Assembly (NCBI RefSeq): GCF_008831285.2
Contig: NC_045147.1
Location: 16,594,854 to 16,658,853 of the forward strand
From: Nymphaea colorata
Lineage: Eukaryota > Streptophyta > Magnoliopsida > Nymphaeales > Nymphaeaceae
Length of the DNA stretch: 64,000 bases
Direction: 5' to 3'
Both the position numbers and the translations under genes were made by a program. The notes below the pieces were generated by a model. The model saw nothing but the letters and a program-made list of their open reading frames with translations. It had not been told where the DNA came from and searched no databases. This document shows, one piece after another, positions 1-64,000 of this stretch; the first letter of the stretch is position 1; the number at the start of each line of letters is the position of its first letter.

Positions 1-1500
1 GGAGTTGTCCAGAGGTGGATTGCACATAGATGGAACTGCCTCAGAAGGCTAGAACTGCGATCTGGATGGCTTGGGCTCTAAATCTTCTTGAGAAAAGGAA
101 CAGCTGAAGATCATTAATGGGTCCGCAAAGACTGCAAGGATTATTTGTGATCTGGGTCTAAAAGTTGTGGCTATGATTTGAAGAAATAACGGGCGGGCGG
201 TCTATAAAAGTATGTTCATAATGTAAAAGTTGTGGAAAATTACCAGAACTTTTAGAGGACATGAATCGTCTCTCCTAAAATTAAGAAATCTTTCGGCCAA
301 TGGTGGAACCTACTTGAGGGATCGAATCACTTATGATGTGAAGCTGATTATATCCAACAGGACAAGTGCCTAAAAAGACAAAAAACACCTCTTCAAGAAA
401 CCAGGAAAGACAGCTAGCGAATGAAAAAAAGGCCCCCCAATTAGGATAAAATGGAAAAACAAAAGGCTTGCTAGTTGATAGAGAGTGTTGGAATCCAAAA
501 GCACATCGTGTACTGCTGGTGATGGATGTTGAAATGACGTCCATTGATCGATTCTCAACCCCACCGATAATGTTGAAAAGACAAGGCAAACTTAGGGATA
601 TCAACGATTTGATTTGAATCAGAATATTCTTTACCATTTCTTTCTTTTGATGTATCCACAAATTTAGGTTCAAATTAAGAACAAAACTCTTACAATATCT
701 GGATCTAAATCTGATCTAAAACCATTTTGCAAGTTCATAACCAATTCCAAATGTCTTTCTATCCGAATCTAAACCATACTAAGAACTGATCACTTTCAAC
801 ATGTAAGATATTTATTTAAATCTACCAAATTTGTTTAGATTCAAACCAGCCTATTGAGGCCAACTCCGATAACATTAACCGAAACCCCACCATGAATGGG
901 GACTACGACGTCTCAACCAGATTAAGGTTACCCTTTGAAAAATGTGGCCAACTAAATGTTTGTGCCTTTAATGGTTCCTTACCATCGAAGAAAATTAAAA
1001 GAATCGAGCTTTCCAAATTAATTAGAACAAGAGATTTGATTTAACTTCAGTACAATGCAGCCTAATTTAAGCTTTCATCTCTTCGGAGCTCGAAGAAGCA
1101 ATTGCTAGTCATGCACCTCCCACCAGCCAAATAGCACAAAACCGCTTCTGCAATAATTCTTCTAACCTACGCGACCGAGAAAAGAGTGAAAAAAAAAGCA
1201 AAAAGAGAGAGGGAATGGGATTAAGTCGCTAATTGTCACGTAAGAGGATGCAACTTTATAACCTCAAAGATTTTTTCAAAATAAAAAAATGATCGCCAAA
1301 TTAATTATTTACTATTAATTTACGCATTTAAACTAGAGCACAAACAATAAAGGCTATAAATACTGTACATCTTGAATTTTGAAAAAAAAAAAATCAATAC
1401 TTGAAAAATTAATTAGTAGTTGGTCCTGCTTATTTGATTACTTTGTATATTGGTTTCCCTCAATCATTTACATATTTATATGTAGCGTCCCTCATTCATT

Positions 1501-1575
1501 TTACCACATACTTGAGAGGGCCTAAAATTTATGACCCGGTGCCCCTCACCCGAAAGTTTCTGGCTCCGTCATTGC
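1501..1575 (-). repeat. Old repeat end, 'GGAGCCA' family
   Basis: Read on the - strand, this begins GCAATGACGGAGCCAGAAAC and continues with a GGG-rich stretch. A similar start occurs at 22011-22090 (+) and a shorter match at 44446-44465 (+). The common core is a CA..G.C[GA]GAGCCA block. This is probably the end of a dispersed transposon family; borders and class are not determined. Confidence 0.35.
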
Positions 1576-2601
1576 ATAAATGCTGCTAAACCCTAAAGGA
1601 GAAAGTTAGGTGCGTAGCTGCAAACTCAGAAGCTATTTGACATTTACTCCTTTGGAAAGATATTTACATTTGATACTTATTTCTAAGACATCTAATCATG
1701 TTTATTGGTTGTCTCATAGTAGTTTTTTTTATACATATACTAGTGTTCATAATATGTTAGTGACCGTATTGTAGAAAAGAATTATGTATGTATTGAAAAC
1801 TAACCGTACTTTTCTCGGTGCCTAGTTATCTCTCCTGTTACCTCTTCCTTTAACTAAATCATATTTAGTAGAAAACGAGTGGTAGTCTAAAAAGTCAAGT
1901 TGACAAGAATTTTGTGGTAGTTAAGGTCTAGTGCCCAAACATATTGGAAAACAATATCTTTATTCTGCACATCTTAAGATTGCAAGGACCGATCAGTCAA
2001 GATATAGCGTTTATGCACATATGGATCCCTGTTCATATGTCCTTCTTAATATACCTTTGTTGTACGAGTTAGTTTATATTTTCCTCATTATATACTTAAT
2101 ATATAGTTCGTCCAAAATAAGAGACTTAGAGTTGTTCAAGTTGGTAGAGGCCAAGATCCAGTGCAAAAATTATAAGAAATGTTGAAAGATAAAGATGAAT
2201 CAGTCCACCAATATGATTGAATGACTTGCAAACCCGCCACATAAAAAGTAAAAGGGAAGAGTTACCTTTGTCATTGTTTGGGAAAAGTTACGTTCTAACT
2301 TTGCCGCAATATATCGCATGCATTTAGTTCTAAATTTAATGTGACCAACTCTACTATCCTTGGTCGAACAAGCCATAAAAATTTCACAGAGAGTACCTAT
2401 GAGCATAAAACGCTTGAATTGTTCCACACGTTTAAAGGAATCTCATGGAATGAGCATGTAGAGGTAGCTCTCATAACTCTTTTGAAAGAGTAAGATAAAT
2501 AGATGTCAACTTGTAAATCACTGTTATGTAAGTCGTTACAACATATGAATATTAGATCTTGTTTATCAACGAAACTAATTATGTATACATGCACACATTC
2601 A

Positions 2602-2631
2602 TGTGTGTGTGTGTGTGTCTATATATATATG
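2602..2631. repeat. (TG)n(AT)n microsatellite
   Basis: About 8 TG units followed by AT units, in gene-free DNA. Confidence 0.85.
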
Positions 2632-4641
2632 TATTTCTGACTATTAAACGCATGAAACTCATTAAGTATTCCTTCTTTATTTTATCATGTATTTAATGCT
2701 AAAGGGTAAACATTCAATATTGCAAGATAAATGACAGTAGCGCGCGCGTCTTCTTTATTTTCCGTAGACAGGATCTAATATGGATGTACGTGTGCGCGCG
2801 GGTGCCAGCGAGAGAGAGAGAGAGAGCGCTGAAAGATGGCTGCTTTTAATCAAGACGGCCACAACGCATTGGTAATGCTTCACAAGTTGCGAAAGCTTAT
2901 AAACAGAAAAGACAGAGACGTAAAAAGATTCTCCCATGCAAAAGCAAGCGTACATGGCTTTAGTTAAAAGGGAACCCCTCTGCTCTGACGACTCCCTGTG
3001 CCCAACTGTCCCCATACTTAATGCATCTCCTCAGAGACAGAAAGAGAGAGATCTGGAGAGAGAGAGAGAGCAAGCCCACAAAATGGAGGAGGCAGTAAAC
3101 TATGTTAAACCCATTTTGTGCTTAAAACAATGTGCCTTCTGCGATTTGCTTACAACTGCAGAATCCAGCATCTGCTATTTATTGCTCAATCTGCTATTAA
3201 ATAAGACTCTGCCCAAATGGATTATGATCACGAGACCCACCGGAGGATGCAATTATTTATTGTATCTTTCTTCTTATGTCAAAATTACAAAAAGTCAAAA
3301 CTATTTGCCACAAGTTCATGATGTTCATCACATATGCTTGAATATTTTCTAAAAGAACGTGGCCTTGTTTCTGCTCAGTTGCTTAATTTTAAGAAAGAAC
3401 GCCAATTACTTTTGATATATAGTTGCTTTGGACATGTACATTTGGCTAAGGTCCGCCATTTTTTTTAAGCAAAAGATTATGCGCGTGAACAGTCATACAT
3501 GGGGGTGGACTAACACGACATGTGCAAAATATTCCAAGAAGAAAATATGAAGAAAAATAATTGACAATCCTTATGAATCCAATCAGATCTGATTCTTGGT
3601 ACATAATTATTTCAGACTTTGGGTTTTTATATATATATTTTTCATTTTGGGTTCATGATATTCAACGTCCGAAGTAGACGGAAATCTCAATAATGATGTG
3701 TTTCCAAAGTTCCCACTTGTTCCCATGTGCTCCAGGCCGTAAACAAACTTTGACCGAATCAAATGGCACACATAGATTATTTAAGAACAACATTTCTGTT
3801 AAGAATACCATTATTTCGGTCATTTTCTTTGAGATACATTGCAAAATTATGAATTACTATTAAGTTTGACAACCATTTACTTGCGATAATACTCTTCTTC
3901 CTCGTGCAGATTAAGATCGTAACGCGATTTGTAAAGTTCCCTTTCATGAAAACTGAGAAGAAAGGCGTGAGAAAAAAAGAGAAAAGAAGAAGAAGAGTGA
4001 GCCAAAAGAGATACTTCATTTCATTTCATATATGATGGGGTATTTATACAAGTTTACAGGTATGTATAGATCCAAAATTTTGGAATTGAAAGATCACAAT
4101 CCTGTGATTTACAACAATAGAAGGAAAGATTATTATTTCTTTCCTCAAATTTATCTTGCTGATTTTCCTCTTTAATATACAGGAAAGATTTTCAGATTTT
4201 CTTGATTCTATCTTTCCTGAAAATCAGCTAAAAACAAAGACCTGTGTAAATTGCATGTAGAAAATATTTTGAGTTTTCAGATCAGTTGGCGCTCCTTCTT
4301 CCTCACCGTTCGTATTATAGAACGAGAGAGAGGGAGAGGGAGAGGTGGGTACATAATATGAAGGGTGTGGAAGATGAAGCGCCACGCTCTGCGAGGGATG
4401 AAGGATGAGATTAACTCAGGTAGTGGAGAATAGTTGACATTCCCTTTCCCTTCTTCCATTTTTATTTTATTAAAGGAAATCCCAGAGGGGAGACCAAACA
4501 ATAAATGAGTCACAGCAAAACTGATAGAGGAGAGCTGATCGGATACCCCGTGAGCGGGGGCCGTGGGGCCATGGGAATGTTGTGAGCCGCAGAGCCATCA
4601 CCCTCTGTGTGCGGTGTGTGGTGTGTGTGTGAAGCAAGAAC

Positions 4642-4667
4642 AGAGAGAGAGAGAGAGAGAGAGAGAG
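4642..4667. repeat. (AG)13 microsatellite
   Basis: A clean AG run preceded by a GT-rich stretch at 4609-4630. It produces RERERE-type spurious frames. Confidence 0.85.
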
Positions 4668-5374
4668 TCAAAAGGACAGAGCCAGAATCCGCGGCGGATC
4701 AGCTGGGCTTCTTTCCCATCTCCAACATATTCCTTCCCTCTTTCATTCCTTCTCAACTTCTAGAAAAGAAGAAATTAAAGAAAAGAATAGTGGAATCGTT
4801 GGTAGCTCATGATCTATCTACTTTATCATGACCCAATAATTAAATGGTCTGGTTCTACTTGATATTTAAGTTTGCAGGTGGACTAGTGGATTTTTCTGCT
4901 CTCTCTCTCTCTCTCTCTTTATTGTCAAGGGGAAAGAGAAAAGAGGGTCCTGACATGTGACTACACCTCGAAATCACATGGGTTACAGGAATCTATGATC
5001 TACGTTAACTTTGAATGCCTTCTCCCCTCCCAGTGAAACTCCCCAAAATCGCCGCATATTAAAGGAGGAACAGGAAAGGGAAAAAGAGAAAGACTGGTTT
5101 AATTTGATTCCTTACTTGCATCAAACCAAATCGTAGTTCCTCGTCTCCCTCTTTTTCTCTCTCGCTGAACGGAAAGCCAAAGGACTTCGATCAAATCCCA
5201 AAAGTTTTTTTGACCCATGAAAAAAGATGTTCATCATTACCTCAATTATTGGCTCACGCCATTACCATGTACATTTCACGTGGGCTGCTGCAATTGTTCG
5301 TAGTCTTATACGCTTAATGTCGTACCACATCTTACACGCTCATCTGTTTTCTGCTTGTCTGCTTCGTCTTATAT

Positions 5375-5380
<6 letters not shown>

Positions 5381-5429
<49 letters not shown>

Positions 5430-5448
5430 ATAATAATAATAATAATAA
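5381..5448. repeat. (TC)23 and (AAT)n compound microsatellite
   Basis: A 46-bp TC run (5381-5426) is followed by an AAT run (5430-5448). An (AAAC)n stretch lies near 5552-5575. Confidence 0.9.
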
Positions 5449-8062
5449 GCGATTAATTATTTAATTTCTGCGGACAGTTTGAGTTGGCTGATGCGTTATA
5501 TATGTTTCAGCTCAAGTTTCTACAACTTAGATTAAAAACAAGCGAATAAATAAACAAACAAACAAACAAACAAATAAATAAAATGTTAGTCAGAAAGAGA
5601 AACTGCTACTAAACAGTATAACGTTGTTGTATGTGGAAGTTGCTGCATCACATGTGCAAATTAATCATTGATCTTGAAATTATAGTTCATATAATGCTCA
5701 GAAACTTTATACTCAAAAATCTTTTTTCCTGTAACCTTTTTACAAAGCATGAGCTTTTCAAAGGTTTCGTTCACATACTTCCAGCAAATGGAACAAAAAT
5801 TCACAAATATATGGGAACTACAAAAGAGGGTTTTCTTTTCAATATACAATATTGGATTTCCGATCGATGACCAAACTAAAGTGGCATCATAGCTTGGTCT
5901 ATGATCCATAACTACTGGAACAATTACTTGTCAAAAGCGATAGCGAGTAGTTGTTATAAGTGCATAACCGAAGTCCGAAGAGGTAGACTACCTAGGCCCT
6001 ACTGATCCAGCTACCTCCTAATGTAGTACACCTCATAAATTATAGCTCGAACTATGCAACTTAGCTATTAAATAATCACTTGAATGTTGATGATCACGTA
6101 AACAGTTATTATAGTCTTTTATGTCTTTGGGAAGTAGAAATAAAATATATATATCTCTCTCTTTCTCTCTTTGTTCAAAGATCTTTTGGATGAGCAGGAG
6201 GAGTATTTCATCCAACTAACCAGAGGAAAGCCGAAGTTCGCAAACAACCCCTCATCCCCTTAGGGTACAAGGCTTGCTTTCACGGTACCATGCCCACCAC
6301 GCTTCAATTTGTGTGTCAGTAGTCCTCTTTTTACATCACAAAGAGTTGACACTTCGATAATTTAAAACAAAAACTAACTGCCTACTAGCCATTTCCCTGA
6401 CCGTTGTTCCAACCCCCACAAGAACATCACTGTTCAATGATCTTGAATAACCAAGATCACTTTTACTTTATTCTGTTTGTTAACTTTCTAATTATTTTCT
6501 ATGTGGAAAAGTGCACGAAAATAAAATCAATTAAAGTCCTTGATTCGTAGCAGTACCAATAAGTAGGCGCACAAGCGCAACACAATGCCCTAGTAGATTC
6601 AAAATTGCAAGGATATATATAGGATATTATAATTGACAAATTCCATGTATTGGCAATTAATTTCCTGCTGCTTTTGATTCGATTGAGACTCTGTCTATTG
6701 GTAGGCAGATTGTAGAGATTTACCGTCAACAGTTTGAGAGTGGACAGTATAATCCAGATCTATGAGGCCAATGGGAGGTTTAATGTTCAAATTTCGAGAA
6801 CCTGAGAATCTTACACGTTACTAGGTTAACCAAGCTTTCAACTACTTACAAGATGAATTGCCATCAAGGCTTCACTCAAAAGGAACTCAACTTGTTAGGT
6901 TTAAACCTACACTTGTACAAGAGCTAATATTGCTCTCTTGTTTGTGCCAAAGACTCTAGAGATCATCCATGTACCCTTAATTTCTTGATTAAGAACAGTT
7001 TTAATTGGTATTTTCAGGTTGGTAGCTATCATGTCAGGCATTTCTTGATATATATCCAAGTCCTATTTTGGCAATGGAAATAGAAGCCAATTTTAAAGAT
7101 ATTTCCCACTTAAATTTTATATTATGGGCGCCTTTGAACTTTAATGATATATATTGACCATCAATTGTTGACTTCCTCACTACTGCTTGCGTGGGTAACC
7201 ATTTGGAAATGTGACAGCTTTTAAGCAACATTCATTTGTTTCCATTAGTTATGATCACCAATTTGCTTACTTTTTGCGTGATCTATTTACATGTTGAGAA
7301 GTTTAAAATTTTACTTCCAATAATGAAGAGAATAGAAATGAAAATGAGCAATATGGTCAAACTACGTTCCTCCGAACCAGCCAATCGAGTGGTATATTTA
7401 TAAAAAAGGATATTGCATTTATATGAATAATTTTATGCCAAACTCATTATCAAGTTTCAATAAATTAATGTAGTACTACTCGCTCTCATAAAAATCTAAA
7501 ATCCACAACAAATCGTGATGAAGAAGCTAATATTATATGATAAACTTTGAATCAATGTCGAGCAGGTAATCTGTTATATAATTAGCCCCATAAAGTTCTA
7601 GCTCCTCTCAGATATTTTTTAACTTGCCTTTTCGAACGTCAACTTTTCCTTTTGTAAGTTGTTGATTAAGGCGGAGAATTATGAAACTAATAAAAATTAG
7701 GTATCTTATGCTTGTCAATATTAGACCTTGCTTCTCCTTTTATCCTAGATGAACATGATAGTCTTTAGCACAAGAGTAAGATTTGATGAAGTTATACATT
7801 AAAAAAAAACGCTAACACATAACAACAAGAAGTTTATATGAGGAAGACTAGTGCATGGCACTTTGGTTCTCTTTCTACTCTTTGTTGTTGGACAGATTTG
7901 AGTAGGTTCTGGGTTCTTGGTTTTAGTTAAATCAGACAAGGCTTTTCTCATTATTCCTTATAAGTTTGGTGTTAAGATATCAATTATGCATCTTAATCTA
8001 GTCGACAATGTAATATTTTTATTTTAACACGGCTTTTAGGAACACATTTTAGTGTGGTAAAG

Positions 8063-8277
8063 AACAATAAGATTCGAGTGCCTAGGTACCGTCCATCAAT
8101 TTATGGCAAGCTGACCTGTTACTTTCATATGGTTGGACAACTAGATTTATTAGAGAAAGAGATATGCTCGAGGAACAATAAGATTCGAGTGCCTAGGTAC
8201 CGTCCATCAACTTATGGCAAGCTGACCTGTAACTTTCATGTGGTTGGAGAACTAGATTTATTAGAGAAAGAGATATG
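8063..8277 (+). repeat. Tandem duplication, 111-bp period, open frame kept
   Basis: Two copies, 8063-8173 and 8174-8277, start AACAATAAGATTCGAGTGCC and differ by only a few bases. The unit is exactly 37 codons, so one frame (8054-8278) runs through both copies and gives a repeated peptide beginning NNKIRVPRYRPS. I recognise no protein family. The unit may come from a decayed retroelement coding region, but this is a guess. About five residues differ between the copies. Confidence 0.75.
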
Positions 8278-11200
8278 ATTTGTAGCCACTCATTTGGAGA
8301 TGATTGTAGCTAGGCAGAATTTATCTTAAAGGTACTGAGGAAGCTTTTAAAACTTTATATTTCGAATATGTTGATGATATAGTGCTTGATCTTTCACAAA
8401 TGTGTACTTGTAAAAAAAAAAAAGAAAAAGAAAAAGAAACTCAGCTTCCTTAAATTTGTCCAAGTCAAGCTTTCCATCTTTATGGAGAACGAAAAATACA
8501 TATCCAATTTGTACAACTGAAACATAATTGCGATCCACATTGTACTCATATTTCCCCCTTTCTTTTATGTTCTGTAATTTGTAATTTTTGTGTGTAATTT
8601 TTTTTGGCAACTCAAGTTTTTTAATTTTTTGAATTTAAGACTATAAGGTGTAAAACCCAAATGTTTGGAGCAAGCCTTGAAAATAAAGGTTTTGAAAAAT
8701 CTTCAGGCCCCAATCCTGGGTATGCACTAGAGTCGAATACATGTGGACGTTGGGATTCAAGTCCATTTTGTGGTGGATAGTACTCCAGGATGTGTTTCAT
8801 ATTACTTAGTCACTTGGTTAGTTGTCTTCTTAAAGTGCAAATTAAGTCCAGGGAAAGCTGCAAGTTGGGATATCCTCATTCAGACACTTGGGTCAGTTTT
8901 GAGCTGGATTGCTTTAATAAGAGCTACCGAAATGGACATCTGATGTTCCATCCTTTTCTTACATGCTTTGAAACTTTTGGTTCTTTGTGTTCCTAGCACT
9001 AACATTTTTAATTTAAGACCAATTTGTTCATACCAAGATCTCAAATTGGGATAACTGATTTCTTTGTTTCTAAACTTCTAAAAACTTCATTCCTTACTCT
9101 TTGTTGGTTGCTATTCAAATCGTAGGAACCATATCTAAATGTTTTATTATAGTTGTACATAGCAGGTGCTATTTTTCTCTATTTGGTATATACCTAATTT
9201 TTGTTAGGAACCATGACACATTAGATCATGACCATTGGAAAGATAGGCAAGTTTACGTATTCCATAAAGGCAGGTAAACTGAATTAGATTCTCATCTTGC
9301 ATGCTATATCAGGTCCTAACAGACTGACCAATAGCTATTTTGTTATTAAGGGAATTGATGTGAGCTCATGTATATTTAACCCACTTAGAGTTTATCTATG
9401 TAAAATATTCTGAAGTTGCCTTTGCAGTAGCATGGAGCTATTATTTTACATTCTCTAAACTAGGTGTTTATTTTATTGGATAGATTAAAATTAAATATTT
9501 TAATGGAAAGCTTATTTTGTGGGAAGAGGAGAGACAATGAACAATGTCCTCTTTTTTGTATATATGCATGTATATGGGCAGATTAAGGCCCGTGTATAAG
9601 TCGGTACATACTCATACGTGCATAAACTTGTTGGTTATATTCTTGAATCAATTTTTCAGATGTTTCATGTCAATGAAAGAACAATATGTTGTCTTTGAAC
9701 AAGAAGACAAGAGAACTAGCCAAATGAGATGGCTAAAGACAAACACCAACTTTCACTTGAACATGAGTGAGGATTTCAATGTAAAGCGAAAATCCCTTAA
9801 TATTGAACGGCATATTCCGCTCCATAATGGTGTATGACATAAGTGGAATTATAATCAGCCCTAGGATCACCAAAAAAAGCGGGCATAATTACTTTTGTTC
9901 CTTTTTTCTATGGCAATTTTCTTTTCAGTTTCCCTGCCAATGTTTTACTTTATGGAATTTTTACATGCACTTGTAATATGGAGAAATTCACAAGTTCTTT
10001 TATTTCTTACTGAACAAGTTAAATTTACAAGATTGTATTGATGCATTCCTCTGACAAAATACATTTGTCCGAGAAGTCGCTATGACATTAATTTCTTAAT
10101 GCATATTGAAATATTTACATCCACAATATATATAAGGATTTATACGGATCATCCTATGAAGTTGAAAGCAACTATACAAAAAGGTAGCCAAGAATGTTAC
10201 AGCTCATGCACGGCTCTAGAGCCCGTGGTCCCTTGATCCCACTAATTGTCACCTCGCAATAGGCCATGATTCACTTCCTAACCCAAGATTTATTGTCACA
10301 ATCATGGGATCATTGTTTTCGGATCATTCATCAAATGTAGACATTACTGGATTGTTTGAGGCTTAAGGTGATACTGGCCTTTCTTGAGTAGAAAATATAC
10401 CCTAACCATATTTTTCTAAACTGGAAATTGACATTGAACGATCACTTTTTCAGTCTCAAATCAAGGGTGATCCGTATAGCTCCATCTGAAAATGAATATT
10501 TGCCTTTCCTATTGTAATCCAGAACTATATTATTGCTAGGAGAAGCAAAATTAGTGTACCAAAAAGCTTTAGAAAGAAGGTCATCTGCAATAGCATAATG
10601 ATCTTGTCAATTAAGCAAGATTCAAACATAGCACGTTTAGGCATTCAGCACTTCACAAAGTTTCAAGAAAGCTTAACATAGAACGCAATCTATTGTATAC
10701 ATAAAAACCTTGTCTATGGTTCTCCTGTATTTGACCTTCACGGATCTGTAGTCTGCCGGAAAGGGCTGATGTTTCAAAGTTCCACACTTTAGCTCTTTCT
10801 TCTTCCATTAAAATAAATAAAAAAGTGAGCTCTCGAATCCATTAAAAATGCTAAAGTTTTACTGAACAGAGTTTAGGGGAAACACAAATTAAGGAAATGG
10901 TGTTTACCTAATGGTTCAGCAAGTATGGCCCGAACCCAGAAGCAAAATAATGGAGTGCGCCCACACCTGAGCTTATATACGTTTCAAATAATGCACTCGC
11001 AGAACATTCGTCAAATCATCTGTCTCCTGTATATGGAAACAATTGTGCCCACTACAAATGCTACAAGCAATATATATTCCTTGCACTCTTACAAATATAT
11101 AATATCTTAATTCGTCCCCATTTGATTGAGATGCATCTTGCCGTGGTGCACTGGTGGATCCAATTAATGCCATGCACAGAGCGCATGTGACCTGGAGTCG

Positions 11201-12485
11201 TTAAAAATTAAGAAAGAAATTCTTCTAGACACTGTAATCTCTGAAAAATGAGCTTCCCTTATATATATATATATTCTTCCAAGAGAATCCTCGAGTTACC
11301 AACTGTACTTAGCTGTATAGTAATGAAGACATCGAAGGCAGAGCAATGGTTAATAAAATAGCTGTTTTATGCTATGCCACAAAGTGGTTTAACCTAGGAG
11401 TGAGAAATCTGGAGCTGTGATATTTGGTCAACTCATGTGAGTGTGTGTGTTGGGGGGGGTGGATATATACATGTGGGTATGACATAATCTCTGTTATGCA
11501 TATGCTGGACAAACGTGTAGAGATTGTAGAAGGGAATATTTGGGATGAGGAGAAGGAATTAGAAGGTACGTCCACATGAAAGCTTGTGATACACAGAAAA
11601 CATTAAAAAATAGGAAAAAGAATCATCACACATCGAGTGTAACTAAGTCAACATGTACACAGCACGTAGAAGCCCCTTCTTTAGATCATCTCAGGACTTG
11701 CTTGCTTTTTATTTGTTCCCTTTCGATTCTACAGATTTTGTTTTTTTAATTGAATTTGGAACAGGACAGTTTCTTTGTGTCTAAAAGGGAAGATAGAACC
11801 GAATTCGAGGATGAAAAGGAATTCCCATGGGCTTCCTCTTTTCTTGATGAGTTGCTTTTACTGCTTTTTAATTGTCGTCTCTCTGTGTTTTTCTAACCCG
11901 AGTTATACGGGAAAGTCTCCCCACAGTGCGGCGATGTTTAAAGGATTTGACTGCACCACTCTCCTGTTCTAGTAAGGGGAGAGGTGGGTCTCTATGTCTC
12001 TGGTGCTGATGGTCAAGTGTCGTTGTCCTTTGATGTCTTCTGAGGAGGATATCAGAATTGGCTTCTTTTCCATGTATTTCTCGTTTTCCACCTCTCTCTC
12101 TCTCCGTGCCGACTAATGCAGCATGTCTGTACACAGGGAGTGTTCTCCTTTCTCGTTCCCAAATGTCTGCTATTTTTTTTTTAACCTCGCGTCTTTGATC
12201 TCCCCTTTCCTCCCTCATCTCTTCTTTTCGATTCTCGAGCACCATAATTCATCCTCTTCAACAGCTCTCTTTCTCTTTCTCTCTCTCCTTGCTTTCCAAC
12301 CTAAAGCAGCGTTACTCCCACCACCACCATCTTCGCTATTTGTGTTGGCAGATGCCCAATTAGATCTCAGTTGCCCTTTTCACCAATAGAGACTGCAGAT
12401 CGAAGATCTGCTCATAACTGCAGCTTGAGGGTTCATCAAAAAAAGAAGAGGAGACCAGGAAAAAGAGATAACTGAGGAGGGGAGG
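8278..12485. other. Intergenic and upstream region of the KANADI gene
   Basis: No convincing coding exon. The last few hundred bases (about 12060-12485) become CT-rich and resemble a 5' leader of the KANADI gene, ending in a purine-rich stretch just before its ATG. A short TA run lies at 11261-11272. I cannot fix the transcription start. The remainder is AT-rich unique-looking DNA. Confidence 0.5.
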
Positions 12486-15400
12486 ATGCCCCATCAAGGG
12501 GTCTTCATGGAGACTTCTGCGGTGCCTGATTTGTCGTTGCATATTAGTCCCCCAGATAGGACTCCGGCAGCAGCTCGCGCCGGCATCGATCACGATGGTG
12601 GCCTTCAGATTTGGCGCCGAGTACTGCCGTCGAACACCGCCGACGATTCTGCTGCCGGAAAACCCAACCGGCAGACTCATTCGGAGCTCTCCTTGGTGAG
12701 TCCCTGCTGCACCTTTCTAGTAAATGATCAAGCTCGAGAAGGTGCCTTCCAGCAAACCAGCCATCATCATCCTCACTACTATCATTACAATGTTCAGCAT
12801 CATGATCTGAACGGACTGAATAGGAAGAACCGCATCAATGAAGATGCCTCTTCAATAGACGTACCCGACCAGCTGCGGCCGATCAAAGGGATTCCAGTGT
12901 ATCAGAATCGGTTGTTTCCATTCGTTGCCGGAGATCAGCTGGCAATTGGCGGCAGATGCTCTACTGATAAGAATATTAAGATGGGACTCTACCACTGGTC
13001 TCAACAAGCTGACACTAATGCTTCCGCTCCATCACCTTGTTCAACTTCTAAACCTTTTTTCGGAGGAGGAGGTACTGGTGGTAGTCCGGAACAGATGACA
13101 ATTTTAAACTCCACTCCTACTTCTTCTTCACCGCCCACTGCAGCCGAGGCGGCCGCCTATCGGTTTGCAGCCGCTGCAAGGTTCAATGGCGGTGGATTCA
13201 CTCCATCTGAGATATGGAAATCACACCAGCAATATTTCGGTGGACCAATCCAAGATGCTTCTCATGGTGTGATGAGGCCAAAATTCGTGGCGAAGCTGCC
13301 ATCTAAGAGAAGCATGAGGGCACCAAGAATGCGTTGGACGAGTACCCTGCATGCTCGATTTGTTCACGCTGTAGAACTCCTTGGAGGCCATGAAAGTAAG
13401 CCAATCTTTCTCCTGTTTCTCTCTTTTAAGCTTCCTGCAAATCTTCAGTACTAAGAATATACCAGTCTCACCGCTACGGTGCTACTATTATTTGTTGAAT
13501 TTAATTTCCAAGATCAGAATCTTGGTGGTCTGTTAATTAATCTAAAGCTGCCTGTGTTCGTTTTTTTTTTTATGTTAAAAAGGGGCAACACCAAAATCTG
13601 TTCTTGAGCTCATGGATGTCAAAGATCTCACACTGGCTCATGTGAAGAGCCATCTGCAGGTAAGGCTCAACAAAAACCAAGTGCTTGTATTGCGGAAAAG
13701 TCAAAGGCACCAATAATACGAGAAGACGGTAGAAACTTTAGTTCATCTGTTTTCCTTTTCTTGTTGAAGCATCTTCATCTCTCCCCCCTCTCTCTCGCTT
13801 ACAACGCGCGGCGCATTTGTCGATGAATAGGATGGTGATGAATGAATGACTGACTGAATGCATGAACCATTCAGTCTGGTTCTCTGATACAGGAGACAGC
13901 TAGGCTTCTACCTTTCTTTCTCTAGAGAGAGAGAGAGAGAGATTGTGTGTGTGTGTGTTACGGTGACATAGGCGTAGTAAAGGTAAAAAGCCATCATCTC
14001 ATAATAATACATTCATTATTAATCTTACCAAACATCACCACATGGCTAGTCAATGACGATCCCATCGGAAAGCACAAGAACTCTCCAATCGAGAAGGGGA
14101 AAAAAAGGAAAGCAAGGATCTGATTTGAGCAACGTATCCCAATTTATTTCCTTGTGATCTTCAGTGTATCTCTCACTCATCACTCACTCTTTCTCCCGTC
14201 TTTTACCACTTTCTCGCAGATGTATCGAACTGTTAAGACCACTGACAAGCCTGCAGCTTCCTCAGGTATGTCGTATTCTCACCACCACCCCCCTCAGCTT
14301 TTGTTTTTGCAGCTTTAGACTATCTCCATTTCCTTATCTTCTTTTTACGTTCTTTCTCTTTTCTCGTTTCTCCTTAGTCTTGTCCTAGCTAGAGTAGAAA
14401 ATCTCTCTCTCCCTCTCTCTCTCTCTTCCTCTCTTTCTCCACAACCCCCTAAAAACGCGCTTGGCATTTGATGGTCAACATGTGCTGACGCTTGTTCAGT
14501 GCGGATGCTTTCAGGCCAGTCAGATGGAATAGATAGTGGGTCAGCCGGAGAAGACGAGCTCATGCCCGGAAACCAGTCGGATAACAGCCTGAACCTCCAG
14601 CGATTTATCGACAAACTCGGTTCCGACTTATCTGCTCAGAATAACAGATTGCACCCTCAACAGGAAATGGATTACTCGTCCACACTCTGGACCAACTCTT
14701 CAAGGTATGCACCACAACAACCCCCAAAAGAAAGAACCCTTCTTTCCCCATTGGTTTCTTCATAAATTGCAACCATGTTTTTCCTCTCCGTCATCATTAT
14801 CACTACTTTCTATTTCCTCCTCAATCTGCTTTTATGCAATTAGATTTTGGTTTATACACCGAGTGTTTGGCGGTAGAGAGAGATTGCTCTTTCCTAACCT
14901 TAAATACAATAAATTAATGAGCGCCAAACTTTTCTTCTTCTTTTTTTCTTTCTTTCTTTGTTCTTTGCTTTTTCGCTTTTATTGTTTCTTGATTTGCTTG
15001 CTCAAGCTGAACAAAGAATATTTGACGTTCACTGGAAACTTAAAAACAGAAAAAAGTATCTGATGTTAGTTCTCGCTTCGCTTTTATCTCCTGCATCCAA
15101 GCATTTACATCCTCTTCCTGATTATTTGCCTCCATTCATCCATTTACTCCATGGAATCGAGTTCCTAATTTCTGCCAAAGGTATCCGGAATGGCAGATAA
15201 TGATGATGAAGAAGGTTTCTTTCCGTCTCTATTGCCTTCCAAAACATGCATGTGTTGGATTGCATGGGCATCCCCACGTACGCCTTGCCAGTTTCTCTCC
15301 ATTGTCGCAGCTCGCGTCCTGTAGTTTTCTCTCAGCCACGGGTTTTGGAGCTTTCCTTTAAGTGGTCGCCTTTAGAAAGGCCCCTCTAGATACCCTTATA

Positions 15401-18400
15401 CGTGCATGCTTTCCGTAGCTGTACGTAATTGGCAGAAGCAGAACAAGTTACTATCCATTAACCTCATATCAGCACTATGATTAGAACCATTTTACATGGA
15501 GTACCTCCCTGAGATGCGCCTACAATCACTTCTTCAGATGATCATCTTCCATGAAACCTTTTTTTAAGGTGCATTTGAGCAGACTAATCAGCTAGAGGAG
15601 CGTTGAAAATGTATATCAGACAAATGAAAAGTTAACTAGGACTCTGCTCATTATATGCCGAATTCGGTCAGTTGGAGATGTGGACAGGACTATGCTGTAA
15701 AGTGACGGTGTAGTCTCTGCAACAGTGGAGATAAAGATAAAGAGGATGAGACGAAGTTTGCAAGGCAAGTTTGCCATGCACTTTTCTATGGATGTGTACT
15801 GTGTTGCTGGAATCTTAGCGTTTATATGCATTTGATGTCCTTTTTTATATTACTATTCGGCTGCAGTAAGACGTATGAATAAAATATTGGTACGGGAAAA
15901 GGGCAATATCCTGCTGAGAGAGTCTGTCTCTGATCAGAAGAAAATGATACTGAAAATGCGTGCCGGTGCCGTTTTAAATGATCAAGTCTGGGCTTTGGAG
16001 GAATTACTAATCGATTGGTTTAATATCAGGAAGAACTCCAAAGTTCATTGACAGATGGTGGCTGGCCGGAGGCCGTCATGTTGGATCCGCAATGGATTAA
16101 CAGATGATTATTAGGTGGACGAAGTATTATATGGTGGAAATGAGAAATTTGTGTGGACGTTTCTTCATACATTTTCTTACGATCAAAGAAAAAGCAAGAA
16201 TTTGGCACATGGTGGCATCATTTTCTTGGAGTTAATCTGCACTGTTGATCGAAAGAGGGAATAAAGATGAAATTAAAACATGAGAAGGGTCGTGAGGAGG
16301 TGGATACTTGTTTGTTGTTAGGTTTCTCGTGCTGTAAAATTGCCTGTATTTCCGTGCCACGCTTCGTTTTGTTAAAAAAACATTAGATTATTGCGCTGTA
16401 CTGTTGTGGTGCAGTATGTTTCGAAGGAAACAAAAAGGTCTTAGTACAACTATTATGTAACAATATTTACATTGCCATGTCAATATCAAGGCATCTCACG
16501 GTGCCGTGATCGAAGTTCCCGATCTTTTGTCTCTTCCTCAGATCTTCATAGTGTCTCCCTTTGTCGCCTTTCTTGTCCTTAATATGTCATAATCCATGAT
16601 GATTACTTTGGATTTAAATCTCGGGAAAGAGCAAAATATAAACGTTAATCTGGTGACCATTTCGAATCCCGCAACTAGGTGAATGCTCCAGAAAGAAAAT
16701 GCCCAATTGAACCATTCGAATCAATCAAACAAATTTTCTGTGGTATTTATGTTTTTTTGCAGAGGACTGAGGGGAGACCTAAGGAAAATGCATTTACAGG
16801 AACACATTTCCATTCCACGTGACCCACTTAGAACACATGTATCTCATAGTAATAGACGTTTTTGTTTGGTTTAAACAGTTAGATTGGCTTCTCCACAGTC
16901 TTTAGTCAAGAACAGGCATTGAATTGAATTATCTGTACAACGAAATCTTCGTACTTTTTATCTCCAATGTCACTGCTGTTTCATGAGTGAATTATTTTTT
17001 CTCTCCAGAAACAAATGTTGGCATTGCAAGTGCCGCGTCTCCATAAAATATGTCAGCTTCACTCGCCGAAAAAAAATAGAAAACTATGTTTGTTGGGAGC
17101 TCCTAATTAGAAACTTAACAAAAAATTGGGTGTTAGGAATACATAACCCCTCCCCTTCTTGCCGAAAATATACATTGACACATTCATGTGCATATTAATG
17201 CTGGTGTGCTTCCGGTGCGCATACTCCACAATTGCAACATATAAGTCTACCAATATCTAGCGGAAATGATGAAAGTTAAACCAAGTCCATGGATGTGACT
17301 TTTATAGCAAAAAAAAAATGGGGAACATAAGAATTCATGCTTTTTCAGTGTAGACATTGAATTTTTTAAGCTGACAAAGTTTCTATCATTGTTTTCCAAG
17401 CCCTTGGAAATTATGATCTGCACATATAATGAAAATGAATTTTATTGATTCCTAACTTATAAGGCGCGGAGAAGATGTGGACATGGTTAAATTTCGCCAA
17501 TAATACAATGAAAATTTGCTAAACTGCGTTACCTCCTACAAGATAGTTTTTATCAGCACCTTTTAGCAAATTAGGAGATAGACACATTTTTCACAATAAA
17601 AAATCTAGGAAAGACTTAGTCAAACTTTTAGACAGACTAGGATGATACTTTCTACGAATAGAATTTTCTAAAGTTTTAAATCTTTGTTTTTTCATCGTTC
17701 TCAAGAAGTTTAAAAAGCATTCTCAAAATCTTTCAAAAGGTCTCATAATCGAGAAAAAGAAAACAATCAGCATTCCATGTGGTCCCCAAAACTTGACGAA
17801 ATGAAAAAAACTCATGGTCTTTCGTTTGATTAATCTTCTCTAGTCGTTGGTTTCTAGGGTTGAGCAGCTAACCCCAGTTTGCCTATAAAGAAAGAAAATA
17901 AGTGCGTTTTGTAATATCTAAGAGTCACAGACACCTTTACAATGTTCAATTGGAATAAAAAGTAAATGAAAATATACACCCACGAGAGCACACACACACA
18001 CGAGCACATATGTTTTGGCATCAGCTATATTGTGATGGCATGGGGTTGCAAGGCTAGATTAAATTAACTTGTCTATCAGCATATCTCCTTGCACAATTTT
18101 TTTCTTACTTTTGGAACACAAACTGATGATCACACCCATTAATTGGAAATGGCCAAAACCTTTCAGCAGAGGAGCTTGGTCACAGAACCAGTCCGGGGAT
18201 GCAGAACCCACAAGTACGGTACCAACCCATCAGGATACAGACGTACGCATAAGCGAGGTAAAAGAAGTTCACCTTGTACGTTCCTTTGCTTTTTCTTCTT
18301 TTTTCATAGCTTTCATCTCATTCACAACCGCGCATCTGAAACTGTGCTTCTATTTGGATTGAATTTATGGTCACTCGCAACTTTGTGGTGAATTTTTTTT

Positions 18401-18522
18401 CTCAGGGGATCAGCGATCACCTGCAACTAAAGGACTCACCTGCACCTTTGTTAAGCCTCAAAAACCCCAGTTTGGAGTTTACTCTAGGAAGACCCGATTG
18501 GCAAGGCAACACTTGTGGCTGA
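12486..18522 (+). CDS. KANADI-family GARP transcription factor
   Basis: Nuclear DNA-binding regulator; KANADI proteins specify abaxial identity and organ polarity. Six exons join in phase: 12486-13395, 13583-13659, 14220-14265, 14515-14704, 18170-18257 (or from 18167) and 18406-18522, giving about 475 residues. The GARP (Myb-like) domain covers roughly residues 274-332 and is split by introns 1 and 2. It includes KRSMRAPRMRW, ATPKSVLELMDVKDL and AHVKSHLQMYRTVKTTDKP. Family motifs outside it are PDLSLHISPP (14-23, EAR-like), RPIKGIPVY (131-139) and the C-terminal NPSLEFTLGRPDWQG. The N-terminus (MPHQGVF) resembles KAN1 (MSMEGVF), supporting this ATG. Exon 4 has an upstream alternative acceptor (exon from 14500) adding five residues; the 14515 site restores the family's AASSGQSDG junction. 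Closest to the KAN1/KAN2 group, but the exact subgroup is not resolved. Confidence 0.95.
13918..13958. repeat. (GA)n(TG)n microsatellite in KANADI intron 2
   Basis: Short GA run followed by a TG run, inside the intron between exons 2 and 3. Confidence 0.8.
14705..18166 (+). other. KANADI intron 4 (about 3.46 kb)
   Basis: Long intron between the exon ending TNSS(R) and the exon starting RGAW. It begins GTATGC and ends at a double acceptor CAGCAG. No transposon with visible ends and no coding exon were found inside. A T-rich stretch lies at 14930-14960. Frames at 16683-16874 and 16983-17198 look spurious. Confidence 0.75.
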
Positions 18523-19352
18523 TGCACGTGTAGGTGTAGGTAATCAGACCCTTTTAACTTAGGGTTAGCATGGCTCTCTCAACCTCCAAACCAAACAGCA
18601 GCGTGTGCGCGAGTTTGTGTGTGTGGGTATATATCTATATATATATATAGCACTCATAAACTACGAAGGGCATAAGAAAACGGGATGAGATTGGTGGGAT
18701 AAGAGCACCAACGTAATTATATATTCGGAGTTTCCAGGCATCTAGTGCTGGGTAGTTCAATGTGGAAGACATGGAGATGGCTCCTCAACTATGTAACCGT
18801 TGCAAAGGAACACAATGGTCCTTCGGATCTTTGACATGCAGCAAGGAGCAGCAGCGGCAGCGCTAGCTGCTACATTTATTTGAATTTGTTTGAGAAGTCT
18901 GAATTGATGTCCTATTACAATGTTGAGCAAATCTTTACAACGTTTCTTGCGTTTGTTGCTTGTGACACATTCTTAAATTCTTTTCATGTACACTTCCCAT
19001 GCCTAGTTATATGTGCATGACTGACCTGTTATATACGATCGACGCGCTAGACGCAATTTTCAGGAGTTTATCTAGAACACAGACACACATCCATACACAC
19101 GCACACACAGACACATACACACACAGAGAGAGAAGTGTTTTGAATATTGTTTACCTCTCTTTGGTGTGCATGATTGTACATGATCTACTGCAGCAAAATG
19201 TTGATCAGATATTGTGTAACGGGATTTTGTAATTTACTCTTTCTCAGTGTGTTATGGATTGTTGGAGCTCTTTCACAACAGTTGCATTCTTCTGCTTCTA
19301 ACAGTGGATTTTTCTGCTCCATCTTCCCTATATATGTTCATCTACAGAGTCA

Positions 19353-19353
<1 letters not shown>

Positions 19354-19392
<39 letters not shown>
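19354..19392. repeat. (CT)n microsatellite
   Basis: 39-bp CT run; it creates LSLSLS frames in overlapping open reading frames. Confidence 0.9.
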
Positions 19393-19395
<3 letters not shown>

Positions 19396-22010
19396 CTGTG
19401 CTTCACTTGCGGTTTCATGGGTGCTGCGCATTACGGACCGTTTAGTACGTACAATGAAGAGGATTCAGTGTAGGTGCAAAAGCCAGGTAATGTTGCTGAT
19501 AAAAGCCGCTAGAAAATTTACTTTACATTGGCTCTAGCGACTCTGCTTATGCATATTATTCTTGTTCTACAAATATCATGTTTCACTGTGTTCTGAAGAT
19601 TAAGCAAATGAATCTCTCCCTCTCCCGACAGCCCCGATCTTGGAACCTTTCTCTGATGAAGATGATCCCAACAGTCAGTCTGCACTAATGATCTGCTCTT
19701 TCCACTTGTACCAACCAAGAAATAAGATAGATGCTTAATATATCCCACTGTTTGCTGCACTAAGTCCGATTGTCCCTCGCCGCTGAAAGATTTCCTTCAC
19801 CTGATGAATCGTATCCAATCTTTAGTCTTTTTATGTGCAGCCATGCATGCAAAGTTTTCTGTGCATTGTGCATCTGCTTTGCATTGTTTGATATATCCAC
19901 TTTTCTTATCTTGGTTCCGGATCCCGTTGCTTCCACAGAAAGTGCCAGTGTTATATACGACCTGCCGTCGGGAAAACCATTAAAGTAAATGTAAAAGAAG
20001 AGGAAGCAAACAAAAAAATTACCGGCATTGACCCGTGCTAAGGCCACATGTGAAATTGAAAAACTTCTCATGCTAAGTAGGAGAATGCTTATTTGATATG
20101 AAAAACTTTGCATTTTTCTTCCGGTTTTCTCACCTATAGAAGATTCATCTGTTACGTCCGAGGGTGAACCGTATGTCAGCGGTACCGCAGGTCCTTTTCC
20201 TTTTCTTTACCAAATATTACTTTCTCATTTATTTATTGGTTCGTTCTTTTCATGACTATGAATCTTCCAAGAAACGGACCATTTAAGCCTCAGAGTCGCA
20301 AGTATTATAGAAATATACAATGAGTTCAGCGAACTGGGGCTCACCTCGAACCCTCCTCCCCAATAAACTTGATTTAATTTGCTTAATAAACGAGATGAGT
20401 TCAATTTTATGTTCAGAGCGTACGAGCATGGAGGTGATTTTTCATTCTGAACTTTTTTGACGCTGAATAAATTAACGCCGTCTAGAAGGCGACACCTGAA
20501 AAAACTTTTGCCACCACCAATGTCCGAATGCGACTCAGGTACATACAGTGGCTGGGCCAAAAAAATTAGTTGGAAGGGCACCTTCTTATTTAATAAAAAT
20601 GAAGAACTTTTAAAAGACTATGTGGGCAATTGCCTACACCAGTGAAACTGGGTACATATACGTACGTTGAAGTATCATATATAGACCAGGGACGTCAAAA
20701 GCACATCCACAGTTTTTGTACGTTCTTGTAGAAGAAAACTTTTCTTGCGATATTTTTCACACTTTTTTGTTGGGCGGCAGATATTAATGAGAGACAAAGC
20801 TAGATACGCCATACTACCATTTTTTCATGCAGAGTGTGACTAATGACCAAAATATTCTTGGTTAATAAGGAATAAAACTTTTTGTAAAGACAAAAAAATA
20901 AATCAAAAGATAAAAAAACTTTATTATTCAGATAATTATCAACATGTCCTTCATTTTCTTTTGGTGTATATGGGTAGGGTGGAACTCTCAATGCCAGAAG
21001 GGTTTTGCAATGGATCTCAATTATGCAAAACAAAATGACGAAAATGCCCTTTACTTGTTATGAGGTTAAGTTTCCCCTGTTTAGGAAGTAATGGGAACTT
21101 AGGATGACTATTCTTTCTTATTTCGACCCAAAGGAAAAAAAAAGGAAAATACTTAAGCCAAGCTCGGCTTGTCTGGACAGGAAGGGAAGAGAAAAACCAC
21201 GTAACTTTAATGTCTTTGTTCAGAGGAAGTGCTGGTATAGTAATTTCACTTCTTGAATAAATGTACTTCGTTCCATCTTTGAATACGGAAAAGAAAGAAA
21301 ATGCAAGGCCTGTGCCTAACCCTGACTCTGACTGAGCAAAAGAAAAGTTTCGAAAGGACTGCATCGAGTACTTTAATGGAAACCAACCCATCGATGGAAT
21401 GCACAAGATCTATAGACCTGTAATACGACAAGACTTGTGATCTGCTGCTACTCAGGTGTCTCGATGATCTCTTGTACTTCGTAGACTCTCTTTCTCTCTC
21501 TCTCTCTCTCTCAGCTGTAACGTGCATTTTGCATGAAGCTGCGGAATATTGAAATGAGATGAACAGGTAAAATTCTATGCAGATTGGTCTATTAAGATGC
21601 GGTCGAATTAGCATTCCTTTAATATGGTTGACGACGACGTTCCTTCATCATAAATTTTTCAGATTCAAGCTTGTTATCCGCAGGTTGCTCTATGATCATC
21701 ATGAACTTCTCTTTTGCAGATATGTTATGAACATAAATGCACTTGCACCAACTGCTTTTATTTAACTAGTCATCGCCACGACACCATAGTTAAACAAGGA
21801 GAGTAGCTAACTTTCTGAAACCTATGCATGTCGATGAAATGCACCTTATACATCAGCAGGGACCGATGATTCAAGCAAGGAATTTTAGGTTTTCCATCTT
21901 ATAGGTGACATCCGCGAAGTTTAATGCTTTTTGAAAAATTGAGAACCTAAAGGTAATTTCTAATAATGGCACAAAAAATTACATGCAATAGTGTGGCCCC
22001 TTATTTTCAG

Positions 22011-22090
22011 GCAACAGCGGAGCCATAAAGTTTGGCCATAGGGTACTATTTCAAAAAATTTCACACTTTAAGGGATACTCATATATACAA
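22011..22090 (+). repeat. Repeat end, 'GGAGCCA' family, second copy
   Basis: Starts GGCAACAGCGGAGCCATAAA and matches the 1501-1575 copy in the pattern GGAGCCA-AAA-TTT followed by a GGG block. Borders not determined. Confidence 0.35.
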
Positions 22091-22232
22091 ATAAGCAAAT
22101 CTTTGAAAGCATTCATGTGAAAATAAAACATAAAAAAAATGGATGGTGTGGGCAACTGACAATACATGTGGTTCTGCAGGGCTGTCTTTAATCGTGTTTA
22201 TAAAATGGCTATATTTGGCCCATGCTTTGATA

Positions 22233-22310
22233 TATTAAGATAGTGTCAGGTTTTTACCAATCATTCATATATACATGAATGATTGGTAAAAACCTGACAC
22301 TATCTTAATA
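22233..22310. repeat. Perfect inverted repeat, 36-bp arms, 6-bp loop
   Basis: Bases 22233-22268 (starting TATTAAGATAGTGTCAGG) are the exact reverse complement of 22275-22310, separated by six bases. The foldback is flanked by a diverged direct repeat: TTTATAA plus CATGCTTTGAT occurs just left (about 22197-22232) and again just right (about 22312-22349). It could form a long hairpin in DNA or RNA. I recognise no known miRNA in it. Confidence 0.9.
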
Positions 22311-22505
22311 CGTTTATAAGACTATTTTTTATATAAAACATGCTTTGATTCAAGTTCATTTTTTCTTATTGTAAAAACACTATTAAAGTCTAACAAATTA
22401 TTAAATTAGTATATGTTTTGCATCAATTTATTCTCAAGTTCACATTAATAAGGTTAGATTGCAAAAAGAAACATTTCAAAAATCAAAATCAAAGGTTCTG
22501 GTTTT

Positions 22506-22545
22506 TATCCTTGACTCAGTGTTTGTATCCTTGACTCAGTGTTTG
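22506..22545 (+). repeat. Perfect 20-bp tandem duplication
   Basis: The unit TATCCTTGACTCAGTGTTTG occurs twice head to tail with no mismatch. Confidence 0.95.
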
Positions 22546-25500
22546 GTTTTTACAACTAGAACTAGCCCCCTAGTCAAAACCAAATGTCCTATAAACACCA
22601 AATTAAGGAGAATCACTCGGTCAAGGTCCTGCAGGCTAGACCGGGGAGACCAGATCCAAATGAGATCTAGCCTTTACCAAGTTGACTTAATTGGTTCTGA
22701 CCACAATTCATTTGTGTTTGCAATATTCAAACTCTAATATGTCTTTTCAAAACTATTATCACTACATTATGAGAAATTCAGTTTCATAAAAAAAGATCCG
22801 TGGAAACCTACATGAACTTATAAAGAAATGGTTAGTCTTGAATAATAGTTTTTTTTCGGGGGTCGAAAGCAAAACTGTTAAGGTGCAAGACAAGCTCAAA
22901 GCCGATGTCGGCCGAATGAGGCAGCCGGTCGCTCCAAAACTGAATAATTTGATTAGGCTAAAACGTTAGATCATGTTACTATGTCATATTCAAGCTGAGT
23001 AAGAGGAAAATACGAAGTGTATCAAGACCTACCATCTGGTACCCATGAGTGTTTCTTTTTGCGGCCCTTTTGAGTTAAGTAAATAAACACAAAACCTTAG
23101 GGAATCCAATCTAGATTTCTACTGCAATGCAGGTTTCATGAGCAAGGGCTTTCTCTTTCATTGTGCCGCACAGCACCAAAATGAGAAAGTTGCATGTACA
23201 TGTACTTGAAAGGAGGCAGAGTGTTGTAAACGAGGAAGGCATTGGCCCACTGCTATCCGGCTCAGAACGATACATGAGAAAATTCACCAGCAATTTTCAC
23301 AGGAGTGAAAAATTTTTTTCTGGATGTGGGAGTTCACAATTACCCCAATTAATGCTTCGTTTTCTTTTCCAATACCAACACATGCACATGGACCGAAACA
23401 AGTATGTTTTCTGTATGTTTTCTGTCTTTCACAAAGCAGCCAAGTATTGGCCATTTTCCAAACTCTGCCAATTACCCTTTTCAAATTTTTCAAATCCGTG
23501 CTTCACTTTTTTTTTTTTCATTTGTCGGGGCAGGACAAATCTACACTTTGCGCCTTGGGGAACTATAAAGCCATTGTCAGCCTTTACCAAGAATACAATT
23601 TTAAGTACCCTTTGAAGATGTATGATCTTGGACAACAATAAAATGGTAGGAAATTGACAGGGTGAGGGCCACCCTTGTTGGCATCCAATTTTTGTTTTGA
23701 ATAGTGGCAACAATCCCATCTGCTGTAAAAAGAAGACATCGATATGTAAATTGAAGCATAACATGACATCACACCAAGGCACCACCTCAAAACAAATCTG
23801 GTCTTGTGAGGAGATTGAGGAAGAGTTGGAGATTTTGGCTGTTAAATGGGCATTACGATAAAATACTCCTCTTACTCACTCAAAAATGGTGGAAAATGTA
23901 ATATTCATCTTTTCCTAAATATTGAAACATCCTTTTTTATGTTCATAGGGTTTTGTGAGGATTTAGAATTTCGGCCTATAAAATCATATGGTATTCTAGG
24001 TATGTGAAAGACCCCATTTTGACAAAATGATAATTTCGCTGGTTTTACTTTTTCTTTAATAACCGATTCAAGCTGTCCGCTTAAGTTGAGGTAATACGAA
24101 TATTGTTGATCGGCTGGAGGACAAGTGTGTGTGTGTACATAAGAAGAGCGGTGCATGAATTTTCGGTAACTTCAACACAAAAAGAGCAAACGAAGAAATG
24201 GCAGAAGAAGTTACTTATTTTGTTGTCCCTTGCAGTGTTGACCTAAAGAAGGCTAGCATTCAGCGCCCGAGCCTGGTACGGGAAAGGAAGCACAGTGGGT
24301 GAAAGGCTTGGAAGAATCCAAGGCAGAAGAAAGAAAATTGTACAAGTATTAAATGCTCGCTGCAGCTATAAATTGCAGAGATGGGCTAGCCCATATTGGC
24401 TCACGCTGAATTGGAGCCAATAGAGCTGCCAAACATATCTCGGACAGACGCAGACACTATTTTCCTTGTGGTTATTTGTCTTAATCATCTTCTCGATGTC
24501 ATCTCATCAACGATTTAATAGAGAATATACGTTATATATCAATTTACATGGCCACTCGGATAAGCCAAAAAAGAAATCTGTGTCAAGAGCTTTTTTTTTT
24601 GTGTTCCTACTTCGGTAACAAGAAATCTAACACAGTGTTTCGTGAATCTGTTGTAGTGTTTCATCATTCTGCTTTTCTAATCTTTAAAACTGATTCATCA
24701 AACTTTACGTTAGTGTTTATATTGCCAAATGCTTTCTTAAGGACATTCTTGAGTTTTTTCATAATGGGTATTTAATCATTTTGAGCTACCAATTACGCAC
24801 TTGTTTATATTAAGTAAATTTTCCAGATTAAAATAATTTTTTCAAGTTGCCGGTCTACCATCTCATCTGAGAACAGCATTCTTAATCCCTGGCGCTGAAC
24901 CAACAAACCGTTGCAAGTTTTGTTCTTCCTGGCTTTTAGCATTGCGTGAGCCTGATAAAAGGCATAATAGAAATGAATAGTTAACTCAGTTTTAGATTTG
25001 AAAGGAGCCAAGCTGGATGATCTTCTATGAAAGGGAGGGCCATGCGTCTCCTCATTGCTTTTATGGAGATCCACCGACAGACCAGGAAAAGTAAAACCAG
25101 CGACAAATTTTGGACGGTACGTCTTCTTGCTCAGGTTCGCAGGGAAAAGACGCTAAATAAATGGAGCATGGGATTTTTGGACTCAAAGGCGTTGGTGGCG
25201 GTGGAGACTTTGACTGGAGGAGGAGTAAAATGATGGCCGGCGGAAGAAAAATAAGGGGAAGAAATGATTCCATCCTTCCCAGCAGTGAACTCAGCCCCCT
25301 TCACAACAACTGTCGTGTCGTCTGCTGCTGCTGCTGCAGCTGCTGCTGCTAAGCTGCCGAAAGTCACGGAAACTTTGCTCCATCGTCTTTAAAGATCTTC
25401 AGTCACGCTTCTTCTTCCAACTGTCAAAAAAAGTACCATGCTTTTCTACGCACGACAACGCATGATGTGATGGGACTCGAGAGAGAAAGTGAAGAAGAAG

Positions 25501-26864
25501 GGAAAGAGAGTTCTTGGGGAGGCTCTTTTTGGCTGCAGCGTGGACCAATGTTCTTCTTTCGCCATGGACTGGCAGAACGGACGAGAAGCGCCAGGCCTTT
25601 CTCACTACACGATAATGGGTAGCCCCTCCTTTGCTCGAAAAAACAAGCGTCAAGAAACAATCACCAGACTCACTCGTACGCTGGAATAGTCGCTGGTATT
25701 TGTGGAGAGAAAGAGAGTGGGTGCGAGGAGGAGGCGGTCGGCGGCTACCTTTTTCCTGTTTCGCTTTCATGGTGCATCTCGAAGTTTGGTTTTGTTTTTC
25801 TTTCTTTCAGAATGGCCAAAGCAATGAAGTACGGTTCCAGTTCTCACGATTTCTTCGTAAATTTTTTGCTTCAACATCAGGTTATGCAAAATCCTCTGGG
25901 ATCCTTTTTATATTGTAAGAAATTCTGGGAAGGTGGGTTCGCTGGATCTTTCTAAAAATAAAAAATTTGTAACCTTTTTTTCTTTTCTTTTTTTTCTCAT
26001 GGAGATCCAGGGATGTCCAGGCCCCTCTGGTTTTCTCTGCTGCAACGCACGAAGATTTTTCTCAGGTAAGCAATAAAGGTTTAATACGCCGCCCCCATTA
26101 AATGGCTGTTGATGAAGACACTTTTGGAGATAAATTAAACTCGGTGTCTATCACGGGAAATGCCCATGGTAAAGGACCTCTTCAAAATAAGACTGCAACC
26201 GCGTTCATGCTTACGCTTGCTGAACAGCATTATCTTCCATAACAATCATCATGAAAATCTCAATCATTATGTGGAGTCTGTTCATGATTGGATTCGTAAT
26301 TTTCACAAGAACGCCCAAAACAAAAATTGCAGGCTCAAAAGAGGGCTCTGTATAAATAGCTAGGCAGTAAGCTTAAGGTTTCAAGCTGAATAAGGGAGTT
26401 AAATACTATTGGTTTGGATCGGCATCCTTCAACACAAAACTGATGCAATAAAGAGAACTCCATGGGCAGGTGAGGAATTTTCAGAACGCATCCAAAAGGA
26501 CGGCCTGATCAATGTGTATCTCTTAAGTTGGCACGTCCAGAAAATTTGTTGAGTTTCACCGCCATCACCGATGAAAAGGAATTTCAAGAGGGATTTGCAG
26601 GGTGCGTTTGATTAGTTGATCAGATAACAAAAGGATCAAGACCCCACTGTTTGAACCAAGGTTCACTCCGGCTGCAGATTTCAAATTTCCAGTTTCAATC
26701 TACACCACTAAATCCAAGGGATACAGTATGGGAGTTCACGAGGAAGATCCTCGTCTCTTTCAACTTTGGTTCTGGAGGGGGGAGAGTGAGAGAGTGAGAG
26801 AGAGGGTTGGAAGCTTCATTCATTCCTTAAACTGCAAAACCAAGGCTGGAAGTTTCATTCCTTT

Positions 26865-26899
26865 TATATATATATATATATATACATACATATATATAT

Positions 26900-26949
<50 letters not shown>
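26865..26949. repeat. (TA)n microsatellite with CA interruptions
   Basis: About 85 bp of TA units interrupted by ACATACA blocks, downstream of the 3' end of the ALKBH10B-like gene. Confidence 0.9.
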
Positions 26950-26952
<3 letters not shown>

Positions 26953-27054
26953 ATTTCCCTTTCGCTCCCCAAACTCATAGATTACAGCGTTCTGCAAGCA
27001 CCCCTAGGTAAACGCTAAAAAATGGCGTTGGCAAATGCTTGAGTTCTCCCTCAC

Positions 27055-27305
27055 TTAGATGACCCGTTTATCTTTGCCAGTGAGCTTCGTCTCACCAACA
27101 CCATCCATCTCCTCTTTACTCTCTTCCATACCCAGATAGGCTAAATTCTCCATATCCGTCCACTTCCCAGTCAATCCCTCGGTTTTGCCCTAGACATTCT
27201 CTCCTGAATCAGAATTCTCTTTACATTTACTCTCACATCTCTCTGGTAGCAGGCCATTAGTCAATGAACTCTGTAGATTTGCAGGTTCCACACTTCACTT
27301 CCACC
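27055..27305 (-). other. Possible remnant C-terminal tail of the ALKBH10B-like gene
   Basis: Just after the stop codon at 27323-27325, a different frame reads as charged, low-complexity protein. It includes SSLTNGLLPER, KENSDSGENV, a TAG at about 27189, then MENLAYLGMEESKEEMDG and a final TAA at 27055-27057. Longer members of the family carry a similar disordered acidic/Lys-rich tail. This may be a frameshifted leftover, an alternatively spliced last exon (a possible GT-AG intron of about 70 bp lies in between), or chance. Confidence 0.3.
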
Positions 27306-27322
27306 GGTGAATCGGCTTCACC

Positions 27323-30300
27323 TCAAACTTCACCTTCTAGCTGTTGCAGTGGTGGTTGACCAGTCCCAGCCGGTGGAAGGAACACTCCAGTACCAGAAGC
27401 CGGGATTCTAGGTTGCGCGGCCTCCACTGCAGCTGAGGGCAGTCCTGTAGTACTGGCCTCAGGTACAGTCATTCGAGGTGGTGCGTAAGGCACTGACCGC
27501 GCCGCAGGTGCACCTAAGAAGATCGGCTGCATGTCATTTGTGGGCAGATGCTGTGGACTAACAGAAGGCACATGCAGAACTCCTGTTGACGGAACTCGAC
27601 CATAGTTCTTGGGACCTGGATGTCGAACCATGCTCAGGAGCCGAGGAGATGCTGCTCCCCTTGGCCTAGCTGCTGCAGATGATAGGTGTGGCCCATCGGC
27701 AAATAGCATGTTCTTTGATTGAACCTTGGTGAAAGTGACAATAACACGCTGACTTCGAATTGAAGGAATTGCACGCTTAGCAAAATCTGCACTCTTTCCT
27801 TTCATAACTAGTAGAGCTCTGCAACAAGGAACCATGAGATACCAATACAGAAGCACCCTATGAAATCATAAGAATCTTATCATAAGACGTACACGCAATT
27901 ACCACCATCAGTTTCGCAGAAGGAATAGGAATCAATGATACTATCCACATATGAATAATAGACCAGTAACCTTGTTCAAAGTACATCACCAAGACGTGTT
28001 TCATCCTATTATCTGTGGCAATAAGATTGTCTTATAACTTATTGGATCATTACTTGACAAATATCCAGCTAAAGTCAGCCACTTAAAGGCGATCAATATG
28101 CAGCCAACGTTGTTGATAAATAGCACCAGAGTTACCATTGAACAATTTCAGGGCCTTTTTGGGTCCTGGAAAAGCTGACGTTTGGTTCTTATGGTCTAAT
28201 AAATTTCAGAACTTGTGACTGCTATAGGAGATTCTTGAAGAGACACTGGCAAATCCCACTCACCGAATAGCTAAAGAAATATCAATATTTGAAAAAGGCA
28301 GCAAAGCTAAATACAATGAATTATATAGCACATAACACAAATGAAACAAACTGCAACTGCTTACCCTGCCTGCAGAGAAAGCTCAAGAGAACCCCTGTAG
28401 TCACCAGGATGTTCTATGCTTATCACCCTGCCAAAAACCATGCTACATTTTGTCAGGAACAGACTGCTTAACGGTCTGCCAAACCATGGTGGGCATGTAT
28501 GAGGGTGAGAATGGTCTCCCTGCAAATTAATTATTCAGGATCTTAGAACTTTTCTATGGCATTCATGCTCCAAGCAGACCAAAAGCTCTAAAATGTTTCA
28601 CCTCATCGAAGAAGTCAACAATACAAGCATCTGGTTTTACACTAATCAGCTGCAGTTGAAAAAGACGATCAACAATATCTTGTAACACATCAGGAATAGG
28701 CTCCGTCTTGCAGTCTGCAACACCAACCAGCTTCACACTTCAAAAACATCTTCCACTTATATGATAAACAATTGATGAATAAAAAAACTTGCCTCTGGAT
28801 GTCGCAGGTTCATTGTCATCTTCTAGAGGTTTGTCAATGATCGGGATACCTAACTGGAGTGTTTCTCTTCCCCGACCTTTCATGGGCCTCTTCGAAGGTA
28901 GAAATGTCTGTCCTGCATGTTGTCATACCCCAGTAACCACCATTTACACAATGAAAATATTTTGCTAGAAGAGAGAGTTTAAATGCAAGTTCAAAGTTAG
29001 AACCATAAATAAATAAATAAATAAAGGATATACTTGATCCGTATTTATGGATTGAAAAGTCATATTACAATAATACAGATCATCAAAGCATAGGTCACTT
29101 TCCAAATAATTTAATCAAGTAAAAGCGTAAAAGTAGTGTAGCCCTTAAAAGGCATTCTGTGAGATATCCTTAATGGTTCTCGTTTCAAACAAAGACACTT
29201 CACTTTTTATTCATTTGTCAGCTTCATTACTATTACTGTGTTTGATGGAATATGATTTTGTTCACCACAAAGGAAAGGGACTATTACGATCAGACCTCAA
29301 GATACTGGAGTTAATCTGTCACAAAGCTCAGTAGAATACACCGACATGAGAATCTTACCCATTTGCCTCATTATGTTAAAGAGGAAGTCATGGCAAATGA
29401 GAGTCAAGAAGCAAAAACAGGAATGAAGGGAAGAAAAGAGAATCCCTTAAGCTGGACGGTTATGGTAGTAACTCGCACCATTTTTTCAATGGAAGAGTAG
29501 GTCCTCAAAGCCTCAAACTAAACCAAGCAAAGCCAGATAATACAATGATTATATAAATTTTTCATGGTTTTCTAAATTCTTTTAGATGCTAATTGTAAAC
29601 GTAGGTAATTGTATAGCCGCAGGAGAAGAAATAAAAAAAATGCCCAACCCAGAGGAAAACAAATGAGGAGAAACCAACTAATGGGATGAAGATATTCAGA
29701 GAAAATCAGTAAGGTGCATGTGTGTAAAGGGCCAGTTACCCAAGCTCAAGCATTTGGAAAAACCTGGAGCAAATAACATTAATTTTCATTTAATAAAAGA
29801 ATAACCCACTAAAAGAAGTATGTGATCTATAAGCTATGCCATATGAGTGTGGGTGCAGAAAGGGTGTGTGTGCGTGAGGGTGCATGTGTGGGTGTATCTG
29901 TGAATGTATATTGGATGGACTTCGTTAGGAATGCATTATTCACTCATTCACTCATTTATTTTAATGGATTTAATATAAATAACAGATCACAAAGACAGAG
30001 AAATGTTGACTTTTAGACCCTTAGACATGCAAGTTAGTATCACGTGTTTTGTTGACTATAGCTGTCAGCTGGGACCAAAATTTGAGTGGAAGCTAATATA
30101 TACTGGTCTCTTTTTTTCTTTTTTTTTTTCTTTTCAAAAAAATTGTTTTCCCTTTGTTGGTTTTCATGCTTCTATACTTTGAAGTGTTTTTATTCAGCAG
30201 AGTTAACTGGTCATGACATCAATGATATCTAACACGCATAGAGATAGCAAATATTACTCATACTCGCAACTATTTTTTGACAACTTAACCACATGAAAGT

Positions 30301-33300
30301 TTGATATCCATGACAAAAATTTAGGAACCAACTCTTAAAATCAAGCCTTTTCCAGTGTACAGTATGGACTTTGTAATATTATTAAAAACAGTTTTCCAAA
30401 ATTTTGTAACTTATGACTTCCTATTTGCACATCAAAAAATGTGATTTAAGAGCTTATCTTAATTTCCCTAACATAGATATGTAGGTTTCTAGATAGGTTC
30501 CAGCTGTCAGACATAGGTGCATTTAAGAGTAACCAAAGTTTAGATATAAATAAGTTGATAAATAAATAACCAATATAAAATAAGTAGTAGATGCAAGCAT
30601 CCAGCTGACGGTAGACTTCCTAACCTGGCACACTTGACCTACTAGCACACTGGTGTACCACCTAAAGAACTGACCGGAGCAAAGCCAGGCCCAAACAAGT
30701 CACCAAGGGGCTGTCTGATTGACGGCAAAAGTTTGCCTTAGAAAATTTTATTTGGAAACAAAAAATTTAGGCAAAAACATTTTCCTTCCTTTTAGAAGAC
30801 GTACCTTGCCTTTTAGGCAAAAAAGATACATCTCACAAAAAAATTGCTCCATACTAAAATTTTGACTAGGAGAAATAAAAAATGTGCAGACCCCACCTTT
30901 TGTGGTGAAGTTCCGTGAGAAAGAAAAAAAAAAACCTTCAATTAAACTGTGCCAAAACAAAGTCCTAGGAAAAGTTATAGATTTTGTGCCTAATGATTAT
31001 TGTAAAGCACCAGGCCTACAATAAGTATTAGAAGTCCAGCACAACTGTACCCTCAAAAAGTACACCTTCATCGGAAACAAAGTTGTTAACAATAACAGCA
31101 ATGACAAATATCAAAGAAGTTATTATAGCATTCTATTCAGTTGCACGAAATCAACTGAAAGAAAAAAAGCAAAGAACCATTGAACAACTTGGAAGCAATT
31201 AAGAAAGGAGAAGAGATTACAGAAGAAGAAAGAAAACCAAAACTAATTTACCTTGAAGCTCCCCTCTTTGACCAGAAGATCTAAGCTTATTTGCAAATGA
31301 AAGAAGCTGCAAGACTTCGGAACCATGGAAAAGCTCTTCATATAGTTCAAGTCCTTCAGCAACATTGACCTAACCATAGGGAAGACATGATTATTGATCA
31401 GGCGTAGCTAAAGCCTGTGTCTCAGGAAAGAAAAAGATGTCATCGAGAAGTTGATGCAGCTGACTATTGGGATCGTAGAACCTAATCAAAATTACAGAAG
31501 GACTATTAGAGACTAAGAGTTCAGACAAAGATCCTACCTCCTCCTCGTCTAAGATTTCAAGGGCCACAAAAGTCTTAGGAGCTGGAACACTATTCTGCTT
31601 CTCATTCTGCTCCCTGTTAGCATTAACACCATCCTTTTGATGTCCTGAAAGCAATAAAAATGTCGATATGTGGACTAAACTTGTTATCAATGCACTGCAT
31701 TCCAAATGCTCTAATAGATGTAGAAATGAGACTTGTGGAGATAGATGACACCTAACTAAGAAAAGTTCATATAATATGAATTTGTTCTGAAACAACAAAA
31801 AGTCTTGTAAGTAACATGAGTTCAGTACAGATGTACACAAAATACTGCAGGAGTCACCTACAATATTCACAAGATGTACTAGATGAAATGAAGAACCTTG
31901 TTTGAGAAGGACGCATGGTCATATCTCATGAAGAAAAGCAGTATAAAAGTGAAATTGCTATGACATATTTGGGAGATATCTTATGTGAAAGCACAGAAAA
32001 ACTAAGCTTTGTAAAGAGGGTGATAAATGATAATCTAAAAATACAAATTCAATTTCACCTTTTCATGTAAAACAAATGAGGTCCAAATTAAATAATTATG
32101 TGAACTGCTAATCTTTATCTTCTACATTTGCTAGAAAGAGGAAAAAGATATCGATAACTACAAATCCATTCCACCTTGCTCTAGCATTTAAATGAACTTG
32201 AACTTATGTAGTAGAATTGAACGTGAACCTAGCTAAATCCAATCCTCAGCCATTCAAGTTCAGGCCACTTGCCCAAATGAGTCAGACACTGGCTCGCTTG
32301 GCTTGGCTGATTTCACATAAGTGAACGATCTTAACTGGAGCTCAAATTAGCTGACCAAGATATATTCATCTGTAGCAGGCAAATATGTTTAAAAGAAAAA
32401 ATAAACCATTACTTTGAAAAGGGGGCATGAGGTGGAACCTTTCATTTTGCTTGCTAAGCATAACCGAGCTCAAAGAAGATGTCCGAGCTATAAAAAGTAT
32501 CTATCTGGCGATCCCATTATGCAAATGGACGAACCAAAGCAGAGACCAGCCAGGGTCCAGTTAGCTCGGCTTTTTGTGTATCCGTTACTACAGTAGGCAT
32601 ACCTTCCACAACAAATGGAAATGTGGCGTCATCTGAGACCTCCACTACTGCATTTAATACCCATAAGAGCAACATCCATCTTTGTAGCAATCAGCCTGAG
32701 GACTTCCTAGATCTACCGTGAACAGGAAGCATGAGTAAAAGTATCATGAATTCCATTCCTGACAGTGGATACTAATACAAAAATATTGAGAAAATTCACC
32801 AACAACTTTATATACTATAACATAGGTAGGCGCACAAACAATATCTTCCTGGCTAAAAGGTGAGAACTAAATCGGGCTAAGGAAGCACGTGGAATAACGA
32901 TTCCTAATGATAATTGTTTTCCGGAAATTTATAATTTCGATGATACAATCCTAATGATCGTATGATGCACGCAAGAACGAATCGTCCTGAATCCCGGACG
33001 CTCCGAGGGTTACCTTCTTTCTCATCTCCCGAGTTTATCCCACTGACTTCCAATGCCACCTCTCTACTGCTTGGTTCCCGCTCTGTGTCGGTCCCTTCAT
33101 TGCTCTCAGACGAGATAAAACTTGGTCCGCTAAATGCACCACCAATCTGACCCCCTTTGCCTCCAGAAGTCTCCAAGCCCTCCTTTACGCCAGCGGATAA
33201 TGCAGATGATTCATGGTCGAGGCTCTGTGAGTCCACCGCTACGGAATGGTTATCTTTCACATGCCCTGCGCCAGTGCTCTTGTTCCCACGTCTACCTCCA

Positions 33301-33722
33301 GCAATCTGCAGAGTCCGTTTCTCCCTGTCCAGTTTGGGATAAGGGAAGGATCCCGGAGTGGTGGGTGGATCGGCATTCCTGGTCTGCTTCCCGCTGGCAA
33401 CCTGCTGAAGAGCTTGCATTATGTCAGCCACGGAAAAGTACGGCTGCATATAGAGCACAGGAGTCCAGGGAAACCGCCGCTGCTGAATGCATTCGAATGC
33501 AACCTCATACTCCCCGGGCTCGCCGATGCACCTCAAGTGATAGCACAGGGAGTCAATGATGGCATTAGCCGCTGCAAATTCAGCACGAAGCCATAAGATG
33601 AACGCGTCCTTCCCATCTGGAAGCCACTGCTCCTGATAGGTGTCATTGCCGCCCGGCGACTGCATCTTTTCCGGACAGGCGACGCGCACAGGACTCTTGA
33701 CAGTTGCATCTCCGGTCGGCAT
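27323..33722 (-). CDS. ALKBH10B-like 2-oxoglutarate/Fe(II) RNA demethylase homologue
   Basis: The plant ALKBH9/10 family includes enzymes that remove N6-methyladenosine from mRNA. Seven coding exons on the - strand join in phase: 33722-33014, 31644-31538, 31369-31252, 28912-28793, 28714-28602, 28519-28365 and 27818-27323, giving about 605 residues (Arabidopsis ALKBH10B is about 570). Exon 1 has the family N-terminal block (FAAANAIIDSLCYHL, YFSVADIMQALQQVA). Exons 3-7 encode the AlkB-like fold: NVAEGLELYEELF, PSKRPMKGRGRETLQLGIP, PWFGRPLSSLFLT and GKSADFAKRAIPSIRSQR. The proline-rich tail contains GTGVFLPP, typical of the family. Intron 4 starts with GC, not GT. Where a distal iron-binding His is expected the protein has Arg456, and the proximal motif reads H396-T-C398 with no clear HxD/E, so activity is uncertain. 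A leader intron at about 33773-34089 is plausible. Confidence 0.92.
28913..31251 (-). other. Intron 3 of the ALKBH10B-like gene
   Basis: 2.3-kb intron between the exon ending GQRGELQ and the exon starting with the TFLPSKRP block. AT-rich, with a T-rich tract near 30110-30140 and an old insertion-like sequence near 30700-30960. No coding content recognised. Confidence 0.7.
31645..33013 (-). other. Intron 1 of the ALKBH10B-like gene
   Basis: 1.37-kb intron between the first coding exon (ending GDEKEG) and the exon starting HQKDGVNANREQ. The donor is AAG/GTAACC and the acceptor TTTCAG. No element with visible ends. Confidence 0.75.
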
Positions 33723-34450
33723 GGTCAGCGGAGGTTGAAGCTAAGCCAACCGCATTTTAGGAGACCCCTCGCCTTGAATACAAGACCCAAGATTCTAAAA
33801 CCTAAAATCTCTCGACAGCCAGAGCCAATATTGACCGCTCGGAAAATTTTAACACCAATCTTTGGCCGAAAAAATCTGTAAACAAAAAGAAACACCCTCT
33901 AACGACTTCAATCTCAATAACTTCGAAGTTCGAACTCCAAAATAGGCTCGAGTAAGACTAAATTAGTCAAGAAACCCCAGGAAACTAACAATCGTGATCT
34001 GGAACGAAGTATCCAAAAGCAGATTTACTACACCAAACAGCCCAATTTGATGATAAAAAAAAAAACGTCGAAATCCAAGGGAAATTAACCTCAACGACAC
34101 CTCAAGCAACACTTGCTGCACTGCTCAAGTGTCTCCGTTCCCCCGTTGATCCAGAGCCCCACTGCTTCCGGCTTCGATTTCTGGGTCCACCACCACCACC
34201 AAATTAAATGCACAATACGTTAAGTAGAATAAACAAGTAAATGAATGGGCCGTCTCAGAAGTCGGAACGCGCCGCTCAAGAGAGTGAGAGGAAGTACAAG
34301 GACAGAAATAGTTAGCTCAGGGAGGGAGAGACGAAGACCACGCCAAAGCCTCGCTACACAGGCGGACGGCGTCTGCTTTGCTCAGGCACTCCGCTCGGCA
34401 GAGGAAGAGAACGAGAGTGCGAGGAAATCCTTCCAATGCCGCCATCACAT
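33723..34450 (-). other. Upstream leader region of the ALKBH10B-like gene
   Basis: Relatively GC-rich DNA (especially 34120-34440) just upstream of the ATG, consistent with a 5' UTR and proximal promoter. A possible leader intron (donor GAG/GTTAAT at 34089, acceptor TTCAAG at about 33773) is inferred from splice-site look alone. Confidence 0.4.
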
Positions 34451-35626
34451 TTCAGCTTAGGATAAAAAGGCAACGGTAAAACTAAACCCAAATCCAATAG
34501 TTGCTAGCGACAATGGGGTTCATGTCAAGAAATTTTGCGACATGAAACCAGTTGACCGAGCTTACTGGTAAATGGTAACTTCTAAAAGTGTATAAATTTT
34601 CCTTTTTCAATATGAAAATACCATCTTAATCTAAAAATTTAATTGCTAGATTGAGGGCCGATCCCCACTTTGCTATTGACAAAATTGGTTTATTATTAGA
34701 AAAACAACTCAAAACATACTCCTAATTATACAATGTAGATAGATCATGATCGAATAATTCAATGGTCACCAAAATCTCAAAGAACACCATCTACAATGGA
34801 GGGCTTGATTGTTAGATGGTAGAGGTCCTTTTAGTTATACATCAAATGTAAATGGGAAACACGCCTTGCTTGGGCTCTAATGATCCCCCAAATGTCAAGG
34901 AAACAAATGCTCTATGTTTAGCAGATGATCTGTTCTTGGTGAAAACGCAAGCCTTCTAGGGATTATATTTGTTTTCCTTGTCCCCTAAAATGCCAGGAAC
35001 AAGAGTTCTTATTTCTAGCATTCTTAATTAGGAGAAGAAGAAACCAAGCATCTTGTCAAAGATTAAAAAAAAAAAAAAAAGATTTAAGTAGTATTTTGGT
35101 CTCTTTCAAATAAATTTTCTAGTTCTGCCCCTGGCAAGAAGTAGTATCTGGGTCCACTGTTGAGACAAACCAAGACCATTGACATAAGATGGGCAATCAT
35201 TCTTAGGTCCAAATGTGAGTTATTGTTTTATAAATAAATGTCAGATCATGTGTAACTTTCATCCACCAACAAAGCTATGTCTTTCAAAGTAAATGACTTG
35301 CCATGTGTGTCACGTGGTACACCATGAGTACAATTTTTTTAATTCATGTCGACATGCCAACATAGGTATCGATGCCTAAACATACTTTTGCTAATATTCT
35401 TTGTTATTTTGGATATTGCAAAATGTTTTTTACATTATTTAAAAAATGCTTAATGTTTTGCAAGATACAAGCTTGTTTTTATCGATTAAAAGAAATCTCG
35501 AGTCATTATATCTCCTTGTAAATCATTTTTTAAATTTCCTTCATGTCGTCTAGATATGTATTCTTGTCATTCCAAGAAGCCAAACCAGTTACACCAAACC
35601 ACATGGGTTGCTATTAGAAATGTTAA

Positions 35627-35777
35627 GGAGCCGTTTGATATCAGGAACAACAAATGATTATTTCACGAATTTAAGGTAGATTTATGAGACACTTGTTCCA
35701 GTGTTATAAGAATCTACTATAATTTTAGGGTAGATTCATGGGACATTTATACTTTGTTCTTGACATCAAACAGGCCC
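35627..35777. mobile_element. Small MITE, PIF/Harbinger (Tourist)-like
   Basis: A 151-bp element with imperfect terminal inverted repeats of about 24 bp. The left end starts GGAGCCGTTTGATATCA; the right end, reverse complemented, starts GGGCCTGTTTGATGTCA. It is bordered on both sides by TTAA (35623-35626 and 35778-35781), compatible with the TTA/TAA target duplication of this superfamily. No coding capacity. Confidence 0.65.
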
Positions 35778-36919
35778 TTAAATGTCTTCAACGAGTTCAA
35801 AATTTTGTACTCTAGTAACACCTTGATATAATGATAAATTTCTATATGTACTTGGTTGAATCTTGTTTTGGAGATTAATCATGAGTTTTAAGGCGGTGAG
35901 TCTTCAAACAAGTTCATAAAATTTGAGTATTGATTCGTGAGAATGGCTATTAAATAGCTTAGGGTTCATGTTTTTGGATTCAGTGAACCACTTTAAAACT
36001 TTAGACAAGTTTCATAAATGAGTGAATGTGGAAGACAGAGATGAGCACATGGTGCTACTATCAAGTGAGGTGCCCAACATGAACTTGGTCACTTTGCAAC
36101 ACAATCAGGCCCACACAGTTGTGATACAGGAACCTATCAAGAATAAGAAGTAGTAGCCATGGGCGATGTTGGTTAAGGCAACTTAGAATCAAATCCCAAG
36201 TCCTAGAATTAGTGAATCCACTAATGGGGCATTTGGTAGCCTCGGATTTGAGATCTTCAGGATTTGAGAACCGTGAATTTAAGATTTGACTCTCCTTTTT
36301 TGATGTTAAACATGACCTTTCTCCATGCAACAAAGTAAAACAAGGATCTTGAGTATCAATTTTAAGTCTGCCTAGGATCATTGGTTTGATGAAGTGTGGA
36401 TTTTGCCATGAATCTTTTTGTCACATCAGCAAAAGCATGCCAATTCAGATGGTTTATCTTTTGTGCTTAGCAATGTCAAATGACTTTGAAACTCTTTGAC
36501 AATTAAAATTGGCTCAAAGTAAAAGCAGTTACCCGGATGTCTCATTTTCTATCCACAACTCTGAGTAAATTTAAATTTATGGAGGTGTTTGTTTGTCCTT
36601 GACAAAGTATTTGCATGTATGGAGACATGGCTTCATAGTACCATTGTAATTATTAGTTTATATTCTTTGTTAAACTTCTTTATTCATATTTCACTTTTTT
36701 CTATATCTCTCACTTCTAAATGCTAATAGAAAAAGGGAGATACACTGACATGGCTCTATCTATATCTCAAACATTTTCTTAATGTTTGAAGTGATAATAC
36801 CTAGAAGGATTTGCTCATAAATTCCCCAATGAGACCAACATGTACAAGTTCTCCCTAACTCCATCAAGCAAGACTCATGTGGAAAACCAAGTGTTTGTCC
36901 TCTCCATTAAGTATGGGAC

Positions 36920-38230
36920 ATATTATATTATACGTCAAAAACAACTCTGGCGTATAAAACAGGAATAAGACTCGTTTTTTTCAAAAAAACGGTAAAAAAT
37001 AAAAGACGCTTATAAAACGCGTATTATACGCGTCTTCTGCGTTTTTTTAAAGGGCGCTAGATAATTTTAGAAGAATGGCACCAAATGCAATATTTATGAA
37101 AAGGTTGGTTTATTTTAAACTTGATCTACCCTTTTAATGGCAAAAATGTCTTTTTAGATAGGAAAAGAGGGCTTCAAAATCGATTCCTCCTTCGTTCTCC
37201 TCCTCGTTTTCTCATTGGACTGAAGAATGGAGAACGTTTGAAGAGGGGAGTCGCCGGACGGACGCGCGGTGACGGTGAGAGGGGTCGACGGGAATCGCCG
37301 GCGGGCTGAAGATTTTTCCAGCGGTGAGCATTAATCAGTGACAGCAACCTAAATCAGTGATAGCAACCTAAATCAGTGATTTTGACTTTGGCTAACTGGG
37401 TTTGTGTTGTACAAATCTTTCATTTTTTTTGTTTCTTACAAATGTTTTCATGCTTAATATCATGTTTATTTCTTTTTTTTTTGTCTTGGCCTATTTCCTA
37501 CTGATTTGCCCCAATTTGTGCATGCTGTTTTGCGTTTTCCCTTATTGTTATTTGTTTTTCATTAAGTTACTTTATCTACGTTTGCTTCTTTATTTCATTA
37601 TGTTGTTATAATGTTATTTGTTAATCTATTTCAGTATTTCTCTTATGCCCGAGCCATGCTTTTTCTGTTGCGGAATGCTGTTCTTAGTTATATTATATGT
37701 CAGTTATTAGTTAATTCCACATAATTTTTTTTGTCTTACAGTTTTACTTTTTAATTTTACCGAATGTTGGTTTTAGTTTTTGTTTTACAATTATCAATCT
37801 CTCATTGCTTGCTGCATTTGCTGCGAGAATGATCTAGCAGCCGTGTTTTACACTGTCTGCTAGGTAGATTGGAAATGGATAAGATGATGATGCATGGCTG
37901 CATTTTGAGTATTTGATATTTTTATGATTATATTTATTGACTAGTTATATGTTAAAAATGAAAAATTACAGAATGCTAAATTTATAATGCAAAATTCTGT
38001 CTAGCTAATTTTAATTTGTTGCTTATCTAGTCATTTTTCAATATTTTTTTTATTTCTCATTTATTTTATTTTTATATAATTATCAGGATTTTTTTATTTT
38101 ACTTTTTAAAAAATTACCGTATTTTTTCCATTTTATTGCCAAAATATACAACTTTGTCATATTATATCTTTTTTGCTTCTTATCGTATAATACTGTACAC
38201 GTTTTTTGTGATTTTTTGTGACAATTCACC
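36920..38230. repeat. AT-rich repeat-like block, possible decayed hAT derivative
   Basis: The left side is rich in TATTATACG, ACGCGT and CGTATAAAAC motifs, including a near-palindrome ACGCGTATTATACGCGT; the right side has CGTATAATA. Between them is a GC-rich patch (37230-37310) like the leader of the intact hAT at 49440-49520, then T-rich DNA. A short tandem repeat of an AATCAGTGA-containing unit lies at 37331-37381. No target-site duplication found, so the class is only suggested. Confidence 0.3.
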
Positions 38231-38698
38231 TTGACATGTTGTGTTGTGTCTCGTCCATTTCAATTTAATGTTAAATTAGTGAAAAACGAGACTATTTTCA
38301 CCTTGAAATAGGGATAAAAGTAGTCGATTGAAGCTTATGAAATTCTTCCAAGATCAAAGAAAGAACCCCAAGGGAAAAAGTAACCTAAGGGAGTGGGACT
38401 ATATTCTTCGTATGTAATTATTATAAATCTTTAATCTTTATTATTTGCTAAAGCATGTATCCTTCGTGTTTGAGTGAAGGATTTTATCCAAGTTAGGGAG
38501 CAAAGGGCTGGACTGGGCCAAGTGCTGAACTGAGGAACAAACTAACATCGAGCCAGTGGGCTCCTCGACTCAACCTATTGGGTCTGGCTTCCCTCGGCCC
38601 TTTCCAGAATAAATTGCGAATAAGGGGAAATAAAACGCGGGGCCTTCTTCCATTCCTTCTTCCTTCTTCCAGTGGGGAGTCGTTCGAAGAGATTCTGC

Positions 38699-41600
38699 AT
38701 GGAGCGCGCTCTCTCCCTCGCTCGGCCGCCGGCTGTCTCCGGCGATTTCCCTTCGCTCACAACACTCCGGTCACCTCTCCATTCTCGGGCGCTAATTTCG
38801 CTCCCCTCCGAAGGTGGTCGTTTTTCCTCTGGCTAGCTATCTTTTCATTTTGGCATTTGCTTATCTTTTGTTTCTCGGCGGAACAGATTTACTGCAATTT
38901 CGTGCGGGCGGAGTGAAGGCGATCTCGGCCAGGGGGTTTCGGCCGCTGCGTGCCGCTTCTGCTGCCGGGGTCGACGAGATTGGTGTTGTGGCGGCTGTGG
39001 AAGGGAGGCGGAATTCTGGTCCGATCATTGTGATAGATAACTACGACAGCTTTACTTACAACCTCTGCCAGGTACTTTGTCTTTGGTGTGTTCTCTATCT
39101 TATGCCCTCCTGAGTCGTCTGACGATCACATTTGCATAATTTTTCTTTTACGTTCGCCCCTCTTATTTGCGTTTGTTTTGGCATCTCCTTTTTTGAGAGT
39201 TTTTCAGTCACCGGTGACGAATTTCCCGTTTCAATTTCTTTTGTCCGGGATACGACTTCCGGTAACCCATCGGTGATGGATTTGGTTCCACCCCCACCAA
39301 CACCACACCCAACCACCTCGCGAGCTTTTTCTTCGTGCCGTGCCGTCCACTACACTACATTTGTTTCTCACTTCCTTCCTTTCTGCCTCTCATTCTGCTC
39401 ACTCGGCCTCAGTGTTTGGAATCTGGATTCTATGTGACGAATTGGGGAGGGATCTGATTCTTCTCCGTGAGAAATTTTAATCCCCACCCTTTCATAAAAG
39501 TAAGTTTTAGGAAACTTCATATATTTTTGAATCTTATGATACAAGCCTATTGAGTCATTGACTATTAATAGCTAGTGGCTACCGTCACTGTTCCTTTCAA
39601 GGATGGTGGGTCTGGTCCTTCACTGGGTTCCTTGTCATGGTCCCTGGCTTTGGGCCATAACATTCGACCTTCTCGGGCAGCAATGGCGAGTGAACGGAAA
39701 ATTCAAAACATGTGTGCGTTGTTTTAGATTATGGCCGAATTTTACGCGTCCCTAAAAGAAATTCTTCAGTGGTCATTATTCACGTTCAACGGTAAAAGTC
39801 AAACGTGGGGGCCCCAGGTTGCTCCCTGGAGGCCGCATGTCGATTGCCGGGAGCGAGAAATTTCTGTCTAGCGCTCAGAGCTTAAACTTTAAATTTTGAA
39901 GGGCATCTATTTACAATACGTAAATAGGTAAAACCTTGTATATAAATACTTGTGTGGGCAAATGGCCCAAACATGGCTGCCCCGCTGGTCGTCCTCGCGT
40001 CGTTGCTGCCATTCGTAAAGGAGAAAAAAAATTTTAGACTTTTGGAGGCATCGTTTATTCCCATGTTTAAACCAGCGAATCTTTTGTAATTTACAATCAA
40101 GATTCACCAACACGGGAAAAGAAGAAATTGTAGCGTGTTTGAATCGCCATCATATTTTGTGGTTCTTCAGGATAAATGCATTTAGCAAATAAAGGAGATT
40201 TATCAAAGAGGATCAACTTTGACATATGTCTACCTGACTACATGCACATGTAATGATCAAGAACCAAATTACATCATAAATTGATTGAATCAGACTGCTT
40301 TCATTGAAATCTGACAGGAAGTACTCAGTCTGATGTATGAAGAACATGGTGGAAAACCATGTACTTTATTCCCACGTAGATTTTACCAAAAACTTTCCCC
40401 GTGAAATGCTTTATCTATAGCCTAGTCCCACCTTGTTATACTTCCAACCTGAATTGGTAGTTTCTTTCCTATGGAATGTAATGGATCCTGGATATAAATA
40501 TTCTTTTGTTCTCATCCATTTCAGAAATATCATAAGTGCATGCATATAAGATCATAACGTTAACGCCTAATCCATCCTTTTGAGATCCTTGATTGTATGG
40601 AGCCTTTCGATACTTGGTGCAATTAATTGATTTGGCCAGAACTTAATATCAGGAAATCTCGTGCATATATGCATATACGATCATTTTGCCTAATATATGT
40701 TTTTATGAGCTTTGGTTGTCTGTAGATTTTCTATATTGACTGCAATTAATTGATCCAGCCATCTATTCTGAACTTACATAACAGAGTTTGCTAATATAGA
40801 ATAGAACTGATACGTCATTCATTTTATTGTTTTGCTATGGCATTGGCAGTATATGGGAGAACTTGGCGCTGACTTTGAGGTCTACCGCAATGATGAACTT
40901 ACAGTTGACGAAATCAGAAGGTGAATTGCCTTTTTTTTTTCTTAGAATTATCTATAGTACTGTATTTCCTTGGCTTCACTTGTCTTGAATTTTGAACAAC
41001 GTTGTCGTCCTCCTTTTAGGAAAAATCCAAGAGGAATACTTATTTCTCCAGGACCTGGTAAGTGTTGTCAATTGGTCTGAAGTCTTTCTTTGTAATATGC
41101 TCTTGTTGAAATAAGTTACAAGTAATTTCCTTGCCTTTCTAATCTAGGTACACCTCAAGATTCAGGGATATCACTGCAAATTGTTCTCGACCTTGGACCC
41201 TCCACACCCATATTTGGAGTTTGTATGGGACTTCAGTGCATTGGAGAGGCTTTTGGAGGCGAGGCCTTTAACTAGGGACATCTTTTAATTCTACGACATT
41301 TATTTTTTTATTTTTTATTATTTTAATGCTCTAAGCAGTGTTGTACGATACGGGGCTGGTACGTACGATACGATACGTATCTTTTACAAAATACGATACG
41401 ATACATGCCCCGTATCGTACGATACAGACTGATTTCAAAAAATGGGGGTTGGAACCCCCCTTTTCGAGTTTTTTTTATAAAAACCCGGCCCTTCTTCGTT
41501 TTTAACCTAGAGATTGTGCTGCCGTGGAGGAAAATTATCGATTTCCATCGTTAAATCATCGATTTTCAAAATGAAATCATCGATTAAACCATGGATTTGT

Positions 41601-44600
41601 GCGTGGGTGGCTGATTCTCGTTGGGAGGAAGGAGGTTTTTTTAAATCGTGAAGATGAAAATGAAGAAGAAGATGGAGATGAGGATGAGAATGAATATGAT
41701 GAAGATTATGAATGAGAGTCGAGAGTGCTTTCATTTTATATGTATTGACATTGAACATTTTCACAATTTCATTATCATCTTGTGATGTAATACATAACAT
41801 CTAAAATTTGTTTTTTGATGTGGTATCTCATAGACTTATGGACCTTATGACTTATAAATCTGTGTTTTTTATGAAGAACATATTATTCTTGTTTTTTACT
41901 GATTTTTTATGATTTTTTTGATTTTTTTTCCTATTTTTACTGATTTATTAAAAAAAAATGATACGGTTACGATACGTTACGATATTTTACGATACAGCGT
42001 ATCTTAAAGCCAGACTGATACGGCTTACGATACGCTTTTTACAACATTGGCTCTAAGTACACTAGCTTATTTCATTGTTAGGGCTTGCCTTTTTGTTTAC
42101 GTATTTCTTTTGAATGTCAATGTTGAATTAACGTTTGAACTTTAAATGGTTCGCCAAACAATGTGTTTTGGGAGTTTTTTTTTTCCTTATTTAGTTCATT
42201 TATTTACTAATTTACAGGGAAGATTATTCGTTCTCCTTATGGGGTTGTGCATGGAAAAGGTTCACTTGTTTATTATGATGAAAAAGGAGAAGATGGCTTA
42301 CTTGCTGGACTGTCAAAGTAAGTAAAAACCTTTCATCTACCTGGAACTTGGTTTTATATATTGCCTATTAGGATGATTGTGCTTGTTCATGTACATGAAC
42401 ATATACAGCATCACAACAAGTATTAGGTATAGACTTCCACCTAGATAGCTATGGAGTTAGAAATATGACCTCCAAGTTGAACGAGGTCAAGAGCTGGATA
42501 CATGGGTTGTTCTCCTGCATAAATGTGGCAGGGGTCTGCCTAAGCTAGCCCATCATTGCAAAAAAGATGGCAAACAGATATCTAGTTATCAACGAAAGGT
42601 TGATGACCATCAGTGAAATATTTTGCCAAATCTATTGTGGCTTGCCACTACAAAGAAATGCGTCACAGATACAGCATCAAGTTATTGAAACCCCTTTGTA
42701 GAGGGGAGGAAGTTTCGAAGGAAATTGCTTGATAAACCATCCTGTTCAGAACTGGCTGGCATCCACATTCACTTGCATTGTCATTGCAAATTTGCTAGAA
42801 AGTCAATGCTATTAATAATGTAAAAGTTGAAAGCAGTGTGGTACGAATCAACGGATGACGTTCTGAAAGAAGTTGCTTGATAAACCATCCTGTTCAAAAC
42901 TGGCTGGCAGCCACATTCACTTGCACTGGCACTGAACTCGTCAAAAAGTTCACACTATTACTCATATAAAAGCTGGAAATGCTATGATACTAGGAAACAA
43001 ATACAGACACAACCAAACAAAAGATAAACGTGATTTCTTTGGCAAATATGTTTATTGAGTGTACAAAGATACTTTCAGAACATTCAAGTCATTTAACTTC
43101 TGAAACCATTTATTTACAGATCACTGACATGAGCTGATGAAATAGGCAGATGTGTTTTTTCTTTGCATGAATATCATTATGAAGACTTTTTCTAACTTAT
43201 GGAAATTGTAAAAATGCTTTGACAGTCCATTTACAGCAGGTCGATATCACAGCCTTGTGATTGAGAATGAGACTTTTCCTAGAGACATGCTTGAGATCAC
43301 TGCACGGACCGAAGATGGTCTTGTTATGGCAGTCCGTCATAAAAGATATAAGCACATCCAGGTATTCTCTTTTTCATGTCTAATCTAAGCACGTCCAGGT
43401 ATTCTCTTTCTCATGTCTAAGCTACAGTAATACATCTGAGTTTTTTGTGCTCCAAGTACAAACAAGATGTGGGCCAGTGGCTATTCTCCTCCTCATAAGC
43501 ACAGAACTGTATATAATCCCGTTTTCTACAAAAGAGTTGGATACATCATAAACAATTTCAGAAATAAGACTAGGGAAGTGAATTCAATTAGTAACATAGG
43601 GAAATTCGTCAAGTTTGGAGATGGTGGAGATTGCTTCATTTTCTTGTGATGGACAAGATTGTTTGATAATAATAAGTTTTCTTTGTAATGGTTCAACCCC
43701 AGAGGTTTGTTCTTTTATTAAACCAGATTTTATCTCAATTGTTTCATTTGTCTCCTTCACATCCATGCAGTTGTACCAGATTTTATCTCAATTGTTTCAT
43801 TTGCCTTTACAATATGTTGGATGCGGGAGACCAGATTCTAGTGGATGCATGATGCCATGACCTACAAAAATTTTGAAACATTTAAGGTGCTATATTTCTA
43901 TAGCAGTGATGGCCTTAGGTTCATGAACTTTAGCCATTAGTCACTATTTGGGTTGATATTAAGATGTGGTGCTATATTTCTATAGCAGTGATGGCCTTAG
44001 GTTCATGAACTTTAGCCATTAGTCACTATTTGGGTTGATATTAAGATGTGTACACTTCCTTGGTGCTGCGGAATGCAGAAAAATTCACTTCCAATGGGAG
44101 TGACTCGCTTTGGCTTGACATAAAAAGTATTGTTATGTGAGCCTAGTCTGCATGAATAAAATTATAGGATATGATGGTCATGGCTATGCGGGTTAGTTTG
44201 CATGTAGTACCATATGGTAATTGGTACCGATGCTGTTTATGATGTTGCTGTCACATGCTATGAAATGAAATCATCATTTTTGATAGTCAGTGATGGTCAT
44301 AAGCTCATAATGTGACAGATTGACAGCTCATTTATTGCTGGTTTATAATTGAAATTCTTAATAATTGATGACAAACCTCTCTAGCAGATGTAGTCTGACC
44401 ACCGCCTGTAAATGCAAATGGCAAACTGACATAAGCAGTTTCAATCAGTGGCAGAGCCATACTGGTATCTGGACAAATTGGTTCCTCCCATGCTTTCCTT
44501 GATTTTCACTTTCCCAACCTCAAATGCGGGACCAGATTAACCCTGAATCCAACCATGTAGGTGCTCACCAGGTTTGTCAGCAGGTTGGTCTAAGAAACAA

Positions 44601-47600
44601 GGTACCACATTGGGCTTGATTAACAAATGGGTTGTGTGTGGCATAGGAAATTTCATACCAAAACCAAGCTTGACTCAAGTTCTTTAATACAAAAAGCATA
44701 GAAATTGTTACACTACCAGTTATGGACTGGGTTCGGCTTGCATTTTATTAATCGAACTTGGCGTGGTCATTCTCATCTAAAATCCAATAGGATGTAGATT
44801 TGTATATAAGGCTAACACCTCTTAGTGCTCACTCTAATTTGGATTTTTTATCTCTATCACTAGTTCCAACATAAACAGATGCAACAAAGAAAGAAAAAAT
44901 TATTGTGAGAGACTTATTATTAAAAAACATGTTCATGTTCATCTTTATGGAAATTTTGTCCATGTATTGCAACTGGGAGTTTAGCCAGTTTGCCTCTTCA
45001 AGACATGCAGCTGTGAACTTCATATAGGTCTCGTTTCTCTATGCCACTAGTCATCACAGCCATGTGCTACTGTAGCATAGACTTTAATGGTTCAAAAGAA
45101 TCGAGTCATCACTTTTGTGGCTACGTGGGTACATATGTCTTGACATCTCTGATTCTCCAAGGACAAGCTTCTACCTACATTTGAGGTGAAACCATTGCAG
45201 GGAAGGTGTGTTTTCCCTACAAAATGATCTGGTGCATTCTTCCTTGGGAAGTGCAGTTTCTATGAAGCACAATTTCCTCCTCTTACAGCAATTTCTAATA
45301 TCCTGATCAGCAAGGAATCCATGGCTAATTTGTATATCCAAATTTTCTTGTTTTCACTTCACCAATTGTAGCTGTTGGTCTGATTTATGATGATTGTAAT
45401 AGAAGGGACTTGAAAGGTGCTTGGCTGGGATTGACATGCAAAAATCGATGGTGTGAACTGGAACATTAAGTTGAAGGAATTGAAGACAAAAAAAGGAAAA
45501 AACAAAGGAGCTAAATACTTGAGCTATTGGTTCAGTAGACCAGGGACTATTCCTTGGACCTTACCAAGTTGGAAAATCCTAGGATGCATGGCTTATTTGG
45601 ATGTAGCTGTCTAAGGCACAGAGTTGGAAAATTCAATGTCAACTGATGTAACAAATCTCTCTGGACAAGTGAACAAGAATACTAAAATGCATTTTCGTGG
45701 AGATGAAGAATCTACATGATGCTGTTGCCTTGATTTATAGGCTAGAAGGTTATGCAAGATGCAACAGTTACTAAGTCTTGCATCAAGATGGAGCAGGAGA
45801 TGAGAGGAAGAGCTTATGTAATTGGGTGTGGCAGTACAAGCACATGCACACATATACTGAACAAGGTTACTTTTCAGATCATCCTAAATGGCATCCGTGA
45901 GCAAAGCTGTGGATGTTTGTTTCACCTAACCTTGAGGATGCATTTTCTAAAGGTTGCTTTGAAGAAAGCACGTAACAGACTAGGTATTTCTTGGTCAAAT
46001 GTACATGCAGGGAAATGAACCATTAATTTTATATTGCACTAAAACTTCCTCAAATAGTAATAAGAGATTCTTGGGAACATATATTAAGAAGAATGAGCAA
46101 CGATTGACATCAGAATCCTGGATATGTTTTAGCAAAAAATGCTTGCAAGCTTGTCTTTTACAAGTGTGCAGGACATTAGAATTTAGAATAGAATTGCTTA
46201 AAAGTTGTGTGCAAGCGAGTTAGCTGCAAACTGATAGGATTTTCATCCTTCCATTCTTGCTGGTACAATGCTTGCAGGACTTCTACGAAAATGATATGAA
46301 CTATGTCACACGGATACGGGTACGGGTATCCTATGGATACGGGTACGGGTACGGGGACACGACATTTTCAAAATTTTAGGATACGCGGATACGGCGAATA
46401 TTATATTCAAAAAAATTAAAAATGATAATAAAGAAAGTCTCAAACAAAACATTGTTCATCACCAATCTCAAAAGTGATAACTACTAAGACATAAGGAAGA
46501 AAGTCTCAAAGAAAGTTACAAAACATTATTCATCAATCATCACAAAACATTGTTCATCATCATTCTAGTCATCATCAATGCCCAAATCATCGTTCTCCCC
46601 AATCTCCTCTTCTTCCACAATAGAAGATGTTGAGGGAATACAAGGTTCTTCGAATCTTGAATTAACAACTTCAAGTTCATTCTCTTGTTCTAAGTTAAAG
46701 TCGTCAACATTCACGTCCCAATATTTAGTTTCTCCTTCCCTACAAGACAAAAAAATTGTAATTATTATGATGTTAGCGAATAAGAAGAGAAACATCTAAA
46801 TCAATAAATCATATACTTAATTTACCTATATTCTTCTTTGTTCCGTGATAGAAGCCGAAGGTTAGAATGCACATAAACCAGATTTTCTGCACGTTTGCTT
46901 GTGAGATTATTTCGTTTTATAGTGTGGATTTGTGAATATGTACTCCAATTTCTCTCACTGCATGAAGATGTAGCAGGTTGAACTAGCAATCTGAAAGCAA
47001 GGTATTGAAGAGTAGGATAAGCAGTTCCATGTTTAATCCACCAAGATAAAGATGGATAATTATCTTTGTCTACAGTTGCACCTACATCTTCTCCAATTCC
47101 AGTAGAAAACCTTTCAAACTCATCATTAGCTCGGCGATTTTGATGTACATCAATGAAAATCCTATTAATACATGCTACTCTGTTTGTTGATAATTCTAGA
47201 TCCAGATGTGGTGGGGTTCTTCCAACACCCCCTGTAAGCCACTTTTTTCCATAATATTTAGGATTTAATGTATGTGCCATGCATTGAAGAGGATTGCTAC
47301 TTTTATCCCATCTTGCAATCAATATTCTATGCACATGATCAAAAAATGCTGAATCTTCAAGTGCAATACTTTTTTTTTCATGCTTAAAAATAACCTCTTG
47401 GATTTTTTCAATCATAGTGTCCCACATCTCATACACACAGTGCAACGTTGAATTATCACAATCAAGAACTCTCAACATCTCCCAGATCGGCTCTGTGAAT
47501 GCAAGAAAATAAAAGATTTGATCCCACCACTTGTCTTCAAGAATCATTCCTTTGATTGCTTGAGCTTTGTCATCATCATCAGCACGGTAGAAACTCCAAT

Positions 47601-50600
47601 CATCATCAGTCACCATACTGATCAATGCACTTTTCACCCTTTTTATCCTTTTGACCATAACAATTAGAGATGCAAAACGTGTCTCTGCAACTCTTAATAA
47701 TTTTAGATCAGAATGCTTGTTATAAATGGAAAGTGCATGTTGATGATTTACTATGAAATTTCTGATGTTCCTCACATCCTTTTCCAAGTCTTCAATCCAC
47801 GAACATAATTCATAAGCATGAGGATCTTGCTCTTTACTTGGTGGATTGCATATACTCTTTAGAGCCAAATTTAAACTATGAACTGCACAAGAAGTCCAAA
47901 AGATATGAAGGTACTCCTTTTCTATCGCAATACCAGCTGCTCTACATACAGGTGCATTGTCTGTAATTAGCTGAACAACGTTTTCTTTCCCCACTTCTTC
48001 AATTATTTCCATAAACAATCCTTTCAGATACTCAGCACTTTTGTATTCACCAGATGCATCTATTGCTTTCAAGAAAATTGGTCCATTTGCTGAAGTTGCA
48101 ATGAAATTAATAAGAGGGCGTCGTTGCAAATCTGTCCAGCCATCAGAAACAATAGAAACTCCGTGTTGATCCCAAGTGAACTTTTGAGACTCTAACAATT
48201 TGTTCACTCGAGTCATCTGTTGTTCTAGTAGTACAGTGCGAAGCCTTTCAGAACTAGGGGGAACATACCCAGTCAAGTTAGAATTTGCAATAGATGTAAC
48301 TAAGTCTCTCCAATATGGACTTCTAGCTACATTAAATGGTATGCAATTAGCATAGAAAAATGTCGCCACTTTTAGATCTAATTCTCGCCGTCCTTGTAAA
48401 CTAAATGAATCCTTAATTGATTTCTGATGAACATCAACAACTTTTCTTTTTTTGGTAGGATTCTGAATATCATCATGTAAAATTGAAGCAATGTCAATGA
48501 AACCAGATCCAGATGATGTGCTTTTCTTATTCTCAAAGGCTTTTTGTTCTTTCTTCAACTGAGCCAAAGTCTCGTTAGTGATTTTCTTACATGGTTGAAT
48601 TCCTTTTTGACTGATTTTTAATAGATGTGCTTTCACTCTTGTATATGATCCATTGAACTGTCCTTCACAAAAATTACACCTAAAAAAAGCATTTCCACCG
48701 CCTCCAGGAGGTTTCCCCATTAGATTCACGTATGACCATAATGGTGGCTGAGGTGTAGCTGATCCAGAACCACAACTTGTAGGTTGAGAGTCTTGAGACT
48801 GAGACACTGTTTTTCCTTTGCTCGCCATACTAGATTAAACATAATAAAAAAACGGAAAAAACGTATAATGAACATAAAATTTATGAAATAAAACAATACA
48901 ACAAATGACAAAGTATAAACATGCACTGCAGTCACAAAACTTCAGATATTCAGAAGCAGAACGAAGGCTGAATAGTGAACAGGAACATCCAAGAATTGTA
49001 AATGATAGTACTGCCAGACTGAATAGTGAACAGGAACAGAAGCAGTTCGTTAAAGCCTAAAACTAAAAGAAACATGAACAATAGCGAAGGCTGAAGTGAA
49101 TAGATTAGTGAACAGTGAACATGAACATTCACGAATGGTAAATTATATGTTAATGTCATCTAGATATCACGTATTCATCATTGTCTAGCATCATGAACAA
49201 CAGCTAAGGCAAAATCCCCAAATCGGTTATACACCCAAAACGGCAAAATCCCCAAATCCCAAAATCAAACAAAAACAAGAAAACATCGCACATAGCATTG
49301 AAGAATATGATTCTAAACCGTCCAATCTTCAAACCAAAACATCCCCAAATCAGATTTTAATACCCAATGTAAAAAATCCCCAAATAAAAGTTGAAACCCT
49401 AACTTCTATTATCGAAAATAATCGACAAAACACCTACCTGCCTGTCGCTGGCTGCCGCCGGACGCCACCGGAAGTCGCCGTCGATCGCCGGAGCTCGCCG
49501 TCGCCCGCCATTGGCTTACTGTGCTGCCAGCCTGCTGCGTTAGCCGTGGAGGGTAAACGAAGGTCGAGCGTCGAGGGTAGATGTTAGTGCGTAAAACAAA
49601 ACGCGGGTTAAAAAATCAGTTATACAAGTGGTTTGGATCGGGTCTGACCTAGACCCGATCCAAAACGTATCCAGCCGTATCGCCGTGTCGGGATCCCCGT
49701 GTCCGCGTGTCGACACCGGTACTCGACCCAGTCTGCCGTATCCGTGTGACATAGGATATGAATGAGTTCTCTGTTATGATAGTTTCTTATTTTCCTTATC
49801 CTATGAAAATGTAGTGACAGCTTTCGGTGCTTAAGGGTTTCAGGATTTTAGTATATCCTACTCCAAAAACTTTTTCATCCATCTTATGGATTATCTTCTT
49901 TTGAGTGTCATACAAGATTAATAGAATTGTTTTTCAATTTTTACATTTCCTTATTGTATTCTATTTTTTTTCCTTTGAGATCTTCCTGGAAGAATCAAAA
50001 TCAGTTTATCCCAAGAAATTGCTGGGACGAAGTTTTTCATCCCTGCATAATAATGTGGTTCTTCCAAGTGGCAACCATATTAGTTTGTCATACTCTATAT
50101 GTGTGTATGTGTGTGTGTAATATATGCTATCTATAATATGATCCCTAGCATGCGATCCAGAACTGTTGAGTGTCTTTTACATTGGAATAATAATGACACA
50201 CTAATTGTAGATGTGTAAATCGGATCCCATAAGCCAAATAAGTTCAAACTGTTGATTAGGGCTCCTATTAACTGCGATTTATGCATCACAAAAGGATGAT
50301 TTTCTTTATTTATAGGACTTTGGACATGTAGTTTGCATCTATATGGTCAGATTTGTGAAACTACAGATTTATAGTGTTAACATGATGGATAACAAAATTG
50401 AGAGTTTGGGGTTGTTTCATTACATTGTTATCAGATTTTGAAATATATTTTTGTATGAATCAGAGCATTTCCTATTGTGAATAGAGAACAGAAATTCATC
50501 ATTTTCTTGTCTGCCTAATAAAATTAAGAAAGCCATGAGAATGTCTTGTATTGCATAATAAGAGGTATTTTGATTGCATGTGCTTATTTTTTTTACGTTA

Positions 50601-51383
50601 CTATTAAAAATTGTAAAGGTGCTGGAAAATTTCATGAATGTTCCTGTGAACCCCCTTTAGTGTTGTTGTTGTTATTATTATTATTATTATTATTATTTGG
50701 GGTCTGCTGGAATGACAAGCTGGGTCTAGGGAAATTGCTTCCAGATTTCTCCAATAGTTGTACTTGAGTATTGAACCCTTGACCCTTTTCAGCTTGACCA
50801 TATCAACTCCAAATCCCTAGGGTGAACAGGCTATTGTACCTACTCTCTTTAGATTTAGTCGGAAGAAAAGGTGGATTTTACTAGTTTAAAGCTGTAATCT
50901 TATCTCAACCCCTGAAACACAAAAACAAACGTGCACACAGAGGGACACGATTGGATGCACATGTGAACATATTAACTTGGGAAAGATTGACTGCCTGACA
51001 TATCTCTTAATAATGGTTTGACATGGTTTTAATTACTGTGTACCAATGCCAGACCGATTTCATACTAATTTTGTTTCCAAGCAATGTTTGATCCCGTTAT
51101 GGATACTCAATCCAATCCACTTGGCCAAAGAATCTATTTAACATTATGAGGTCTCTCTTTTTGTAGGGCCTTTGATCATTACAGCTTGCTCGTTATCTCA
51201 TTTGTCATTATTGTTCTCTCCCTATCCCTTACCATTCCAACTGTGGTGACCATGATTGTTCTGTACATATGTGCCTTGCAGGGGGTCCAGTTCCATCCAG
51301 AAAGCATCATAACTAGTGAAGGCAAAACAATCGTCCGCAATTTCCTCGAACTTATTGAGAAGAGGGAGAAGGAATCGGAATAA
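38699..51383 (+). CDS. ASB: Anthranilate synthase beta subunit, plastid (glutamine amidotransferase)
   Basis: It supplies ammonia from glutamine to the anthranilate synthase alpha subunit, the first step of tryptophan synthesis from chorismate, in plastids. Eight exons join in phase: 38699-38813, 38887-39071, 40850-40920, 41020-41057, 41148-41258, 42218-42317, 43226-43361 and 51282-51383, giving about 285 residues. Residues 1 to about 80 are Ser/Arg/Ala-rich with few acidic residues, as in a transit peptide. The class-I amidotransferase domain follows: IIVIDNYDSFTYNLCQ, PRGILISPGPG, nucleophile Cys162 in FGVCMGLQC, and His257/Glu259 in VQFHPES. Exon 5 ends before GC, so intron 5 is apparently GC-AG; reading through gives a stop within six codons. 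Introns 5 and 7 each hold a hAT transposon. The start is the first ATG giving a transit-like leader; it needs the short 73-bp intron 1. Confidence 0.95.
39072..40849 (+). other. ASB intron 2 (1.8 kb)
   Basis: Between the exon ending TYNLCQ and the exon starting YMGELG. A GC-rich patch at 39800-39850 includes CCAGGTTGCTCCCTGG, a small stem. No coding content and no defined transposon. Confidence 0.7.
41336..42049 (+). mobile_element. Non-autonomous hAT element in ASB intron 5
   Basis: A 714-bp element flanked by a perfect 8-bp duplication GCTCTAAG (41328-41335 and 42050-42057). Ends are short inverted repeats: left CAGTGTTGTA, right (reverse complement) CAATGTTGTA. Both subterminal regions are packed with TACGATACG motifs. 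Inside, 41650-41715 reads as a very acidic peptide ending in a stop (EDENEEEDGDEDENEYDEDY), like the acidic tail of a hAT transposase. It therefore looks like an internal-deletion copy keeping the 3' end of the gene. It sits 77 bp after the intron's 5' splice site. Confidence 0.85.
42725..43000 (+). repeat. Diverged tandem duplication, 148-bp period, ASB intron 6
   Basis: TTGCTTGATAAACCATCCTG starts at 42725 and again at 42873, and the following roughly 110 bases remain alignable with substitutions. This is an older duplication than the other two in this gene. Confidence 0.75.
43350..43423 (+). repeat. 37-bp tandem duplication across the exon 7 splice donor of ASB
   Basis: Copy 1 (43350-43386) starts AAGCACATCCAGGTATTC and copy 2 (43387-43423) AAGCACGTCCAGGTATTC. 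Each contains the exon end CCAG and donor GTATTC. The first donor (exon end 43361) keeps the family sequence KHIQ/GVQFHPES. Use of the second (exon end 43398) would add 37 bases with a stop. Confidence 0.9.
43886..44049 (+). repeat. Perfect 82-bp tandem duplication, ASB intron 7
   Basis: Copies 43886-43967 and 43968-44049, each starting GGTGCTATATTTCTATAGCA, show no mismatch. Lack of divergence suggests a recent origin or an assembly artefact. Confidence 0.93.
44050..46292 (+). other. ASB intron 7, part left of the hAT element
   Basis: Intron sequence without recognised coding exons. A CAGTGGCAGAGCCATACTGG block at 44446-44465 resembles the 'GGAGCCA' repeat ends elsewhere in the window. Open frames at 45752-46223 have no recognisable domain. 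Confidence 0.55.
46301..49754 (-). mobile_element. Complete hAT transposon in ASB intron 7
   Basis: A 3,454-bp element with identical 19-bp terminal inverted repeats: CTATGTCACACGGATACGG at 46301-46319 and its exact reverse complement at 49736-49754. It is flanked by a perfect 8-bp target-site duplication GATATGAA (46293-46300 and 49755-49762), the hAT hallmark. Subterminal DNA has clustered GGATACGGGTACGGG-type motifs on the left and CCGTATC/CCGTGTC motifs on the right, as hAT transposase binding regions often do. The transposase runs on the - strand with a GC-rich leader at 49440-49520. Perfect ends, perfect duplication and an open transposase all point to recent insertion and possible autonomy. 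Confidence 0.96.
46565..48828 (-). CDS. hAT-family transposase with BED zinc finger
   Basis: Cut-and-paste transposase. Two exons, 48828-46826 and 46739-46565, are joined across an 86-bp intron (donor ATAG/GTAAAT, acceptor TTGTAG), giving about 725 residues. An N-terminal BED-type zinc finger uses C51, C54, H68 and C80. A DUF659-like RNase-H region follows with SDGWTD (Asp229), ITDNAPVCRAAG (Asp290) and the CxxH motif WTSCAVHSLNLALK. The C-terminal hAT dimerisation region contains CSERNWSTYSQIHTIKR with the expected catalytic Glu625. The second exon adds a very acidic tail ending GIDDD. No stop or frameshift interrupts it. If the intron is retained, the protein ends at residue 668 with only the acidic tail missing. 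It lies antisense to the host gene. Confidence 0.93.
49763..51281 (+). other. ASB intron 7, part right of the hAT element
   Basis: AT-rich intron DNA leading to the last ASB exon (acceptor TTGCAG at 51276-51281). It holds a TG run (50101-50118) and a TTG/TTA repeat (50661-50697). No coding exon recognised. Confidence 0.7.
50661..50697. repeat. (TTG)n(TTA)n trinucleotide repeat
   Basis: About 37 bp of TTG units followed by TTA units, inside ASB intron 7. Confidence 0.85.
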
Positions 51384-53048
51384 GAAACTCCTGGTTGAGC
51401 CTGAAATGATTGTCATGATTCGCAAGAGGATGTGGCATCCTGGTTGTCATGAAAGCAAAGGTGATAGTGTGAAGAGCCATGAAGTATTATGATATATGAC
51501 GCGCTCCTCTTTGTGGGAGTTATTTAAGAAGAAAGAAAAAGGAAAGAAATGAACTATGTAATGAATAAAGTAAACGATTGTACATCTTGGAAGGAATATT
51601 GTATTCATCATTTCCTTTCTTTGTATTTCCCCCTTTTTTTTTCCTGAACTTGTTTGGTGTATTGAGTATGCTCAAATGCAGCCCCATATGAGCAAGCATG
51701 AAAGAAAAGGAGGAAAAGAAATCTCATACCCATCCAATCTTGACCCTTGAAATGTGTGGTCCTCTTCTGCAGAAACCTAGAGATGGCAAGAAGAACTAGA
51801 ACTTCCACTTGCTTTAAAAGGATGTGGGGAGCCCTCTGCTTGGGCATGCCGCATGTCTGCGTTATGGGACTGGAAAATGCCAATTTTTAAATGTAACTTA
51901 TTGCACACAGCATTGATGGCCGTGGTGGGATGACGCTAACGTGGCTGTGCATATTTCTGCTTTTTCATTGTTTATTTGCATTTTCTTCCAGTGTAGGCGG
52001 CGTTGATGTGCTGTTAGTGTCATTTGTAGTGCTCACGAGGGCCCGCAGTTTTGGATTGCAGTACACATGGGACATTTTAGTCCCCCATGGGCCATGTTTC
52101 TGTGCTGCTTTTTTCGGCACTTTCATTCTGGTACGCAACTTGAAAAAAGGGGTAGCTGTTGCACGAAAGAAAGGGACTGCCATTATGGCATTTTGAATTT
52201 TTAAGGACGTTGAAAATTGAGCTTCAAATGTTTGGCACTCCCAATTTCTCAAAATTTAAACAAATGCGTCTTCTCTCTAAATGACATTATTCACAGGCCA
52301 TGAGAAAATCACGGAGTTTTTCTTCCTTCCTTCCTTGCCTTTTTATCGTATTGACTTAATTTCTACAATCACGGGACTAAAAACGGTTGGGTGGTAACAT
52401 CATACTCACTCTCCGTTGGCCTCCTGTTTCATTAATATTCATCTCTTTAACTGACTTTCTGTCTCCGTCTCGCTCGTGGCCCACCGTTTCTTAAGCCATT
52501 TGCATTAAGAATGCGTAGATTGGTGCCACTTGCCAGTAATATTGCACCTGCCACATGCATCTCCATCCACACCTCTCACACATCACTACTTTGGAAAGCT
52601 CCCATGAATGACAGAAAAAATAGAAGTAGAAACACAGCCACACACTCTGCTTGTTGTCACAGACTTGGTCTTATTATTATTAATGGAAGAAGCGGGTGGA
52701 GGAACAAGTACACAGAAACAATCATGGAAGGAACCAGCAAGGAACAACAGACGGATGGACGATGTAAGGAGGATAATAGACCAGGCGACCAAAATGACCC
52801 CTCCTATATAACGAGAGTCCACCACCAACCACCCCCAATAAATCTCTGTATATATTCACACACGAGGAACAAAATCACAGAAACCAGAGTTCAATGACTG
52901 ACCAATCTGTGCAGGACGGGAAAGATGAAAAAAATAAAGGAGAAAACAACAAAATGAAGGCAATTCTCCAGCCACGCCACGTGATCAGAGAGAGCAGCCA
53001 ACGACCAACTTAATTTTGTATCTATCATGTACGAGAATTTCACTAAAA
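51384..53048. other. Region between convergent ASB and XTH genes
   Basis: Contains the ASB 3' UTR (to about 51600) and the XTH 3' UTR from the other side. Open frames at 51608-52252 and 52511-52897 overlap on both strands without recognisable domains. No extra gene seen. Confidence 0.6.
51564..51569 (+). terminator. Polyadenylation signal AATAAA of ASB
   Basis: AATAAA lies 181 bp after the ASB stop codon and is followed by T/GT-rich sequence, a usual plant 3'-end context. Inferred from position and motif only. Confidence 0.5.
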
Positions 53049-55062
<2,014 letters not shown>

Positions 55063-55564
55063 CACCGCTTTTCTTTCCCTGTGCAAAAAGAATTCGCTCT
55101 AGAGAGAGAGGTGGGCGTACGCGACTCTTTTAACGCTGTGGAGGGTATCCTGGGCATCAGCTTTTCAGCGGATGGGCAGTTTCGGCCATCCGAATTTCAA
55201 ACGGCGAAGAAATGCAGGGGGCGCGAAAAAGGGAGAAGGACGGCCCAGCCGTCCTCTCCTTTCCGGGGCGGGCCGGTACCTTCCAGCCCCCATACCCGAA
55301 CTGGTGACGTGGCCTTCCTACGGACAACTAAACGGGGGAAGTGGGGCCCAGAGGCCAGCTTTGCCACGACGGAGATGGGGCGGGCCCCGCCAACTTGCTT
55401 ACTGTGGAGCTTTCGTGGCGCTTTTTGGTTGGTGCGGAGAAGGCCGAGATAGCGACGTCGTAGTTAGCCCTACGGCTAGCTAGCTGGCCAGCTAGATTTC
55501 GTTGCCGAAACTACCCCTCACTCGAGCTTGGCTTGTGGCTGCCAACTGTATGATGAGTCAGCAA

Positions 55565-55615
55565 GTGGGGCCCGCGTGGCCTCTCGTGGGCCCCACGAGA
55601 GGCATCGTGGGTCCC
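55565..55615 (-). promoter_or_regulatory. Cluster of TCP-factor-like motifs upstream of XTH
   Basis: GTGGGGCCC (55565-55573), GTGGGCCCCAC (55586-55596) and GTGGGTCCC (55607-55615) lie within 51 bp, about 500-550 bp upstream of the XTH ATG. The middle one fits the class I TCP site GTGGGNCCCAC and is the heart of a near-perfect palindrome, 55579-55603, with 12-bp arms. A further GTGGGGCCCA lies at 55341-55350. TCP factors control cell growth, which suits a wall-remodelling gene, but binding is inferred from motif match only. Confidence 0.45.
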
Positions 55616-56984
55616 GCAGAAGCTGATGGCCCCCACCCACTTCGGACAGGCGGGTTCGGTTTATTGGTGAGGACAAGGGGAAAGGATTGGGAGGATAATG
55701 TGGATTGATTTAAAAAAAGATGGTAGCGTCCCTCCCTCTCTTTTCTTCACGAAGATGGGTTTGGAATTATGTGCAAATTATAATATCATTATCGCTTTCT
55801 TTCCCACGCTCTGGATTAAGTCAATAGCTTCCATCTTTCTTTGTTTGTTTTTTTTAGTTCAATAATGCAACTGCCGAGATGATGCTCCTATTATCACAAC
55901 CTTCATCGCCCGGACCAATCCAGATCTCACGCGTGGATTTCATGCCGAAAGGATCATACTCTGTGTTATCGTGAAGAGTCCTCTTCTTCTTCTTCTTAGC
56001 TCCTCCCAACATCTCGTTTCTTCTTCTTATTCCTGCAATTTTACAACAGAAGTGGTAGAATTAGAAGTTCTCGATATATGCAGTGACTAATTCAGATCAA
56101 AGGATCTCACTTCACGTGAGACTTCCCTAGATATTTCATGCATAAATATATAGCAAACAGAAGAAAGGTAAATGTTGCCAATAATGAAAGAGGAACTAGT
56201 ATTGAAGAATTTCAAGTCTTTTTAGGGAGATAATAGGGAACAGTAGGCAGATATTTGTATATAATATTGAATTGACCAATAAATATCTTTGGATACTCTA
56301 AAATGTAGAAAAAAAAGGAACATTAAATAGCAAAAACGTCACTGATTGTATTAATTGCATGTGTGGCCCGTGAGCATGGCATTGCATCACCAACGCTATA
56401 TATCAACGTCCATTTGCAAGAGTCAGCCAATTTACAATGAAGGAATAAATCGGAAATCGGCCCTTCATCCGACTCTTAGAAGACAAAATTTTTTATTTGC
56501 TACTAAAACTACATTTTGAACTGGCAATGGTTTGGTTTGGATTTGGATTTGGAGTTGGAGTCTGATATTGACAGGAGTGGTGCATATCGATAAGAACAAA
56601 GTTTCCTAGATCATCACGTCCTTGTGGCACATTGATGGCCTCCCAAAACCCACCAATATCAAGCTCCACTATTGTTGAAAATGGATGGATATGGACCACT
56701 GGTATTGAGAAGCATGCTTCCTTCTTTTGTCTTTGTCAAATCTGGATCCGATCCAACCCTTAGTTTTGGACTAGTTGACCCGTATCGGTTTGAAGCAGAT
56801 CCAAAGCTCACGTTTAAGACAATAATGACCGTCAGCGACTTCAAGTCCATTGTCTGTTCTCAAGTTTTTATTTAAGAAAAGAAGAAGCGACAGTAGGTGG
56901 GCATGAGTAATTGAACAAACATATGTAATTCACTTTTTTAATGTTTATTTAGGAGAAACCGCTTTCGGCGTGAAACCCTCAAAA

Positions 56985-57160
56985 CCATGCTTTTATATTT
57001 AAAAAGTTTTGGTTAACATATGGTACACCCTCCAACTCGAACGTCATGTTTGACACAGTTTGCAGCTTAGAGGAACAACATACCAAAACGCGACAACAGT
57101 CATGGGATTCAAACATCGAACTCTTTAGATATGAACCGCCTTGTGGCCCGGTTGTGCCAT
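56985..57160 (-). mobile_element. tRNA-derived SINE-like sequence, no clear target duplication
   Basis: On the - strand an A-box-like TGGCACAACCGG (57148-57159) is followed, at tRNA-like spacing, by a B-box-like GTTTGAATCCC (57104-57114) and about 115 bp of unrelated body. These are the internal RNA polymerase III promoter parts of a SINE. I could not find flanking direct repeats or a clear tail, so it may be old or truncated. Confidence 0.4.
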
Positions 57161-58373
57161 TATCGACTTTGAGACATGTAATTCTCTTGAAAGCATTGAT
57201 TTCTTATATCTCTAAAAGAAAAAAAAACTTTTTTCCATACGATGTAGCTAATATTATATTGTATTATATACCAAGAACAACGACCAAGGAACTTTTTTAG
57301 CAAGCATTGGTTTTCATTAGATTATATCTTGTTCTCAATCAGCTTTAATGGAAGTCAGGTTCCCTGTAGTTTTTAACTGTGCACTCGTACTCTTAGTTGC
57401 AAACTTTTCATTAGTATTCATGGACAAAGAAACAAAGGTCAAGCAAAACAATGGAACATTCAAACACTATATACGTATAGGACAAAATTGAATTGCTTAT
57501 TAGGTGGTTGTTACTTTGCTTTCATTGCAGATAGCAGAAGCCATATGCTTATCCAGATGTTCTCGAAAAACTCGGTTCTGTTGTCTGATCCTCCACCAGG
57601 CCCTCGAATTGGATCTCGATACACTACTTTCACTCAAACATTATTATCTTCGATTGATGATTAATTTTGAATAAGAATAACTAATATTTGCACTAAAACA
57701 ATAAAGAAAGTAGTAGGTTGTTAACCATGGTTAAAGTAGATCAACTGAAATGATAAGGTGCACTTAGGGCACTGTCCCACTTAACAAAACTTTCCTTTTT
57801 TTTTTTTTTTGTTTTTTGTTTTTGCATGAGAACGGCTAAGTTCCTTTATTTGTAAGCCTTATGCATGTGATCTACAAACAATTTTTATTAAGATCTTGAA
57901 ATATTAACGACCAACAAAGTGCCAGTTTTCAAGACTTGAAAATTCTTGTTTCCATATGCAGAAGACATATATTGTGACATCATTCTTATTACATTGATCA
58001 TGCCGAAGGCGTATATGAAACACCGCCGCAATTACGTGACCTCTAGCAGTGAGTCATATAAGCACTTCCGGAGAACAAAGTAAAATGATGAGTAATAGAT
58101 TCAAACAAAAGGCAAACGAGTGGTCCAATGGAAGAGTTGCAAAAGGCAGACGATGACTGAAGTTTAACTAAATAGGAGGCCACAGCCTAGGCGCCCCAAT
58201 GATGGGTTGAGCTTTACGATAATTTTGGTAAGTGGTTAGTGGTTACTGCATATGGTCATGTGTCTATTATTTTATGTCAAAGTAGGTATACGTAGCTTTC
58301 TCTATTAACTATTGAGACATCCAAACAACTAAGTTTTGATACACGTGGCTTCTTCTCCTAACTTTTTTTATTG

Positions 58374-58598
58374 ATTTTTTGAGTGAGCCAGACGTTCATC
58401 CCACCAGTCGAAGCGAAGCAGAAAGGCCTCCCATTCCCTTTGTCTCCAGAGTCTTGAATTGCATCTGTGTCAGCGATAGCAACGATGTACTTTTTAACTT
58501 GGATGTCGTATCCTACCACCTTGAGACACAAAAATATAACACCCACGAGAATCGAACTAAAGATTTGCTTTTACACAGGTTCCTAGCCTGACACGCTA
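58374..58598 (-). mobile_element. SINE with 15-bp target-site duplication
   Basis: A 225-bp insertion on the - strand bordered by identical TAACTTTTTTTATTG copies at 58359-58373 and 58599-58613. Its 5' end carries an A-box-like TAGCGTGTCAGG, then a B-box-like AGTTCGATTC (+ strand AATCGAACT at 58550-58558) about 40 bases on, as in tRNA-derived SINEs. It ends in a short A-rich tail (CTCAAAAAATC). No coding capacity. Confidence 0.75.
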
Positions 58599-60810
58599 TA
58601 ACTTTTTTTATTGGTTTAATAGTAGTGGCCCAGCCAAAAAAAATTTTTGGTTTAAAGACATTAAAAGTATACATTTTTAAATTTGAAGGAGCACTCATAT
58701 ATAAATAAATAAGAATGACCTTATAAATAAAGCAATTTTAATGGACTTGTGCAAGGAATCGTCCGCATCAGCGCACACTAGTCCCCGCCACTTGTCTCTC
58801 TTTTCTCCTCCCGGGAAAGTAAAGCCCCAAAAAGATCAGCAACTGGGACCGGCCGCCATCATCATCCAAGCTTTGGCATCAGTATCACCAGCTAGGAATA
58901 AAATTCTCAGTATTTACCCACTCTACTAAATGGTGACTGCTCAGACCAAATGAGAATTCTTGTAATAATAAGACGGTGTTAATTTGCGAACTGCTATCAA
59001 TTAGGGTTTGGAGACTAATTCCTTTGGGGGAGAGCTAACCGGAAGGGAATCTGGTAAAAAAAAAAAACTGGTGAGGTCTTCAACCACAAAAGTGGTTTGC
59101 TGATTGCTAGAAATCAAATTATTCATTACCTACGAAGGGCAGTTGTTGGCAAATTGAACTGCTGAATACATATAGAATTCAAATTGAGTCGGAAACAACT
59201 TACACCTATGAGTTTCAAGTTTTCAACTCGTTTTGAATCTATCCAGGCATTGGCTGCAAATTCATATTCCTGCAAGCAACTGAAAAATGAAGGATTTTCT
59301 TGAGTTGGACATGAACATTGGAGAGAAGTCCCGGCTGTTTGCTTTTGTCATTGAGCATAAGCAACTTTCAGTGGCACCACAAGGCCAGTACTGCACATTA
59401 TTATGACTTTTTAAACAGAGATTCTATTGCTTGCCAATATGCAAGAATTCATCCTCAGGTGATCCAGTTATCAATACTTAATGAAAGTATGCACAAGGGA
59501 AGGCAGAAAAAGAAGAACTGATCAAATCAGGTTAATAATTCAACAAGGACGGAAAATTTATCAGTCTAGGTGATGCTAGATTAAAATGAATACTGTTCTT
59601 ACAGATTTTGTTGGTAAGAAGGTAAAAAGTAAAAAGGGTATGCCAAACGAATAAAGTTGACTGAAAGATAAGCAATAATCTTTCGAAGCACCCACTGTGA
59701 GAAGTCCAATTTCATCTTACTCTAGGAAACAGCATGTTAGATGCGCCAATGTAACTTCTTTTTGCTTCAGTCAGTTAGTCTTGAATGAAAAAGGTAGATT
59801 AAGCAAGGACCAAAAAGTCACCGACAAATTGAAGCAGATTCTACTGCAGATTGGCATCTTGCCATCAGGATGTATGACGTCTTTTTTAGTGGGAGACCCG
59901 TAGAAATGAAAAACAGAACTGACCATTCCATCCAGTTGTAATAATAGATCTAAACCGCAAGTAACGTATATATTCTCTCGCCAATGTAAATTTATATAAC
60001 AAACTGGACCTTCTTTTGATTTTTCTTGTCAGACGTTGGGATAACCTGTTGGATCGTGGCCATGAGCCATATTCAAAATAACAGTCATGTACATAATAAA
60101 ACTGTTGCCAACGTGTTATTCGGGATATGGCTTATGGTCATGATCCAACATAAAATTGATCCATCATAATCAGAAAACAATTACGCCAACAACACCAGAT
60201 AACCATCAGGATCTTCACTGCCTACCTTCACCAATGTGCATAAAGCTTCCCCTTTCACATAGAAGTGCTTTTCCGAAAGCAACCTTCGCCAATGTGCTGC
60301 TCTCAGAAGGCCAGCCAAAACCTGGCATCTTATTGTTGTGCCAATATAATTTTGCCAAAGAATTCAATCTGAACAGGAGGTTGGAGATGTACACCCGACA
60401 TATAAAACAGCTTCGTGCATGGACCAATATACATAGGCATGCAGACAATGCAAAAACCACTGAGTAGGACGCTTAGATCAAAATATGGTTTCTCAATCAA
60501 AAAGACGTACATCTTGTTAATTACAAGGAACACCTCAACCTTACAGCTCCAAACATAATTGTAAACCAATTTTTCCCAAAATAAAATAAAATAAGGAGCT
60601 ACCATTAAAAAGGGTAATTTTCAACTCACTGTATTATATGGTCAAAAGAAACTGCTGCCATCCTCAGAGTTCTAAATCCTCACAATTCTGTATCTGAAAC
60701 ATTTCAGATACACATTCTCAACCAGTGAAGCTATGGGTTACGGAACTGACTAGCCAGTTGACTTATTTCACTAACTTCGCTTTCATATCCTACAGCAAGA
60801 ATTGTTCGGA

Positions 60811-62584
60811 TTAATTTGCCACAAAATGGTACCTTGAATCAACATAGCTCTCAACATCCCAAACAAATGACCCAAAAGTTACAGCCTCTAGAATCAGGGC
60901 AGTCAATCCCGCAAAACTGATTCTGATAGCTTCATCCTTAGATCGATCCACACTTCCAGAGAACTCAGACCTTCCAAATAGTGCCTCAGTGTGATTTTCA
61001 ACAACAGAGATGGCTTCTTTGGACCTAATGGTAGCATACCGCTGGAGAGTTTCAGTGTCAAATGACATAACATAAGAGCGCAATCGATATGGTTTTACCC
61101 CATAGTCAAAACTACCAGAATTAAAGCTGCCATTTGCAGCTTGTACACTGCGTTCTGCAATGAATGTACCGCCATTCCATGGTGAATTATCAGTCTGACT
61201 CTTACTCAAGGCATTGGGTCTTGATTCATCAGGCATGTCTCCTTGAACAGCACCATGCTCTTTACCCATATTGAAAGGAAGAGTCTTCATTGTCTTCTCG
61301 AGCTGGAACCTCTGATCTACCCTTTTAAGGAAGTATCCGTACATAATAGATGCCATGTAGACCTGTCCTACTCTAACCCTGCTTATTTGAGCAATGGAAC
61401 TCGTATCGGAAACACGGTTACCCAGTATAAGAGTCAGATGGCTCTTAATCATCTCATATGCTTCAGGAGAATGAACCTTTTGAAGCTTCTCATCCTGCTG
61501 GGACCCTATATCAACTTCACTCCTGGCACTGGACGCCTGTGACAGTGATGATATCATTGGAACGCCTGCATCCATGAATTTCTGAACCACCAATGCATAC
61601 AGAATCTCCTCCAAAGCCTTCCTTCTCTCATTAGCTTTTACTTCAGCAATTCTCCTAAGAATTCACTAAAGTGTTTAGCATCACCATATGTGAAACTTCA
61701 TAGAGAAAACAACAAATACGTGCAAAACAAAATGGTCTATTCAGGAAAATAGTACGACATGCTAACCTGTACAAAACGAGATCTGTTCCGGAAGCAGCAG
61801 GTTTTTCGTTCTGCTCGGCTGCATCTCGATCAGTTTGCAGCATTTGAAGCTGCTGATCAACAGCTGCAGGAAGAAGGTGAGGATGGTCCCTCAGAATCTG
61901 TGCTAGAAACTGCCCTACTGGTGATTCCAATTGAAGGGGAGCGAGCGGGGATGACGATGCAGAAGGACCCATGCACGCCCTCGCAGCCGTTCTCCTAGCC
62001 CCAACTGTCTGCTTCTGCCCATTCCTACGTACCAAAGTCAGTGGGAAAGGCCGCATCTGAAAGCAAATGCAGACGAGAGGCCGTGAGTCCACATTTTCTT
62101 GCCCGGAACACTACTGTAACTCGTGAGGTGCAGAAGACAACATTGGGTAGAAAAATGAAATAATCTTCTCATCAGCCAATCTAGTAATGGTTTTCTTTTC
62201 CAAAGGCAACTTAACCATCGTCAATCATGAACTCAGTGACAAATGAAACAAGGAAACAAAGAGAGTATTTCTTCCATTTTACACATTCTGATAGCAAATC
62301 TGCCGACCAACTTTAATTTTTAAAGAAGGAAGAAAAACCAGTCTCTCAATTCAGAATAAAAGAATTCATTTAAAGAAAATTCTAATGGAGGACTACTACT
62401 AGAGGGTAGAGGGAGAGAGGAACTCCCTTACCTTGAGAAATCCACTGGACGTGCCAAATGTCGCGTAGGAAGATGCCATTTCCGTACCGAAATTGCTCGC
62501 TTTTGGGACCAAGTTATGCCTTGTGGCAACAAGAGCGGCAGATCCCGGAACTGTTCGTCCTCCGAGAACGGCAACCGCATCCAT
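60811..62584 (-). CDS. DUF760 protein, 'UV-B-induced protein At3g17800'-like, plastid
   Basis: Member of the DUF760 family; the Arabidopsis member is annotated as a UV-B-induced chloroplast protein, with no known biochemical activity. Three coding exons on the - strand join in phase: 62584-62432, 62056-61767 and 61654-60811, giving about 428 residues, close to the Arabidopsis length. The N-terminal about 75 residues are Ser/Thr/Arg-rich with few acidic residues, as in a transit peptide. The conserved part contains ESPVGQFLAQILRDHPHLL, RRKALEEILYALVVQKFMD, VGQVYMASIMYGYFLKRVDQ, LRSYVMSFDTETLQRYATIR and, near the end, LILEAVTFGSFVWDVESYVD. DUF760 occurs twice in the family, the first copy around residues 85-180. 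A leader intron precedes the ATG. Confidence 0.92.
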
Positions 62585-62592
62585 CCTAGTAG

Positions 62593-62895
62593 CTGTACAC
62601 CCAAGAATCTCTCATCAATTCATCAGTCCCTAACAGTAGAATGATAACCTCCAGAAACAAAAAGAACAAAAAATCGGGTTTCTGGAATTTGAGACCTCAC
62701 AGCAGAGAACCAAAACCCTAACCCCAAAGCCTTCTCCCACCAAACCCACACCCCAAACCTTAAACCTCAAACCACCCATTCATTGCTAATCTCCGTCCCA
62801 AAAATGGGAGAACCGAAAGCTGCTAGAAAATTCCAGACCACTCTAACATCATAACTTATAATAAACTCCTAAATCCCTAAAATAAGGCCGGTTAC
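62593..62895 (-). other. Leader (5' UTR) intron of the DUF760 gene
   Basis: A good donor ACAG/GTAACC (exon end 62896) and acceptor GTGTACAG (exon start 62592) bound 303 bp just upstream of the ATG at 62584. Inferred from splice-site sequence and TATA box position, not from transcript data. Confidence 0.55.
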
Positions 62896-63147
62896 CTGTA
62901 GTTTGAAGAAGAGACGAGCAAATTTTCTGGAGTAGACGAAATGTGAAGATACCAATCCGATCTTAAGCCGCAAAAATGGAAGGCGGATGCGAACGAGAGG
63001 GAAGAAGAAGGGTATACCAGAGAAACAGCGAGAGAGAGAGACAAAGAGAGATGGCGGCGGTGGTTGGGGGACAACGGAGAAGGTGGTGAGAAGACTCGGA
63101 CAGAGACCGGGACCGTTAGGGGCAAATCGGGTAAATCTTCCCCTCCC

Positions 63148-63156
63148 TTTATATAG
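63148..63156 (-). promoter_or_regulatory. Candidate TATA box of the DUF760 gene
   Basis: CTATATAAA on the - strand. It would start transcription near 63120, giving a leader exon of about 220 bases before the leader intron. Confidence 0.55.
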
Positions 63157-64000
63157 CCCCTGATTTCAGTAGCTGCAGATGGCTAGCAGCCATGACTCGG
63201 AATCGGAAAAACAGGGTACAGACATCGGCAGTGGCCTATAACGAATCGCTTCCTTGACTTGGAGTCGGCGGCCTTGGTCAGTCTCAGTGAGCCCCGAGGG
63301 AACAGGAAAGCTCCTCTGAGGAAAAAGCCGGCCAGACGTGCTGTGTGGTCTTCTACTTTACAGCAGACATGCGTTTCATTTTTCTTCTCCAAATTCTATC
63401 TTCTGTTTTCGCTCGGGACTCTTCACTCATTTGGTGATAATTCGATCAATTTGATTCTAAGCATTACTCTTTTGACTGCAAACGCTTCCAAATCAACTCT
63501 GACGCAGAAAAACAAGGAGAGGAGCTTCAACCTCTTAGGGGTATCTCTTTTCCTTTCCTCCTCCAATTACACCTGTATTGAGTAAGTTCTGAAGTAGCCT
63601 TGTATCCTAAATGGAAGGGTTTGGGCCTACGAACGTATCCTTGCTTCTCTCATCAATTCTATTCCCACAATCTATTTCATTCTCATATGCATTGCCCTTC
63701 TAAACTTTAAATGGTAGATTCACCACACTTTAATTGATGGGTCTACGGCTTCTTACCCAAGTCCTGTTTTTGCTCTCTTTTGAGGAACAATAATTTTAAT
63801 CAGGATTAACAACATACCATAGTTATGGATTCAACAACTAATAATATTTGGAGAAAGTTAATTCATGCCGCTTTATCTAAATGAGCGGTTTCATTTCATT
63901 CACTTCTGTAAGTGCTCGCGTAATTTTGACAAATGAAACAAGCTTTTCGTTTACAAATTTAACCTCAAAAATGAATGTAAACTGACCAAGAAAACAAAGC
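63157..64000. other. Upstream flank to the window end
   Basis: Distal promoter of the DUF760 gene, then AT-rich DNA with no recognisable gene. The frame 63259-63585 (+) shows no domain. Confidence 0.5.

Follow-up and report, generated by a model that had tools for sequence, protein, structure and literature searches.

Members of the hAT superfamily measure 2.5-5 kb and bear terminal inverted repeats of 10-25 bp, according to PMC3942097, which also describes BuT2, a Drosophila element of the Tip group that exists as a several-kb element and as short derivatives keeping its ends, generates 8-bp duplications, and has 12-bp ends and a five-exon gene for a 643-aa transposase. For Hermes of Musca domestica, PMC10368747 gives 8-bp duplications with a preference for nTnnnnAn, and describes the N-terminal BED finger of hAT transposases as CCHH or CCHC (CCHC in Hermes). 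The element considered here lies in a 64,000-nt stretch of Nymphaea colorata DNA (hereafter the window) and is best explained, with a probability of about 0.93, by the recent arrival, through cut-and-paste transposition, of a copy from a plant hAT family that is multicopy and has lately been active. In Ac/Ds, deletion derivatives accompany full copies, and hAT ends tend to have an A at position 2 and a G at position 5. How closely does the window element follow these models?

The element spans 3,454 bp (46301..49754) and is assigned to the minus strand, that of its transposase; with its 19-bp ends it falls within the size range of the superfamily. The left terminal inverted repeat, CTATGTCACACGGATACGG (46301..46319, plus strand), recurs as its exact reverse complement at 49736..49754 (minus strand), and both ends are flanked by the 8-bp target-site duplication GATATGAA (46293..46300 and 49755..49762, unstranded). 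The original prediction of a structurally complete hAT element, with perfect 19-bp ends and a perfect 8-bp duplication, is thus confirmed by the ends, the duplication and the open frame described below. When up to three mismatches were allowed, the two element ends were the sole matches to the 19-bp sequence within the window, and 100 shuffles contained none; an Rfam scan of the whole window at gathering thresholds gave no match. Repeats of the GGATACGG / GTACGGGT type, delimited by repeat families and word counts, occupy the subterminal region (46308..46394, plus strand) and are a possible transposase-binding region. This organization resembles that of Hermes, which is about 3 kb long and has repeated motifs near its ends, but Hermes ends are 17 bp long, and CTATGTCACACGGATACGG is not their sequence. 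Like BuT2, with which it was compared by description, the element belongs to a family of full-size copies, short end-keeping derivatives and 8-bp duplications; unlike BuT2, it does not come from an insect and differs in end length, exon number and protein size. The ends start with CTATG and so have the G at position 5 but, unlike those of plant hAT elements, lack the usual A at position 2. Because that pattern is only a tendency, the missing A lowers nothing beyond the textbook match. Nor does any of the 16 ends in eight diverged copies have an A at position 2, CTATG being present at both ends of L057 and L051 and paired elsewhere with CTACA (L050), CTACT (L047), CTAAG (L046 and L055), TTATG (L053) or CCATG (L045).

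The transposase gene runs on the minus strand. Its 2,003-nt coding exon A (46826..48828) encodes the C/C/H/C residues, DUF659, the Asp/Asp/Glu motifs and the hAT dimerisation domain; an 86-nt intron follows (46740..46825), whose GT..AG borders are kept in 14/14 aligned copies, and then a last coding exon of 175 nt with an acidic tail and the stop codon (46565..46739), placed by the frame and the copy alignment. The two-exon transposase frame is open, as predicted, with 725 codons uninterrupted by a stop. A further intron of 608 nt (48830..49437, minus strand) is probable in the 5' leader, to judge from its borders, CAG/GTAGGT and TCTAG/TATGG; neither this intron nor the private Leu at residue 307 discussed below was part of the original prediction. 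Pfam recognizes DUF659 (E 2.5e-46, 157.5 bits) and Dimer_Tnp_hAT (PF05699; E 3.8e-13, 49.5 bits against a cut-off of 21.4) in the window protein; both domains above cut-off, together with the 8-bp duplications, are what plant DUF659 hAT elements display. Significant alignment to Hermes (HMMER, E 3.3e-6) is limited to the C-terminal part, where the dimerisation region is shared and Glu625 is aligned with its Hermes counterpart, whereas the stretch that pairs Asp229 with Hermes scores below threshold and Asp290 was assigned by motif alone. All three residues, which we take to be catalytic, are invariant among the seven proteins compared. In contrast to the 612-aa Hermes protein, the window transposase has 725 aa, a DUF659 region and an acidic tail. 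The BED finger originally proposed was overstated: C51, C54, H68 and C80 are all retained in 26 of the 28 loci covering them (the exceptions are L045 and L051; L047 and L049, in which the region is not covered, were excluded), but zf-BED was not recognized by Pfam, even at E<=1, either in the protein of the window copy or in any of three relatives (3/3). These conserved C/C/H/C residues may be set beside the CCHC finger of Hermes, from whose H71/C73 their spacing, H-x11-C, differs. For the 668-aa exon, an AlphaFold model built from the single sequence was discarded (mean pLDDT 34.1), and the search for homologs in viral contigs yielded one pattern match, which was not confirmed.

Copies were sought in the window's own 408-Mb assembly, from which all of them come. 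The genome search that the original prediction had proposed returned 151 exact 19-bp ends (78 forward, 73 reverse), and the same sequence written backward, used as a control in the same genome, had no match. Fourteen near-full-length copies were aligned, leaving aside L035, the outer copy of a nested pair, and the interrupted L043; L039 entered the alignment from position 35 only, its exact 19-bp end lying slightly outside (C6:23321914). Decayed ends, a stop or a frameshift, named at the outset as findings that would speak against the prediction, are not the picture in the young copies, the transposase frame being kept in 12 of the 14. Older, decayed relatives exist as well: the transposase has 69 matches genome-wide, and 38 of them contain stop codons. 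The closest copy differs from that of the window at two of 3,454 bases, and the nearest copies show 2, 4, 6 and 6 differences, which supports a recent insertion, as had been predicted. The family is recently active and multicopy in this genome, includes at least two young groups and, as with Ac/Ds, contains internally deleted derivatives beside full copies (seen among the first 100 of the 151 exact ends), one of them 835 bp long. In all 13 other aligned copies, the coding part has changed less per site than the non-coding part relative to the window copy (in L036, 7/2,175 coding and 36/1,279 non-coding), and the comparison of synonymous and non-synonymous changes gives ratios of 0.13-0.70 in the 10 copies where a ratio could be formed. 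Inside the youngest group no selection is visible, the synonymous and non-synonymous counts against the window copy being 0/1 for both L032 and L034, 0/3 for L040 and 1/2 for L037.

Identical 8-bp duplications flank 29 of the 33 insertions examined (23/25 in a first set and 6/8 in a second); the remaining four agree at seven of eight bases (L044, L052 and L046) or at six (L045, scored with re-found ends). Among the 29 perfect duplications, to which the motif count is confined, T occupies position 2 in 20 and A occupies position 7 in 23, both occurring together in 15, and a TA centre is present in only two; Hermes has this preference too. Elements of the Buster group prefer a target with a TA centre; the nTnnnnAn preference is that of the Ac group. 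By target preference, the family would fall among Ac-type plant DUF659 hAT elements. In the duplication of the window copy itself, GATATGAA, position 2 is A, not T. One target inside the element itself, GTGAACAG, is unoccupied in the window copy (49026..49033, unstranded) and, in a copy on contig C9 of the same genome (G000:C9), holds a further copy of the element with the target duplicated, providing an unoccupied and an occupied version of one site. The family is, in sum, an ordinary member of a well-known hAT kind and not something new. In the literature, a search combining DUF659, hAT and terminal inverted repeat matched fungal work only, one for the hAT superfamily with zf-BED and DUF659 had no match, and the word CTATGTCAC led to no hAT element in the titles among the matches listed.

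The host gene is ASB, encoding the beta subunit of anthranilate synthase, on the plus strand. Its penultimate coding exon, ending in KHIQ (43226..43361), and its last exon, GVQFHPES...ESE plus stop (51282..51383), both placed by the scores of the joined exons, enclose a last intron of 7,920 bp whose splice sites were read directly (43362..51281); the minus-strand element lies within it, antisense to ASB, just as predicted. With TIGR00566 trpG_papA, whose cut-off is 121.05, the joined exons reach 190.1 bits; this model takes in the amidotransferases of anthranilate synthase and aminodeoxychorismate synthase alike. GATase was also matched, and the other, equivalog-type models listed all stayed under their own cut-offs. 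A second ASB gene was sought with the last two exons, each of which hit its own position and nothing else in the assembly (E<=0.001); ASB appears to be single-copy in this assembly. Nor did the flanks reveal an empty site or a second allele: apart from itself, the left one (45500-46300) hits just two adjacent 46-bp pieces on C3, and the right one (49763-50400) hits nothing but itself. A literature search for ASB with a transposon insertion and an intron had no match.

Could the insertion be old and the element intact by chance or through use by the host? The age of the window copy is read from copy divergence alone, which leaves this reading some room, but neither the duplication nor the ends show a single mismatch, and comparison with the four closest siblings leaves the window copy just two private bases. 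At plant substitution rates between 1.5e-9 and 1.3e-8 per site and year, the two bases correspond to about 45,000 to 390,000 years; we consider an old insertion very improbable. Much harder to dismiss, although we consider it somewhat less probable than its opposite, is the view that the window copy looks intact but is dead, its transposase spoiled by Leu307, so that only its siblings could mobilise it, if anything ever does. Across 30 loci, residue 307, which lies near a conserved CxxH motif, is Leu in the window copy only (Pro in 26, Ser in three), and it is the sole difference between the window protein and the aligned protein of L032, whose DUF659 region scores 160.6 bits, 3.1 bits above the 157.5 of the window copy. 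Moreover, the conserved Cys314 has become Tyr in the young L040 and the broken, older L056, and missense decay therefore occurs in the family. On the other hand, the three loci with Ser307 are distant homologs, so the residue tolerates some change; the weakening by Leu307 is a prediction from sequence, and a single-base difference could be an assembly error. Self-mobilisation of the window copy is thus uncertain because of its private Leu307, and of the original suggestion of probable autonomy the open frame endures, while autonomy itself appears a less secure claim here than in the siblings; those of them that have open frames and no Leu307 could act on this copy in trans.

Damage to ASB, by premature polyadenylation or missed splicing that would leave less enzyme or none with the HPES exon, is conceivable in that this exon lies beyond the element and the final two exons have no counterpart elsewhere in the assembly. 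However, the splice sites at both intron ends are canonical and intact, the element is antisense, about 4.5 kb of the 7.9-kb intron is not element, and a single-copy tryptophan gene would presumably not be lost readily unless the insertion were heterozygous; we therefore regard damage as unlikely. Unlikely, too, is the bolder proposal that the family is moving today and that the insertion, as a segregating allele in the last intron of the sole ASB gene, alters the supply of tryptophan by way of that intron. Under the preferred reading of a recent cut-and-paste insertion, and by homology to Hermes and Ac, the element would be cut out by a transposase that recognizes its 19-bp ends together with its subterminal repeats and that combines an N-terminal C/C/H/C finger, a DUF659 region carrying Asp/Asp/Glu and a C-terminal hAT dimerisation domain. 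The same enzyme would then insert it at a target cut with an 8-bp stagger, preferring nTnnnnAn. The window copy would have entered the last ASB intron antisense in this way and would probably be spliced out with it, leaving the enzyme largely unaffected. For ASB, then, this is probably a neutral intron insertion of slight effect. For the family, the locus documents a recently, and possibly still, active plant hAT lineage with full copies and short derivatives, including a self-insertion together with its unoccupied reference site, and plant hAT families that are active serve as tools for tagging and in studies of silencing.

The insertion in the last intron of the anthranilate synthase beta (ASB) gene is real, recent and well preserved. 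The element occupies window positions 46301-49754 (3,454 bp) with perfectly matching 19-bp terminal inverted repeats, and GATATGAA directly flanks it on either side as an 8-bp target-site duplication; no further match to the 19-bp end occurs in the window with up to 3 mismatches, and 100 shuffles yielded 0. On the minus strand, the first coding exon of the transposase (2,003 nt, ATG at 48828) is followed by an 86-nt GT..AG intron (46825-46740) and a last exon ending at 46565, which upon joining encode 725 amino acids. The original prediction of identical ends, a perfect duplication and an open two-exon transposase thus stands, whereas its BED finger was overstated: Pfam did not find zf-BED in the window transposase, but DUF659 and the hAT dimerisation domain each exceeded the cut-off. 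Upstream of the ATG, 48830-49437 (608 nt) reads as a predicted intron in the untranslated leader. When words were counted on both pooled strands in the left 250 bp, middle and right 250 bp of the element, GATACG (4, 0 and 3), GGATAC (5, 0 and 2), GTACGG (3, 0 and 0) and ACGGGT (4, 0 and 0) fitted as candidate subterminal binding sites; GACACG (1, 1 and 3) and GTGTC (1, 3 and 4) were not limited to the ends.

The search for shared ends that had been proposed recovered 151 exact 19-bp ends (78 on one strand, 73 on the other) in the 407.8-Mb genome of 783 contigs, and 0 matches to the end read backward. The left 120 bp occur in at least 41 places (at least seven at 100% identity, window included) and the transposase in at least 69; stop codons interrupt 38 of the 69 listed, and the first coding exon is open at 98-100% identity in the best 14. 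From 26 insertions read in a first set, L045, a diverged copy with misplaced ends, was excluded, and the remaining 25 showed identical 8-bp duplications in 23 cases and a one-base difference in two. Among eight more diverged copies, L045 included, six duplications were perfect, with L046 matching at 7/8 and L045 at 6/8 positions, so that 29 of all 33 distinct insertions carry a perfect one. T at position 2 (20/29) and A at position 7 (23/29) prevail in the perfect duplications; the first 25 insertions have them in 18 and 21 cases (binomial chances 4.8e-5 and 1.2e-7, base rate 0.32). This nTnnnnAn preference is shared with Hermes (PMC10368747). The window target itself has A at position 7 without T at position 2. 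Contig C9 carries a nested pair (L034 and the outer L035, G000:C9:23385776-23392690), whose aligned pieces share 99.5-100% identity with the window copy. One copy lies within the other's leader intron, GTGAACAG is duplicated around the inner copy, and the flanks, 20 + 12 bases when joined, reproduce the window-copy sequence, which has no interruption at that point; the nested copy and GTGAACAG at window 49026-49033 are a direct occupied/unoccupied pair.

How recent is the window insertion? Relative to its four nearest siblings it has two private bases (633 and 1846, transposase strand), and L034 differs from it by only 2 bases, L032 by 4, and L037 and L040 by 6 each, in line with the recent insertion first proposed. 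Plant substitution rates of 1.5e-9 to 1.3e-8 would place the insertion at roughly 45,000 to 390,000 years, with wide error because the estimate rests on two events. Members of a second young group (L036, L038 and L039) are 4 to 8 bases apart from one another and 41 to 46 apart from the first group; with such small differences inside each, at least two groups have therefore multiplied recently. The whole transposase frame is intact in 12 of 14 aligned copies (window copy included) and broken in L048 and L052. All 13 others show fewer coding than non-coding differences per site, in comparisons that share the window copy as partner and so are not independent; L036, for instance, differs at 7/2,175 coding and 36/1,279 non-coding sites, and L038 at 10/2,175 and 35/1,274. 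To judge from these alignments, the coding deficit is what would be expected if selection had kept the transposase functional from one transposition to the next. The non-synonymous/synonymous ratio is not uniform (0.13 to 0.70 across the 10 copies where it could be formed), and the youngest group has few coding differences, mostly non-synonymous (synonymous/non-synonymous counts against the window copy: L032 0/1, L034 0/1, L037 1/2, L040 0/3).

Is the window copy itself autonomous, as was deemed probable? Its complete structure suggests that it could be, but residue 307, in EYPHIFWTxCAVH a few residues ahead of a conserved Cys/His motif, would speak against it: this is Leu in the window copy alone, Pro in 26 of 29 other loci and Ser in three, all distant. 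The aligned L032 protein is otherwise the same, and its DUF659 score is 3.1 bits higher. Siblings with open frames and without Leu307 exist and could plausibly provide transposase in trans. In the young, full-length L040, Tyr replaces the conserved Cys314 of the CxxH motif, as it does in L056, an older, broken copy.

Pairing the first 100 of the 151 ends gave 30 facing pairs, 24 spanning 345-1,146 bp and six 3,386-3,453 bp; short derivatives therefore outnumber full copies among these pairs. Several are simple internal deletions, such as L007 (835 bp, from the left 275 and right 581 bases, each at >99% identity). A 773-796-bp class comprises 10 of the 30 (on G000 C1, C2, C5, C6 and C8), five of exactly 790 bp, and may represent one amplified deletion derivative; as three sit at the start of C6, no more than ~171 kb apart, local duplication is possible there.

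The host gene was traced through exons at 38797-39071 (5' limit open), 40850-40920, 41020-41057, 41148-41258, 42218-42317, 43226-43361 and, last, 51282-51383. Joined, they encode a class I glutamine amidotransferase of the trpG_papA subfamily, a model that does not separate anthranilate synthase from aminodeoxychorismate synthase; the gene keeps its original name, ASB, because the latter is a fused protein in plants. It probably has an extra 5' exon for a transit peptide, in which case the exon 7-8 numbering originally used may be correct. The last intron, confirmed as the element's location, measures 7,920 bp, with 3,462 bp contributed by the element plus the additional copy of the duplication, and has canonical splice sites at both ends; the insertion is probably neutral for ASB. 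The gene looks single-copy in this assembly, because at E<=0.001 its final two exons have no match at any other place.

Other features of these introns were observed alongside. The intron after the GVCMGLQCIGEAFG exon apparently starts with GC instead of GT (41258-41259; TTGGAG/GCGAGG ... TTACAG/GGAAGA, judged from the reading frame). In the last intron, upstream of the element, lie a perfect 82-bp tandem duplication (43886-44049) and two 46-bp pieces (45768-45813 and 45856-45901) that adjoin at G000:C3:28074815-28074906 with 93% identity, the 42 bases separating them being missing there. An earlier intron holds a second, 714-bp hAT-like insertion (41336-42049) within a perfect 8-bp duplication, GCTCTAAG (41328-41335 and 42050-42057); its ends, CAGTGTTGTA and CAATGTTGTA, are unlike those of the 3,454-bp element, and stretches rich in GATACG lie close to both.

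By most tested features the 3,454-bp element is a hAT transposon whose target preference is of the Ac type; the finger unrecognised by Pfam and the ends, which start CTATG, are the exceptions. Whereas hAT ends usually carry A at position 2, these do not, nor do any of the 16 ends in the eight diverged copies. The element belongs to an already known kind of hAT transposon, of which it is a new member.
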